Assembly (NCBI RefSeq): GCF_000313135.1
Contig: NW_004457396.1
Coordinates: 11,281-74,784 of the forward strand
Direction: 5' to 3'
DNA from: Acanthamoeba castellanii str. Neff
Taxonomy: Eukaryota > Discosea > Longamoebia > Acanthamoebidae
DNA length: 63,504 nucleotides
This document shows, one piece after another, positions 1-63,504 of this stretch; position 1 is the first letter of the stretch; the number at the start of each line of letters is the position of its first letter. Below the pieces are notes generated by a model, which worked only from the letters and a program-made list of their open reading frames with translations, searched no databases and was not told where the DNA came from. The position numbers and the translations under genes were made by a program.

Positions 1-623
1 TGGCAGCAGTAGCACACGTTGGGGCGGCACACGTACGCGACCCAGAGCGGCACGAAGCGTTCGACGACGAGGTTCCACCAGAGGTAGAGGAAGCGGTTGC
101 CGCAGAAGGAGTGGTCGACGCCCGTGTAGCGATAGCCGGTACGCAGGTGATCCCAGCCACGCGCCGAGATGAAGCCCTCCTTGAAGACCCGCGCGACGTA
201 GGCCGGGTCGAGCGTGCCCAGCGTGGTCGCGTCGAAGGTCAGGTCCTTGGGGGCCTTGGCGTGCGAGGCCGCCACAGTGGCCGCAGCCTTGGCGCTGGCC
301 TTCTTGTTGGCCTTCTTGGCTGGGATGGTGGTGGACGAGGCGGCTGCAGATGAAGATTTCTGTGTAGCGACTCCCTTCTTCGATGAGGAAGAAGAAGAAG
401 ATTTGATGGATGTGACGTAGCACGGGGCGGGCGACAGGGTGGGTGAGGCGGGCGCCACCTTCGAGGTGGACTTGACGGTGGCCGCCGAGCCCTTGAACAC
501 GGGTGCCGCACCTGGGGACGACGAGCCGTTGGCCTTCTTGTCGGCCTTCTTGTTGGCCTTCTTGTTGTTGTTGCCGCCGACAGCGCGCTGCTTAGGCGAA
601 GCCGATGACTGATTGGCCTCCAT
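1..623 (-). CDS. Choline/ethanolamine phosphotransferase, N-terminal part (runs off window)
   Basis: First exon of a CDP-alcohol phosphotransferase-like gene, which would join CDP-choline or CDP-ethanolamine to diacylglycerol in ER/Golgi membranes. The ATG is at 623 (MEANQSSASPKQ). A low-complexity Lys/Ala/Ser stretch of about 110 residues follows. Then comes the family's N-terminal signature: LRTGYRYTGVDHSF and a Trp-rich segment ending FVPLWVA. In known family members this is followed by PN(L/V)IT, expected in the next exon. The exon ends at 37 and a GTACGTGTG donor occupies 36-31, so the rest, including the catalytic CDP-alcohol motif, lies outside the window. The long charged N-terminus is unusual for the family. 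The assignment rests on the YRYTGVD...PLW signature only, so choline versus ethanolamine specificity cannot be told. Confidence 0.6.
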   Translation of the reverse strand, partial: MEANQSSASPKQRAVGGNNNKKANKKADKKANGSSSPGAAPVFKGSAATVKSTSKVAPASPTLSPAPCYVTSIKSSSSSSSKKGVATQKSSSAAASSTTIPAKKANKKASAKAAATVAASHAKAPKDLTFDATTLGTLDPAYVARVFKEGFISARGWDHLRTGYRYTGVDHSFCGNRFLYLWWNLVVERFVPLWVAYVCRPNVCYCC

Positions 624-1157
624 ATCTGATGGGCCTGCACCACAAGATGGAAGCACGACGCGACGTGACACTCGTTAGAGAAACAGATCAAAATTAATCG
701 CAAGATTTAAATGCGTGTAGAATTGAAACAATTTTTAAGGCAAGAAGGATGGAATCACAACTACGGCGGCAACAATCCATTGCGTTACGGGCAATGATGA
801 AGCGTACCACCAAGAGAGAAGATGAAAGCGAGATTTGCTCGAATGAACGAGATTATCAATCGTTGCTCTGGGCCGGTTGGTAAGATTAGACCCTACTTGG
901 CCAACTAACTTCACTCGCAGGTGACCTCAGCCTTAAGCAGATCAACCGGGGAAAATCAGATCAGGTTGGTTGCTCGCAATAATCCAAAGGCTCAAGGAAA
1001 AGGCGCTTTACCTTTATTTTCGCTTTGTCCGTCGAATTTTCGCGGCCCGAAACGTCGCCCAATGGCCAAAATTCTAAATATTAAATCGTATTATGATATT
1101 TTTGCCTGCTCTGGTGGCAAGTCGCCTTGTTAGCGGCAAGCGCCATCGATGATGGTC
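624..1157. other. Intergenic region
   Basis: Upstream of the leftmost gene and downstream of the next minus-strand gene. AT-richer than the flanking exons. I see no RNA gene, repeat or convincing coding frame here. Confidence 0.4.
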
Positions 1158-3074
1158 TCAGTGGGTGATCATCCAGTAGGAGGCCAAGCCGACGCCGAGC
1201 CCGGCCAGCCCGGCCAGCGAGATCTTGGCGTAGGAGTAGGGCCGCGCGCCCTCGATCAGCGGCAGCGGGCGCTCGCCCGAGTCGGGCTGCGGGCTTCCCA
1301 CCGCGTGGTCGCCGTCGCGCACGCACAGGTGGTACTCGAAGCCGTGCCACCGGTAGTGGAGCTCGTAGACCGGGACCAGGACGAGGCTCACCCGGCCCAT
1401 GCCCTGCTCACGCTCCTGATCGGTGCGGGCAACGTAGTCGAGGTCCACCTCCCACGCCTCGCCGTCGGCGTCGTTGTTGGGTCGGAGCACGCCTCGCGCC
1501 CGCTCGCTCTCGATGATGGCTCGCTCGCTGAGCTCGCGCTCGACCTCCTCCAGCCGCTTGCGGCCCTCGCGCTGCCAGGCGGCCTGCGGCTGCAGGGTGA
1601 GGTCCATCACGCGATCTGTCGGCCGGAGGTGAGCGTCGAGGACCTCCTTGAGCGACGACTCGCTCCTGGCCGTCAGCGACACCAGCCGCCCCTCGGCGCT
1701 CACCTGCAGCCCTGTCCCCGTCAGCGGCCAACATCCACCACCGCACACGCAAGTAACAAGAAACACGCAACACACCTCGTGCCACTTGAGGTCGTCGATG
1801 GAGGCGAGCACGGGCTTGCGCTTGGGCGTGGGCTCCTCGGCGCAGATGAGCACGGGGAACGCCGTGGAGAGCGTGCCCGATGTCTTCTCCCCGTATTTGG
1901 CCGCGAAGCGTCTCCCTATCCGTGCTCGACCCTGTTGTCCCGCGCGGAGAGCATCAGGACTGTCATGCGTGTCGTGTCGTGTCGTGTCGTGTCGTGTCGT
2001 GTCGTGTCGTGCGGGTGTTGCGAGCCTCACCTGGTACTGACACGCGGTGTTGCAGGCAAAGTGCCAAAACGGAACGTAGGTGTGGAGGGCCTTGCTCATG
2101 TCAAGCTCGGCGCGGAAGTTGGGCCGGAACGGGAGACGCCCGTACCACTCGTCCACCGCCTTCTGCACCTCCTCCAGCGAGCGCGTGGGCTCGGCGAGCA
2201 GCACCTCGAACTGCCTGAAGGCGCCCCACACGTTTTCCTGGACGTCGCCGCACATGTTTCAGCGACCACAGCCCACAGCCCGATCCGTTCACACACACAC
2301 ACACACCACACACAATCCCTCTCTCTCTCTCTCTTGGGTACCGGGAGGCGGTGGTCTCGGCTTTCACGGGCCACTCGGCGCAACCTCCTGCGCATCATCC
2401 TGCGCCCAAGGTCTTCCCGTTTCCGCTCTGTGTGCGTGTTGCGCGTGTTGTGCGTGTTGTGCGTCGTGTTAGCAACACTGTTCGAGCGAGGCAACGGCGG
2501 GAAAATCGGCGGACCTGGGTGCTCCTCTTCGTCGTTGGCAGTGGTGCCGCTCTTGGTCGTTGGACTGGCGGCGGCGTCAGCGACAGGAGGGGCAGGACCG
2601 GGCTCAATGGTCACCGCTGAGGGAGGAGGAGGAGGCGTCGCAGATGTGGTGGACTCGTGGGACTTGCGCGAGGCGATGAAGACGCGCCACTCGAGCTCCT
2701 GCTTGGCGGCCTCCAGCAGCTCGCGCCGTCGCTCCCGCCTCTGCTCTCTCGAGCTTGCCACGTGTTGGTGGTGCTGGTGCTGGTGCGGCTCCTCTGCTGT
2801 TGCTGGGGCATCGGCAGGGCTGACGTCACTGGCCTCTTTGTGCCCCTGCGGACCACCAGCCGTTAAGACTGAGCACAGCACCTTCTTCTTGGTGGTCTTC
2901 CTTTCCGTGGCACCACAAAGCAGGGTGTTGGCAATAGTGAGAGAGGGGGGGGGCGTGTAGTACGGTGCAGGCGAGGGGAGAAGTGTGCAGACGGCGGAAA
3001 GCAACGACGCATGTGATATTCTTACGCCCACTCACGTGTCCAAAGCGCTGGCTGGTGCGCAAGGTGCAGCGCAT
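1158..3074 (-). CDS. Tail-anchored membrane protein of unknown function
   Basis: Multi-exon gene; product not recognised with certainty. The likely ATG is at 3074 (MRCTLRTSQRFGH) with an intron right after. The middle part is charged, His/Gln- and Glu-rich. Further on is TYVPFWHFACNTACQYQ, resembling the Y-x-PFW-x-F motif of bacterial and protist membrane proteins related to zinc-ribbon/PriA-like families. The last exon has VLVPVYELHYRWHGFEYHL and a hydrophobic segment (AKISLAGLAGLGVGLASYWM) ending ITH-stop at 1158, consistent with a C-terminal membrane anchor. Introns include the (GTGTC)n tract near 1990 and a CA/CT tract near 2300. The N-terminal exons are uncertain: splice choices between 2260 and 3060 were not resolved. 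Confidence 0.45.
1969..2010. repeat. (GTGTC)n microsatellite in intron
   Basis: Perfect pentanucleotide tract GTGTC repeated about eight times, inside an intron of the 1158-3074 gene. The same unit recurs at 25023-25079 in an ORC4 intron. Confidence 0.85.
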
Positions 3075-3328
3075 TACGGATGAATCAATGGCCTCTGGTG
3101 GAAGTTACTTATTTTCCCTCTTGTTTTCCTTTTGCACTAGCCCGGAGAGCCGGGCCATGCTTCAAGAATGTTGGAATGTTGGAATGAGGTATGCAAAGAA
3201 ATTTCATTACAACTCCAATGAGTACTTCCTCCTGCCTTTGCGGTTGAGGCTAAACAAATCCATATCCTTTTGTAGGCATGGTCATCACAACTTTGGATGT
3301 CCGCAATACGAGAACGCAATTGACGAAG

Positions 3329-5683
3329 ATGCGCCGCCTCTACTCAACCTCTTTCATATCTTCTGCATCTTTCTTTTCTTCCTCCTCCTGCATCTGGGGT
3401 GTGGTGCTCGTTTGGTTGGCCTCCACCATCTCAGGAGTCGAATCCGTGAACTTGGTCAGATGGAGGTTCGACAATGCAGGCGCCGCTGACGGAGCTCAAA
3501 TACCGCTCCCGCTCGCCTCCTCTGTCGGCACGGGCGCCATGAACAGCAACTGGGCCGACTTGACCAAGATCACCTTCAATACGCGCGGGGCGAACTTCGC
3601 CGGCCAGTTACAGGGCTCGGCCAGTAATGGGCGCTACCTGTCCTTCACCTTCTCCACGACGGGCTACCAGAACATCAACCTCGATCTCGACTACCGCTTC
3701 CTGAGCGGCGGCTTCGGCACCTTTGAAGTGCTCACCACCACCGACGGTACCAACTTTGTCTCGCGCTCGACCTACACCACCGCCTTGACCACATTCGAGG
3801 CGGTCAGCATCGACCTCTCCGCCCGGACCGAGCTCAACAACGCGGCCTCGGTCGAGGTGCGGCTGGTGTTCAGCGGCGCCACCACCACCAACGGCTTGTC
3901 GCGGATCGATGATGTCCTCTTCTCCGGCAGTGTCATCCCGTCTACCTCGCCCACGCCGTCGCCCACGCCCTCCACCACGCCCTCCAACACGCCGTCCAAC
4001 TCACCGTCGCCCTCGAGCTCGCCGTCGCACTCGCCCAGCCCGTCGCCGTCGCCCGTTATCAGCTTCGTGCAATGGACCTACTCTGAGGCCACGGCGGTCG
4101 ACGCTGCTCAAATACCGCTCCCGCTCGCCGCCTCGGTCGGCCCCGGCAACATGACCAGCGACTGGGCCGACCCGACCCGGATCACCTACAACTCGCGCAA
4201 CGCGGGGGGCTTCGCGTGTGATTTCAAGGGTCAGGCGAGCAACGGGCGCTACCTGGCCTTCACCATCGACTCGACGGGCTACCAGCGCGTCGTACTCAGC
4301 CTCGAATACAGATACACGTCGCTCAACGGCTTCGACACGTTCGACGTGCAAACCTCGACCGACGGCACCAACTACGCCACTCGTTTCAGCTACACCGCGG
4401 CCGAGGCCGGCTTTGTTGGGGTCACTGTAGATCTGAGGGCCCGCAGCGAGCTCGACAACACAGCCTCGGCCGAGGTGCGGCTGGTCTTTAGCGGCGCCAC
4501 CACCACCAACGGCGGTTCGCGGATCGACAGTGTCGTGTTCGGCGGCGAAGCCCTCCCGTCCCCGTCGCCCAGCCCCTCGCCCAGCCCGTCGGTCACCCCG
4601 TCGCCCTCCAACTCGCCCTCGAACACGCCGTCCCCGTCGTCGTCCAACACGCCCTCCCCCTCGCCCACGCCGTCGCCCTCTAATACGCCGTCGCCTTCAA
4701 GCACGCCGTCGCCGTCCAACACGCCGTCGCCGTCCAACACGGCTTCGCCTTCAACCACCCCGTCGCCATCAAACACTCCGTCGCCTTCCAACACACCGTC
4801 GCCGTCCAACACGCCTTCGCCGTCCACCACTCCATCGCCGTCCAACTCGCCGTCACCTTCCAATACGCCCTCACCGTCAAACACCCCTTCGCCGTCCAAC
4901 ACGCCGTCGCCGTCCACCACTCAATCGCCGTCCAACACGCCCTCTCCTTCAACCACACCGTCGCCGTCGAACACTCCCTCGCCTTCGTCCACCAATTCGC
5001 CGCCGAACTCGCCCTCGCCGTCCAACACGCCCTCGCCTTCGTCCACCAATTCGCCCGTGCCCTCCATCACGCAGTCACCCGCGAACTCGCCCACATCGTC
5101 GCCCTCTAGCATGCACTCGCCTTCGAGCTCACCCACACCTTCGTCCACCACATCGCCTACGTCGTCGCCCAGCCAGACGCCCACCACGAGCCCCAGCATC
5201 TGCCTGGCCACCACCCTGCGCACCATCACCACCGACGAGGCCAACGCTCGTCAGTATGTCAGGAATTTCCTCTTCTTGGGCCTCAGCGGCGTCGCGCCGG
5301 CATACGTCGAGAGCCAGAGCCAGCCGGACAGGTTGGCCGCCTGCCGATACGAGGCCGACGGCGTACCGCTCGCGACAGGCTTCGCCGGGCGCAAGGCCAG
5401 CGCCGAAGACCCCACCACCATCCGCACGCGGTTGAGCGTGGCCAGCGTGCCGTGTCCAGTGGTGTCGAGCTACGTCGAGCTGAACTTCACCGGGTCGGCG
5501 GTCGACGCGGTGCTCCATTGGCGCGAGGTGAGCGTCGACGTGCTGGGAACGACCACACACTTTGGCGTGGGTGTGTGGAACCAGCCGGGCGGCGACGGGG
5601 CGGCCACGTTGGTTGTGTCGCTGGTGCGGGTGGGAAACAACTTGGGGGCCTGTCCACCCAACAATCTGCCCGACTTCTACTAA
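3329..5683 (+). CDS. Secreted protein with two related beta-rich domains and a Ser/Pro linker
   Basis: A single open frame gives 784 residues from the ATG at 3329. I prefer this start to 3278 because it exposes a signal-peptide-like segment (SSSSCIWGVVLVWLASTIS). Two homologous domains follow, about residues 40-215 and 255-420. Each begins with a WRFD/WTYS strand and the shared block AQIPLPLA(S/A)SVG, and each ends with SGATTTNG-x-SRID. They resemble the jelly-roll-like modules seen in bacterial extracellular proteins (pattern TTTDGTNFVSRSTY). A linker of about 230 residues is built from SPSNTP/SPSTTP units and is probably a glycosylated stalk. A C-terminal domain of about 130 residues (Cys-containing, ending NNLPDFY) closes the protein. 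No transmembrane segment follows, so secretion or cell-wall attachment is likely. Function unknown; no introns seen. Confidence 0.75.
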   Translation: MRRLYSTSFISSASFFSSSSCIWGVVLVWLASTISGVESVNLVRWRFDNAGAADGAQIPLPLASSVGTGAMNSNWADLTKITFNTRGANFAGQLQGSASNGRYLSFTFSTTGYQNINLDLDYRFLSGGFGTFEVLTTTDGTNFVSRSTYTTALTTFEAVSIDLSARTELNNAASVEVRLVFSGATTTNGLSRIDDVLFSGSVIPSTSPTPSPTPSTTPSNTPSNSPSPSSSPSHSPSPSPSPVISFVQWTYSEATAVDAAQIPLPLAASVGPGNMTSDWADPTRITYNSRNAGGFACDFKGQASNGRYLAFTIDSTGYQRVVLSLEYRYTSLNGFDTFDVQTSTDGTNYATRFSYTAAEAGFVGVTVDLRARSELDNTASAEVRLVFSGATTTNGGSRIDSVVFGGEALPSPSPSPSPSPSVTPSPSNSPSNTPSPSSSNTPSPSPTPSPSNTPSPSSTPSPSNTPSPSNTASPSTTPSPSNTPSPSNTPSPSNTPSPSTTPSPSNSPSPSNTPSPSNTPSPSNTPSPSTTQSPSNTPSPSTTPSPSNTPSPSSTNSPPNSPSPSNTPSPSSTNSPVPSITQSPANSPTSSPSSMHSPSSSPTPSSTTSPTSSPSQTPTTSPSICLATTLRTITTDEANARQYVRNFLFLGLSGVAPAYVESQSQPDRLAACRYEADGVPLATGFAGRKASAEDPTTIRTRLSVASVPCPVVSSYVELNFTGSAVDAVLHWREVSVDVLGTTTHFGVGVWNQPGGDGAATLVVSLVRVGNNLGACPPNNLPDFY
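4555..5195 (+). repeat. Coding minisatellite: SPSNTP repeats
   Basis: Imperfect tandem repeat of an 18-base unit (TCGCCGTCCAACACGCCG-like) encoding SPSNTP/SPSTTP, in frame within the 3329-5683 gene. A shorter block with the same character separates the two domains near 3945-4050. Confidence 0.85.
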
Positions 5684-6424
5684 TTCAGAATAAAAGAAGA
5701 GCAGTATGCCATGGCTTGGGGCTGATATCTGGCTCAGACCAAGCCCCTTGGGTGCTGGCAGAGGGCAAGCGAGAGCTTGCAGGGATCGGAGACCAGGCCG
5801 ATGAGAAGCGGAAGAGATGTCGTCGAGGCCTAATGCTACGCGGTCACTGACGGCGAGGCAGTGAAACGAAGGCGCTGGCTGAGGGCGACGGGGACGAGGT
5901 GGTAGGCGGGAGAGAGCAGAGGGACAAGATTGAAGAGGGCCACTGTGTGAAGTAGGGCGATGGCGAGGTGGGCGATGGCGTGGGAGTGCGTGTGGGCGAG
6001 TTGGTGGGCGATGGCGTGGGCGAGTTGGTGGGAGATGGCGTGGGCGACGGCAGACTAGGCTGGCGGCGCTGACGGTGGTGGTGCCCATCAGCGTGAACGA
6101 GGACGAACAGCCCTTCACATTTCTTCGTTTCCGTTTGGAAAGCCAAGGCCGCTTAGGTTTCTTTTTGGAGCCACACCACTTCCTTTTTTTGGATGAACAG
6201 AAAGGTGAAGAAGAGGTGTGGCTCTAACAATTGTTTCAAAGAGGTGGTGTGGCTTTGTATTTCACATGTTGTGGAGGAATGGCAGGGAGATTACAGGCAA
6301 AGAGAGAAAGAAGAGCCAGAGAGAGAAGTGAGAAGAGGAGGAGCCATCCGCTCCCTCTCCTAAGTCGCGGTCGTGGCGGGCGAGATGATGATGATGATGG
6401 TTGTAGTGGCGCTGATCGGCGTCT
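5684..6424. other. Convergent intergenic region with Pro/Ser-type tandem repeat
   Basis: Lies between two convergent genes. Around 5955-6055 a repeat of GTGGGCGATGGCGTGGGCGA units would read PSPTNSPT on the minus strand, like the linker of the neighbouring secreted protein but inverted. A minus-strand frame of about 100 residues (6146 to 5844) contains it, with no recognisable domain. This may be a remnant of a related gene. Confidence 0.4.
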
Positions 6425-8332
<1,908 letters not shown>

Positions 8333-8838
8333 TGTGTGGTTTGTGTGTCGTGAGGAGGGACTTGTGGGAAAAGACAGAGTCGGGGGAGAGGTTTCTTTTC
8401 TGGAGAGGTGGTTGTGGTTGTGTTGGTTTTGTTGTTGATGCTGATGAGACTGATGTTTGGGTCGTGCTTCGCCGGCACTTTATATGGGCACCTGCCGTAG
8501 TGTTCTCGCAGCAAAATTATTCAGAAATTCCGCTGGCAACAGGAACGAAAATGACACATTGCGGTTGCGTTCGGGTGGTTGGCTGGTTGCGTGTACGACC
8601 AGGTTATCGTCTCCGTCGGCAAACTCGCCTGCAACGCAACGGGCCAGTTCGGCCCTCGTGGTCAACTTTCTTTCGAAGCTGATGAAACTTCACTTGGCCA
8701 AACGGAGGGATGGCCGCGAGAGTGGGACTGCCGATTGGGTGCTAAGAGCTGACTACTTTAAATAGTTACGATTAGGCTGCTTTATCGGCAAGTAAAAAGT
8801 AGGAATTTGAATCATTTGTGTTTCAGCTTCGGCAGTTG
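8333..8838. other. Upstream region of the UDP-glucose pyrophosphorylase gene
   Basis: Separates two minus-strand genes. Contains a TATA-like element near 8480 and otherwise no coding signal that I can support. Confidence 0.4.
8478..8487 (-). promoter_or_regulatory. TATA-like element upstream of UGP
   Basis: The minus strand reads CCATATAAAG about 150 bases upstream of the ATG at 8332, a plausible TATA box. Position and sequence only; no start-site evidence. Confidence 0.4.
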
Positions 8839-11226
8839 TCAGTGGTAGTGGTGCGGCGGCTGCTGCGGTTGCGCATTGTAGTAAGCGGCCGGCGGCGGTG
8901 CTGGTCGAGGCGGTGGTGCGCCGCCCATGCTGTGCACTCCGGCTTGTGCCGCTGCGGCGTAGTACGAGGACCCGCCAGGCGGCTGGTGCTGAGGCAGTGG
9001 CGGCGGCGGTCCGTGAGTCGCCCCATGATGCGCGTCGGGTCCGTGGGTCTGTTCCCTGCCCGACGTCACGGCCTGTTTGCCGCCGCTCACCATGCCGTCC
9101 GCCACCTAAGACGTAATGCGTGAGTGGTGTGTGCGGTGTGTGCTGTGTGTGCGGTATGTGCGTACCTTCTTTTGTAGCTCTTCGTCCTGCGCTTTCTTGG
9201 CGATCATCGAGCCGGTCTTCTTTTGTACAGTCTTGTTGCGGGCCAGGAAGCCGATCGCACTGCCGGTGCCCTTTTGGAGCGTTTTGTTGGAGGCCGCCTT
9301 GGCCATGTACTTGTTGTCCGTATTGGACGCGATCGAGCTGCCCAGCTTGGCCTGGTACTCGCTAGAACATCAAATCCCAACACAATGTGGTGAGTCGAGG
9401 CGAGCCATGAGCGCTCACGCGGCGTCGTGAGTGGTATTGTACCTGTTGGTCGCCACCGAGCCCACAGCTTCGCCTACTTTGCGTTGGTTGCCCTCGTCCA
9501 GCGCTGCTTGTGCCGCCGCATCGCCAGCCCTAGGGAGACCGCACGCGGTCAGCACACCGCACTCAGTCTGTGGTGGGTGGTGAGCGCACCTCTTGGTGAC
9601 GTAGGTGGCGGCCGAATGGGCAGCCTGTTCCACCTCGGGCGGCAGCTCTTCTCCTCCGGCACCGGGCGGTGGCGGAAGTGGCGGTTGCTGGTGCTGGCCA
9701 TACTGTCCATGCGGGTCCGCATAGCCGAGATAGCCAGTCTGCTCTGATTGTTGACCTGTGGCCAAACACAAGAAAGGGTCAACGTCGTGTCGTGTGTGCC
9801 GTGTGCCGTGTGCCGTGTGCCGTGTGGCGTGTGGCGTGTGGCGTGTGGCGTGTGGCGTGTGGCGTGTGGCGTGTGCGGTTGTGCGTCGTGCGCAGAGCGT
9901 ACCGCCATAGGGATAGGCCGAGGCTACGCCCTGGGCGACGTTGTGCTGCATATGCTCGCTCTGGGCCGCCTGCGCAGCATAGCTGCCGGCCCGCTGCTGC
10001 ACGGCTCGATTCTTGGCCAGACCCGAAAACATGCTACCAACGCCTGGGCGCCCGCCACCGCCACCCAGTGACCAGTAGTCAGACGATCAGTTGACGTGTG
10101 CGAGTGCGAGTGGAGGACGGTCGTCGGTCGATGACCAGCCTGGTCGGTATGCACCTTGCTGCACCTGGGCGTTGGAGGCAACGGAGGCGACGTACGGGTT
10201 GGAGCTGCTCTGCGCGATCTGGCCGCCCAGATGCGTCGTTCGTTTGAGAATAATGACACCACGTCAGCGCAAGAAGACGTCGGGGAGAGGGGAGGTGGTG
10301 TGCGCGCAGTGCGTTTTACATGTTGCTGGTACTGGCGGTTGGAAGCGGCGCCCGCGATGGCCTCGCCCGCTTGCCGCTGGTTGTCTTCGTTCAGCGCCGC
10401 GTCAGACGCCCTAGTGACCACAAGCGCACGCACAGACAACATGTGGTAAGACACGACATCGCATAGCCAGAGGGATGAGTATATATATATTTACATACAT
10501 GTGGCCCATGTGCGAAGCCGCGGCCGCGGCGTAGGCCGGCGGCGCCGTGTTCTGACGCATTCGGCCCGGAAGCGGCGGCGGCGGCAGGGTCCGGTCATCT
10601 CCCGTCTCTACGGTCCGTACCACAAGAATATCAGTCTCTGCCACCGCACACACCGCACACACCGCACACGCACCTTGGTAAGGTGTGGGAAGGGGAGGCA
10701 GAGCGTGCTGCATGGATTCCATGCTGAAGGACGACGAGCGCGCGGGCACGGCCGGGAGTGCCGGCAGGGACGACCCGTCGTCGATGACCCGGTGCTGCGT
10801 CGCGGGCGACCCGCCGTAGCCCTGCGTGCGCGGCGGCAGCCCGGGCTGCTGCTGCGGCCGCTGGGGCAGCTGGGGCATCGCCGCGTGTGGCTGGTCCGAG
10901 GCCGAGCCGTGGTGCTGTTGCGTCGGCGAGCGCGGCGGGAGGGACGGCTGTTGGTGGCCCGGCGCGTGGTGAGCGCTCATGGGCCGGGCGGGGAGCGAGG
11001 GCGAGCTCGGCCCGGGATTGCCGCCTCCGACGCAGCCGACAAAAGTGCGCGGCGGGAGGGAAGGATGAGGCGGCGGCTGCTGGGTTCGTGGCGGAAGGGT
11101 GGGCTGCTGTGCTGGCGGCAGCGCAGCGCAGTAGTGGCCGCTGACCGGCCGCGGGGGCAGCCCGGGACCAGAGTGGCCGCGCTGCGGTAAAACGGGAGCA
11201 CCAGGGCGAGGAGGCAGTCCTTGCAT
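8839..11226 (-). CDS. Proline-rich SH3-ligand protein with repeated helical motifs
   Basis: Multi-exon gene. I place the start at 11226 (MQGLPPRPG), directly after an intron whose acceptor is TCGTCCAG; a 5'UTR exon lies upstream. The first about 200 residues carry at least seven class-II-like SH3 ligands (GLPPRPG, TLPPRTQ, SLPPRTF, SLPPRSP, GLPPRTQ and similar). After TLPPPPLPGRM the protein changes to short Ala/Gln/Asn-rich segments with a repeating look: LNEDNQRQAGEAIAGAASNR, LAKNRAVQQRAGSYAAQAAQ, LDEGNQRKVGEAVGSVATNR, ASNKTLQKGTGSAIGF and NKTVQKKTGSMIAKKA. The C-terminus is Pro/His/Tyr-rich and ends HHYH. This suggests a scaffold, perhaps cortical or endocytic, binding SH3 partners. No enzyme domain is seen. 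Family not recognised. Confidence 0.6.
9792..9887. repeat. (GTGTGSC)n microsatellite in intron
   Basis: Tandem 7-mer, first GTGTGCC then GTGTGGC, about 13 units, inside an intron of the proline-rich gene. Confidence 0.8.
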
Positions 11227-11587
11227 CTGGACGAGAGTAAACACGAATAAATCAAATAAATATTTGGCGATACTCACAATCAAAAAAAACTAGTTTCGCC
11301 CAACAATTGCTTATTAATTCATGCTGTAATCTTACCTTGCTGCTGGGTTTGGCTTCTCTTTCGCTGGCCGTGTTCACCACTTGATATTCCGTTCCATTTT
11401 CCGCGCGCTAATCACAACATGCTTGGCATTCCATTCTTTTCTCGATCCATTTCCACCAATGGACCTAATAGACGAACCGGGAGAAGGGGCATCGCTCACA
11501 CCCGCCTTCCGCTGGATGGTCGCCGTCATCGACCACCACTGATTGAATTCAGTCGGTGCCCTTTACGCACGGGGAGTGGCAGTTGGT

Positions 11588-11659
11588 GGGGCGGTGGTGT
11601 AAGTGGTAGCACGTAGTCTAGCCTAGGCTGAGGTGCGAGTTCGATCCTTGCCCGTCCTG
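11588..11659 (+). tRNA. tRNA-Gly(GCC)-like element, possibly degenerate or SINE-derived
   Basis: A complete 72-base cloverleaf can be drawn. The acceptor GGGGCGG pairs with CCGTCCT (two G-T pairs). The D stem GTGT/GCAC encloses AAGTGGTA. The anticodon stem TAGTC/GGCTG encloses TAGCCTA, and the T stem GCGAG/CTTGC encloses TTCGATC. The anticodon position reads GCC (Gly). Base 33 is A instead of the near-universal T, and the discriminator is G, so a functional tRNA is doubtful. A and B box-like sequences are present and a T5 follows at 11668. It could be a tRNA pseudogene or the head of a SINE. Confidence 0.45.
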
Positions 11660-11667
11660 AACCGTCG

Positions 11668-11672
11668 TTTTT
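11668..11672 (+). terminator. T5 tract after tRNA-like element
   Basis: Five T residues, nine bases after the cloverleaf, fit a Pol III terminator. Confidence 0.4.
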
Positions 11673-12097
11673 CCGACTTCACCGCACCGCACCTCACGCG
11701 TGGTGCACTGCCACGTCCGGCGACCACCGTGTCCAGCACATCGTGCTGCGCTCACTTCCGCTCTCCGCCGTAGTCCACGAGGGTAGTGCCGTGACACAGC
11801 CCAGCAAGGACTCCGCTGCCGACGGCTGTCTCGCGGTGTCACCTGAGTTCGCGTTTGACGGCTTCCCGCTTAGGTAGACGCCGATGAATTAATACGTATC
11901 CCGTGGACTAACATCCTCGCAACACCGCAACAGTCCTGCAACCATTAACATTAATGAAGCACATCACCTCCGCCACGCTGGCGACCAACCAACACGCAGA
12001 GGGAGATGACTCCGCGGGGTGACTGCGGAGACGAGGAACAAGTGGGGCAAAGTGCCTCAGAGTCCACAACCCACAACAATCGAAACGAGGCCACACC

Positions 12098-15000
12098 ATG
12101 TACGGGCACGTCTTTCTCGCCGTCAAGGTACCCCCGCAGCTTCGTTCTTTCTTCGTTTTCGTTCTTTAATGCCAAAAAAATAGCCCCCACACCTCCTATT
12201 ATTTATTATTTTTTGTTTCTTCTCTCTTCGTTTCTGACAACCCACAAAACAAATAAATAACAAAAACATTATTATTAGGATTGCGTGGTGAGCAAGTTCG
12301 GCGAGGCGGCCTGGCTCAAGATTCTCGCCCTCTCCCGTGCCGCTCCGGCCGGCGGGGGCGAGTTCATCGCCATGCAGGCCTACGACGACAAAGGCCTCTA
12401 CGACGTCGTCGCTGCCGCCTGCAAGGTACTGTACCAGTCGTTCACGACCTTTCCTCACTTCCCACCTTCGTTCTGGTTCACCTTCTTCTTTCTTCTCGCG
12501 TGCTCAACCTCTCGCGGGCGCTGACTTGACGTCGGATCCGTGGGTGCAGGTGCTGAACGTGACCGCCGAGACCGTGCTGGAGATCGCCGGTCGCCACTTC
12601 ATCGCCTACACGCACAAGAAGACGGCCCACGGCCAGCTGCTGGAGCTGATGGGCAACAACCCCATCGACATCCTGTGCAACATCAACAAGCTCCACGCCC
12701 ACCTCCTCAAAGTGGCCCATTTCCCCGAGGTCCGTTCCACCCACGCCCTCACTTGGCTCTCTATGTCTGCTCTACTCCGATTGAAGAAACGGGCCACGTG
12801 AGGCTCACCGCGTTTGTGGTGCACTCGCCTCGACGCGCAGATCGCATCGCCCACCTTTCGTTGCACCAACAAGAAGGCCAACAGTGTGCGTCTGCACTAC
12901 ACGCCGGGCAAGGAGTCGCGAGTCGGGCTGGCGCCCTTCGTCAACGGTACGCGCACACCCGGGTCGCATCTCGGTGCACTCCTCGCGATGTAGCCAAGCA
13001 GGTTCTGACCACGCGCACGCCGCTGGGCTGCTTCTGCTGAAGCACAGGCGCGATTCGGGGTCTCGTGGAGGACATGCTCAAGTGCACCGACGTCACCGTA
13101 GAACAGATTAAGAGCCGGGAGAAGCACCAGACCGACGTCTTCCTCATCACCTGGGCCTCGCCTGCGGTACGTGCCTCTGTACACTCACCTCATAACCTAC
13201 CTTATTTTCCTATTTCTATTACTTTGAAAATGTAATGGTTATTATAATACGTTTGATAGGTGATTGGAACATTTTCTTTAAGCTCCCTAATATCTCTTTG
13301 CTTACTTATTATTGTGTTGGTGCGCTCAGAGATCCGACGCGGACGAGGACAGCCCATCGACAGAGCTTTCGACCCTGATCGACGACCTCATGCCGGTCAA
13401 GTACGGACTTAGCGCCAAGGGCGTATCCCGCCTCTTCCCCTTCCACGTCGCCTTCGACAAGGAGTGCAACATCGTCCAAGCTGGCGCCGTGCGTTTGAAC
13501 CCCGACATATTTTTATTTTATTTTATTTTATTGAAATTATTCTTATATTTTATATTATTTAATTATTCTTATATTTCCTTATTTTTTGATTTATTAATAT
13601 TTCTTTAATTATTCGTTTTTATGTGGTGTGCAGTCGTTGCAAAAGGTGGTGCCAATGGAGCAGGGTGACCCAATGTCGCAGCACTTCGCCATCAAGGACC
13701 CCGACACCTGCGCCTTCCCTCAATTCCGCGCCATCCACTCCAAGCGAAAGCACACCCCGTTCACCCTCGTCCACCAGTACGACGACCAAAAGCAGCTCCT
13801 GCTATGCGGTGAGGTGCGCACGACACGACACACATCACCCTACTCGCACACGTACGACACACACGTACGACACAACCACTAAGCTCAGGATACAATGCGC
13901 AGATGGTGTGGTACAAGGCCAAGTCGGTGATGGTCTTTGCGTGCAGCCCCGTCCTGCAGACCCTGGAGGAAGCCAAATATTTTGGCATCGACATCTCCGA
14001 CTTTGCGCTGTGCGACCAGGCCCAGGCGCACCTCCTCATTCAGCATGCTCAGTCGGTACCGCCCGCGCGGCTCTGTGCGTGAGCGTGAGCGTGAGCGTGA
14101 GCGTGTGCGTGTGCGTGTGCGTGTGCGGCCGTGCTAACTATGTGTGGAATGCAGACGAAGGAAAAGGAGGACGGGGGTGCTGGAGCGGCGGCCAAAGAGG
14201 ACTCGAGCCCCAGCAGCAAAGACGAGGGCAGCGGAAGCCGAGGAGACAGGAAAGCCGGACTCCTCCGCTCCTTCTTCATGCCGCCAGTATCGCCGCGTAA
14301 GAAGGAGAGCACCCACCCTCTCAAGATGTCGAGCGATAGCAACGGCCACGACTTCAGCCTCGACTCCAGAACTCCTCCTGATGGTATGTGCGTTTATATT
14401 TGCGGTGTGCGGGTGTGCGGGTGTGTGTGTGTGTGGTGTGAGCGGTGAGATGGGTTGCTGACATACAATGTTCGATCGCTGCTGGGCGTTACAGCGTGTC
14501 CGCTGCATGTGCCACGACTCAACCTGGGCGATAAGAAGCGGAGCAACCGTACGCTCAAGTTCATGCTCGACTCACAGACCCCGCCGGCCTCGGCCACCAC
14601 CGCCCCCGAAAAGAAAACCTGTCCTCCTCCCAAACCCGCTCCAATCATTCGCAATCGCGTCTACCACGCCTTCAGCGAGGTACGCACCTGCCCCCCATTA
14701 GTCGCTCTTCATTTTTTTTTGTTTTTCGCTTTTTCGTCGTTCTTCGTTCTTTGCTCTTCGTTCTTCGCTATTTGCTCAATCTGCACAACGTTGCCGTAGG
14801 CACTGCTGTCGGATTCGTGGGACCGGTTCATCTTCATTCGCACGCTCCTCAATTCGGTGCTCATGCAAGAGGGCGGCGAAGAAATGAGGAAGGTGTTCGA
14901 AGGCGTGGTCCGATTGAATCGCGATGCGGGCAAGATTCGCCACCTTCTTGAGTGCACTCTCGCCGCCGACATCAAGGCTCACAACCAAGGTACACCCGCA

Positions 15001-16607
15001 CGCCATCGCAATCGCACACGACCGCACACGTTGCATAGACGCTGGAAATGTCTCACCTATTTCGGCGTTCAGAGGAGATGGCCCTGTTGTTCCGCGGCGA
15101 AAGCGTCGGTGTGCGGCTGTGGAGCACCTTCATGGGCCAGGAGGCCAACGAGTACCGATTATATTGCTCGCAGCCCCTGTTCCAGGCCGTGGAGGCCTTG
15201 GACCGGCCCCTCGAGGTAATTTTAATCTTTATGATAATTATTATTAGCAGCATTATGTAGTGTTAATTTATTATTTTATTTATTTGTTTACGCATCTGTG
15301 TGTCTGTGCATGTGCGGTGTGTTGCGTGATAGATGCACCCTGGGCGAGTTACGAGCGACACGGAGAGAGACGCGAACGCCAAGAAGCTCATCGGCCTGGC
15401 GCAGACCTTCCTCGACCACGTCTGCGCATCAGCCGAGTTCTGCCCCGTGTACGGCCTCCTCACATTCCTTCATTCCTCTGTGCCCTGCCAGGCCGAGACC
15501 CTCACGCGGGTGGTTGACCTGTGGGTCGGTCGGTCGTGGGTGCTTCAGTGGCGTGCGGACGGTGATGCGGGCGGCGAGCCTGGAGGTGCGAGATCGGTGG
15601 CCGCACCTGCAGTGGAGGGCCATCGCCAGCCTTCTCTTCCTCCGCTTCCTCTCGCCCGGCATCGTCAACCCTGCCGCCATCGGCCAAGGTCCGTTCTTCT
15701 CTCCTCCCCTCGTGTGTTCTCGTGCGTGCGTGCGCGCGTCTGGACTAGGTCTAGGTCTTAAGCACACCTCCGCTGTTGTGGTACGTGCGTGCAGAGGTCA
15801 AAGAGGGCACACCGCGTACGCTGTTGCTCGTGTCCAAGATGGTCAACAACCTCATGAACGAGGTGGCCTTCGGCGACAAGGAGCCCTTCATGCTGCCCCT
15901 CAACAGCTTCCTCAACCATCAGAACAAGGAGGCCGTCCAGCGCTTCGTTCAAAACCTCACCGTACGCTTTCCCTTTCGTCCCCCTAATGTCTTTTTTATA
16001 ATCAATATAATAATTCTACCCATTTTTCTTTTTTTAATAATTAATATAATAATTCTAATAATTAATATAATAATTCTACCCATTTTTCTTTTTTAATTTC
16101 TTGACGTTGGCGTGATCACGCGGAAGCAATGTAACCGCGGTGATCGGTACACTTATTTTTGAAACGGAAACGGTGCAGGACGAGGAGGCGATCGCGGGCG
16201 CTGCGTCAACTCGCGGGGCAGTCGGGCAGGCCGCTTCAGCGGCAGATGCCGGCGGTGGCGCGCCGGACGAAGCGGTCGGCGGCTACCGAACGTCGATGGC
16301 CGTCGACGCCATCAGGGAGGCCCTGCTGCGCCACCACGACGCCATGTGGACCAGCGCTAAGGAGCATCCCTCCATCGTACGCCTTATCTCTCTTTCGTTC
16401 TCTCTTTTCCTCCTTTGTCTCCGACCGTGCGTTGTTGCTTTGGGGGTGGATCGTTTATGACGTTTCCATTAGCCCGAGACCTGTGTGTGTGGTCGCCCGG
16501 TAATCTGACCTGGAACACACCACACACGCCCAAACGTCACACAGGAGGCCAAGCTGCGCCGGCTCCTCACCGTCGCGCTCTGCGATATGCCCACCGAGTA
16601 CTGTTGA
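12098..16607 (+). CDS. H-NOX/HNOBA/RasGAP fusion protein, copy 1
   Basis: Seventeen exons sum to 2505 bases, in frame throughout, for 834 residues. Junctions include 12098-12127, 12279-12425, 12550-12729, 12841-12946, 13048-13166 and the last at 16545-16607. Residues 1-195 are an H-NOX domain: start MYGHVFLAVKD, then YDDKGLYDVVAAACKVLN as in guanylate cyclase beta, proximal heme ligand His108 in KLHAHLLK, then SPTFRCT and LHYTPGKESR. An HNOBA (PAS-like) domain follows (SRLFPFHVAFDKECNIVQAG ... IDISDFALCDQAQAHLL). A Ser/Lys-rich linker leads to a RasGAP domain at about 495-750, with arginine finger Arg567 in LLFRGES, FLRFLSPGIVNP (about 676-687), NNLMNEV and FGDKEPFM. RasGAPs speed GTP hydrolysis by Ras. 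Here a heme gas sensor sits where it could control that activity. No cyclase domain is present. A paralogue follows directly. Confidence 0.92.
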
Positions 16608-16971
16608 TGCCCTTGGTCAGGTCCTGCAGGTCATCGGTGGCGGTCAGGGATTGTCTTTGTGTAGGATATCCGTGTATAGATATTTAAAGTATTCCCACAA
16701 TGATTGGGCTGATGACGCGCAGGTGACAGACCGCAGTGACGTTGCGCCAGGTGCGTTAAAGCAACCAGACAGGAAGACCAGCTCAAACACTTTTTTCTCC
16801 GGCTGGCCAAGCTTGCCCACCACACCCCGGAGCGAGCGTACCGGCCCTTGTTCTTCTGTACGCGTGCGTGAAACATCTCCCACACACAACCGCCACGCAG
16901 AGCCAACCAGAAGAACAAAGGCGCCTTCTTGAAAGAAAGTAGAAGAGCGTCGAGAACGTTACCTTCACAAG
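16608..16971. other. Spacer between the two H-NOX/RasGAP genes
   Basis: 364 bases with no convincing exon. It presumably holds the 3' end of copy 1 and the promoter of copy 2. Confidence 0.4.
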
Positions 16972-19900
16972 ATGCACGGCATAATTATGCTCACCGTGAA
17001 GGTATCGACGTACACCACTCCCTTGCTTCTTTCTCTCACACTCGGGTTATAACTTGGGCACCACAACTTATCGGACAAACATGCGCTAAAATAAGTAGTT
17101 CTTTTTTATTCTAATTATCTGTGTCCTCAACTCACCTTTAGGAATATTATCTAAAATATCAAAAAACAAATGAAAAGGACCACAGCTACAACGGCCAAGT
17201 AGCTAACTTCCAACCGATGCGCCGGCACAGGACTTGGTGGTGACCAAGTTCGGAGAGAAAGCGTGGGTTCAGATGTGCGGCCAGGCCAAGTGCGCGACGG
17301 ACTTTGTGTCGAACCAGCCCTACGACGACGCGATCGTGTACGACCTGGTCAAGGCCGGCAGCGCCCTGCTCAAAGCCAAGCCGGAGGACCTGCTCGAGCA
17401 GGTGGGCTACTGGTTCATCGTCTACCTCCACAAGAAGACCGTACGTTCTTCTTGCACCTCACAATAAGCTTTTAACTCCGATTGCGATTAGCCTGGGTGC
17501 GGGTTAACCCGTTACGATTGTAACGTGCACGGCTGATGCGTTTGTTGTGTTGCATGTACACGCGCGCGTCGTGTGCGTGCAGTCATATGGCCAGCTTCTG
17601 GAGATGATCGGCAGCGATCTCGGCGAAGTGCTTTCACAGATCAACAAGCTGCACGCACACCTGCTCAAGGTGGCCCATTTCCCCACGGTGCGGCACTCAT
17701 CTTTACCAGCTATGTCGTCGTCTTCTTCTTCTATGTACAGAACTGAGCTCTCACTGCTCGCGCGGGTGGCAAATGTCAGATCATGTCGCCCACCTTCAAG
17801 GTGACCCACAGAAAAGGCAACAGCATGCGCCTGCATTACACACCGGGCAAAGAGTCGCGACAAGGCCTCTCGCCACTCGTCGTCGGTACGCGCTTCATCT
17901 TGCCACGCACCACCGCACGTAATACACAACACGTGAGTCTCATCGTTGAGAGGAATCAGGCTTGGTTAAGGGATTAGGTGCTGAGCTGCTGAAGCTCAAG
18001 GAGGTGACCGTCACCCAGATCAAAACCAAGGAGGCCGACGGCATCGACGTCCTCTTCGTCGAGTGGAAAACCGACACCGTAAGTCTTCGTTCTTTTTCGT
18101 TCTTTGTGCCTTTCCCGATGGTGGCACTCACCCTGGGACCGCGGCCCGGACATAGGAGGGGGACGGCCACGAGGCCGGGGCGTCGGAGAGCACGACCACT
18201 GCGACCCAGAAGGCGCCACTAAAGCACGGGCTCAACGCCAAGTCGCTCGGTCGACTATTCCCGTTCCACATCATGTTCGACAAGGAGTGCAACATCGTCC
18301 AGGCCGGACCTGTAAGCCTCTCCTTTGGCCTTTCCAACGACCAGCACATAATGTTGAACTTCTTGTCGTGTGTGCCGTGTGTGCCGTGTGTGTCGTGTGA
18401 TGTGTGTTGTGTGCATGTAGGCGCTGCAACGAATTGTGCCGCTTGAGACGGGCGACGCCATGTCGCAGTTCTTCACCATTAAGGAGCCCGAAGCTTGTGC
18501 TTTTCCCAATTTTAAGACCATCTACTCGCACCGCAAGCTGTCTCCCTTCACCCTTGGGCACGCCTACGACGACGACACCACTTTCCTTCTCCACGGCGAG
18601 GTACTCACCCGTATAATCGCACACGCACCACGCACACACCGCACACACCGCACCTATTGCAAGCACACCACCCACCGCACGCGCAAACGATGAGTGCAGA
18701 TGGTGTGGTGCCAAGGCAAGCAAACCGTCTGCTTCGCCTGTTCGCCCGTGCTCAACTCGATAGAGGAAGCCCGCTATTTCGGCATCGACATGTCCGACTT
18801 CCCCCTCTGCGACCAGGCCCAGGCTCGCCTTATGACCGCTCACGCAGCCGTACGCCTTCTCTCTTTGCTCTCTCGCATGCGAAGAACGAAAACGAAAGCG
18901 AAGCAAAGAGCGAAAGCGGAAAGAACGAAAAGCGACAGGCGAATTAATTGATTTCATTCTTTTCAATTCAGGCGGCCTACAAACCGACCGACTCAGAGTC
19001 CGTGGCGCCAGAGTCGAATGGGAATTGCGGCGGAAGTACAATCGTCAGCAGCGACAAGGCCGAGAGAGCGAGGGGCACGAGCGGCAGCGGGCGGATCTTC
19101 AAGACCCTCTTCGGCCCGAGCCCCAGCAAGACCCGCAAAAACCGAGGAGGAGACGAGGAAGAGCCCTGGCGCATCAAGAGCAAGCCGCACTCGGCCGATT
19201 GTCCGGCCGTGACCGAGACCTGCCCACTCGCGGGTACGATCTCAGCTCTCTCTCTTTTTTTTTCGTGCTTCTTTCTTACAACACGCGACACGCGACACTC
19301 CTGAAAACACGCGACTCACAACACAATAGCAATGGCTCCGCCCGCTGGCTCGTTCGATTCGGTCAGCGCAAGTGGCAGAGCCACCAAGCTCCCGACGACC
19401 ACATCGCTCGATTCGATCCCCGCGGTTACCAAAGGCACCAAGATCCGATTCCCGATCGGCTCTGAGCAGGGTACCAAATCGCACACACGGCACGCACGCA
19501 TTCGCACACGACGCACACGCACCCACACGCACGCACATGTACAATCGCACGCATACGCACACAGGCGCTCACAAAATGCGTGGACAGAGCTCATCAACAA
19601 CGAGCGGCTTCGGCGCGGCCGCACCGGGTCCAATATTACCGCCGGCGCCCGGTCAGCCGAGGGCTCGCCCCGCCAATCCCTGGGCTCTGCCACGTCATCA
19701 TCGTCATCATCGGCTGTCCACTCGTTCGAGTGCGGCGCCGCCCCCATCGTTCGGGGGGCGCACGCCGGAGCCGAACGACTGCTCCACGTCTTCACCGAGA
19801 CCCTGCTCGAGGACTCCTGGGACGACTTTCCGCTGATGCGGACCATGCTCGAGCTCGACATGGCCTCAGCTGCACCGCGCGGCCACGAGCACCCGCTGAG

Positions 19901-21270
19901 CGAGGCCATCGTCAGCTTCTACACAATCAAGGGCAAGTCGCAGCACCTCCTCACCTCCTCTTTCATCGATCAGATCGCCGCGAGCCCTCGAGGTACCGCG
20001 TTTGAGTGCGTGTGCGTGTGCGTGTGCGTGTGCGTGTGCGTGTGCGTGTGCGGTTTTCTCAACTTTTTTGTTGCGCGCAGAGGAGAGTGCGGTGCTTTTC
20101 CGGGAGGAGAGCATTGCGGTGCGGCTGTTCAAGGCCTTCATTCACCAGCAGGCGGCGCACTACATCGACTACTGCATCGGCAACCTCATCACCACCGTCA
20201 ACGCGCTCGAGAAGCCCCTCGAGGTGCGCCTTGCTCACCACCCCACTTTCTAGGCCTGCGCTGTGTCCGACTCGTACGACTCACACGCACACCGAACACA
20301 CCGCACACGCACACATATTTGATCAAACAAGATTGATCCAAGGAATGCGTCGACAGCGGAGGTGGCCAAAAATGCCAAGCAGCTTCTTGTGATCGCGCAG
20401 GAGTTCCTCGAGCATGTGTGCAAGTCCTCCTCGCAGTGTCCGGCGTACGCACACGATCTCCCTGCCATCACCACCCACCGCCCACCACCAGCGTCATCAG
20501 CATCATCGCCAAATGTCATCTCCATCGTCACCATTGTCATCATTGTCATTGTCGTCATCGAAGAAGTCTACTCACGCATCTCTCCCATCTCGCAGGCCCG
20601 TGCGCCGGATACTGAGAATCGTGGGCCGGGAGGTGGGCAAGCGGTGGTCGGAAATGAACTTGCAGGCCATCGCCAACCTAATCTTCCTCCGCTTCCTCTC
20701 CCCGGCCATCGTCTCGCCTCATCGAGGTACCTCTCCCGCCCGAGCTTCGTTTTCGTTCTTTCTTTCTCCGCATTTTGTCTTTCGCTCTCCGCTCTTCATT
20801 TTACTGACCGAGAGGCCTCAGGCAAGACGACGAGTCAGCGGACGTTGATGCTCATCACTAAGCTGCTCAACAACCTCATGAACAACGTTGAGTTCGGGGA
20901 GAAGGAGTCCTACATGACCTCGCTCAATCCATTCATCTCGCCCGACAACCTGCTACTCGTCCAGCAGTTCATGCAAGAGCTTGTGGTACAGTGCTTGCAA
21001 CACCCTTCCAGCCACGCAATTGATTGTTTCGTCTGACCGCACACGCACACGCACACGATCGATGGTTAGTCCGAGGAATCAATCATTGCTGCAGCGGCGG
21101 AGGCGAACGAGATGCACAGCAAACGCGGAGCGAGCGACAGCGCAGAGTTCAGCGAGCGATATCGGCTGCTGGCAGCACTGGATGAGATCAAGCGGTCCCT
21201 CCTCCAGCTGCTCCCTGCACTCTACACCTCGGCCGCCGCCAAGCCCAAGCTGGTACTTGCGCTCTTTTGA
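16972..21270 (+). CDS. H-NOX/HNOBA/RasGAP fusion protein, copy 2
   Basis: Sixteen exons sum to 2616 bases, in frame, for 871 residues. Ends: first exon 16972-17001, last 21070-21270. The domain order is the same as the upstream gene. H-NOX: MHGIIMLTVKD, YDDAIVYDLVKAG, proximal His104 in KLHAHLLK, SPTFKVT, LHYTPGKESRQGL. HNOBA: GRLFPFHIMFDKECNIVQAG ... IDMSDFPLCDQAQARL. The linker is longer, Ser/Arg-rich. RasGAP: HVFTETLLEDSWDDFPLM, arginine finger Arg629 in VLFREES, LEIDPRNAS, FLRFLSPAIVSP (about 737-748), NNLMNNVEFGEKESYM. Copy 2 has one exon (17231-17440) where copy 1 has two, so intron positions have diverged. Both catalytic signatures are intact, arguing against decay. The short acidic C-terminal exon ends KPKLVLALF. 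Confidence 0.92.
20006..20052. repeat. (GTGTGC)n microsatellite in intron
   Basis: Hexanucleotide tract in the intron before the arginine-finger exon of copy 2. Similar GTGTGC runs occur at 14080-14130 in copy 1. Confidence 0.8.
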
Positions 21271-21289
21271 GTAGGGTGGTGTGTGTTGA

Positions 21290-23240
21290 GGTTCTTATCT
21301 GATTTCCCCCATCCACACAACAGCAACAAGTGCTCCAGAAGTTGGTGTCTGTCTTCCTGTGTGAACTCCCAACTGAAGTTGCATACTGAGGGACTACAGC
21401 CCAACCAACCATACCTGACTGGTAAGATGCAAAGTGAAAAATCTGGTTGGGAGGTTCTTGAGGTGCACCCATGGGCACTGCACCCTTTAGACACTCACAG
21501 GTGGGTTGGATGGTTGAAACAAGAGCCTCATGAGCTTCAAAGATGTCTGCCCACTCACTGAGCTCAGATTCAAGAAACAGTGGAGAATGGCAGTTGTCTG
21601 CCAACTTACTGATCACTTCAGGTGGAAATGCTGGGTGAAAGGTGGTAGAAATGGTGATGTAAGAGATAATGTGGGAATGAAGATGATGGTATGATGGTAT
21701 GTTCCTCCTCTGCTCTGTGCAGCAGACAAGGCCAGACAGCCAAGCATGGACCTGAAGGAGGTGTTGGGTGGAGGTGGCCTTCTTTATCTGGGTGGTGAGG
21801 AGGAGACTGGCAGCTACAAGGGGTACCCTTTACAACAACACCACACACCCCAGATCCTCCACCACCTTCTTTTTAATATGTCTGGTCAGTGCAGATATGG
21901 GCTGGTGATGATGGTGGAGCTGTTCTTGGCCATCCTGTTGGGTGCCAACTATGCAGCCAAAATTCCTCCCTGGCGACAGGGTCACAGAAGGTAACACACT
22001 CTCATTCCCATATCACCACCAAAGCTTGTCTTTCTTCCTCTTCTTCTTCTCACTCAATGAGTGTGGAATTGTGTGGAATTGCACACAAGAGGCACCTGCT
22101 TGAGACTGTACAGAGCTCTCTTCAGGCAGAAGACAAGGTGCTGGGTTGCCTACCTAATGGCTAGTAGCATGCACAGGTTCTTGAGCTGGAAGACAGGTGC
22201 ATAGGTTGTTGAAATCAATGCCAGCCACCTGGGAGAAACTGCATGCAACCCAGCACACCTTGTACATTCCAAGTGCCTTGAGCTTGAGCACCCAGTAGGC
22301 ACTTGATGTGCCCACCATCAGTGCACACCAGTTGAGATGGCTTGGTGAGAGGGATGAATTCATGAAGTAGGTCATGCTGATTGGTGGTGTGTTGAGTCAC
22401 ACCAGTGTCAGTGACCATAGGCAGATGGACATTGGCCACCAGGGAGAAGACCAAATAGTTGAAGTGCAGTTTATTGTGGATTGTGTTCTGACAATGGTAC
22501 ATCAGGCCCACTGACAATGGCGAAATTGCTGGGCCTTGCAGCAGTGGTGGTTGACTGCACAGTGCTGGATGAGGGTGAGAAGGTTGACCAGCCATATCCT
22601 GACCACAGGGCTGGTGTTGACCCATGTAGAGGATGGCTAGCAACAGTGTGTCATGAGGCCTTGACACAGTCAAGTGCCTTGAGAACAGCTTCAGCCAGGG
22701 TGTTGAACTGAGCTTCAAACACAGGATTAATGGCCTTGAGTGCAGCCAAAAGGATGATGAGTCAGCTCTATTCCAACATCTTGCGCCCTCCAGTCTCAGT
22801 GGCCAGCACACTGACAAGCACCTGAATCCATGCCCAGACTGAGCACACAGTGTTCCCTGGACACAGCAGGTAATTGTCTGGTCACATGATCTGGCTGTGT
22901 GCCCCAACCAGTGTAATATGCCACCCTCATTAAACTGCCACTGGGCTGCTGGGCTGTCAGGCATGGCACCCAGCATGGTGTCACTATAGTCAATGGACAA
23001 CAGAGTTACATCATGATGCACAATGTTGCTTACATGCCCAGGGCCTCACATGCTCATCTTGCCCCAACAACTACAATGCTGGGTCAGCTCACAGCAGCAT
23101 ATCACTGATGTGACTGAAATGGTGATGGACAAGATGAAGACATAGCTGCAGGGAGAACACAGAGAGCAGTGTGGGCTGGTGTCAGCAGAGGGGATGAAGG
23201 TGATGTTGAACTGGTAGCTGAGGACTTGTTGGGCAGTGGT
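21290..23240 (-). mobile_element. Decayed Ty1/copia retrotransposon fragment, CpG-depleted
   Basis: Fragmented minus-strand frames match copia Gag-Pol pieces in the expected order. A protease-like VTDTGVTQHTTN (compare DSGATHHM) lies near 22390, followed by a VLYVPGL-like stretch. A reverse-transcriptase block VFCLKRALYSLKQVP (compare VCKLKKALYGLKQAP) is at about 22130-22080. TSFRSMLGCLAL (compare YRSLVGSLLYLA) is near 21750, and an RNase H-like GRQTPTSGALV near 21340. Frames are broken by stops and shifts, and the protease-RT distance is too short, so the element is deleted internally and inactive. I count only about three CpG in nearly 2 kb. No LTRs were recognised. Confidence 0.75.
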
Positions 23241-23348
23241 TGCACGAAGTGAGGGGGTTGGTAAATGCAAAGACAAACGAGAACTCGCTTGCTCCTTCTC
23301 CATTGGTTCCTTCCTTGAGGTCTCAAGCAATACATATTCTTGACAACC

Positions 23349-25971
23349 TCAGGACACCCACTTGGTGCCCCAAGTCACCACGCTCTGCGGCAACATGCAC
23401 GCCTGAGGCGCGACGCGACGCGACACGACACAACACGGGGTGTAAGAAAGAACACGGTCCCGTAGGAAGAGAGAAGGAGAGACCGAACCGGGTCGCGGAG
23501 GACATCCTCGATCTGGGCGGGGATGGGCATGAGTCGGACCATGAGAAATCCCTTGGGCGTGGCCTTCTCCTCGGCCCGTCGGGCCACCTTCTTGATCAGC
23601 TCCTGCTCCAGCAAACTCTCGAACGCCTGCGCAGTGTCGCATTAGCGCGTGTGTCGTTGGTCGTGTGCGTGTGCGTGTCATGCCGTGTCGTGTGCGCGGG
23701 AATAAGACGTACGGCAAAGGCGGTGGGCTTGGTGACGCTCATGAACTCGTCGCGGGCAAACTTCTGGAAGCGGTCGTAGACCATCTCGAAGTTGTATTCC
23801 TCGATCTTGTCCTCCTCAAACAGCTTCATGGCCACCAGCAACCCCATCTCCAACGCCGGAGCTCCTAAGACAACACACACCCACACACACCACACACACA
23901 CACGCACACCACACACACACACACACCACACACGCACACACACACACACACACACCACACGCACGCACACACCGCACACGCACGTAAGAAGACAATGCCT
24001 GCCAGACTAGAAGAGGGGAGGAGCAGAACGAAGATTGGGCGGCAGGCATGCCTTTGAGTGCCTGCAGCTTCATGTCGGGGCTCATGAAGGCCGCAGCCTT
24101 GCGGAAGTCGTGCACGGTTAGGAATGGATGTCGCTCGTCAATGTCCTTCATCGCAACGTGCTGGTGGCCCAATCGTCAGATCAAAGCCGCACGCACGAAC
24201 CAAACCAACGCGCACGCGCGCGCGCACACACACACACACAACCACACACACACACAACCGCACACACACATACACACACACTACCGCACACACACGCACA
24301 CGCGCACATCACGCGCATAACAGATATGATGGTAAGGAGAGAGGACGCAAGCTCTACCAGGAGATTGAAGAGGTCCTTCGGGTCGCTCTTGACGTCTTGT
24401 CGCTGCGCTAGGAATTCCAAGAATTCCTTGTCCTCCAGCAACGCCTGAGGCCCAATACGTACATGTGTGAGTGTCGTGCGTGCGCGTGCGAAAGTGGGGG
24501 CCGTACCACTACGCGGGAGTTCCACTCCTTCGCGTGCGGGTGAGTGCTGAAACCGTCAGGCAGCAGAAGCACATGCCTGTACGACAGAATATGATGAGCG
24601 CACTGTGTCGTGTGTGTGTCGCGATGCCATGTGTCATGAGTGTGCGTGTACCGAAGAATGTGAAGTGCCTGCTCCATCGACGCGTTGGGCAGAAAGAGTA
24701 TGTAGCGGTCGGAGAATCGCGACTTGACCCGCTTCTCCAGCATGTCCATGATATGCTGCGCCACCAGTCCAAGCAAACCATCAATCGAACGTTGTGTGAG
24801 CGTGTGTAGAGTAGGCAGTGGGGGCTGCGTGCAAGCACGAACCAGAACGCCGGCCATGCCGATGATGGCCACCGGTGGCTCCTTCTCCTGCATGAGGTTG
24901 AGCAGCGAGTAGAGCAGGTTCTGCTTCGACTTGGTGAAGAGCTCCATCTGGTCGAGCACAAAGAAGACCGCCTGCACATGAACGTTTATGACGACAAAAC
25001 AATCGAGACCGTCAGAACATGCAGTGTGTCGTGTCGTGTCGTGTCGTGTCGTGTCGTGTCGTGTCGTGTCGTGTCGTGCGCAAGCTTCGAAGGAGTTGTA
25101 CCCGGCCGGGGTTGACTTGCTTCCAGCAGTTGAGCATGGCCAGCACAGTGGAGTGGAACGTCAGCTCGGTGATGGCACTGATCTCCTCAGCCGCAGAGGC
25201 CCTCGCCGCCGACTCTGCGCCGGAGCGTGGGCGGGGGGATTCGTAAGCGTTGGGGGTAGGTCAGAGTAGAGTCAGTCATGGCTCACCTTGTTGTCGCTCG
25301 TGTTCTTGTTCCTCTTGTTTGTCTTCTTGTTCTGGTTCTTGTTCTTGTTGGAGTTGCTGTTGCTGATCGGCCTGCGTTTGCCTTTGCTGTTGCTGCGCGA
25401 GTTCCGCCTGCATGCCGAGTACGTCACCGATCACGACCAGAGCGGCCGCCTCGTCGGCGTGCAGGTATCCGTCCAGCACAATGACTACATGATGCAGTAT
25501 GAGAGGGAGCTACAGCCACCGTGTGCGACAAGACCGCACACACGCACACGCATGACCGCACGCCACGCAACGTACCTACGGGCTTGTTGCCCGTTCTGGC
25601 CTCCAAGTCCCGCAGCACGGTGTTGAGCACCTGTACAAGCAGCAGCAACGGTGAGCTTCTTATGTAGAGCTGGCAATGGAGGAGTAGAGAGACGCACGAG
25701 CGACTTGCCGGTGTTGTGTGGCCCCATGAGTAGGGTGGCATGGCTCTCCTTGTTCACCTCCGTCTGCTCACAGAATCGGCCCACCAGCCTGTGCACCGCA
25801 GATGAGTGTGGATTGGAGATGATTGTTGTCGATACAAAACAATTGCAACGCATCAGGAACGTACTCGAGCTCTCGGGCAAGGCCAAAGACTGGAACGAGA
25901 TGGGCAGGGGACATGTGGTGCCGAATTCTAGACACGCATTTTCGCACAACCGCCCTCGGTGGCACCTCCAT
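23349..25971 (-). CDS. ORC4: Origin recognition complex subunit 4
   Basis: AAA+ subunit of the complex that marks replication origins and loads MCM helicase in the nucleus. The ATG at 25971 starts MEVPPRAVVRKC. Walker A reads GPHNTGKS. Then come LDGYLHADEAAAL and a Gln/Glu-rich insert (Q and E runs near 25290-25400). Walker B is FFVLDQMELF, followed by KQNLLYSLLNLMQ and the highly conserved LEKRVKSRFSDRYI (sensor region). The winged-helix end contains FNFEMVYDRFQKF-like and LLEQELIKKV blocks. The last small exon reads SVVTWGTKWVS, like the WxTSSLSWL end of animal ORC4. The second acidic residue of Walker B is Gln rather than Glu. About ten introns, several CA-rich. Neighbour: the methyltransferase gene starts 87 bases away, divergently. 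Confidence 0.9.
23876..23981. repeat. CA-rich intronic repeat
   Basis: (CA)n tract with CACACG and CACCACA interruptions inside an ORC4 intron. A second similar tract lies at 24215-24305. Confidence 0.8.
25023..25079. repeat. (GTGTC)n microsatellite in ORC4 intron
   Basis: About eleven GTGTC units, the same unit as at 1969-2010. Confidence 0.85.
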
Positions 25972-26058
25972 CTCTTGTTGAATGGAAAATGGCGCCAAAG
26001 AAGGCGTCGACAGAGATTGAGAATTTAATTTCCATTTCTTTGTTCGCAATCTCGCAAG
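25972..26058. promoter_or_regulatory. Compact divergent promoter between ORC4 and methyltransferase gene
   Basis: Only 87 bases separate the two start codons, so promoter elements and 5'UTRs must be shared or overlap. No TATA box is obvious. Confidence 0.35.
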
Positions 26059-27322
26059 ATGGAAGGAGATGAGGCTACTAGGCGGAGGGCAGATTATGAG
26101 AGCAGCGACGATGAAGACTGCATGTTCAACCCTGACATGTTTGTCAACCGCAAGTGCGCCCTGCCTTCAAATGCTAACGTCAAATTTAATTTAATTCGCA
26201 ATTGACACCTTCACCATCAGCTACACAAAACAAGCGTTCACGTTTGGCACGGAGCCCGACAGCCGATTTACAGTTGAACTCACCGTCTTGCCCTCTGCCT
26301 CGAGTACGTTCCCTGTGGCTCTCCTCCGGCGCCTGTGTCAGCCATCTTACCCACGACTCGGTGTGTGGTGTGCTGTGCCCGTTGTGTGTGGGGGTGATGG
26401 CACCAGCCGACTTCGATTTGACCGGGCAGGTGGTTTGGCCTTGCGCCACATGTACGCTCTTCTCCCCCTTTGCCGCTGCTTGTCCGCTCAGCCCAGCTTC
26501 AGGGCACTATCACGCCTCACACGATGATGACCCCGTGTAGGGTTCAGCGAGTACCTGGTGGACCACCCTGAACTCGTCCAAGGCAAGAACGTGCTCGAGC
26601 TGGGCGCAGGCGTCGGTACTCCTCCGCTTGCTCTGCTGCTTGCACACGACACACACGACACTCACCACCGCACACGCACACGACACACGACACACGCAGG
26701 GCTGTGCGGTTTGGTGGCGCACAAGCTGGGAGCCAAGGTGTGCATCCTGACGGAGGGCAACGACGAGGTCACCACGATCCTGAAGCAGAATGTGGAGGAG
26801 CTCCTCCTCAAGCAGGTCTCCACCAACGAGGAGGGCCGCGGCGTGCTCGATGCCGCCAAGCACCTGTGGGGCCAGGATCTGGACGCCTTCGAGCAGCGAT
26901 TCCCCTACAAGTACGACGTCATCATGGGATCGGACATCATGTACATCTTTCCTTCGGTTTCGCTTTTTCTCTTTCGCTCTTTCGCTTTCGTTCTTTCTTC
27001 GCTTTCCAGTGACAGCAGTGTCAACTTCTTTTCTTTCAGTTTCTTTGATGATGGCCTGGAGGGCATGATGCTCACCCTCGACCGATTGCTGCACCGTACG
27101 AAGGAGGCAGTTGTCTTCCTCGCCTATTCGTACCTCCCCTAAATCTAATCGCACACGCACACCACCGCACACACTCATGCGTGGCCACACAGATCGCGCA
27201 GTCGGGTGGGCGAGCGCAAGCTGATGCGGCTTATCGAGGCCAGCAACTTTGTGGCGACGACGATCGCCCAGCAGGGCGAGAACGAGACCTACATCCTCGC
27301 CCTCCACAGGAAAACGTTGTAG
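26059..27322 (+). CDS. METTL21-like protein methyltransferase
   Basis: SAM-dependent methyltransferase of the Methyltransf_16 group (METTL21/NNMT-like), which methylates Lys in chaperones and elongation factors. The start is MEGDEATRRR with an acidic N-terminus. A YTKQAFTFG strand is followed by TGQVVWPCA (compare TGLxxWP), EYLVDHPELVQGKNVLELGA (SAM motif I), then GLCGLVA after an intron with CA-rich repeats. The Asp/Glu acceptor region is LTEGNDEVTTILKQN and the D-x-x-Y motif is DVIMGSDIMY. The C-terminus, after an intron near 27140-27190, reads LIEASNFVATTIAQQ ... YILALHRKTL. The substrate cannot be inferred. The exon near 26400-26460 is set by alignment with TGQVVWP. Confidence 0.75.
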
Positions 27323-27412
27323 ATCGATCCATCCATTTTTTCTCTTCTCTTTTTTGTTTTACACCGCACACGCGTGCGCACACACCACACATGCGAACCG
27401 CACGCACGCACG

Positions 27413-29984
27413 TTATTGGAGGAAATGTTTCCGTCGCCAGGCGAGGAAGAAGGTGATGCCAGCGCCGACGACGCAGAGGAAGCCGGTCACCATGAAGATC
27501 GTCGACCAGCAGTCGCCTCCGAAGCAGTGCTCCGCGTCGCCCTCCTTGTTGCGGTCGTAGAACATCGACGCCAGGTTGTCTGTTGGGGTGCCCAGTGCGT
27601 GCGGTCAGCTTCCCAAGTGCGTATGTGTGCATGTGTGCGGTGCGTGCGGTCCGCGTGTGTTGTGTGGTGTCTCGTTGAGTGCGGTGTGTGGTGTGTGCGG
27701 TGAAAACAGGAACGCACTGAAGCCGAAGGAGCCGATGGCGGGCGCGAGAGCAGCGCAAGAGTTGTTCTTGCCAAAGTGCGTGAAACCGAAGTAGAGGCTG
27801 ATCAAAATGGGCACCACCGCAAAGAAGCCTGCAAGCACGACACGACACGGCACGCACGACACGCACGGCACACGGTGAGGGAAGGGCCAACACGGGAAGA
27901 GAGAGCGAGCTGCTGGGGTGGGTGGGTACCGCCGTAGGCGAGGCCGGTGATGAGGGCGACGAAGGGGATCATCCACCGTTCGGTGAAGATCCAGAAGGCG
28001 AGGTGCGAGATGGCGAACATTATGAGGCACAGCACCAGCCAATAGGCTCGCGTCACGCCCTTCTTCACCCTACCACCGAATACGCGACGTCAGCACCTTT
28101 CAAAGTTGGCATGACACGACACACACCGCACACGCACCACCGCACACACCGCACACGCACAGGAGAGGTGAGTGGGCGGAAGTACAAGCGATCGGAGAGG
28201 GAGCCGACGGTGAAACGACCGATGCAGCCCAACACCGAGAGCCCGGCCACGTAGAGATTCTTCTCCAGGCTGCCGCCGTCGAGCGACCGCACGACCTCGC
28301 CCAGGTTGTTGATCACCAGAAGGCCCGCCTATCGACGAAAGTGGTGAGTAGAGAGCAGCGGAATGCACTCGCGCGAGTCGAGAAGGAGTAGTCGCTGTAC
28401 CCCGGCGGCGAAGATGAAGGGGACGAAGACGAGGTAGAAGTCGAGGGTGGCCAGCGTCTGCAGGGTGGTAAGGCTGCCGTCCGCTTCAACTAAAAAGAGG
28501 CTCAAGTGAGAGTCCAGATCACTACATTACTATTGTCATAATTCTCTGTTATTATTAATATTATTGTTATTAAATATTACCTGCGCGTACGCCGGGTTGC
28601 TCGGTCTTGCCGCCGAGGCCGGGTACTTCCTCGTCGCGCGATTGGATGATGGAGATCTTCTCCTCTTCCTCCGCGACCTTCTCCGGATCGGCCGCCGGTG
28701 GTGCCACTGGCACCTCCTTTACGCACGCCATCGGTCAGAACGCACACGCACACACGCACGCACCGCACGCACGCACACAATGACGATGAGATGGTGATGA
28801 TGCTTATTGTTATTGAGAAGAAGGGCGTACGGGGCGCATGACGAGCACGGCGACGATGACCGCCAGGGCCACAACGATGGCGGTGAACAGAATGTAGCCG
28901 GCGACGTTGTCGGTCTCGGAGAAGAAGACCGCATAGATCAGCGTGAACATGCCGCTCGACAGGCCGAACGCTGCCGCCAGCAGACCGGCTACCTGCGTTG
29001 GGGCGTGCGATTAGGAGGACAAAAAAATAAAATAAAAACATATATGACCGCATATTCATTCGTGAATTCCAGTCACGCACGCACCTTGCCTCGGTCCTCC
29101 TTGTCGAAGTTGCGCATGTTGACGGTCAACGTGGCCAGATATAACCCTATTCGCCCGGAAAAACAGAGGAATTAAAAAGTATATACATAACAATTGGGTT
29201 GGGTTGTGGTGTGGGGCTGGAGCTGGGTGCGCACCCCAGTTGCCTTGGCCGATGATGAGGTAGAAGATGGCCATTAGCCACCAGTACCCGGCGTCGATGT
29301 GGCCGGCCACCACGATCTGCCCAGGCCCAGGTGAGTTGCCGGCGCGTGCGGTGAGCGAGTGCGTGTGTGCGGTGGTGCGTGTGTGCGTGTGTGCGTCAAG
29401 TGTTGTGTGCATCGAACCCAAGCACAGAAGTAGCCGCTGCAGACCATGGTGCCCGCCACCGCGCAGGTCCACTTGACGCCCAGCGTGTCGTAGAGCTTGC
29501 CCATCAGAAACCCAACATATCTGCACCCGTGTGCGGTGGCGCGTGTGCACAGAGTGAGCACATTTTTATGTCCGAGCAGCAGAGACAGAGAGACGTACAG
29601 CCCGATGTTGCCGAACGTGGCGATAAGCGTGATCTCGCCCTGACTAAAATGCAGCTGGTCTGTGCACCCAATCGGTGGCCGTGAGTGGCGTGTGTGCGTT
29701 TCTCTGCCTCGCTTGTTCGGCCAATTTAGATAAACCAATATTTTAAAATATATCAAATAGTATTACTTACAATATAGTTAGAAATGATAATATAGGAAGT
29801 TAAAAAAAAATAAGTAAACAATAAAAGGTGTGGCTGGACCTTTGAGGGCGGGGGTGTAGGCCGAGAGGCCGTAGAGCGTGCCGCTGACAAGCAGGGTGAG
29901 CACGCCCGCGTAGAGGGTGCAATAGCGGCGCGTCATGAATGGACGCCATCGCTCCGGGTCAGCCAACCCCCGCAACTTCTGCAT
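27413..29984 (-). CDS. Nodulin-like major facilitator transporter
   Basis: Twelve-helix MFS permease of the nodulin-like/NFD4 type, substrate unknown. The start MQKLRGLADPERW is at 29984. Helix 1 carries VSGTLYGLSAYTPALK, then FGNIGLYV, YVGFLMGKLYDTLG (the motif-A-like loop after helix 2), IGQGNWG (the typical family glycine cluster), and VNMRNFDKEDRGKVAG. A cytosolic loop with EEEEKISIIQSRDEE follows, then the second half: FVPFIFAAGAGLLVINNLG, GRFTVGSLSDRL, ITGLAYGGFFAVVP. The end is LAWRRKHFLQ. At least ten introns, mostly CA/GT-repeat-rich. Plasma or endomembrane location is inferred. Confidence 0.8.
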
Positions 29985-30236
29985 CCTCTGGTGGATATAT
30001 GCGTTCCTGCCTGGCTTGGTGGTGCGGCACAAAGACGAACGTACGCGACGCACACAACAAACTGCAACTTGCTTGTAACTTTCTTCTTTCTCTACTGTCG
30101 GTTGCGCCGGGAGGTCCCAGGACGGTGAGGACCACCGAGAACAAGTTGCTTCCGAGGTTGGGCCGTCCTGAGATGGGATCGGATTGGGACGTGACGAAAA
30201 CGACGAAGAAAAGTTGGGTAAGTACGTAAAAAGGTT

Positions 30237-30243
30237 AAAAAAA
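30237..30243 (-). terminator. Pol III terminator of tRNA-Leu
   Basis: Seven T residues on the minus strand, a few bases after the tRNA 3' end. Confidence 0.75.
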
Positions 30244-30250
30244 GAGGAGT

Positions 30251-30331
30251 GAACGGAGTGGGATTTGAACCCACGCATCCGAACATAACAGTGCCTTAAA
30301 CTGTCGCCTTAGACCGCTCGGCCATCCGTCC
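30251..30331 (-). tRNA. tRNA-Leu(AAG)
   Basis: 81-base class II tRNA. The acceptor GGACGGA pairs with TCCGTTC, and the D stem GCC/GGC encloses GAGCGGTCTAA. The anticodon stem ACAGT/ACTGT encloses TTAAGGC with anticodon AAG (30295-30297 on the plus strand as ctt). A long variable arm marks Leu identity. The T arm is GTGGG-TTCAAAT-CCCAC. No intron. A34 would be read as inosine. Confidence 0.95.
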
Positions 30332-30426
30332 CTCATGTGCAGGAGGCAACTCCGAAGATATTTGGCGCCCGGTAATCGAAATCGTGGATCATATAAAAAG
30401 CTGGTTGCGGGCGTGGCCTGGAGTAC

Positions 30427-31371
30427 TCACGAAGGGCAGCCATTGGCTAGCGCCCACTGGAGTAACTCGGTGTGGCCTGCACGCTTGGCGAAGAAGGTCA
30501 CGCGTCGGTTCCACGGCGCACCGTTGGCTCGGGCCCACTGCAGGAGCTCAAGGTGTCCGCTGTGAGCCGCCGAGTTGCAGGTGTCCGTGTCCCACGGCGC
30601 CCCGTTGGCCCGCGCCCACCGTAGCACCTCGAGATGGCCGAAGAGCGCCGCGCCGCTGCAGGTGGTCTCGTCCCACGGCGCGCCATTGGCCCGCGCCCAC
30701 TGCAGTACCTCGAGGTGGCCCCCATGCGCCCCGAGGCAGCAGGTCATGTAGTCCCACGGGCAGTTGTTGGCCCGCACCCACTGCAGCACCTCCAAGTGGC
30801 CGCCACGAGCGGCCGCTGCGCATACGTCCCGGTTGAACGGCGATCCGCCATGGGTCCAGAGCCACTGGACCACTTCCAGATGGCCGTCGCCGGCTGCGGC
30901 CTGAATTCACGAGTCGGGGCTCATAGGGCAGCCGTTGGCCAGCGCCCACTGCAGCACGGCGAGGTGGCCGCCGTGGGCCGCGGCGGCAGTGGTCCGCTGG
31001 TCCCAAGCGCAACCCTCGGCGTGCAGCCACTGGAGCACCGCGAGGTGGCCTCCGCGTGCGGCGCCGGCGCAGGCCTCGCCGGGGTCTTCCCACGGCGCCC
31101 CGCTGGCCCGCGCCCACTGCAGCACTGCCAGCCGGCCCTCCTGAGCGACAAGCGCAGCGAAGCTTGGTCCAGCAGGCAAACCCTTTTCCTCTGGGCGTGG
31201 TGGGCGGCGAGGTGTTGCAGTTACCGCAGCGGTTGTTGCGGTCTGGGTGGTCCGCGCGTGGGCTTGGAGGGCGTGGTGCCAGCGACGGCACACGGCGCGG
31301 CAGACGGGCTGGGTGAGAGGGTCCACATAGCCGAGGCACATGCCCACCAACTCCACCATCAACTCGTCCAT
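30427..31371 (-). pseudogene. Ankyrin-repeat protein with one in-frame stop
   Basis: A single frame carries an F-box-like N-terminus (MDELMVELVGMCLGYVDP ... VCRRWHHAL) and about nine ankyrin-type repeats of the amoebal and giant-virus pattern GHLEVLQWARANGAPWD. The frame is interrupted once by TGA at 30907-30909, inside a repeat, after CPMSPDS. The downstream part continues in the same frame with IQAAAGDGHLEVVQW for about 160 residues, to a stop at 30427 or to a splice donor GTGAGT overlapping it. A CGA to TGA change, a sequencing error or a recent nonsense allele are possible. The neighbouring repeats are otherwise unspoiled, so the lesion is young or artificial. Role: protein-protein interaction, target unknown. 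Confidence 0.7.
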
Positions 31372-31462
31372 CTTTTTTTGTCGTTGTCTTGCTTTGCAGT
31401 GAGTGAGAAAGAGTGAAGTGAAGATAAAACAGCGGAAAGAACGAAGAACAAAGAGCGAAGGG

Positions 31463-31944
31463 CTACTTCTTTCCGACGAGTTCGGTGTAGAGGGTGAGAG
31501 CGGACTTAAAGCAGAAGAGCGCGGTGCCCTTGGTCAGCAGGGCCTTCTCGTCGGCCGCAGCTGCGAGGCCCAGCGTGACTGTGGCCTTGCCCTTCTTGGC
31601 AGCCTTGCCACCACCGGCTTCGTCACCCGCCACCCTCTCGATGAAGATCGCTCGGCGCGTACCCTGCAATGAAGTGGTCATCAGCATGCTGTGGGCGTCG
31701 GTGTGTGCGTGTGCGTGTGCGGTGGTGCGTGTGCGCCAGTGCGTAGTCGTACCTGGCCATCGGTCGATTGAGATGGGGGCTTTTGGCCTTTGCCGCCGTC
31801 GCTTTCGCCAGCGAAAAAGAAGAGGTACGGACAGGGCGAGGGGAGCTTGCCTCTGAAGCTCAGCTGTCGCGTTTTGGCGTCGAACTTCTTGACCTCGCCC
31901 ACCTTCGTCACCAGCTCGTCTTGGCGCGCAAAAAGATCTGGCAT
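31463..31944 (-). CDS. Small uncharacterised protein (130 residues)
   Basis: Two exons, 31944-31753 and 31663-31463, sum to 393 bases in frame. The protein starts MPDLFARQDELVTKVGEVKK, then a short Phe-rich strand LPSPCPYLFFFAGES, Lys/Ala-rich ERVAGDEAGGGKAAKKGKAT, and ends ALTLYTELVGKK. No family recognised. It lies tail-to-head after the PLP-enzyme gene on the same strand (63 bases apart). Confidence 0.55.
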
Positions 31945-32007
31945 TCACGCCCACGCCTCACACCACACATGCACGACACGCGACACACATGACACAGTTA
32001 TGAACCA

Positions 32008-34252
32008 TTAGAGTCGATCGACAGCCTCAGTCACAACCGAGCCAAGATGGAGTGCCGACGTACGGAGGAAACCGGAAATGATGTCCTCTGCGGTCTCCAA
32101 CCCGATGGCCACTCGGAACCAATACCCAACGTAGTCCGGCACCTCACGCTCTGTGCAACGCACGACACGCACGACACGACACGACAGGTTCGCAGAAGGA
32201 ACATAACGGTCTGGGGAGCTGGGTTGCAGATTGTACCGGCGTCTTCGGGGAAGAGACGAGACTCGCCGGGCACCGGGTAGAGGAGCGTGTGGGATTCGCC
32301 CAGCGAGACGGCGTGCATGAAAGGATGCGGGTCGGTCAGCATCTGGTCCACGGTCGGGCCGTAGAGACATATGTGGAATCTGAGCACCGCGCCGCTGTTC
32401 TTCTCGCCAAAGTACTTGACCGCGCGCGTGTGGCACGGGTGGCTGGCCAGCCCGGGAAACACGACGCGGCTGAGGCACGGGACCGTCTCAAGAAACCTGG
32501 CCACCTGTTAAAACACGGCACGCGACCCACGTCAGCTTAGGACAAGAGACGAGGTTTGAAGGCGAGTGTGGAGGCAAGACGCACTTCGAGAGCGGTGGCG
32601 GTGGCGTGGTGCATGCGCAGGCGAAGTGTCTCCAGGCCCTTGCTGACGAGCCAGCAGGACATGGGCGAGGGCGACCCGCCTCCGACCGAGCGCCAACGCT
32701 TCACGCGCTGCGTTATGGCCGTCAACACCATATCTCCCTGATCGGCTGTCAGTTGTGTAGTGGGCGTGGCGTGGCGTGGCGTGGCGTGAGCGCGTTGAGT
32801 GGTGCGTGTCGTGTCGTGTCATGTCATGTTAGGATTGAGCAAAATATGGTTGCGAACGAAAGACATGCCGAACCTTGCTTCTTTCTGAAGACCACGGCTC
32901 CTAGGAGAACATCCCCCTTCCCGCTCAGGTACTTGGTGCCCGATTCGATGACGATGTCTGGTACGCAGTTGGTCGCAATGTTACCGGGGGGGGGGGGAAT
33001 ATTAAAAGAGAGAACACGACGAACAGAAGAAAGAATGCGACGGTGGTGATAGGTTTCTGTACCGGCGCCGTGATCGAGCGGACGGAAGTGGATGGGCGAG
33101 AGGAAGGTGTTGTCGACCACCACGAGGCACTGCGGGTTGACCTCTCTGGTCCGTCGGATGAGTTCGTCGAAATCGGGCACGAAGCTGTTGGGGTTGGAAG
33201 CCGACTCGAAATACAGCACCCGCACGTTCTCCTGAAGAAAGATGAAGCACGAAGCACGGTGAACAATGAACGATGAACGAAGGTGGTTCGTTATAACTCC
33301 GATACGCTGGCATTCACACAGCCGGGACACGCACGCACCTGTTCCACGCTCTTGATGACCGCTTCTGTGTCGCATATGTCGACAGTTATGACTTGGGTGC
33401 CGCTCATTTCGGTCATCTCCTGCAGGAGCCGCGGCACGTCGTTGTAGATCTCGTTCGCGCGCACCACCGCCCTGGGACCAACCACCCAGCACATCCAACA
33501 CGCTTAGTGGTTCAACACGCAATCACGCGTTGAGCAGCTTACACGCACTCCAAGGAATGATATGAATGTAAGCGGGAATGCGCACTTGTCCTTCCGCACC
33601 AGGGAGAGGAGGACGGCCGAGATGGCGGCCATGCCCGTGGCGAACACCACCGCCGAGGAGCCTGCAGTGGATGGGCGAGGAGCGATTGAGCCTGCGGCCA
33701 AGTCATCGCAGATCACGGAAAAAAATAAAACAAAAGAACACAGAATTAAATAATACAATTATTGTTAAATAAATCAAAAAATGAGGAGAGACCGCCGACC
33801 GTGGTGAAGTCGGGTGAGCTCCTTCTCGAGGAGGAGGTAGTTGGGGTTGTCCGACCGCGAGTAGTAGAAGTAGTTTCCCTGCCCGAGCAGCACACCGACC
33901 GACAGTCTCAGCTTCTTGAGCCCATGTGTGGAGGCATCAGCAAGACTGGTGATCATTACGTACCTCCATTTCGTCTTGCCGCGTGGGCCAGTGGTAGTTG
34001 GTGGTGAGCGCGATGGGCGGGTTGACGCCAGTGTAGCGCGTGACCCGAAGATGGTGGTCGCCCGCATCGTCATCGGCCACCTCCGCCCCGCGAGCGGTCA
34101 GCCGGGCATTCAGCACCTCGGCCCTCGTCGCAGGGCTCGGTCCTTCAGCTGAAAAAAGAATAAAATTAAATATTATGGATATAATAATTATTATGGATAA
34201 ATATTTTCTTCAAAAGCAAAGGCATGAAGTGCGAACCTTGAGCAGCTTCCAT
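32008..34252 (-). CDS. Cys/Met-metabolism PLP enzyme (cystathionine synthase/lyase family)
   Basis: Fold type I PLP enzyme acting on sulfur amino acids (cystathionine gamma-synthase, gamma-lyase or methionine gamma-lyase). The start is MEAAQ with an intron directly after. Motifs: YSRSDNPNYLLLEKEL (phosphate-contacting YxRxxNP), FATGMAAISAVLLSL, then ENVRVLYFESASNPN, VDNTFLSPIHFRPLDHGA (Asp that binds the PLP ring nitrogen) and ESGTKYLSGKGDVLLG, where the Lys in SGTKY forms the Schiff base. The last exons read CLSRVVFPGLASHP and DYVGYWFRVAIGLETAEDII, with the family's Arg near the end. An intron near 32980 contains a G10 run. The exact reaction cannot be told from motifs. A divergent gene starts 100 bases upstream. 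Confidence 0.85.
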
Positions 34253-34352
34253 CTTCACTTGCTTTAGTTTGAGGTGGTCGTTGGCTTTGCCGTAAAGTCG
34301 TCAAAATTCGCCTAACCGGCCAAAAACAATAATGAAATAATTAAAAAGAAAG
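34253..34352. promoter_or_regulatory. Divergent promoter between PLP enzyme and RNA ligase
   Basis: 100 bases between opposite start codons, AT-richer than the exons. No specific element recognised. Confidence 0.35.
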
Positions 34353-36328
34353 ATGGAGAAGGAAGTGGCAGCGCGGGTGTTTGCGGAGGTGGAGCATGTG
34401 GACCAGTTACGCGCGGCCATTCGGGGGTGCACCTACTTCGACGAACGCCGCGTAGACGACTACGTCGTGTTCAACTACAAGGTGCTAATCATTATTTTCT
34501 TTATCTTTTATCGTGTTTTTGCTAATATTGTGAATATAAAAAGATGGGCCACGCCGATACCTTTCCAAACCCGGCCTTGGCTCCCGACCCCACCACCCGA
34601 GAACACTGGCTCCTCCGGTACCTCCTTTCCCATGTCTGTGCGACCTGCGGTGCACACGGCAGGCAGGGCGTGTGCGGTGGCTGATATATCATGGAATGTG
34701 AGGCGTGAGTGCCGGGGCATCGTGTTTCATGCGGAGACGGGCGCATTGTTGGCGCGACGCTTCCACAAGTTCTTCAACGTCAACGAACTGGACGAGACTC
34801 TGCCAGGTACTCACGCTCGCTTGCTCACACCACCAGCGACACGCACACGCACACGCACCACTGCACACGCACACACTCGTAGATCGCACGCTGACCAAGT
34901 CGCGCATTGTAGAGGAGATCGATTTGCAGGCCACGGGCTACGTGGTGCTCGAGAAGCTGGACGGCAACTTCGTATCGCCCTTCTACACCCAGGGCGAGCT
35001 CAAGTTCGGCACCAAGACGAGCCACCGAAACGGCGAGGCGCGCCAGGTCAACGCCTTTGTCGCCAGCCACGACGGCTACCTGGCCTTCAGCCGGGACTGG
35101 GTTGATCGGGGCTTCTCGCCCATCTTCGAGTGGTGCAGCCCGTGCGACAAGCGGGTGGTGAAGTACCACGAGCCCACGCTCACCCTCACCGCCATCAGGT
35201 GCCGTGCCACCCTTATCGTGTGTGTGTGTGTGTGTGTACCATGGAGAATCCCACAATGCCGCACAACTGATGGTTTGCGAACGCGATGTGTCCCTAATTA
35301 TCATTATCATTAATTGTATACATTTACTTACCGATTTAGTATTTTTTAAAAGAAACAACAAGACCGGCGAGTACGTGCTGTACGAGGAGATGCAACAGAG
35401 CGCGGCGCAAGCCGGCATTCCGGTAGTCAAGGTACATTTGCTGTGGCGCGCACTGACAGCTCGGCGGCCCCACGACTGAACGTTCTGCATCGCCTCCTTA
35501 TGTCGCGGCATGGCACAGGCTTGGCGTGGCTCGGCCGAGAGTGTGAGTGATCTGCTCGCCAAGATCGGTCAGGAAGAGGGTGCGCACCCACTGTACTCCC
35601 TCCGCGGGGTTACAATCTTGGCGCGTGCTGACCCAGTTGACCAGGACTGGAGGGCTGTGTGCTGCGCTTCGACGACGGGCGGATGTACAAGATCAAGACC
35701 TCGTGGTACAGCACGCAGACGGTCAACTCCGATCTGATCTGCCAGGAGCGGATCATCTGGCAGCTCATCCTCAACAACAACATGGACGACGTCAAAGGTA
35801 AAAATCACCACCAGCCCGCCCTGAATCACTCCTTTCTGACACACACACACACACACAGGATCGATCAAGGCACAGCCGGCAGAGGGCGAGGAGTCCTCGG
35901 GCGGCAGGCGCACGATCGAGCTGCTGCGGAAGAAGATCGACCGCTTCTCCGCCCAGCTCTACGGCAATGTGGAGGCCAAGGCCCGAGAGCTGCTCGACCG
36001 AGTCATCCAGGCCCGGCGCGACACCGCCGCCAGCGGCGGCGGAAGCAGCGAAGCAGCGCAGGACGCCCGGCAGCTGGCGGCCAGGCTCGAGCAAGAGGCC
36101 GCCGCATACGAGAAGGCGTTGGTGCGACGGCTGGTCAAGCGCTTCGCATCGCTGGAGTCGATCGAGCGGCTCGCCGCTGGCCCTGGCGATGGTGGCGAGA
36201 CTGCCTATCGAGAGGCGCTGGACCTGTTCCTGGAGGAGACGATCGGGTTCATGGTCGAAGGCACCGAGAAGAAGCACACCTTCGACACCGTGGTCCGCCC
36301 CCTTGGCAGCTCTCTCTACTTCTACTGA
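34353..36328 (+). CDS. T4 Rnl1-type RNA ligase
   Basis: ATP-dependent RNA ligase of the phage T4 Rnl1 family, which seals broken RNA ends, classically tRNA anticodon nicks, through a lysyl-AMP. The start is MEKEVAARVFAEVEHVD. Family signatures in order: RRECRGIVFHAETG, RRFHKFFNVNE, motif I LEKLDGNFVSPF (catalytic Lys in KLDG), KFGTKTSH, motif III/IIIa FEWCSPCDKRVVKYHEP ... LTAIR, and motifs IV-V EGCVLRFDDGRMYKIKTSWY (Lys pair in KIK). A C-terminal helical domain of about 150 residues ends SSLYFY. At least six introns; one contains (CA)n. No kinase or phosphatase repair domain is fused, and no partner gene lies nearby. Eukaryotic spliceosomal-type introns show that it is a resident nuclear gene. 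Confidence 0.85.
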
Positions 36329-36426
36329 CCGACCACCGCTACACGGCGTCGACACAAAAACAATAAAATAAACAATAAGATAAATTAAATTAAAATCTAT
36401 CTAAAATAAAATAAAGACTCAAAAAG

Positions 36427-38650
36427 ATGGACGCGAGCGATCGACGCCGCCTGATTGCTGAAGAAGAGTCGGACGAGGAGGTCCCACATGAAGAGCTGAC
36501 AGAGCTGCACATCCCGATTACCACCAGCTCTACCGCGTTCGAGGCAGAATCCCAAGATGATGCCGAGGGTGCCAACTATGATGCTCGTGACGACGCTGCC
36601 GAAGACCGGCGAAGAGACCGAGGCGCAGCAGCTTCCACCACCACCAATCAAGATGATGATGAAGAAGAGGACCAGCAAGCGCTGCTGGACCACGTGGCCG
36701 CCATCGTAGCCGCAACTGCTGACGAAGGCAACCCAGAAGCTGCCGCCCGCTTGCGAGGCGCTGCCGGCGCCACTGCTGCACGCTCCCTCGAAGACCCCGA
36801 CTTTCGACGTCGCGTCCTCATCAACACCTGGAAGTGCGTACCCCCCTTCATCTTCGTTTTTTTATTTAATTTTAATATTTTTGATATCGGTATCGCATAA
36901 TAATTCATTTTATTTTATTTTTATTCAAAGTCATTTGTTAGATGCACGACTTTATTTGTCATTTATTCTTGCACGACTGATGTTGTGGGTGGCAGGAAAG
37001 TGAATGCGGTGCTGTTCCTGTACCTGGTGCCGGTGACCATCGGCCTCATGGTCATCCTCGCGCTCGACTGGGGAGTACGACCCACACCTCACCTCACCAC
37101 TCCAGCGCTTGTGCTCGTCCTTGGCCTTGGCCTCACAACAACGTTATTACTTTTCATTCTCAACTCGCCATCAAGGCGTCGTGCGAGAAGCCGCTGCAGA
37201 TGTGGGCCACCGTGCAGATGGCCATTCAGCTGGGCCTGCTGGGCCTCTCCGTGGCCGTCATCCTGCAGGCGCCCAAGCCCGACGCCTCCGCCGAAGAAGT
37301 CATCTTTGTGTACGCACACACCAAACCCGCCCGCGTTGTGCAACCACGTCGATTTACCATGTCGTGTGCCGTGTGTGCCGTGTGTGCCGTGTGTGCCGTG
37401 AGCAGATATAGGAGAATGTATTCGTACTATCTCATGAACCGCACGCTGGACATGGCATGGCTGTCCTGGTTCATCATTGGGATGGTGTGGATCTTCGGCG
37501 TGGGGGCCAAGGATTGCGTGCGCTCTCGCCCACAATCCCGTGTGTGTGTGTGTGTGTGTGTGTACCAGCACCGCGTCTCACCACCGCCACACCGCACACA
37601 CAGCCCAACAACGCGCCCTACCTGTTTCGCGGCTGCCTGATCCTGCTCATCATTCAGGTTTCCCCTCTCTTGAGTGAGCATCTTGTTTGGGTTTGATCGT
37701 GCGGTGTGTGCGGTGGCGCGTGTGCGTGTGCGGTGTTTTGGAGCGCATGTCTTACACTTGACCGGACTCGCACACGCACACGCACACGCACCACCGCACA
37801 CACAAGATCGTGCTGGCGACGGTGGGTCTCATGCTCGCCTGCTGCGTCTGCTGCTCCCTGTCCCTTCGGCTTGCGCTAGGGCCGGCCCTTGCCGGCATGG
37901 CCCCTCCGCCACCGCCGGGTACTGCTCACGCTCCGTCTAGCAAGCCATCCATTCTCCTAAAACTCACGCATGCGCGTTCCGTGCGTTGTGTCATGTGCGT
38001 GTCGTGCGTGTGCGTCGTGTGCGTCGTGTGTGTCATAGGTGCGTCGAGCAAAATGATCAACAGTCTGCAGTTGGTCAAGTTCTCCGACGACTTGGGGATC
38101 GATGCTGATCACACCAGGTAGAATCTCGCGTTCCACGTTCGTTGACAAAAGAGCTTCGTCTCCTGCTTGTACTCACTTTTCTTGCGTGTGACCACAGTTG
38201 CGCCATTTGTCTGTCGGACTACGAGAAGGGCCAGGGCCTCCGCTTCCTGCCCTGCAAGCACCACTTCCACGCCGAATGCGTTGACAAGTACCTTTTCTCC
38301 CCCCCTTCGCTCTTCGTTCTTTGTGCCCTCCGCTTTCGTTTTTCGTCGGGCACGCCCATCCGCAGTGACTGTGCTGATCCTTCCTTTGTGACTGGCGTCA
38401 CGCCAGGTGGCTGCGGACGAACAAATCGTGCCCCTTCTGCAAGCAATGCATCGACAAAGAGCCCTCTCCCTCCTCTTTTACCACAACTTCCTCTTCACCA
38501 TCGTCTCCATCTCCATCATCCTCCTCATCCTCCTCTCCCGCCACCACCACCTCTTCTTCATCTTCTTCTTCCTCTCCCTCCCTCTTTTCAGGCCGCCCGT
38601 CCATCGCCTCCTCCAACCCACTGACCGACATCGAAATGGGCGAAATGTGA
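36427..38650 (+). CDS. Multi-spanning RING-H2 E3 ubiquitin ligase
   Basis: Membrane ubiquitin ligase. The N-terminal 130 residues are acidic and Ala/Asp/Glu-rich. Four or five hydrophobic segments follow in separate exons (VLFLYLVPVTIGLMVILALD, LGLLGLSVAVIL, MAWLSWFIIGMVWIFG, LATVGLMLACCVCC). After a short linker comes a canonical RING-H2: CAICLSDYEKGQGLRFLPCK, then HHFHAECVDKWL and CPFCKQ. The C-terminus is a long Ser/Thr tract ending TDIEMGEM. The arrangement (membrane domain then cytosolic RING) resembles plant and protist transmembrane RING ligases. Substrates unknown. Starts 98 bases after the RNA ligase stop, same strand. Confidence 0.85.
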
Positions 38651-38707
38651 CACGTCACCATTTCTTTTTCTTTTGGTTTTCACTAAAATTGATTATTTTC
38701 GTAGGAC

Positions 38708-40398
38708 TCACGAGCTGGTGGCGATGGAGTAGGCGTACCACTGCTTGGCGGCGCGGGCCACGGCCTTCTCGACGGCGCCGGCCCAGTCGAGACCGCGCTC
38801 GCGCAGCCACGCCTGGGCCGCGGGGTCGGCCTGGACGCTGGCCACAGCGCCCGCCACGAACTCGGGCGTACGCCTCCGGACGAACCGGCCCGCGCAGTGC
38901 TCCCGCACCACCGGGCGCAGGTTCGCCTCCGCCACGAACTCGTCCACGAACTCGTCGATCGCCTCTTGATTTTCGTCTTCTTCCTCCTCGTCGTCGTCAT
39001 CTTCATCTTCGTCGTCGTCGTCCTCTTCATGGTCATCGTCGAGAGCGGGCACCAAGATATCGATACCGAACGACGACAGAAACGAGGAGTCGACGCGAGG
39101 GTTGGGGCGCGTCGCCATCCGCACCACCACAGTCTGCTCATCGTCGCCGTCGCCCACGCGGCACGCCACGGTCTTGGTCCACGCGTCGATGTCCGAAGGC
39201 TGCGCAGCTGCGGCGGCCGCCGCCGCAGAGTCCAGGTCGCCCCAGAGGTCGTGGCCGGCCTGGAGGAGGCATCGCTCGGTGCGCCAGTCGAAGAGGGACG
39301 CGCCGGTGCCCGGACCGAACGGGTTGATCTCCACCAGCTGCACGCGCAGGTCGGCCCTCTCCTCCGGTTCGCCCAGGAGCACAAAGTCCGCCACGTAAGC
39401 CCACTCGCGGTACGCCCGCGGCACCTAATCGCACACACGCACGTGAGCCACACACACACACACACACACAGGACACAGACAAGACACACGCGCACGAGAC
39501 GCACTGGGTTGAGTGAGTACTTTGTCGCGGAGGCCTTGGTGGACGAAGAGGTGGTGGATCTTGTCGGCGATGAGCTGGTGCTGGTCGGCCCAGGCCGGGT
39601 AGTGGCAGTACTCGTTGTACTGGGTGATCGCCACCACCCGATCCCGCACCACGAAGGTGCGGAACTCGCGGTCGAGCCGCATCGACTCCTCCCAGGCCCG
39701 CACCACCACGCACAGGTCCCACCGGGCCTCAGCGGCGTTGGCCAGGGCGTGGAGCACGCTGCTCTGGATGCGCTCGCTCTTGAGCAGTAGGTCGAGCGCG
39801 CCGCGGCCCGACTCGACCTTCATCACGCGCAGCGAGGCGGCGAAGAGGGCGCGGATGCGGTCGTTGAGGGTGCGGCCCTCGGACTCGGTCGCAGCCAGCT
39901 CCTCCCGCACGATCGGGACCACGCGCGGGTGCTCGGTCCACCCACGGCCCACGTCCTTCGGGCTCTGCGTCGACAGCCGCACGAACACGGCTCCGCCTGG
40001 CACCACACGCGCACGCGATCAACCAAACAAATTGGGCTTGCGTGTGCGGTCGCGCGCATGTTGTGTGCGGTCGTGCGTGGGCTACCGTTGAAGTCGGTGT
40101 CGATCACGTTTTGAATTGTGCGTTCGAGCTCGTTGATGACTTCTGGCGCGCCGCCGGCGTGGCCGGCCTCGGCCTCGGCTTCGTCTCCCAGGCGTCGCCG
40201 CCGCTTGTGCTCCTTGGCGAGGGCTCGCGCCTGGTCTACCGTCAGCGGCACAAACCGGCTGCGCATGGTGCAGCCGCCGCCGCCGCTGAGCTCCTTCTCG
40301 CCGGCCACCGCGTCGTACCACCGCTGGATGTCGAACGCCCCCAGGTAGTTGAACTTCTCCTGCGAGTGGGGCACCAAGGTGAACGGGTTCAGCTCCAT
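38708..40398 (-). CDS. CDC123: CDC123/D123 family translation-initiation assembly factor
   Basis: ATP-grasp-like protein that helps assemble the eIF2 complex in the cytosol and so links to start of the cell cycle. The start is MELNPFTLVPHSQ at 40398. Motifs: AVFVRLSTQSPKDVG (nucleotide-binding), VVRAWEESMRLDREFRTFV, AITQYNEYCHYPAW (D123 signature), YVADFVLLGEPEERADLRV and VEINPFGPGTGASLFDW (metal-binding region). It carries an acidic insert (DDDHEEDDDDEDED) and a C-terminal extension beyond the usual 330-residue length. Three or four exons with GTACGT-like donors and CA-rich introns. Divergent from the SUZ12 gene, about 70 bases away. Confidence 0.9.
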
Positions 40399-40468
40399 GG
40401 AAGTCGTGTGATTTTGTTTGTCTCTTTGGCTTTCTTTTTTTTTGGCGCCCACAACAAAAGAAAGAACA

Positions 40469-43400
40469 ATGTTGTGCTTGGGTTTGGTGAAGTGAACTTG
40501 TTCCAGCATTTTTCCTGACAGAGCGGCGCTTTCTGGTGAAATTGGAGCACTACTTCACACAGGCAGTGCTGGAAAAGGCAGGAAGCCGCCACCAGGGAGC
40601 TGAAGTTGTGGGTTAGTGATGTTTCATGGTCACAGCTTGGGCGCAAGGGCCATCAGTATAGTATAGCTTAGTTGCCCACCACACATTTTATGCTTGGCAA
40701 TGCAGGAGGATGGTGGGAAGCCAGTACAGGCAAAGTATGGTTTTGTCACCAAATCAATGGGACTTAACATGCTGTTCCACAATGAGTTTGATGAAGCTCT
40801 TGATGAGGAGGCTTTTGTCCAGGCCTACTGGCGCACCACCACTCATGTTGTATGTGCACCTTGCACCTCCAAACACACTATGGCTGCTTGGACTAATTGA
40901 GCAACATTTTCTTTGTCTCTCAGCACCCCTTCTTGCACCACAACTTGAGCTATCATGTGAAGGATGCTCCTAGGTGCTATTTACTCTGGGTTGTTAGCAT
41001 GCATTTAAACTGTTGATCCAACCCACACCACACCCACATTGCCAGGAGAAGGAACCAGCAGCAGGCAATGGCTGAGAGCAGGGCAGCAAGAGCCAGAATA
41101 CTAGAAGCAAAGTTGCAGAAGCCAGAGCAGCTCAGGTAGCACGGCCTATCCTGTGCATTTTTTCCTTACCACTCAACCCACACCACACCCACATTGCACA
41201 TGTGCTGTGCCACCAGGCATCAGAAGTACTACCTGGAGCTCCAGGGGTGCATCAGGGCTGAGCATGAACGGCCCTCTTGGGATGGCATTGCTGAAGTAGT
41301 AGTTGGCCTCTATCGCCATGCGGTGAGCACAATCCCCTCCTTCCTTGCCACACTTTCAACATTCCTCTCATTCTGTTTTCTATGTGTTGTGTTACGTTGT
41401 GTGCGTCGTGTCTCGTGTCGTGTGTTCTGTGTGCGGTGTAAGACTTTTGGCACGCGACCGCACACGTGCCTTGGTTGGTGGCGTCACAGGCCGTCCAGCG
41501 AGCTGACGGCCCGCTGTTGGCGTGAGGTGCTCACCCTTGAGCTCCCCCAGCCCGACACAGGCGACCCAGCCCTCAACCGCCAACTTATCGCCCTCTTCTA
41601 CGTCCGGCTGTTCGGCGAGCCACCGCCGACGACCCCCTGGCAAGAACTCGGCCTCGCAGAGATCTCGCCGGCACCCATGCGCCACTGGGAAGAGACCGCA
41701 GCGACGGCCAAAGCCGAAGTCGAAACGAGCAGCAACGACGGTGGGCTGTTGTGTGCTCGAGTCACTGTCAGCGCCCTGTTCGACCTCGAATCCATCTGGC
41801 TGTTCCGCCGCCGACACAACTCGCCAGGTTGGTACTGGCATCTGTGTGCGGTGTGTGCGGTGTTGCGTGTGCTTGTGCCCTGGTTGGATAGTTGACTTCG
41901 CACGCAGGTCTAGCCTACTCAGGCGTCATGGGCGACAAAGTCACAGAGCTCCACTTCACCATCACCCCACCACAGCCCGAGGTACCCTCACGACAACGAC
42001 ACGCGATGAACCACCACTCATTGCTCACTCGCAAGATCGCTGGGTCATGGCAGGAGGCTCCCAGGAGAGGCAACCAGAGGCCTCCACTTCCATCCGCACA
42101 CCCCGTCCCTCGGCCTTCACCTGCGCCATCGTCGTCTTCGTCTTCATCATCATCGTCGAGGCGCTCGTCCTCATCTTCATCTTCATCTTCATCGTCGTCG
42201 TCTGAGCCGACCATCGCGGTCTTGCTGGAAACTCTGGCCGCTCAGCGCAGGCGCACAGCTGCGCCCTACCCCGGCCGCCAACAACAACAACGACGACAAC
42301 ATCCAGAGCTCGAGCCCGAATCTTCAGTCCACGAGGCCACGCTGACCGAGGCCGCCTGCACGATCGTCACCCGCCACCTTAAGCGCAGGAAGTACCTGGC
42401 CGGCCGCGACGGTGATGAGGACTGGGCGCCGAACGTAACCTACCACTACGTCGGCACCGGCGGCCGCCTCGGACCGGAGCAGGTTCTGCTCAAGCAGCCC
42501 GCCCCCGACCTGCGGTGCCCATTCAAGGGCTGCGCGCTCAGCTGCGACGAAGAGGGCGACGCGCTACGGCGCGACCTCGGCCTGCTCGAGGAGGCCATCG
42601 CTCAGGGCCAGGCGGCAGCGACGGCAGTGGATTGGGTGGTGGGCCGGGTGGCGGCACGGCTGCGGGCGCTGCTGCTCCACCTCCACAACGAACATGCCCG
42701 CGGCTTCGTGATCACCTACGGCAAGAACGAAAGAGAAAACGAAAACGAAAACGAAAACGAAAGCGAAAGCGAAAACGACGATGACGGCGGTGTGCTTCGG
42801 ATCACTATACGACGGCGAGGTGAGGATGATCATTCGCAAGAGGAGGACCGCTGGCGACCCTTCCAGTTCGTCGCCCGCAAGCGACGCATGACCGGGCTCA
42901 GGCTTGACGCCTACATGCCACCGTGCGAGGCCACCACCAGGGTACTCCCCGAGCAGCCCAGCCCGGTGGTGGTCCAGCCACAGGCGGCCAACGAAGAAGA
43001 AGAAGAAGCGATTGCTGCGCTGCATGGCCTGGGGAGGAAGCCAATGCAGACCGCTGAAGAGAATGAAGAGGAAGAGGAAGAGGAAGAGGAAGAAGAGGAA
43101 GAAGAAGAAGAGGAAGAAGAAGAAGAGGAAGAGAAGGTTGCGCTGCCCAGGCGAAGTCCGAGACTGCGTGAGCTCCGGAGGAGACAGGAGGCCCAGGTGG
43201 AGAAAAGGAAAAAACCAAAACAGCGGGTCTCACCGCCACCACGGCGAAAGTTGGCGACTCGGGAACCGGCCAGCAAGACGAAGGGCAGACACCACCTTAG
43301 CCGCCGAGATCGCGAAGCGTACGCACTGCCCGTGTTTTGTGGGTAGTCTCATATCGTGTGTGTCGTGTGGGACAAGTGCTTAAGTGCCGGTGTGTGTGAC

Positions 43401-44151
43401 TTGCTCGGCTGGCCTGTGCTGCGACACAGAATGGCTACTGCGGAGTGGTATCACTCGGCCACGTGGGAGCGGGGGCGGGCGGATGAGCTCGAGGTTGACT
43501 CGGAAGACGAGCCCGACGTCTCGTGGATCCTTCCCTACCGTAAGGAGGTAAACCCTTCTTCTACGAAACACACTCACACACACGCACACACATACACACG
43601 CACACGACGACAACAACACGCACATGCACTGACATGCGATCGGATGAGCACACAGAGGCTGTATGCCATCCCTGACTTGTCGAGCCAAGAAAAGGACATC
43701 ATGTGGTTGTGGAATGCCGAACAGCTCATCAACCCTGTGCGGTCGAAAAAACAGGTTGCCCCTCCCAGCCGCCGCGCCACACGACACCACAACGCCACAA
43801 CAAGACACCGCCCGACCAACGACACACGACACAATGACACCGAGGTCACAGGTTGCGGAGCGCTTTCTGACGATGGTCAAGAACAACGCTGAGTACATCT
43901 TGCGTAGGAATCCCCTGCACGGCGGAAGCCTGGAAGTGATCTGACCTGGCTTGTGCGTGTGCGTGTGTGTGTGTGTGTGTTGCGGTGGTGCGTGTGCGGT
44001 GAATGCAGGCGACGGCAGAAGAGTGGCGCTGCTTGCATTTGCTCGCAACTTTCGCCACCACGAGATTTTGACTGCGGCAGACTGGGTCCAGTTCTCGGCC
44101 GACCTCCACGCCGCTGAAGAGCAACTCTTGCGTCGAATGAGCGATGAATGA
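40469..44151 (+). CDS. SUZ12: SUZ12 homologue (Polycomb repressive complex 2)
   Basis: Core non-catalytic subunit of PRC2, which trimethylates H3K27. The C-terminal VEFS box is clear: EWYHSATWERGRADELEVDS with DSEDEPDVSW, then IPDLSSQEKDIMWLWNAEQL (compare GEKEVMKLWN), ILRRNPLHGG and FARNFRHHEILTAADW. Upstream is the C2H2-type finger CPFKGCALSC ... LHLHNEHARGFV (about 42517-42715). The N-terminal part has HPFLHHNLSYHVK, matching APIFLHRTLTYMS-like sequence of SUZ12. Between finger and VEFS box are acidic and (EN)n runs. The exon at 41900-43338 joins by GG|A to ATGGCTACTGCG after a 93-base intron. The start is uncertain: a 13-base first exon at 40469-40481 (MLCL) is one possibility. Its 5' third (40600-41330) is CpG-poor, unlike the rest. 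Confidence 0.85.
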
Positions 44152-44224
44152 CACACCGCACACACCGCACACACCGCACACGCTACAGACCATAGGTGGT
44201 GTATTTCACAGCGCACATGCACGC

Positions 44225-45790
44225 TCATACTTTGATGCGCTCGATGGTCCACTTCTTCTGGGCGAGCTCTTCGAGCAGAGAGGCGTACTCGCGCACCAGG
44301 CCGTCGAAGCCGGCGCCAGCGCGCTCGTATCGCTGGATCTGCTCCGCGGCCTCCTCGTGCTGGGCCATCGTCTCCTCGATGGCGCACTCCAGGTGCTGCC
44401 GCACCTTCGTCAGCGCCGCCACCTTCGACGGCGTATAGGTGTCCCTCAGCACCTGGCTCTGCAGCAACCTGTGCGGGTAGACACGTACACGACACACGAC
44501 ACACGACACACGACACACGACACACGGCACACGGCACACGGCACACGGCACACGGCACACGGCACACGGCACACGGCACACGACACACAAAGTGAGAAAA
44601 GGCGAATTGGTAAGAGGGAGCGAGGCAAACGCACTTGAGTCGGTTGATCAGGTGTTGGCAGTTGGCCTGGAGCCACTTGCTGTAGACCTGGTCCTGGTTG
44701 AATTGCTGCGAGAGCTTGAAGTCCCGCAGGATCTCGCTCACCACCTGGAACGTCTTGTCCAGCACCTGGCAGTACTCGGCAAAGGAGAGGGCGGCGGTGA
44801 GCCCGTCGACGTCCAGCTGCTTGCGCTCGGCCAGCAGCTGCTCCTTCTTCTTTGCGATGACCTCCGCGATCGGTGGCGACTTCTTGTTGCTCTTGGCCAC
44901 TGCTCACAGCGCGCGTTGAACCGGTTTGTTGTTAAACAACAAACACGAGCCGAGCGCGCTATATAAATCGGTGGGGAGGTGGGTGGGGGTACGAGTCTGG
45001 GGCGAGCCAAGGGGATCGTTGAACTCTGCGATCTCCTGCACCTTTCGTCGTAGCCGCTCGTCCAGTTCGGCGATGATATATTGGTACAGCTCTTGTCGCT
45101 CCTGCAGCAAAGCACACGCATAACACAGACCAGACCGTCGTCGTCGAGTGTCAGCCACATGTGAAGACAAAACAAGTCAGCGCAGTTGTTGCCACGCGTG
45201 AGAGGAAATGCAATGTTACCTCGGCAAACTTGCTCGGAGCCTTGCTGGCGATGGCCAGCTCGATGTCTTCCTTCTTCAGGCCCAGCAGGGTGACGCAAGG
45301 CTTGCCGCTGGCCTCTCCCCTGTGCGGCGTTGTCGGCTTGTCTCCCCCGGGAGCGGTGGCGGTCGGCGGCTCGAGGACCAGGCTGTGCGTCACCTCGGCC
45401 GCGAGGATCACGTTGTGCATCGAGTCATAGACCTTGGGGGTGGCACCGGGCAGAGAGGAGCTCCCCTTGGCCCGCGACTGGAGCCTGCGTGTGGCGATGA
45501 TGTCCTTTGCCTCGGTGTAGAGTGCGCCCACCCGCAGGTGTCGCTCTCGCTCGACTCGCAACGCAGCCTCCGCCTGCGGTTGTCAATTTTCGTGGCCAGA
45601 TGAGCCCAACCGATGTAGAATCTGAAGAATCAGGATTTACCTTTTCGTAGGATTCCTTGAGCGCCTTTCTTTCTCCCATTGGGGCGATGATCGCATTCAG
45701 CCGCTCGAGCAATTCATTGAATCTGGGGTTGGCCATCCGCAGGTCCTGCGACACATAAATTGGCAACGGCATCGGCTTCAATCCCTCCAT
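44225..45790 (-). CDS. HAUS4: Augmin complex subunit HAUS4/AUG4
   Basis: Coiled-coil subunit of augmin, which recruits gamma-tubulin to branch microtubules in the spindle. The start is MEGLKPMPLPIYVSQDLR. The sequence NPRFNELLERLNAIIAPMGE followed by RVERERHLRVGALYTEAKDI matches the plant AUG4 pattern (LIDQLERHCLAPDG ... ERxRYLEAMAxYxEA). The block PKVYDSMHNVILAAEVTHSL matches SPQVYESLExRLVVAEAA. Later exons are helical: QELYQYIIAELDERLRRKVQ, VIAKKKEQLLAERKQLDVDG and HLECAIEETMAQHEEAAEQI, ending IERIKV. Introns carry strong CACACGA/CACACGG repeats. Length (about 390 residues) fits the family. Identification rests on pattern similarity of coiled-coil sequence, so moderate confidence. Confidence 0.65.
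44488..44588. repeat. (ACACGACAC/ACACGGC)n intronic repeat
   Basis: Tandem ACACACG and ACACGGC-type units, about 100 bases, in a HAUS4 intron. Confidence 0.8.
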
Positions 45791-46224
45791 CCTTGTGCTC
45801 TATCGTTCGCTTCTTCGATGGGAATCTTCCTGTTTCGATTGCTGTGCCAAAGAGTTTGTTTTGTTGGCAGAGTTGGCGCCTCTTTTTTGGCGCGAAAGCG
45901 GCCAGATTTGGAAAAGTTATTTCACTTGTTTTCCTTTCGGGCCACGGTCTGCCGACACCAAAGCGACGCTGCCCGCTGAGGCGGACGACAGGTGACGAGT
46001 GCTTGGTCGACAGCAAACCCAGTTAGGGCAACCACACACGAGCGCAAGCCTTCTGCAAGCTCTCTTTGCACTCCTCACACCCACGAGCCCCTCCTCGCTG
46101 CCTCCTTCCATCTCTGCTCGAGCGTCGATCGGATCGAACCAATATCCGTTCGTTATACCACAAGGAGGGGCTCCACACTCATCTCATTCGAAAAGAACCG
46201 AGATAGTAGAGCAGATTAGAGAAA
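45791..46224. other. Divergent intergenic region
   Basis: Lies between HAUS4 (minus) and the kinase gene (plus). It presumably holds both promoters. No element recognised. Confidence 0.4.
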
Positions 46225-49200
46225 ATGGCAGCGAACAAACCATTTGTCTCCAAGGAGATGAAGGGGCTGAGTCAGCAGATCAAGAAGCTTGCGGGCGAGC
46301 AGAAGGCGTTGCGCAAGCAACTGAGGGAGCACGCCCAGAAGGTAATTGATTCCAAGTTTGACGATAAGCTGTTGGATGCGCTCGAGGAGCTGGAAAAGAA
46401 AGAAGTGGAGATGGAGACCCAGCACATCGCTCTTCGCCGCTCCTGGCTCGACGCGACACAGAAAGAGAGACGAGAGCGTCTCCAGGAATCGCAGAGCAAG
46501 TTGAGCAAGAGCGGCGGCCTGGCGAGTAGTAGGTCCATCTTCTCCAATTCGGTGGCTCCGCGGCAGCTCGACGAGCTCAGCACTCGCGTATTCGGTAAGA
46601 GCTCGCGCGCTGCACTCAAGGGTCCCAACCCCTTCCTCGAGGAGCAGTACGTTTCGCAAACACTTCCAAATTAATTTCATCGCGAGCTGCGGCTAATTTG
46701 CGAGCATTTCATACTAGACAACAAGCAGGTGGCGCTGAGCTGGACCACGACATCTCGACTTGGGAGCTCAGGAGCGAAGAAATCGCCTTCGGAACGAACA
46801 AGCTCGGCGAGGGATCGTTCGGTTCCGTCACGGAAGGCAAGCTTCGCGGCAAATCGGTGGCCATCAAGACTATGTACACTCTCCCCGCTCTTACCTCCAT
46901 CCATCGCCTCCTTTGAAGCTCACTTCCTCCTTCGCCGCAGCACGCCGAAGTATGACGCAGATGAGATCAACTCAATTCTGGATGATTTCAGAAATGAGTG
47001 CGCTGTTATGAGGTACTGCTTTCGAGTGCAGTGTTTGAGCGGAGTAGCTAGTACCACACTCACCTTGCTTCCCTTGCTCAAATTAACAGCAAGCTCTTGC
47101 ACCCCAACGTGCTGCTGCTGATGGGCGTCTGCATCGATCGCAAGGCCCAGAGCGATCAGCTCAAACTCATCATGGTCACTGAGCTTATGGCACGAGGTGA
47201 CTTTTCCGTCCCATTCCTCATCTTGGCTGAACATTTCGCTCACCAAATTAAATGCTTCCAGGTAGCGTGTTCGATCTTTTGCACAAGGATGCGAAGCGGA
47301 AGATCGTTTTCAAGCAGAGGATGAAGTTTGCCAAAGATGCTTGCCTGGGCATGAATTGGCTTCATCTGTCCAATCCTCCTATCCTGTACGATCAAGCCCT
47401 CCCCCCTACGCGTTTCATTGCGCTGCCACTGACGCTGTTACAATTGGTGCGGTACAGGCATCTCGACCTTAAGACCGCAAATCTGCTGGTGGATCAAAAT
47501 TGGGTGGCGAAGGTGTCGGATTTCGGTCTTTCAAGGTACAGTGCCGCTCACTCAACGCTCAATTCTGTATTCTCCACGCTCACGCTCCTGCTCGCTCGCG
47601 CCCTTCTCACCAAACAGAGTGAAGAAGGCGGACAAGAACAAGGGCGCCACCGGTTCGCCCGTGTACATGGCGCCTGAGGTTTTGGCGGACAAGGCCTACG
47701 ACGAAAAGGCCGACGTCTTCAGTTTTGCTGTCGTGCTGTGGGAGCTAGTGACCAACAAGAAGCCCTACGAGGAGGAGCAGTTCGAGTCCTTGGACGGTAC
47801 TACAGATCTCATTCGCTGGCTGGTGACCTCGCTTTATACTCACGCCCCCCCCCCATTGCGCCTGTACAGAAATCTACGACCACGTGGTGATCGATGGCGC
47901 TCGACCCAAGATTCCCGCTGAGTGCCCGCCTCAGCTGTCGGAGCTCATTAAGAAGTGCTGGGACACCGATCCTGCCCAGAGGCCCACGTTCCAGAGCATC
48001 ATCGACTCACACCTGCTTGATGAAGGTACATCGTTGTTTACTTTTTCCGTTCCAGCGCCTTGGCCCTGTGCAGTGCTCGATTGGATTGAGCCATTTGTTA
48101 TTGGTTGCATGCCCACACCCATGGCGTGTACACTTTGTCACTGTGGCATATTGAATGTTGGGCGAGGTCGAACGCCGGCCTTGTCCGCGAAACTTACAAG
48201 CGGATGTGCTCAATCTTATCCACGCACATCCGTCTCTGTTTTCGCTACACCTTTCCTTTTTCTATTGTTCCAGGCTTCCCTCTCATCTCTATCTCATCTC
48301 TTGTCCCCACGACTCACAACGTTTTTTTTTTTTTCATTCTTCTGAACAGTGATCGTCGACGCCATCATCAGCAACACCAACCAAGACGCCCGTGCCTTCT
48401 GGAAGAAGTGCTTCACCGAAAAGGACGAAATCCTCGAGGCCGTGAAGTGGAAGGTGCGTGCTTTCCCTCCTCGTTCCCTGGCCCTGACCCCGACTGATGT
48501 CTGGACTTTCGCCTCTTTAGACTTTCATTCGAGAGCTGGTCACTTTCTGCAAGATCGAGTTCCCCCAGGGTTCTGTCATTGACGACCAAATTGAAGTCAA
48601 GTCGCTCAAGCTGGTGCTAGGTTTGTCATGCGTCTCTTGCCCACACCTACTGCCCCACACGTTGGACTAATCGCGAACCCTTTCGACCCAACAGCGAACA
48701 AGGAGGACGTGGTGACGATCGAAAATTTCAGCAGAGCGCTGGAGTGGTTTGGACCCTTTACGCTCGATCGTCAGTTCATGGACAACGTGCAGGACACCAT
48801 CTCCATCAGCGGTTTCTTTGGCGACATCTCCAGCCAAGAGGCCGAGCAGATCATGGCCGGCAAGAAAGCGGTACGGAGCTGCTTCTCACCTTCGCGCCTG
48901 TGGCAGGCTTGCCAGCCAATTTAGTGCACTCACCGGTGTCTGTCCTACCTACTCTGTACGTACAGGGCCAGTACATGGTCAGGTTCAGCACGCAGCAGCC
49001 CGGTTTCTACACCATCACCGCCATGTCCGAAGAGAACGCGCTGAAGCACTACCGCATCAAGCACAAGGCCGGCTTGGGCTTCCTCTTGGGCAATGCGGAG
49101 TACCCATCTCTCCCGAAGCTCATCAAGGCCAACAGGAAGGAGCTCTACCTGAAGGTACGTCTCTCGACACCTCGCACCTTTCACCGTTCGTCTTCATGTT

Positions 49201-49465
49201 GGAGCATAGTGATGTCTTTACCACGGTAATGATTTTCATCTCTGATTATAACCATTATCCAAATATCTCCTGAATGCTCGTATTATCGCATGAAGAAGAC
49301 AACGGCAACTTCATTCTCAAGCGTCTCTTCTTCCACGACAATAGCTGACACTTTTACCCTTCTTCTTCTTCTCTACAGCGTGCGGTCAAGGGCTCCAAGT
49401 ACTCGCAGTTGTTCGTGGCGCACGAGGAGAAGAACGAGTCCGCCTACATCGAGATGATGGTGTAA
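46225..49465 (+). CDS. SHK-type tyrosine-kinase-like kinase with C-terminal SH2 domain
   Basis: Kinase-SH2 protein like Dictyostelium SHK kinases, which signal at the cell cortex. The N-terminal 150 residues form a coiled coil ([20 protein letters not shown]). The kinase domain begins [10 protein letters not shown], with Gly loop LGEGSFGSV and VAIK (ATP-binding Lys). The catalytic loop is [12 protein letters not shown] (Leu in place of the Arg of HRD), with DFGLS and APE in [17 protein letters not shown]. The C-lobe has [20 protein letters not shown] and [12 protein letters not shown]. After a spacer with [15 protein letters not shown], the SH2 domain contains [19 protein letters not shown] (phosphotyrosine-binding Arg in VRFS), then [12 protein letters not shown], and ends ESAYIEMMV. 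At least ten short introns. Substrate unknown. Confidence 0.88.
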
Positions 49466-50215
49466 ACAGATCTAAGGGGGGAGACGAGGCCGGTACGCCG
49501 AGGAGAAAAGCACCACCGCCGCACAACCTCTGGACCGGAGAGAAGAGAGAGAGAGAGAGAAGGAGGAGTGGAGTGTGTCTAGTTGTGTATCAATACCCCA
49601 TCATCGACCATCGCGAGTACCGGTGGCAGGAGAAGAATTGTATTACTCTTTGTACACCCCCGCCCCCATCTTCATCTTGGTGGAGGTCGCACGTGAGACT
49701 ACCCAGAGATGTGGGGATTGTATGATTCTTAAAAATAAAAAAATCACGCAGAGGGTGTAGGGCATCAGCTGTTGTGCAGAGGCCCAGAGCATCCAACCTG
49801 CTCTCGGGCGTCATTGAGCTCGTCAACCGCTGCCGCCAACTTCGCTCAGCGCCAGGTCAGCAACGACCAGTGCCACGCCATCCCTCTTGGCCTTATCGAG
49901 TAGGGCTTGTGGAACCCCTCGTCTACGGCCGCAGCAACTGCCGCATCCGCGCCCAGTTCGCGGGCGGCGGGCGCGGCCCGGTCGCTGCTGCTGGTGGTCG
50001 CCGCGCCACTGCTCGTTCTGCCGGCACTGGCCTGTTTCGCCGCTCGGCTCTACTCTTGTTAGTGCGATCAGCCGGCGGAGAAGACGACAACCACAACAAC
50101 GACCACGACGAAGAACGAAAGAAGAGAGCAAGATCGGTCTTGAAGCCTAGTTATCATCAACGGCGAAGAAGAACCAGTGCACGGCAACACTTGACATTCT
50201 CTCGATGAAGCCTGA
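49466..50215. other. Convergent intergenic region with unassigned GC-rich block
   Basis: Lies between the 3' ends of the kinase and oxidoreductase genes. A (GA)n tract lies near 49545-49560. The block 49774-50208 is GC-rich and open on both strands (144 residues on plus). I recognise no domain and cannot choose a frame, so no gene is claimed. Confidence 0.35.
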
Positions 50216-52141
50216 TTACTCAATCTTGCCCAACCTATGACCGCTCTCCAGGTACCTACGGGTGTCAGCCCACGAGCAGGTCTTGACGGCCTTGAGTCGC
50301 CCCTCGAACTTGTCCATCGCGAATGCCTCAAATTCCTTACCCAGGGCGTGTAACTGGTAAGCCACGACACCACATACAAGAGAGGAATGCGGACTATGTG
50401 ATACACATGTCTCTCGTACTACTTACCTTGGTGAGCTTCATCTGGTAGTTGAGCGAGCGCGCCCTCAGCGTCGATCCGCGAATGCTCAACCTGCACAGAG
50501 ACAACCCAACGACCGCGGTGTGTGCGTGGTGTGTGGTGTGTGTAGTGTGTGTGTTGTGTGTTATGTGTGGTGTGTGTGTGTGTGTGGTGTGTGTGGTGTT
50601 AGAACAAAAAGGGCGTTTGAGTCTCGCTAAAGTAGGCCTGTACCGCTTGCGCAGAATGGCCACAACATCGCAACTGAAGATCTGGGAGCCGCTCCAGAAC
50701 GCCAGCAGCACCAGCGTGCCGTCTGCATTTTTGGTTTGAATTAACAACAAAAAGCGAAAATGAAAGCGAAAGAGAAAGCGAAAGCGAAGATGAAAGGGCG
50801 TACCCATGGCGAGGGCGGCCAGGTTCTGCTCCCAGAACGGCGCTCCGACGACATCGATGATGATGTCAACGCCCTTGCCTCCGGTGAGCGAGAGCACCTT
50901 GTCGGCCCATCTGCCCTCGTTTTCGCGGAGGTCGATGGTCTCGTCGGCGCCCACCTCGTGACAGAAGCTCAGCTTATCCTTCAACGCCGTGATGATCACC
51001 TGCGTGGTTACGAAACGTCAGCCCACCAACACCACACGCACGCACGCACGCACACACAGAACACACAGCACACGACACATGCCTGGGTGTTGTCGAACAG
51101 CTTGGCGAGTTGAATGGCGGATGTGCCTACGCCGCTGTACTAGACGCGTGACAGACCAACGGATGATGTCAACACCACATGTACGCCATAAAGAAGAGGG
51201 CGGGGGAGAGTAGAAGTAGAGGGGGGGGGCGAGCGTACGCCGGCGTGGATGAGGACGCGCTTGTTGGCCTCGAGGCCGCCGATCCACACGAGCGCCTGGT
51301 AGGCCGTGAGAAAGACCTCCGGAATGGCCGCCGCCTCTTCGTCAGACAAGTTCTCGGGAATCTGAAGAATGCACACGAAGTGGGAGGGGGATGAGGCCAA
51401 CTACATGACACAACACGCACCACACGACACACACGACACACACGACACACACGACACACACGACACACACGACACACACCCACAAAACACACAGGAAAAA
51501 GAGTGTGATGGACAGCAGCCCGTACGTGCATGGCGGTGTCCTGGTGGATGACGCAGTACTCGGCAAGGCCTCCGCCAAGCAGCGCACTGCCCGGGTCACA
51601 CGCGCGCGCACACGACACGACACGACCAACGACACGACCAACGACACGACACGACCAACGACACGACCAACGACACGACACGATCAAACATGATAAGGCG
51701 GGGATGATTGCCCTGGACGAGGGAATGTGTTTGACAGACCGTACCACACGCGATCGCCGGCTTTGAACGAGGTCACACCTTCGCCGACCTCTTCGACCAC
51801 GCCCGCCATCTCGAGGCCCAGCACCGCAGGGTCGCCCTGCGGAGGCGGATACTTGGGCAGCCTGCAAGGAATCTTATTAAATTCTATTTGTATAGATAGA
51901 AGGCCTATAACTCGACATATTCTTCTCAATAATATAGAAATATTATCGTATTAAGAACATTATTATTATACATATTATACTAATTATTAAAACATGGTGC
52001 GTACTGCTGGCCCGTGTGGGCATGATTGAGTGCAGTGATCTTGACCAGCAGATAGGCGTGCTTCAGTTCGGGCCTGGGCACGTCGTCTGCCACCGTGCCC
52101 GGCTCGCCCACCGACACCGCGCGCATCGTCTTGCTGCTCAT
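50216..52141 (-). CDS. PIG3-like NADPH quinone oxidoreductase
   Basis: Zinc-free medium-chain dehydrogenase (TP53I3/quinone oxidoreductase type) reducing quinones with NADPH. The start is MSSKTMRAVSVGEPGTVADD at 52141. Exons carry ITALNHAH, YPPPQGDPAVLGLEMAGVVE, VTSFKAGDRVWYGL, GGLAEYCVIHQ, LSDEEAAAIPEVFLTAYQAL, RVLIHAG followed after an intron by VGTSAIQLAKL (the split NADPH-binding Gly motif), HEVGADETIDLRE, GVDIIIDVVGAPFWEQNLAA, LLAFWSGSQ and LSIRGSTLRARS. The final exon ends YLESGHRLGKIE, like the IGKIVL end of the family. About nine introns, two with strong tandem repeats. A divergent gene starts 74 bases upstream. Confidence 0.88.
51411..51480. repeat. (ACACACGAC)n intronic repeat
   Basis: About seven ACGACACAC units in an oxidoreductase intron. 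Confidence 0.8.
51611..51682. repeat. CGACCAACGACA minisatellite in intron
   Basis: Tandem 12-base unit CGACCAACGACA with CGACA insertions, in an intron of the oxidoreductase gene. The same unit occurs at 54500-54597 in a different gene. Confidence 0.85.
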
Positions 52142-52215
52142 CTTTTTGAATTTCTTTAAAAGAGTGTTTTCCTTTTTGCGGTTTTATCTAACAATTTTAC
52201 TTTCTTTCTTGAGTT

Positions 52216-54197
52216 ATGGAAGAAGCAGAACCTGGCCTCACCTGGGCTGGGCTGCCTGGCGAAGTCCAACTCACAGTCTTTTCCTTCCTGCCACCCCTCG
52301 ACGTATGCTTCAAAAGGACAATATTGTTTGTTTTATTTCTGTATTGTTTACTAATTTTTTTAAATTTACTTTATTGTTGTGTCAGATGGTGGGCAGGGTG
52401 GCGCGGGTGTGCCAGGCCTGGCGCCTTATGTCGCTCGACCGCGCCCTCTGGCTTGCCCACTGCCGCGCCCTCTTCGGCGCCGCCGCTAAGTCCGCCCGGT
52501 TGGGTCGCGCAGCCGCCGACCATCGGGCGCGTTGCATTCCCGTGGTGCGGTGGCTGGACCAGTGGGACCGCCGCTACGCACAGGCCGCGGAGGCGGCTGC
52601 ATCGAGCGGCGATGACTCCCCAGAGCGGCGGCTCGAGCGAGTCGAGGCGCTCAACGACGAAAAGCTGTGCTGGGCCTGCGAACGCGGACTGGCCGGCCTC
52701 GTCCCCGCTCTCTGTATGGAATGCCTCAACGCCACACCCACACATTCTGCCCGACACCATCAGCCACCAGGCTGACTACATGTGTTGCGTCGTGTTGTGT
52801 TGCGTGTCGTGTCGTGTCGTCGTGTGTCGTGTGTCGTGTCATCAGTGGCCCGTCGAGACCCGAGGTACAACAGTGAGTCGCCCAACCCGCTGCTGGCCGC
52901 CATCGTGGCGGGCCACACCGAAGTGGTTGAGTGCTTCTTCCACCAGTTCACCGACGCCGGTACCGCCTGCGCTGCGCACCTTCCTCCACTAGGCCTGCCT
53001 GACGGGGGAATGCGCGGCAAGGCGCGGAGTCGTGGACGGTGTTCATCGACAGCGACCGGGTGCTGCAGGTGGCGCTCGACCTGGCGGTGTGGAACGGACG
53101 CACGGAGATCGCCTCGCGCCTGCTCTTTCTCTGGGACCAGAAGAACTTCACCCGTGAGCCCACCCACCTTTCCCCCTGCTTGCCGTTAGCCCGCTCACCA
53201 CGACACACGCGACACACGCGACACACGCGACACACGCGACACACGCGACACACGCGACACGCGACACACGCGACACACGCGACACTCGCGACTCACGGAC
53301 ACAGAAGCGGAGAACGCCCGCGCCGGGGGTCCGAAACAAACGTGGCAGAGGCTTCTTACGTGCGCGATCGACGCACGGCAGGTGGACGCAGCGCGCATGC
53401 TCCTGGGCCACGCGGTCATGCGCGAGCAAACGGTGCCCAGCCGCATCATGGCAAGCGCCGCGAAGACGGGAATCGAGGAGCTCGTGGCCCTGCTGCTCCT
53501 CAGCGGCAAATGCAGCCCAGACGCACTGCAAATTGGTGTGTGCGGGTGCGTGTCGTGCGTTGTGCCGTGTGTGCGGTGTTGGTTGGTTGGTTGGTGACCT
53601 GAGCCGTGGGCGCGACGACCAAACAAACAGGCTGTCACGCGGCCGTGCTCTCCGGCAATGAGCGGGTGGTGGACCTGTTCATACGGTTCGGCCTCGACAT
53701 CAACTCGGCCACTCCCTTGTCCGCCGCCGCCACCGTCGCCATGGCCCAGTACCTCCTCGACCAAGGCGCTGACCCGAACCATGGATGTCCGTTGGCCGAC
53801 GCTGCGCGCGGCTACCGAACGGCGGTGGCCCGGGTGCTGCTGCGCCACGGGGCGGAGCCCAACTCGCTCGACGCCGGCGGCTACGCGCCTTTGCATCGCG
53901 CCGTGTGTCGTGAAAGCGTGTACGCACACACGCACACACACACACGCACACACACGCACACACACGCACACACACGCACACAACTACGCGAGGGGTGGTG
54001 TTGACACGCGCCCGACCGACAGGGAGATGGTGGAGCTCCTGTTGGCCCACGGCGCCGATCCTGGCCTGCGCACGAGAGACGGCAAGAGCGCCCTGTGGCT
54101 GGTGCGCCAGGCCACCGAGTACGACGACATGTACTCCAACCTCGCCGACCTCGCCTACATCGAGCGTGCGCTGCTCGCCCGCCTTGCTTCCACCTGA
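52216..54197 (+). CDS. F-box/ankyrin-repeat protein
   Basis: Probable substrate adaptor for SCF-type ubiquitin ligases. The N-terminal F-box reads WAGLPGEVQLTVFSFLPPLD, then after an intron MVGRVARVCQAWRLMSLD. A helical region with SSGDDSPERRLERVEALNDE follows. Ankyrin repeats: NPLLAAIVAGHTEVVECFF, ALDLAVWNGRTEIASRLL, CIDARQVDAARMLLGHAV-like, GCHAAVLSGNERVVDLFIRF, SAAATVAMAQYLLDQGADPN, GYAPLHRAVCRE and REMVELLLAHGADPGLRT. The protein ends ERALLARLAST. Five or six introns, two of them strong tandem repeats (53198-53290 and 53928-53985). The repeats here are diverged, unlike the near-identical ones at 30427-31371. The target is unknown. Confidence 0.75.
53198..53290. repeat. (ACACACGCG)n intronic repeat
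   Basis: Tandem GACACACGC unit, about nine copies, in an intron of the F-box/ankyrin gene. A (CACACG)n tract follows at 53928-53985. Confidence 0.8.
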
Positions 54198-54204
54198 AGC
54201 GTAA

Positions 54205-54235
<31 letters not shown>

Positions 54236-54327
54236 AAATATAACAATTTTTAGTTGCGTAAATAAGCATTAAAATAAGTATATACCAAAAATACAAATAA
54301 TAACTGAAAAAAAATGCAATGTTTGGG

Positions 54328-56156
54328 TTATTGTTGAGGCAGACGGGCCTCGATGACGTTGACCTCTCCCTCGGCGCCGGCCACTTGGCTCAGCTCAAGG
54401 CCAGCATTGCGGAAGAGGGCGGTGAACTCGGCCTTGGTCCTTTCCTTGGCGCCCAGCAGGGTCATCATGTCTGTCCCAGAACAAAAAATGTGAGCAGCAC
54501 ACGACACGACACGACACGACTAACGACACGACCAACGACACGACCAACGACACGACCAACGACACGACCAACGACACGACACGACCAACGACACGAGAAG
54601 TCCGGCGTACGTAGGTCGAGTGCCTTGGCCATGCTTGGCTGAGGTCCGAGGGGCACGGTGTACTCCACCAGCAGCACCTTGGCGTGGTCCGGCATCGCCT
54701 TCTTCGTCGCCTTCAAGATCACCTCCGACTGCGTGTCGTATCACGTCGTGTGTCATGCGCCGTGCGTGTCATGTGTTCCGTGCGTGCCGTGCGTGCCGTG
54801 TATGTGCGCACCTTCTCATCGTCCCAGTCGTGGATGATGTGCTTCATGATGTAGGCGTCGGCGCCCGCCGGGATGCCTGCCTCGTCGTCCAGGAAGCTGC
54901 CGCCGTGGACCTCGACCCGGTCCTTGAGGTCGTCCGGCACCACCGCGTCCCTCACCACGCTGGGCAGGTCGAACAGGTGGCCCTTCCGAATGCCGGGGTA
55001 CTTGCGCAGGATGGCGAACAGCAGAGTGCCGAGGCCGCCGCCGATGTCGACGATGGAGGTGAGGCCCGAGAAGTCGTAGTTGCCCAGCACGTCGTGGATC
55101 TCCTTGGCCGTGAAGTTGCTCATCGCCGCGTTGAAGATCTGTCGTATGTAACATATAAGAAATATATATATATATATTAATGAGAGAAGTATATATATTA
55201 ATTTTATAGCACAGTATTACAATAACATAGTATAAAACGTCCAATCAAAAAGGAGAAGACGACGCACAGACCTTCTGCTCATGCGGGTGGGTCTCGTAGT
55301 AGTCCCAGGCCGAGTCGGTGCCCAGAGTGGCCTTGACCGAGGGCTTGCCGGTCTTGGCCGCGTCCAGGAAACCCGACCACGCCCTGTCCCAGCCCAAGAC
55401 CTCAGTCAAGAGCGTCATAGTAAGACGGTGGTGGGCGGTGGGCGGTGGGTGCGCACGTGTAGTGAGCGTAGCCGGCTTCGAGACGAACAGAGGAGCGCAT
55501 GGAGTTCTCGACGTCAGAGCGCAGCAGCTGGCTCGTGTCATTGAGCCCGAACTTGAACGTCCGGTGATACGCCACGTCCTATGCGGAAACGGCAAAAGCG
55601 CGTTTGAGAAGTTGCCGCCTATCAGCGCATACGCACGCACGCACGCACACCACGCAGCACACGCACACACGCACCACACGCACGCACGCACACGCACCAC
55701 ACGCACGCACGCGCACAACGCTAGGGATTCAAAGACGTACGTCAGGCGAACCGTGGAGCTACATGTCAAGGATGCCGATGCTGGCCACGAAGCGCAGCAC
55801 GCGGAACAGGGAGCGCGGGTCGGTGTCAGGAATCGCCGCTGCGATCTCCTCCGCCGTGGCCGGTCCTCCCTGCGAACCACACAACGAACAGTGCAAATAA
55901 AAATATAAATTGTAAATATATAAAAATGGTATGTGGCCTAAGAATATATAAGAACATTGGCATCTGAGAGGGGGGGGGTTACGTGTTGGTGGATGATGTC
56001 GGCTACGCCCATCTCGGCTACAGCGTGGAGGGCCTTCGAGGCCCAAAAGCCTGGGACACGTGGAGAGCGAGACAACCGGTCAGGTACTACACAATACCAA
56101 GTGGGGGGGGGGGCTTTGGTCGAACCAGTCACGATGCGCAGCAGGAGCTCGGCCAT
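54328..56156 (-). CDS. COMT-type SAM-dependent O-methyltransferase
   Basis: Small-molecule O-methyltransferase (plant COMT/hydroxyneurosporene type). The start is MAELLLRIVTGS at 56156. The N-terminal dimerisation/winged-helix part has GFWASKALHAVAEMGVADII, PATAEEIAAAIPDTDPRSLF and RVLRFVASIGILDM (the usual RxLR helix). The catalytic domain has SIVDIGGGLGTLLFAILRKY (SAM motif I), HLFDLPSVVRDA, VEVHGGSFLDDEAGIPAGAD, AYIMKHIIHDWDDEK with the catalytic His (HDW), and ends GLELSQVAGAEGEVNVIEAR then LPQQ. About seven introns, including a CGACCAACGACA minisatellite and (CACGCA)n. The substrate cannot be inferred. Confidence 0.88.
54500..54597. repeat. CGACCAACGACA minisatellite in intron
   Basis: Tandem 12-base units in an intron of the O-methyltransferase, same unit as 51611-51682. 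Confidence 0.85.
55622..55722. repeat. (CACGCA)n intronic repeat
   Basis: CACGCACGCA and CACCACACGCA units in an O-methyltransferase intron. Confidence 0.8.
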
Positions 56157-56441
56157 GTCTGTCTGCTCTGAGAGTGGATGAGGTTCTAGCTTGGGTGGTG
56201 TCTGTGATGCTGTGTACAATGAGTGGTCTCTTCTCAATCCTGTTTCAGGTGTCGGTCAACCGCGATTTCGTCGCGTCCGGTTGGTGGGCTCGAGCCTTGG
56301 TCAGACCGCCATACATGCACGACCTTCTAGAAGAGGAAGAAGAAGAACACGTGCGGTGGTTCGCAGATCTCTCCTCTTTGTTTCAAAAATGGTTCAAGGG
56401 GGGTGCAGCAGACGAGCAGCTGCCGGCCCAGAAGAGGACTG

Positions 56442-59400
56442 TCAGTCTTCAGCGAGGGAGGACGAAGGGCTGCGGCTTCGTGGCATCCAGAAGAGCGAAT
56501 GGACGGGGTAGGTCGTCCCGCGGACGCACACCGAGCCCTCGCCCCACGCCACTTCCTCCCACGTCAGCTCCGCCGCCAGGACCTGTGCAGCCAACACATG
56601 GAATGAGTGCAGGTCCGTCCGGTGTTGTGGTGTTGCTGAGGTGTGCGTGTGCGTGTGCGTGTGCGTGTGCGTGTGCGTGTGCGGTGAATAATGGGCGGTG
56701 AAGAATGGGCGCGAACCGAGATGCTTGCTGGGTCGTTGGGCAAGGGCACTCCGACCCGCTTCAGCTCTGCTCGGTCCATACTGTATGGGCGCTGCACCTG
56801 CAGGGGAAAACAAGGGTTTGGTTGCGCGTCGGGCCGGAGAGCAAAGAGCGAAAGCGAGTGGCCTCTATACCTCGGCCCATCGGTAGTGGCCATAGGCCAC
56901 CCGTATGCGATTGTGGTTCTCGGCCTCGAGGAGCGCTTCGTCCTGGGGACTGCGGTTTGTGGGCTTCTTGCCGTCTGCGATGATGGGAGCGCGAGAGTGA
57001 GCGAGACCGCGTCAGCGTAGTGAGAGAAGAGAAGGCGCGTAGGTACCTGGCCGCAGAGACGTGATCTCGCTTGCTTCAGAGTTGGTATTTGGCGGCGCGG
57101 TGGTGCTGGGGGGCATCCGCGTGGGTGAGAAGAAGGAGAGGAAGGAAAGAGCCTGGCTGCCCAGAAGGGCGTCCACCGACGGCTCCACCTGCGTTGCCTC
57201 CCCGCTGTAGCTGAATTCGAATCTTTTAAAAACGGAAAATGAAAATCTGTGAGCCGACGGCATGTGGTGGTGGGGGTGGTGCTACCAACGCAGCGATGGG
57301 CAAGGAAGGGGCGCAGTGCGCACCTCTGTGAGTCGTTCTCCAGGTAGAGCGTGAAGGAGCGCAGCCTGGTGGAGAACCAGAAATCGCTCTCGAACCCGCG
57401 GTCGGCCAGCATGCCTAACGAGTAGTGATAGCTGCAGTGGTACCGTAGTGGTGGTGAGTGGTGAGTGGCTCGCCCGCTAATTGTAGAGCGTGTTAGGGGC
57501 TGGGGCAATGGAGCGCGCCGTACCAGGGCTCATAGGAAAGATTGTATCGCATCACGTCCGTGGGCAGCGGCATCCACCGGTCCAATCGCGCAATCTTTGT
57601 GTTTTAAAAAAGAGTGAGCGATGGTCACGCTGGGGAGTTGGGGCTCTGTGCTGAACAGCAATGAATGAGCAAAGTACCTTCTCCAGCAGCTTCATGTTGC
57701 CTGCGATCTTGTTCCTCTTCACCCGCAGCGCGGTGTCGTCGCTGTCGCTTTCGTCGGCCAGCGGCGCGTCGGCGCCGTCGCTTTCCTTCATTCCGTCTAT
57801 CTCCCCTTCGTCGCTGCCCGGCGTTCGTCCCGCCCGACCCTCTTCCCAATCGCCGCCGCCAGCCGTGACCAGTTGTGGTCGGCTCCGGCTGGACCGCGAA
57901 GACTTTCCACCGCTGGGCGGCCGCCGCCTTGATCGCTTCTTGCTCGCCGACGCCGCCGGCGGCTGCCTTCCGCTTCGTGTCGACATTCGCGACATGTTGG
58001 CGGTCGAAGTGGAGGTGGTCGTCGTGGTCGTCGTGGTGAGCGGAGCGTGCTCGTCGCCGCCTGCCTCCTCGTCGGCCTCGGCCTCGGCGTCCGGGTCGTC
58101 GGCCTGAGGCTCCTGCTTGACCGCAGCCGTCGCAGCCTCCCTGCCCGGTGCTGCTGGCGTGACTGCTGACGGCGACGCCGCAGACATTTCATTCTTGGCC
58201 GTCGGCGTCGGCGCTGACGTCAGCGGCGCCAGCTCTTCCTTCGGCGCTCGGGCGCTGGCGCGAGATCGGCTTGGTCGCGACCGCGACCGCGAGCCACCCG
58301 ATCGTGTCGTCATTGTTGTCGACGTCGCGGCGTCGTCGGCTTCCGGGTCCTCCTTCTCGGTGGCCACGGCGTCATCCGGTGAGACCTTGTCGTTGGCCTC
58401 CTTCCTCCGCCTCTTCCTACTCTTGCCACCCTCATCGGTCGCCGTCGCCTTCTTGCTCTTGCTCTTCTTCGCTCCGTCCACCTGCTCCGAGCTGGCCCAG
58501 TCGTCGGGCTTCGTCGGTAGCACCTCAAATCTCTGCGCGAGGCGCAATACACGCGCGTCGTAGCAAACTGGCAAGTAAGCAATTGCAGTGCAGTTGCAAT
58601 GCAATCGAAAGGGAGCGTACGTCGAGCTTGAGGGTGACGTCGTGGTCCGACCAGTTGCGTGATCGCATAGTTCCTCGCTTGGTGCCGACATAGCTGCTCT
58701 TGCCTTGCGTGGGCGTAAATTGGGGCGGGTGAGCCGTTCGCCTTTCTTCTACTACTTCTATTTTAAATGGAGCATGTAGCGTTAGCGTACCTGGCAAGAT
58801 GTACATGTAGAGGGCAATGCCAAAGTAGTCAGGCGGCTCGGCAGTGATAGTCTTCAGGCTGCCGGTGTGGAGCAACACTGTGCGAAGAAGAGCAAGGCAG
58901 ATCAATCAGCATTGCTGGGTGCACCTAGGGGGGGAGACTGCGGCAAACACCGAAAGAAAGAAACCTTACCGCAGATCAGGTCAGAGTCGGCGGTGTAGCC
59001 ATTGTTGCCCCCAGATCTGTCGCTCGGTCACCTGCGCAAGGATTGAGTTTGCACGGATGGACACCGGGGAGAGAGCGTAACGAGGCCTGCAGGTGGTACC
59101 TGATCGTTTGTGGTGGTGATGTGCTTGGCTTCGATGTGCACCACCAGGCGCTTCCCCACGTGCTTCTTGAGGCCTCGGAACTCTTCGCCGGGCTTGTATA
59201 GCACAGGACCAACTGTTGATGGGTTGAATTAGAGACTAACGTGCAGTCGCTCAAAGCAATGCAAGAGCGCTGTAGCAGTTACCTGTTTCGCCGCTGGACT
59301 TGGTCGCGGCATCGTTGCTGTTGCCAACGAGAAGTGAGCATAAGTCAGATATATAAAAACAGGGAATGTGAAGGAGGAAAGTAGCTGAGTGGAGTGGATG

Positions 59401-61019
59401 GACCACCTTTTGCATCCGAGGATGTACTGATCGATCTCCTCCTGGCCCGTGATAAAATCCCCTCCTGACGTTTTGTACTAAAAAAATAGGTCAGACCTGC
59501 CCATATCAGCACCTTTTTCATGCATTATAGCGGCGGTGCCGGGCTTACCGTTGGGCTGCTTCTCCTTCTCCTGGGCCATCCCTCTTGTCCGCCGGCGAGT
59601 GGCATACTGCGACGGGGGACTCGTGCTCTTTTCATCGGCCTTCTTCTGCTGGCCAGACGGCGGGAGTGAGCCAATGGCCTGCCTCGCCCACGAGTTTAGT
59701 TGGAAAGGAGCACCTGTGCTCGTACCATTGATGAGGTTGCTGCCGCGGCGCCTCGGGGGCTCGCGTTCTTGGGCGACGATGGCGAGGAAGTAGTGACGGG
59801 CGGTTCTCCGGAGCTCACCTCGTCTCCGTTCTGAGTGGGCGACACGGCCGTGCCATTGCTCTGCTGAGCCTCCAGCTCCATCGCGGAAGAGCCTGCAGCG
59901 TCGTTCTCTGCTCCTTCTCCCTCCTCTTCTTCCTCGCTCTTCTCTTCCTCCTTGACGGCTGCGTCCACCGAATCGGATTCGTTATCGTCGTGTGCAGCAT
60001 CCTCCACGCCTTTCCCTTCTTCCTCTTCGTCCGCCACTCCTCCTTCCTCTCCCTTGGCGGCTTCGTTGTTTGCCTTCGGGGCGCCTGTACCACAGAGTGA
60101 TGGTGAGCACCAATAAATGATAAAAATATAAAGTGGTAATAATTACATAATTAAATAGAAATAAAGAAACAAGTGGTGGAGAGATGTGGAGAAGAGTGAT
60201 TCTTGCTCATTCCCAACCACATCTCTCGGATTCGATCCAACACGAAGGGTCAACGTACCGCTGGCCCCGTGGGGTGGCTGGTCCGGCTCGGCCTCGCCGT
60301 TCCCTTTGTCTGGTTCTTCTTCTTCTTCCATAACGTGCGTGGTGTGCTGCTCTTCTTCCACCTCCGCCTCCTGTGCTGCTGCCGGCTGTTCCTCTTCGGT
60401 CCTGTCGTCGGTCCACCCACGAACGTGAAGCAAGAAGAGGTTGAGCAGAGGTCGTTCACGTCCGAGCTTTCGCTGAGGGCGTGCCGGGTGTGCTGGAAGA
60501 TGAAGATGTGTAGTGGGTGATGAAGGTCTTCAATTTGAGGAATTCGGACAAGAGCCGAAGAAGGTTACCGATGTGTGGTGGCAGATTGATTGTGACCTCA
60601 AACGGACGCGTAGGAGCAGCGAACGTGAGGTGGGTGGAGGAAACGCACCTGTGCTGCACCCGTTGCCGACGTCGCGACGAGGTAGAGGTGGGGGACAACG
60701 ATCGCGACCCTCGTTGGGCGGTCTTCCGTCTGGCGGCGGTAGCACCTCCACCTCGCCTTCTCCTCAACGTCGTAGCCGTGCCACCCGACAAAGCATCGTC
60801 GGCAGGGCTCGAGGTCTCGCCCTCCTCGCTTCCTTCGTCCCCCTTGCCGCCCTCCTCACCATCTTCTTCTCGAGCGCCACGTTTGCTGGAGGCGGGGCCA
60901 GCCTCTTCCTCCTCCTCTTCGGACCGGGTCCTCTTTCGCGTCTTTTTCAGTGGCACGGCCGCGTCTTCTCCTTCATCTCTACCCACAACGTGCTGCGGCG
61001 TTGCTGCTACCGCTTGCAT
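56442..61019 (-). CDS. Probable Rxt3-family chromatin protein with long acidic regions
   Basis: Long multi-exon gene. Conserved core exons: YKTSGGDFITGQEEIDQYIL (near 59470), LYKPGEEFRGLKKHVGKRLV, then GGNNGYTADSDLICVLLHTG, resembling the YTDDSDLVAALVHSG signature of Rxt3, a subunit of the Rpd3L histone deacetylase complex. PDYFGIALYMYILPG, GKSSYVGTKRGTMRSRNW and RFEVLPTKPDDWAS follow. A 300-residue Lys/Glu/Ser/Thr-rich region then leads to a C-terminal set (ARLDRWMPLPTDVMRYNLSY, YHYSLGMLADRGFESDFWF, LTWEEVAWGEGSVCVR). Upstream exons (to 61019, MQAVAATPQHVVG) are acidic and Arg/Ser-rich, with LPPHIGNLLRLLSEF. Whether these belong to the same gene is uncertain. Introns are short. Nuclear role inferred from the Rxt3-like motif only. 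Confidence 0.5.
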
Positions 61020-61509
61020 TCGATTCCCCGAATCTGCTGATCAAGAGCAGGAGATTGGATCTGTTAGTAGCTGAAGCGACCAACCTCACCAGGCAGAAGA
61101 ACCAATACGAAGTCGCGTTGGAAGAAAAGACTGGAGTGTACCTCGACCTACTTGATCTGCTGCTTGGTGCCTTCGGCCTGGTGAAGATCTGCGACGGCCG
61201 TCAAGTATGAAGGGAACGAAAAAATCGAAGGAAAATAGTCACCGCCATTGTAAGATATTTGAAATATTCAAAGCCTTTTTGACTGCACACGCCTGGAATT
61301 CTTACTCATCTACAACCACACGCAAGTGCCGTGATCGGTCAGGGAGTTGCTTGCTGTGTTTCACGGGTGCGTCAGCGTGTTTGGAGCATCATCCATCTAG
61401 GTCGACTGTTCATCTACGCTTCTCATTGGCGTTTTGTGTGTGTCTCTAGAGTTATTGATTCATTTCATCTGGCTGCAGGGTGAGCGCACAAGCAACTGCA
61501 CGACCATCG
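61020..61509. other. Intergenic or unresolved exon region
   Basis: A minus-strand stretch near 61205-61145 reads YLTAVADLHQAEGTKQQIK and could be an exon of either neighbour, but no consistent splice phase was found. Confidence 0.3.
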
Positions 61510-62210
61510 TCATCGCCGTTCCACCACGACGCCCTTCAGTGCGCCGCTGGCGCGAGCCTTTTCGATCTGTTGCCTGCGCACTCGCGAGACCACCACATGG
61601 ATCTCGGCGTCGGCCTTGTCGTGGCCTCCCAGCTCTTTCCTAGCGTTCGGCGCACTCTTCACATCGTCATCGGCGCTAGTCCCGTCGTTGTGGTACCTGC
61701 AGTACGCGGACACACCGTGAGGAGCCGTCGCAACTAAGACACGAGCGCGCGGTGCGTGCGTGGAAATGGAGGCTGCACGGTACTTTTTGACGATGCCGCC
61801 GATCTCTTGGGCGATCTCTTGCTGCGGTGGGAGCTTCTGCGTCTTTGCGCCCTGCACTCAGATACGTGTAATGAAGAGAGAACTGTTGAGTGGCAGCGCC
61901 AAGCGCAACAATGGCGGAGCAACGAGTATGAGAAGGAGGAGGTGCCTTGATGACTGTTTCATAGTCTTCGACTGGTGTACCGCCCTCGATGTCTGTGCCC
62001 TTCACCTCCTGTCCACCTTCAATGACGGTGCCCTGCCCTATGACAGTTAGAACGAAGGAGAGAAGGAAGAGACCACAACATGCCTGGTACCTGCGGCCGC
62101 AGTGGCTGCACGTCGTCTGCCAGAGCACTTGCATTAACATTAAATGAAAGCAGCACATAAATTGAATCTATGTACCTTTGCTGGAGGCAAACTGGCGCAA
62201 ACCAATGCAT
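61510..62210 (-). CDS. Unrecognised short multi-exon gene
   Basis: Minus-strand exons look coding but do not match a family I know. Supported pieces: GQGTVIEGGQEVKGTDIEGG (near 62037), GAKTQKLPPQQEIAQEIGGI then VKK (near 61858) joined across an intron (GTACCG ... TGCAG) to YHNDGTSADDDVKSAPNARK, continuing EIHVVVSRVRRQQIEKARAS and ending VVVERR-stop at 61510. The last splice restores phase (AA|G). The first exons and start (62210 is one option) are not settled. No function proposed. Confidence 0.4.
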
Positions 62211-62556
62211 CGGCCTCTATGCGTCGACCAACCACCGATCCCACAGCCCAACGGACGAAAGGCCGTTCTCAACTCACTTGCTGCCCGCCTCATCTTTGAT
62301 TATTTTAATTTTGTTTCTCGATTTGCGCAAACCATTTCTTTCCGTGCTTGCAACTTTTCGAATACGAATCCCAATTTCTCATTCTGGGATAAATCGGGGA
62401 TAAAAGAGGCGATCGGCCGGTTTTGATGGCGTGGTCTGGTTTATGAGGCATACATAGCATGGTACGATTGGCCGTCCAGGCACCAATCATACGAGCGCCA
62501 ACAACCCAAAACAAGTCCGGCAAGCTCGAAAAAATAGTACCACACACCACATCAAG
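62211..62556. other. Divergent intergenic region
   Basis: AT-richer spacer upstream of the lysozyme-like gene. A TATA-like GGATAAAAGAGG lies near 62399-62410, about 150 bases before the ATG. Confidence 0.4.
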
Positions 62557-63268
62557 ATGAAGGCCGTCCTCTTCCTCTTCGCGCTCTTCCTCGCCGTCCC
62601 CCTGCTCGTCCAGGCTGACACGTGCGGCGTAAGTAGTTCCCTCCTTGCGGCCACTCCGGCCCTTCCCCGACGCTCTTTGCCTCGTCTTCATCTTGTGTCC
62701 TAATCTCTTTTCAACGTTCTTCTGCGATTCGTTTGGCGACTGCACAGGGCAACTGCCCCTCCAACGATTGCTCGTCGTGCCCCTGCGGTTACTCGTCCAG
62801 CTACGTCGACGTCGGCTCTGCTTGCTCGCAGTTCAGCGGCTGGGACCAGGGCTGCTGCCAGTGCATTGCCAACCACGAGAGCGGCGGTACCGTCATGCTC
62901 TCTTCGTTCTTCATTCGCTTTTCATTCTTTTTTGTTCTACATGATCTAATCTTTCATCTCCAAACGTTGCAGGTAACCTCAACGCTGCCAACCAGAACTA
63001 CGACGGCAGCTACGACATTGGTCTCTGGCAGATCAATGACCAGAACTGGGGTCAGTGGTACGTTGTGGCCGCCCGACAAGATGAAATTTCTGATTCTCCT
63101 CAATTGATGATTGAATCGCTTCTCACAATCTCGATTCTTCACAACAGCTCTGGCGGTAACGCTCCTTGCGACTTCAACAGCAACCTCAACTGCGCCATCA
63201 AGGTCTGGAGCTGGGGTGGCAACTCCTTCCGTCTCTGGTCCACTTGCTCCGCTTGCGGCTGCTGCTAA
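62557..63268 (+). CDS. Secreted cysteine-rich lysozyme-like protein
   Basis: Four exons (62557-62628, 62748-62886, 62973-63057, 63148-63268) sum to 417 bases, in frame, for 138 residues. A signal peptide MKAVLFLFALFLAVPLLVQA is followed by a Cys-rich stretch (NCPSNDCSSCPCGYSSS) and a lysozyme-like core: CIANHESGGNLNAANQN, DGSYDIGLWQINDQNWG, CDFNSNLNCAIKVWSW. The end is CSACGCC. The HESGG and GLWQIND motifs match the lysozyme/transglycosylase superfamily, with the Glu of ESGG as the likely acid catalyst, so the protein probably cleaves bacterial peptidoglycan in phagosomes or outside. It is smaller than typical c-type domains plus tail and richer in Cys (14 in the mature part by eye). A plausible digestive or antibacterial enzyme for a bacterivore. 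Confidence 0.85.
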
Positions 63269-63504
63269 ACTGTTGTTTTTCAAACAACAACAACGAGAGC
63301 TTTTTGTCCTCTTCGCCATCATCGTTCCCTTCTCATTTTCTCGATTCTTTTCCGAGAACCGACGCATCGCCGAGATAATGCCAACTCATCATCACGTTGA
63401 TTGATCTGCTTGTGCCGGCCTCCTGTGCCCTTTGCATCATTGCTTGAGCCAGTGCGAATGGAAATGGAAAGTGATGTTAGATTTACGGTGACCTACAACA
63501 AACA
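63269..63504. other. 3' flank of the lysozyme-like gene
   Basis: Begins with TTGTTTTTCAAACAACAACAACG, a possible short hairpin. No coding feature seen. Confidence 0.35.

What the first reader, a model, noticed from the sequence alone, without database searches (positions are those of the whole stretch)
12098..21270. H-NOX gas-sensor domain fused to RasGAP: a possible nitric-oxide- or redox-controlled Ras off-switch
Seen: each of two genes encodes H-NOX (MYG start, proximal His in LHAHL, SPTF, LHYT), an HNOBA domain (FPFH-x-x-FDKECNIVQAG) and, in place of a guanylate cyclase, a RasGAP with FLRFLSP and the arginine finger. My spliced models are in frame over 17 and 16 exons. Known: in animals H-NOX plus HNOBA belong to soluble guanylate cyclase, and RasGAPs turn Ras off. 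Inferred: NO, CO, O2 or heme redox state could directly set Ras activity, bypassing cGMP. I do not know of a described H-NOX/RasGAP protein, but I could not search.
Basis: partly seen in the sequence, partly recalled or inferred. Interest (0 to 1): 0.93.

Follow-up and report, generated by a model that had tools for sequence, protein, structure and literature searches.

The report
H-NOX gas sensor fused to RasGAP
An Acanthamoeba genome carries a small family of genes that join the nitric-oxide-sensing front half of an animal-type NO receptor directly to an enzyme domain that switches Ras proteins off, which suggests a gas-to-Ras signal that skips the usual messenger cGMP.

Summary
Both genes splice in frame into single proteins: H-NOX, HNOBA/PAS, predicted-disordered linker, RasGAP. 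The first 352 residues align end to end with soluble guanylyl cyclase beta-1; the C-terminal third aligns with p120 RasGAP and keeps the arginine finger. Gene 2 equals an Acanthamoeba castellanii Neff database protein (853/853 shared residues); gene 1 equals another database sequence at 833/834. A Neff paralogue is continuous as 906 aa on contigs of at most 3171 nt, which I take to be spliced mRNA. At least five fusion loci in A. castellanii plus one sequence of unknown source; the tree fits one fusion event. Against a textbook sensor: the YxSxR heme motif carries a three-residue insertion and mostly lost its serine, and one copy has no recognisable heme-histidine segment. Clarke et al. 2013 already reported A. 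castellanii H-NOX proteins without guanylyl cyclase, as likely NO sensors; ten searches of an open-access library showed no paper naming the RasGAP partner. Architecture real and apparently undescribed; heme binding, gas response and GAP activity remain inferred.

The parts
12098..16607 (+). Gene 1: H-NOX + HNOBA/PAS + linker + RasGAP, 17 exons, 834 aa
   Evidence: 833/834 identical to P0001
12098..13166 (+). Gene 1 exons 1-5: H-NOX domain (about residues 1-191)
12694..12696 (+). Gene 1 codon His108, aligned with the proximal heme His105 of sGC beta-1
   Evidence: alignment (P0001 row); codon place worked out from the exon table and the sequence
13330..14055 (+). Gene 1 exons 6-8: HNOBA/PAS domain (about residues 222-356)
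   Evidence: HNOBA E 3e-21; end-to-end alignment of P0001 to sGC beta-1 up to residue 352
14155..14679 (+). Gene 1 exons 9-10: low-complexity linker, predicted disordered
   Evidence: pLDDT under 50 over 340-490 of the P0001 model; composition
14800..16607 (+). Gene 1 exons 11-17: RasGAP domain and C-terminus
   Evidence: RasGAP E 2.2e-15; p120GAP E 6.9e-19
15093..15095 (+). Gene 1 codon Arg567, arginine finger (aligned with the LFR arginine of p120GAP)
   Evidence: codon place worked out from the exon table; that this arginine is p120GAP's finger is recalled
16972..21389 (+). Gene 2: same architecture, 17 exons, 887 aa
   Evidence: 853/853 shared residues identical to P0003 of A. castellanii Neff
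16972..18078 (+). Gene 2 exons 1-5: H-NOX domain
   Evidence: HNOB E 1.5e-26
17652..17654 (+). Gene 2 codon His104, proximal heme His
   Evidence: alignment (P0003 row); codon place from the exon table
17960..18078 (+). Gene 2 exon 5, corrected acceptor
18156..18849 (+). Gene 2 exons 6-8: HNOBA/PAS domain
   Evidence: HNOBA E 6.2e-21
18972..19992 (+). Gene 2 exons 9-11: linker and start of the GAP region
20081..21389 (+). Gene 2 exons 12-17: RasGAP domain and C-terminus
   Evidence: RasGAP E 7.5e-21; p120GAP E 3.8e-20
20101..20103 (+). Gene 2 codon Arg629, arginine finger
   Evidence: codon place from the corrected exon table
21324..21389 (+).

Best explanation
Each gene encodes one receptor-enzyme. 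Its front half (H-NOX + PAS) is that of a soluble guanylyl cyclase beta-type NO receptor. The coiled coil and cyclase are replaced by a flexible linker and a RasGAP domain with its arginine finger. Most likely mechanism: the H-NOX binds ferrous heme through the conserved histidine; NO (or CO) binding changes the H-NOX/PAS arrangement, and possibly a PAS dimer, so that the tethered RasGAP is released or repositioned and speeds GTP hydrolysis by a Ras-family protein, lowering Ras signalling without cGMP. Shown here: architecture, exon structure, paralogues, database sequences that fit a continuous mRNA, conservation of the proximal His and of the GAP catalytic motifs. Inferred: heme binding (about 0.6), NO/CO rather than O2 (about 0.8 if heme binds), active Ras-family GAP (about 0.75), gas control of GAP activity (about 0.45). 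The direction (NO switches GAP on) is a guess at about 0.6. The NO is probably external or nitrite-derived, as no NO synthase was found in the held assembly.
Confidence: 0.45

Rival explanations
1. Pseudo-sensor: the H-NOX half no longer binds heme or gas and serves as a scaffold or dimerisation module; the RasGAP is constitutively active or controlled by something else, such as phosphorylation of the linker. (The rivals overlap, so their odds need not add up.)
For: YxSxR loop lengthened and Ser lost in 5 of 6; one copy without a match to the proximal-His segment; long disordered or low-complexity linkers; precedent in the sGC alpha subunit, which does not bind heme (recalled).
Against: Proximal His, and the Tyr and Arg of the heme motif, are invariant in 6 of 6 H-NOX of this family plus human beta-1 and Nostoc H-NOX, although family members are only about 26-55% identical in pairs.
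Confidence: 0.3
2. Heme is bound, but the signal is redox state, CO or heme availability rather than NO.
For: No NO synthase domain was found in the assembly; the distal residue is a generic Phe or Leu.
Against: H-NOX without a distal Tyr are typically NO-selective (recalled; argued for A. castellanii H-NOX in PMC4053784); NO is available from denitrifying prey and nitrite (inference).
Confidence: 0.15
3. Two genes per locus, or a gene-model artefact that joins an H-NOX gene to a neighbouring RasGAP gene.
For: No RNA reads were available here; the tool does not document what the 'lgn' source is.
Against: P0006 and P0002 are continuous reading frames on contigs too short for genes with introns like those of genes 1 and 2; the same order in five modelled fusions; 13 of 16 gene 1 introns have the same place and phase in gene 2 and 12 of 16 in C190.
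Confidence: 0.03
4. The GAP domain acts on another small GTPase (Rap or an R-Ras type) or is catalytically inactive, so Ras proper is not controlled.
Against: Arginine finger, FLR and K..NLxN motifs are kept in 5 of 5 modelled fusions (the last with S for N in P0006). By sequence, p120GAP and neurofibromin lead and IQGAP1 is far weaker (E 2.7e-4, not listed).
Confidence: 0.25

Closest known systems
Soluble guanylyl cyclase beta-1 (animal NO receptor)
   Same: H-NOX then HNOBA/PAS over residues 1-352 in the same order, proximal His, non-polar distal residue
   Different: Coiled coil and cyclase absent; disordered linker and RasGAP instead; heme loop 3 residues longer
p120 RasGAP (RASA1) and neurofibromin GAP domains
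   Same: Arginine finger, FLR motif, K..NLxN motif; sequence and fold match over the C-terminal third
   Different: Attached to a gas-sensor half rather than to SH2/PH/C2 domains or the rest of neurofibromin (recalled)
A. castellanii H-NOX proteins of Clarke et al. 2013 (PMC4053784; passages seen)
   Same: Very likely these proteins (no accessions in the passages seen): H-NOX not in conjunction with guanylyl cyclase, lacking the distal Tyr, probably NO sensors
   Different: The main text contains no 'RasGAP', 'Ras' or 'GAP'; supplements could not be read
H-NOX + HNOBA hybrid histidine kinase (P0005, source organism unknown)
   Same: H-NOX + HNOBA sensor half on another output
   Different: Output is a histidine kinase with receiver; no insertion in the heme loop
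Physarum LovA, a RasGAP-PB1-PAS_9-SAM-PB1 protein (PMC4758236; passages seen)
   Same: An amoebozoan protein that joins a sensor-type PAS (LOV) domain with RasGAP
   Different: LOV domain, H-NOX not among the domains listed, different domain order

Membership tests
H-NOX (heme NO/O2-binding) domain | Profile match to HNOB above the curated cut-off | tested here: met
   Both window genes and C190, C75, P0006, P0002
H-NOX (heme NO/O2-binding) domain | Proximal heme histidine | tested here: met
   His108 / His104, aligned with beta-1 His105
H-NOX (heme NO/O2-binding) domain | YxSxR heme-propionate motif with canonical spacing | tested here: not met
   Tyr and Arg kept, 3 residues inserted, Ser replaced by Glu in both window genes
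H-NOX (heme NO/O2-binding) domain | Binds heme and a diatomic gas | not testable with these tools
   Needs spectroscopy
H-NOX O2-binding subclass | Distal pocket tyrosine | tested here: not met
   Phe in gene 1 and Leu in gene 2 at the position of beta-1 Ile145; the link of that position to Tt H-NOX Tyr140 is recalled
Soluble guanylyl cyclase | H-NOX + HNOBA/PAS N-terminal half | tested here: met
Soluble guanylyl cyclase | C-terminal guanylate cyclase domain | tested here: not met
   No Guanylate_cyc match in either protein. Of the 54 listed genome matches none lies on C75 or C152, and the one on C190 is about 59 kb from the H-NOX gene (counts there are lower bounds)
RasGAP | RasGAP profile and arginine finger | tested here: met
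RasGAP | FLR motif and K..NLxN motif | tested here: met
   Both window genes
RasGAP | Stimulates GTP hydrolysis by Ras | not testable with these tools
   Needs a GAP assay

The most novel reading that the evidence does not exclude
Amoebae of the Acanthamoeba lineage swapped the cyclase of an sGC-type receptor for a RasGAP in a single ancient fusion and expanded it into a family of at least five, including one copy with a degenerate, alpha-subunit-like H-NOX. This would be a eukaryotic NO receptor class that sets Ras directly, without cGMP, perhaps as heme/heme-free heterodimers paired through their PAS domains.
Probability: 0.35. Interest if true: 0.87.

Novelty: new variant of a known kind. 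Interest (0 to 1): 0.72.

Why it matters
Eukaryotic H-NOX sensing is known almost only through guanylyl cyclase and cGMP (recalled; Clarke et al. 2013 note the amoebal exception without naming an output in the passages seen). A protein that puts the same sensor on a RasGAP would be a direct gas-to-Ras receptor, testable with purified protein in one assay. It would show how the sGC sensor half can drive an unrelated enzyme without its coiled coil, and give a route by which NO from bacterial prey could act on Ras-controlled behaviour such as macropinocytosis, motility or encystment in amoebae (inference). UniRef names of two of these proteins begin 'guanylate' or 'guanyla' (cut off in the listing), which would mislead if they say cyclase.

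Tried and rejected
Literature: ten searches of the held library. H-NOX + RasGAP, 0 papers; HNOB + RasGAP, 0; H-NOX + GTPase-activating, 3, none about a fusion by title and abstract start (the one H-NOX passage of PMC10933270 was read); H-NOX + Acanthamoeba, 9; broader searches (20 of 48 listed; 20 of 24; 4 of 4; 10 of 535; 8 of 351; 15 of 424). Beyond listings I saw passages of PMC4053784, PMC4758236, PMC10692735 and PMC10933270. The library is open-access only and no supplements could be read, so a prior description is not excluded.

Rejected: two separate genes per locus (P0006 and P0002 continuity). O2 sensing (no distal Tyr). Own NO synthase as source (0 matches, in an assembly that has no near-identical place for the P0004 gene, and is searched exon by exon). 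H-NOX next to guanylyl cyclase.

Led nowhere: P0004 against phage records (no match). The profile search with five sequences gave no further fusions. Each of the three protein searches scored only 7988 candidates, so absence elsewhere is not shown; known sGC proteins were not returned either, which shows how narrow they were. The species behind P0001, P0002, P0005 and P0006 are not named by the tool. The sampled bacterial H-NOX (best 80 of 290 confirmed) were found with an alignment led by C75, so the tree does not test a bacterial against an animal origin; it also flags long branches that meet (C190 with C75 among them), and its P0002 row is partial; L016 was not in it. I ran no second structure prediction and no single-domain models, so the weak full-length model is the only one.

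Full report
Observation. The window lies in a 38.4 Mb, 250-contig genome held as G000. Gene 2 is identical at 853 of 853 shared residues to P0003, named by NCBI 'heme NO binding domain containing protein [Acanthamoeba castellanii str. Neff]', so the organism is A. castellanii or very close. I rebuilt both genes by splicing: gene 1 has 17 exons (12098-16607, 834 aa), gene 2 has 17 exons (16972-21389, 887 aa), and every intron begins GT and ends AG. Pfam finds HNOB, HNOBA and RasGAP in that order in both, all above cut-off (gene 2 scanned before a 6-residue correction at exon 5).

One protein, not two. Gene 1 equals P0001 at 833 of 834 residues. P0001's contig (4929 nt) is long enough to hold the intron-bearing gene (4510 nt), so it alone does not prove splicing. 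P0006 does more: it is identical at 848 of 848 aligned residues to the Neff protein P0004 ('GTPaseactivator protein for Ras-like GTPase') while lacking P0004's two insertions, and its 906 aa lie on contigs of at most 3171 nt; genes 1 and 2 carry 2005 and 1754 nt of introns, for which there would be no room. P0002 (723 aa on 2520 nt, 55% identical to gene 1 over 707 aligned residues) is likewise continuous. I read these as transcript assemblies; the tool does not document what the source 'lgn' is, so that is an inference.

The family. In G000 there are also a 15-exon, 1017-aa fusion on C190 (domains) and a locus on C152 at about 150-155 kb (L016). L016 was not spliced: tblastn finds its HNOBA and RasGAP exons in order, weak matches to the first H-NOX exon (E 0.78) and to the heme-loop exon (E 0.05), and no match at E up to 1 to the stretch that holds the proximal histidine. 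P0004/P0006 adds a fifth A. castellanii fusion, which has no near-identical place in G000 (best exon 72% or less in any listed match and 69%). C75 holds an H-NOX + HNOBA gene without RasGAP, 674 aa. Of gene 1's 16 introns, 13 have the same aligned place (within 3 columns) and phase in gene 2 and 12 in C190. In an 89-row tree of H-NOX domains the six sequences of this family form one clade (99/98) and the five RasGAP-fused ones a clade inside it (100/98), with P0002 beside gene 1 (100/99). The simplest reading is one fusion, followed by duplications older than the split from P0002's source. The tree is built on a short domain, flags long branches, and its bacterial rows were chosen by similarity to the query.

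Sensor half. Residues 1-352 of P0001 (gene 1 with one substitution) align end to end with residues 1-345 or 1-354 of sGC beta-1 (E 4.9e-35 Manduca, 3.3e-28 human). The similarity stops about where the sGC coiled coil begins (that boundary is recalled). The proximal histidine is kept in 6 of 6 H-NOX aligned; the distal position is Phe or Leu. The Tyr and Arg of YxSxR are kept, but three residues are inserted between them in 6 of 6 and the Ser is lost in 5 of 6, while human beta-1, Nostoc Alr2278 and 80 of 80 sampled bacterial relatives have canonical spacing (74 by script and 6 by eye). This is a lineage mark and a reason for caution about heme binding.

Mechanism. The H-NOX most likely senses NO and acts on the tethered RasGAP through the PAS domain. 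Without the coiled coil, the coupling is more likely release of inhibition or a change in dimerisation than a rigid helix movement. Everything after 'intact domains in one protein' is inference. No NO synthase oxygenase domain was found (0 of 1 genome; 2 of 14 control genomes rang), so NO would come from prey, host or nitrite. The L016 copy invites the idea of a heme-free partner, as in the sGC alpha subunit (recalled), but decay or assembly error is equally possible there.

What was known. Clarke et al. 2013 (PMC4053784; passages seen) state that A. castellanii H-NOX proteins are not found with guanylyl cyclases and lack the distal tyrosine, and propose NO signalling. A term search of their main text found no 'RasGAP', 'Ras' or 'GAP'. 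Public entries already carry both domains, under names for one half or the other. No paper holding both H-NOX or HNOB and RasGAP was found in the held library, and the three holding H-NOX and GTPase-activating did not look relevant by listing. So the parts and the absence of cyclase were known, and the combination seems to sit unremarked in databases. I call it a new variant of a known kind.

Noticed in passing
G000 contig C75, L008 coordinates 6538-4196 on the minus strand: An H-NOX + HNOBA protein of 674 aa without RasGAP or cyclase match ends in CLLS, a possible CaaX prenylation signal; it may be a membrane-tethered gas sensor with no enzyme of its own (the CaaX reading is from recall).
   Followed up: partly
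L016 (G000 C152 about 150-155 kb, minus strand): A further H-NOX/HNOBA/RasGAP locus on the same contig with no match to the proximal-His segment while HNOBA and RasGAP exons remain.
   Followed up: partly
P0005 (protein database, source unknown): H-NOX + HNOBA joined to a histidine kinase and receiver in a 973-aa protein: another output on the same sensor half.
   Followed up: no
window 43383-44903, minus strand: An open frame matches HAUS4, an augmin-complex subunit (E 1.5e-11; one of 10 frames scanned of the 64 listed).
   Followed up: no
window 11587-11660 (+) and 30249-30331 (-): tRNA-Gly (gcc) just upstream of gene 1 and tRNA-Leu (aag); only the second reaches Rfam's threshold.
   Followed up: no
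P0004 against P0006, P0003 against gene 2: The public Neff gene model P0004 has two insertions absent from P0006 and misses several stretches; P0003 likewise skips two stretches of gene 2.
   Followed up: yes
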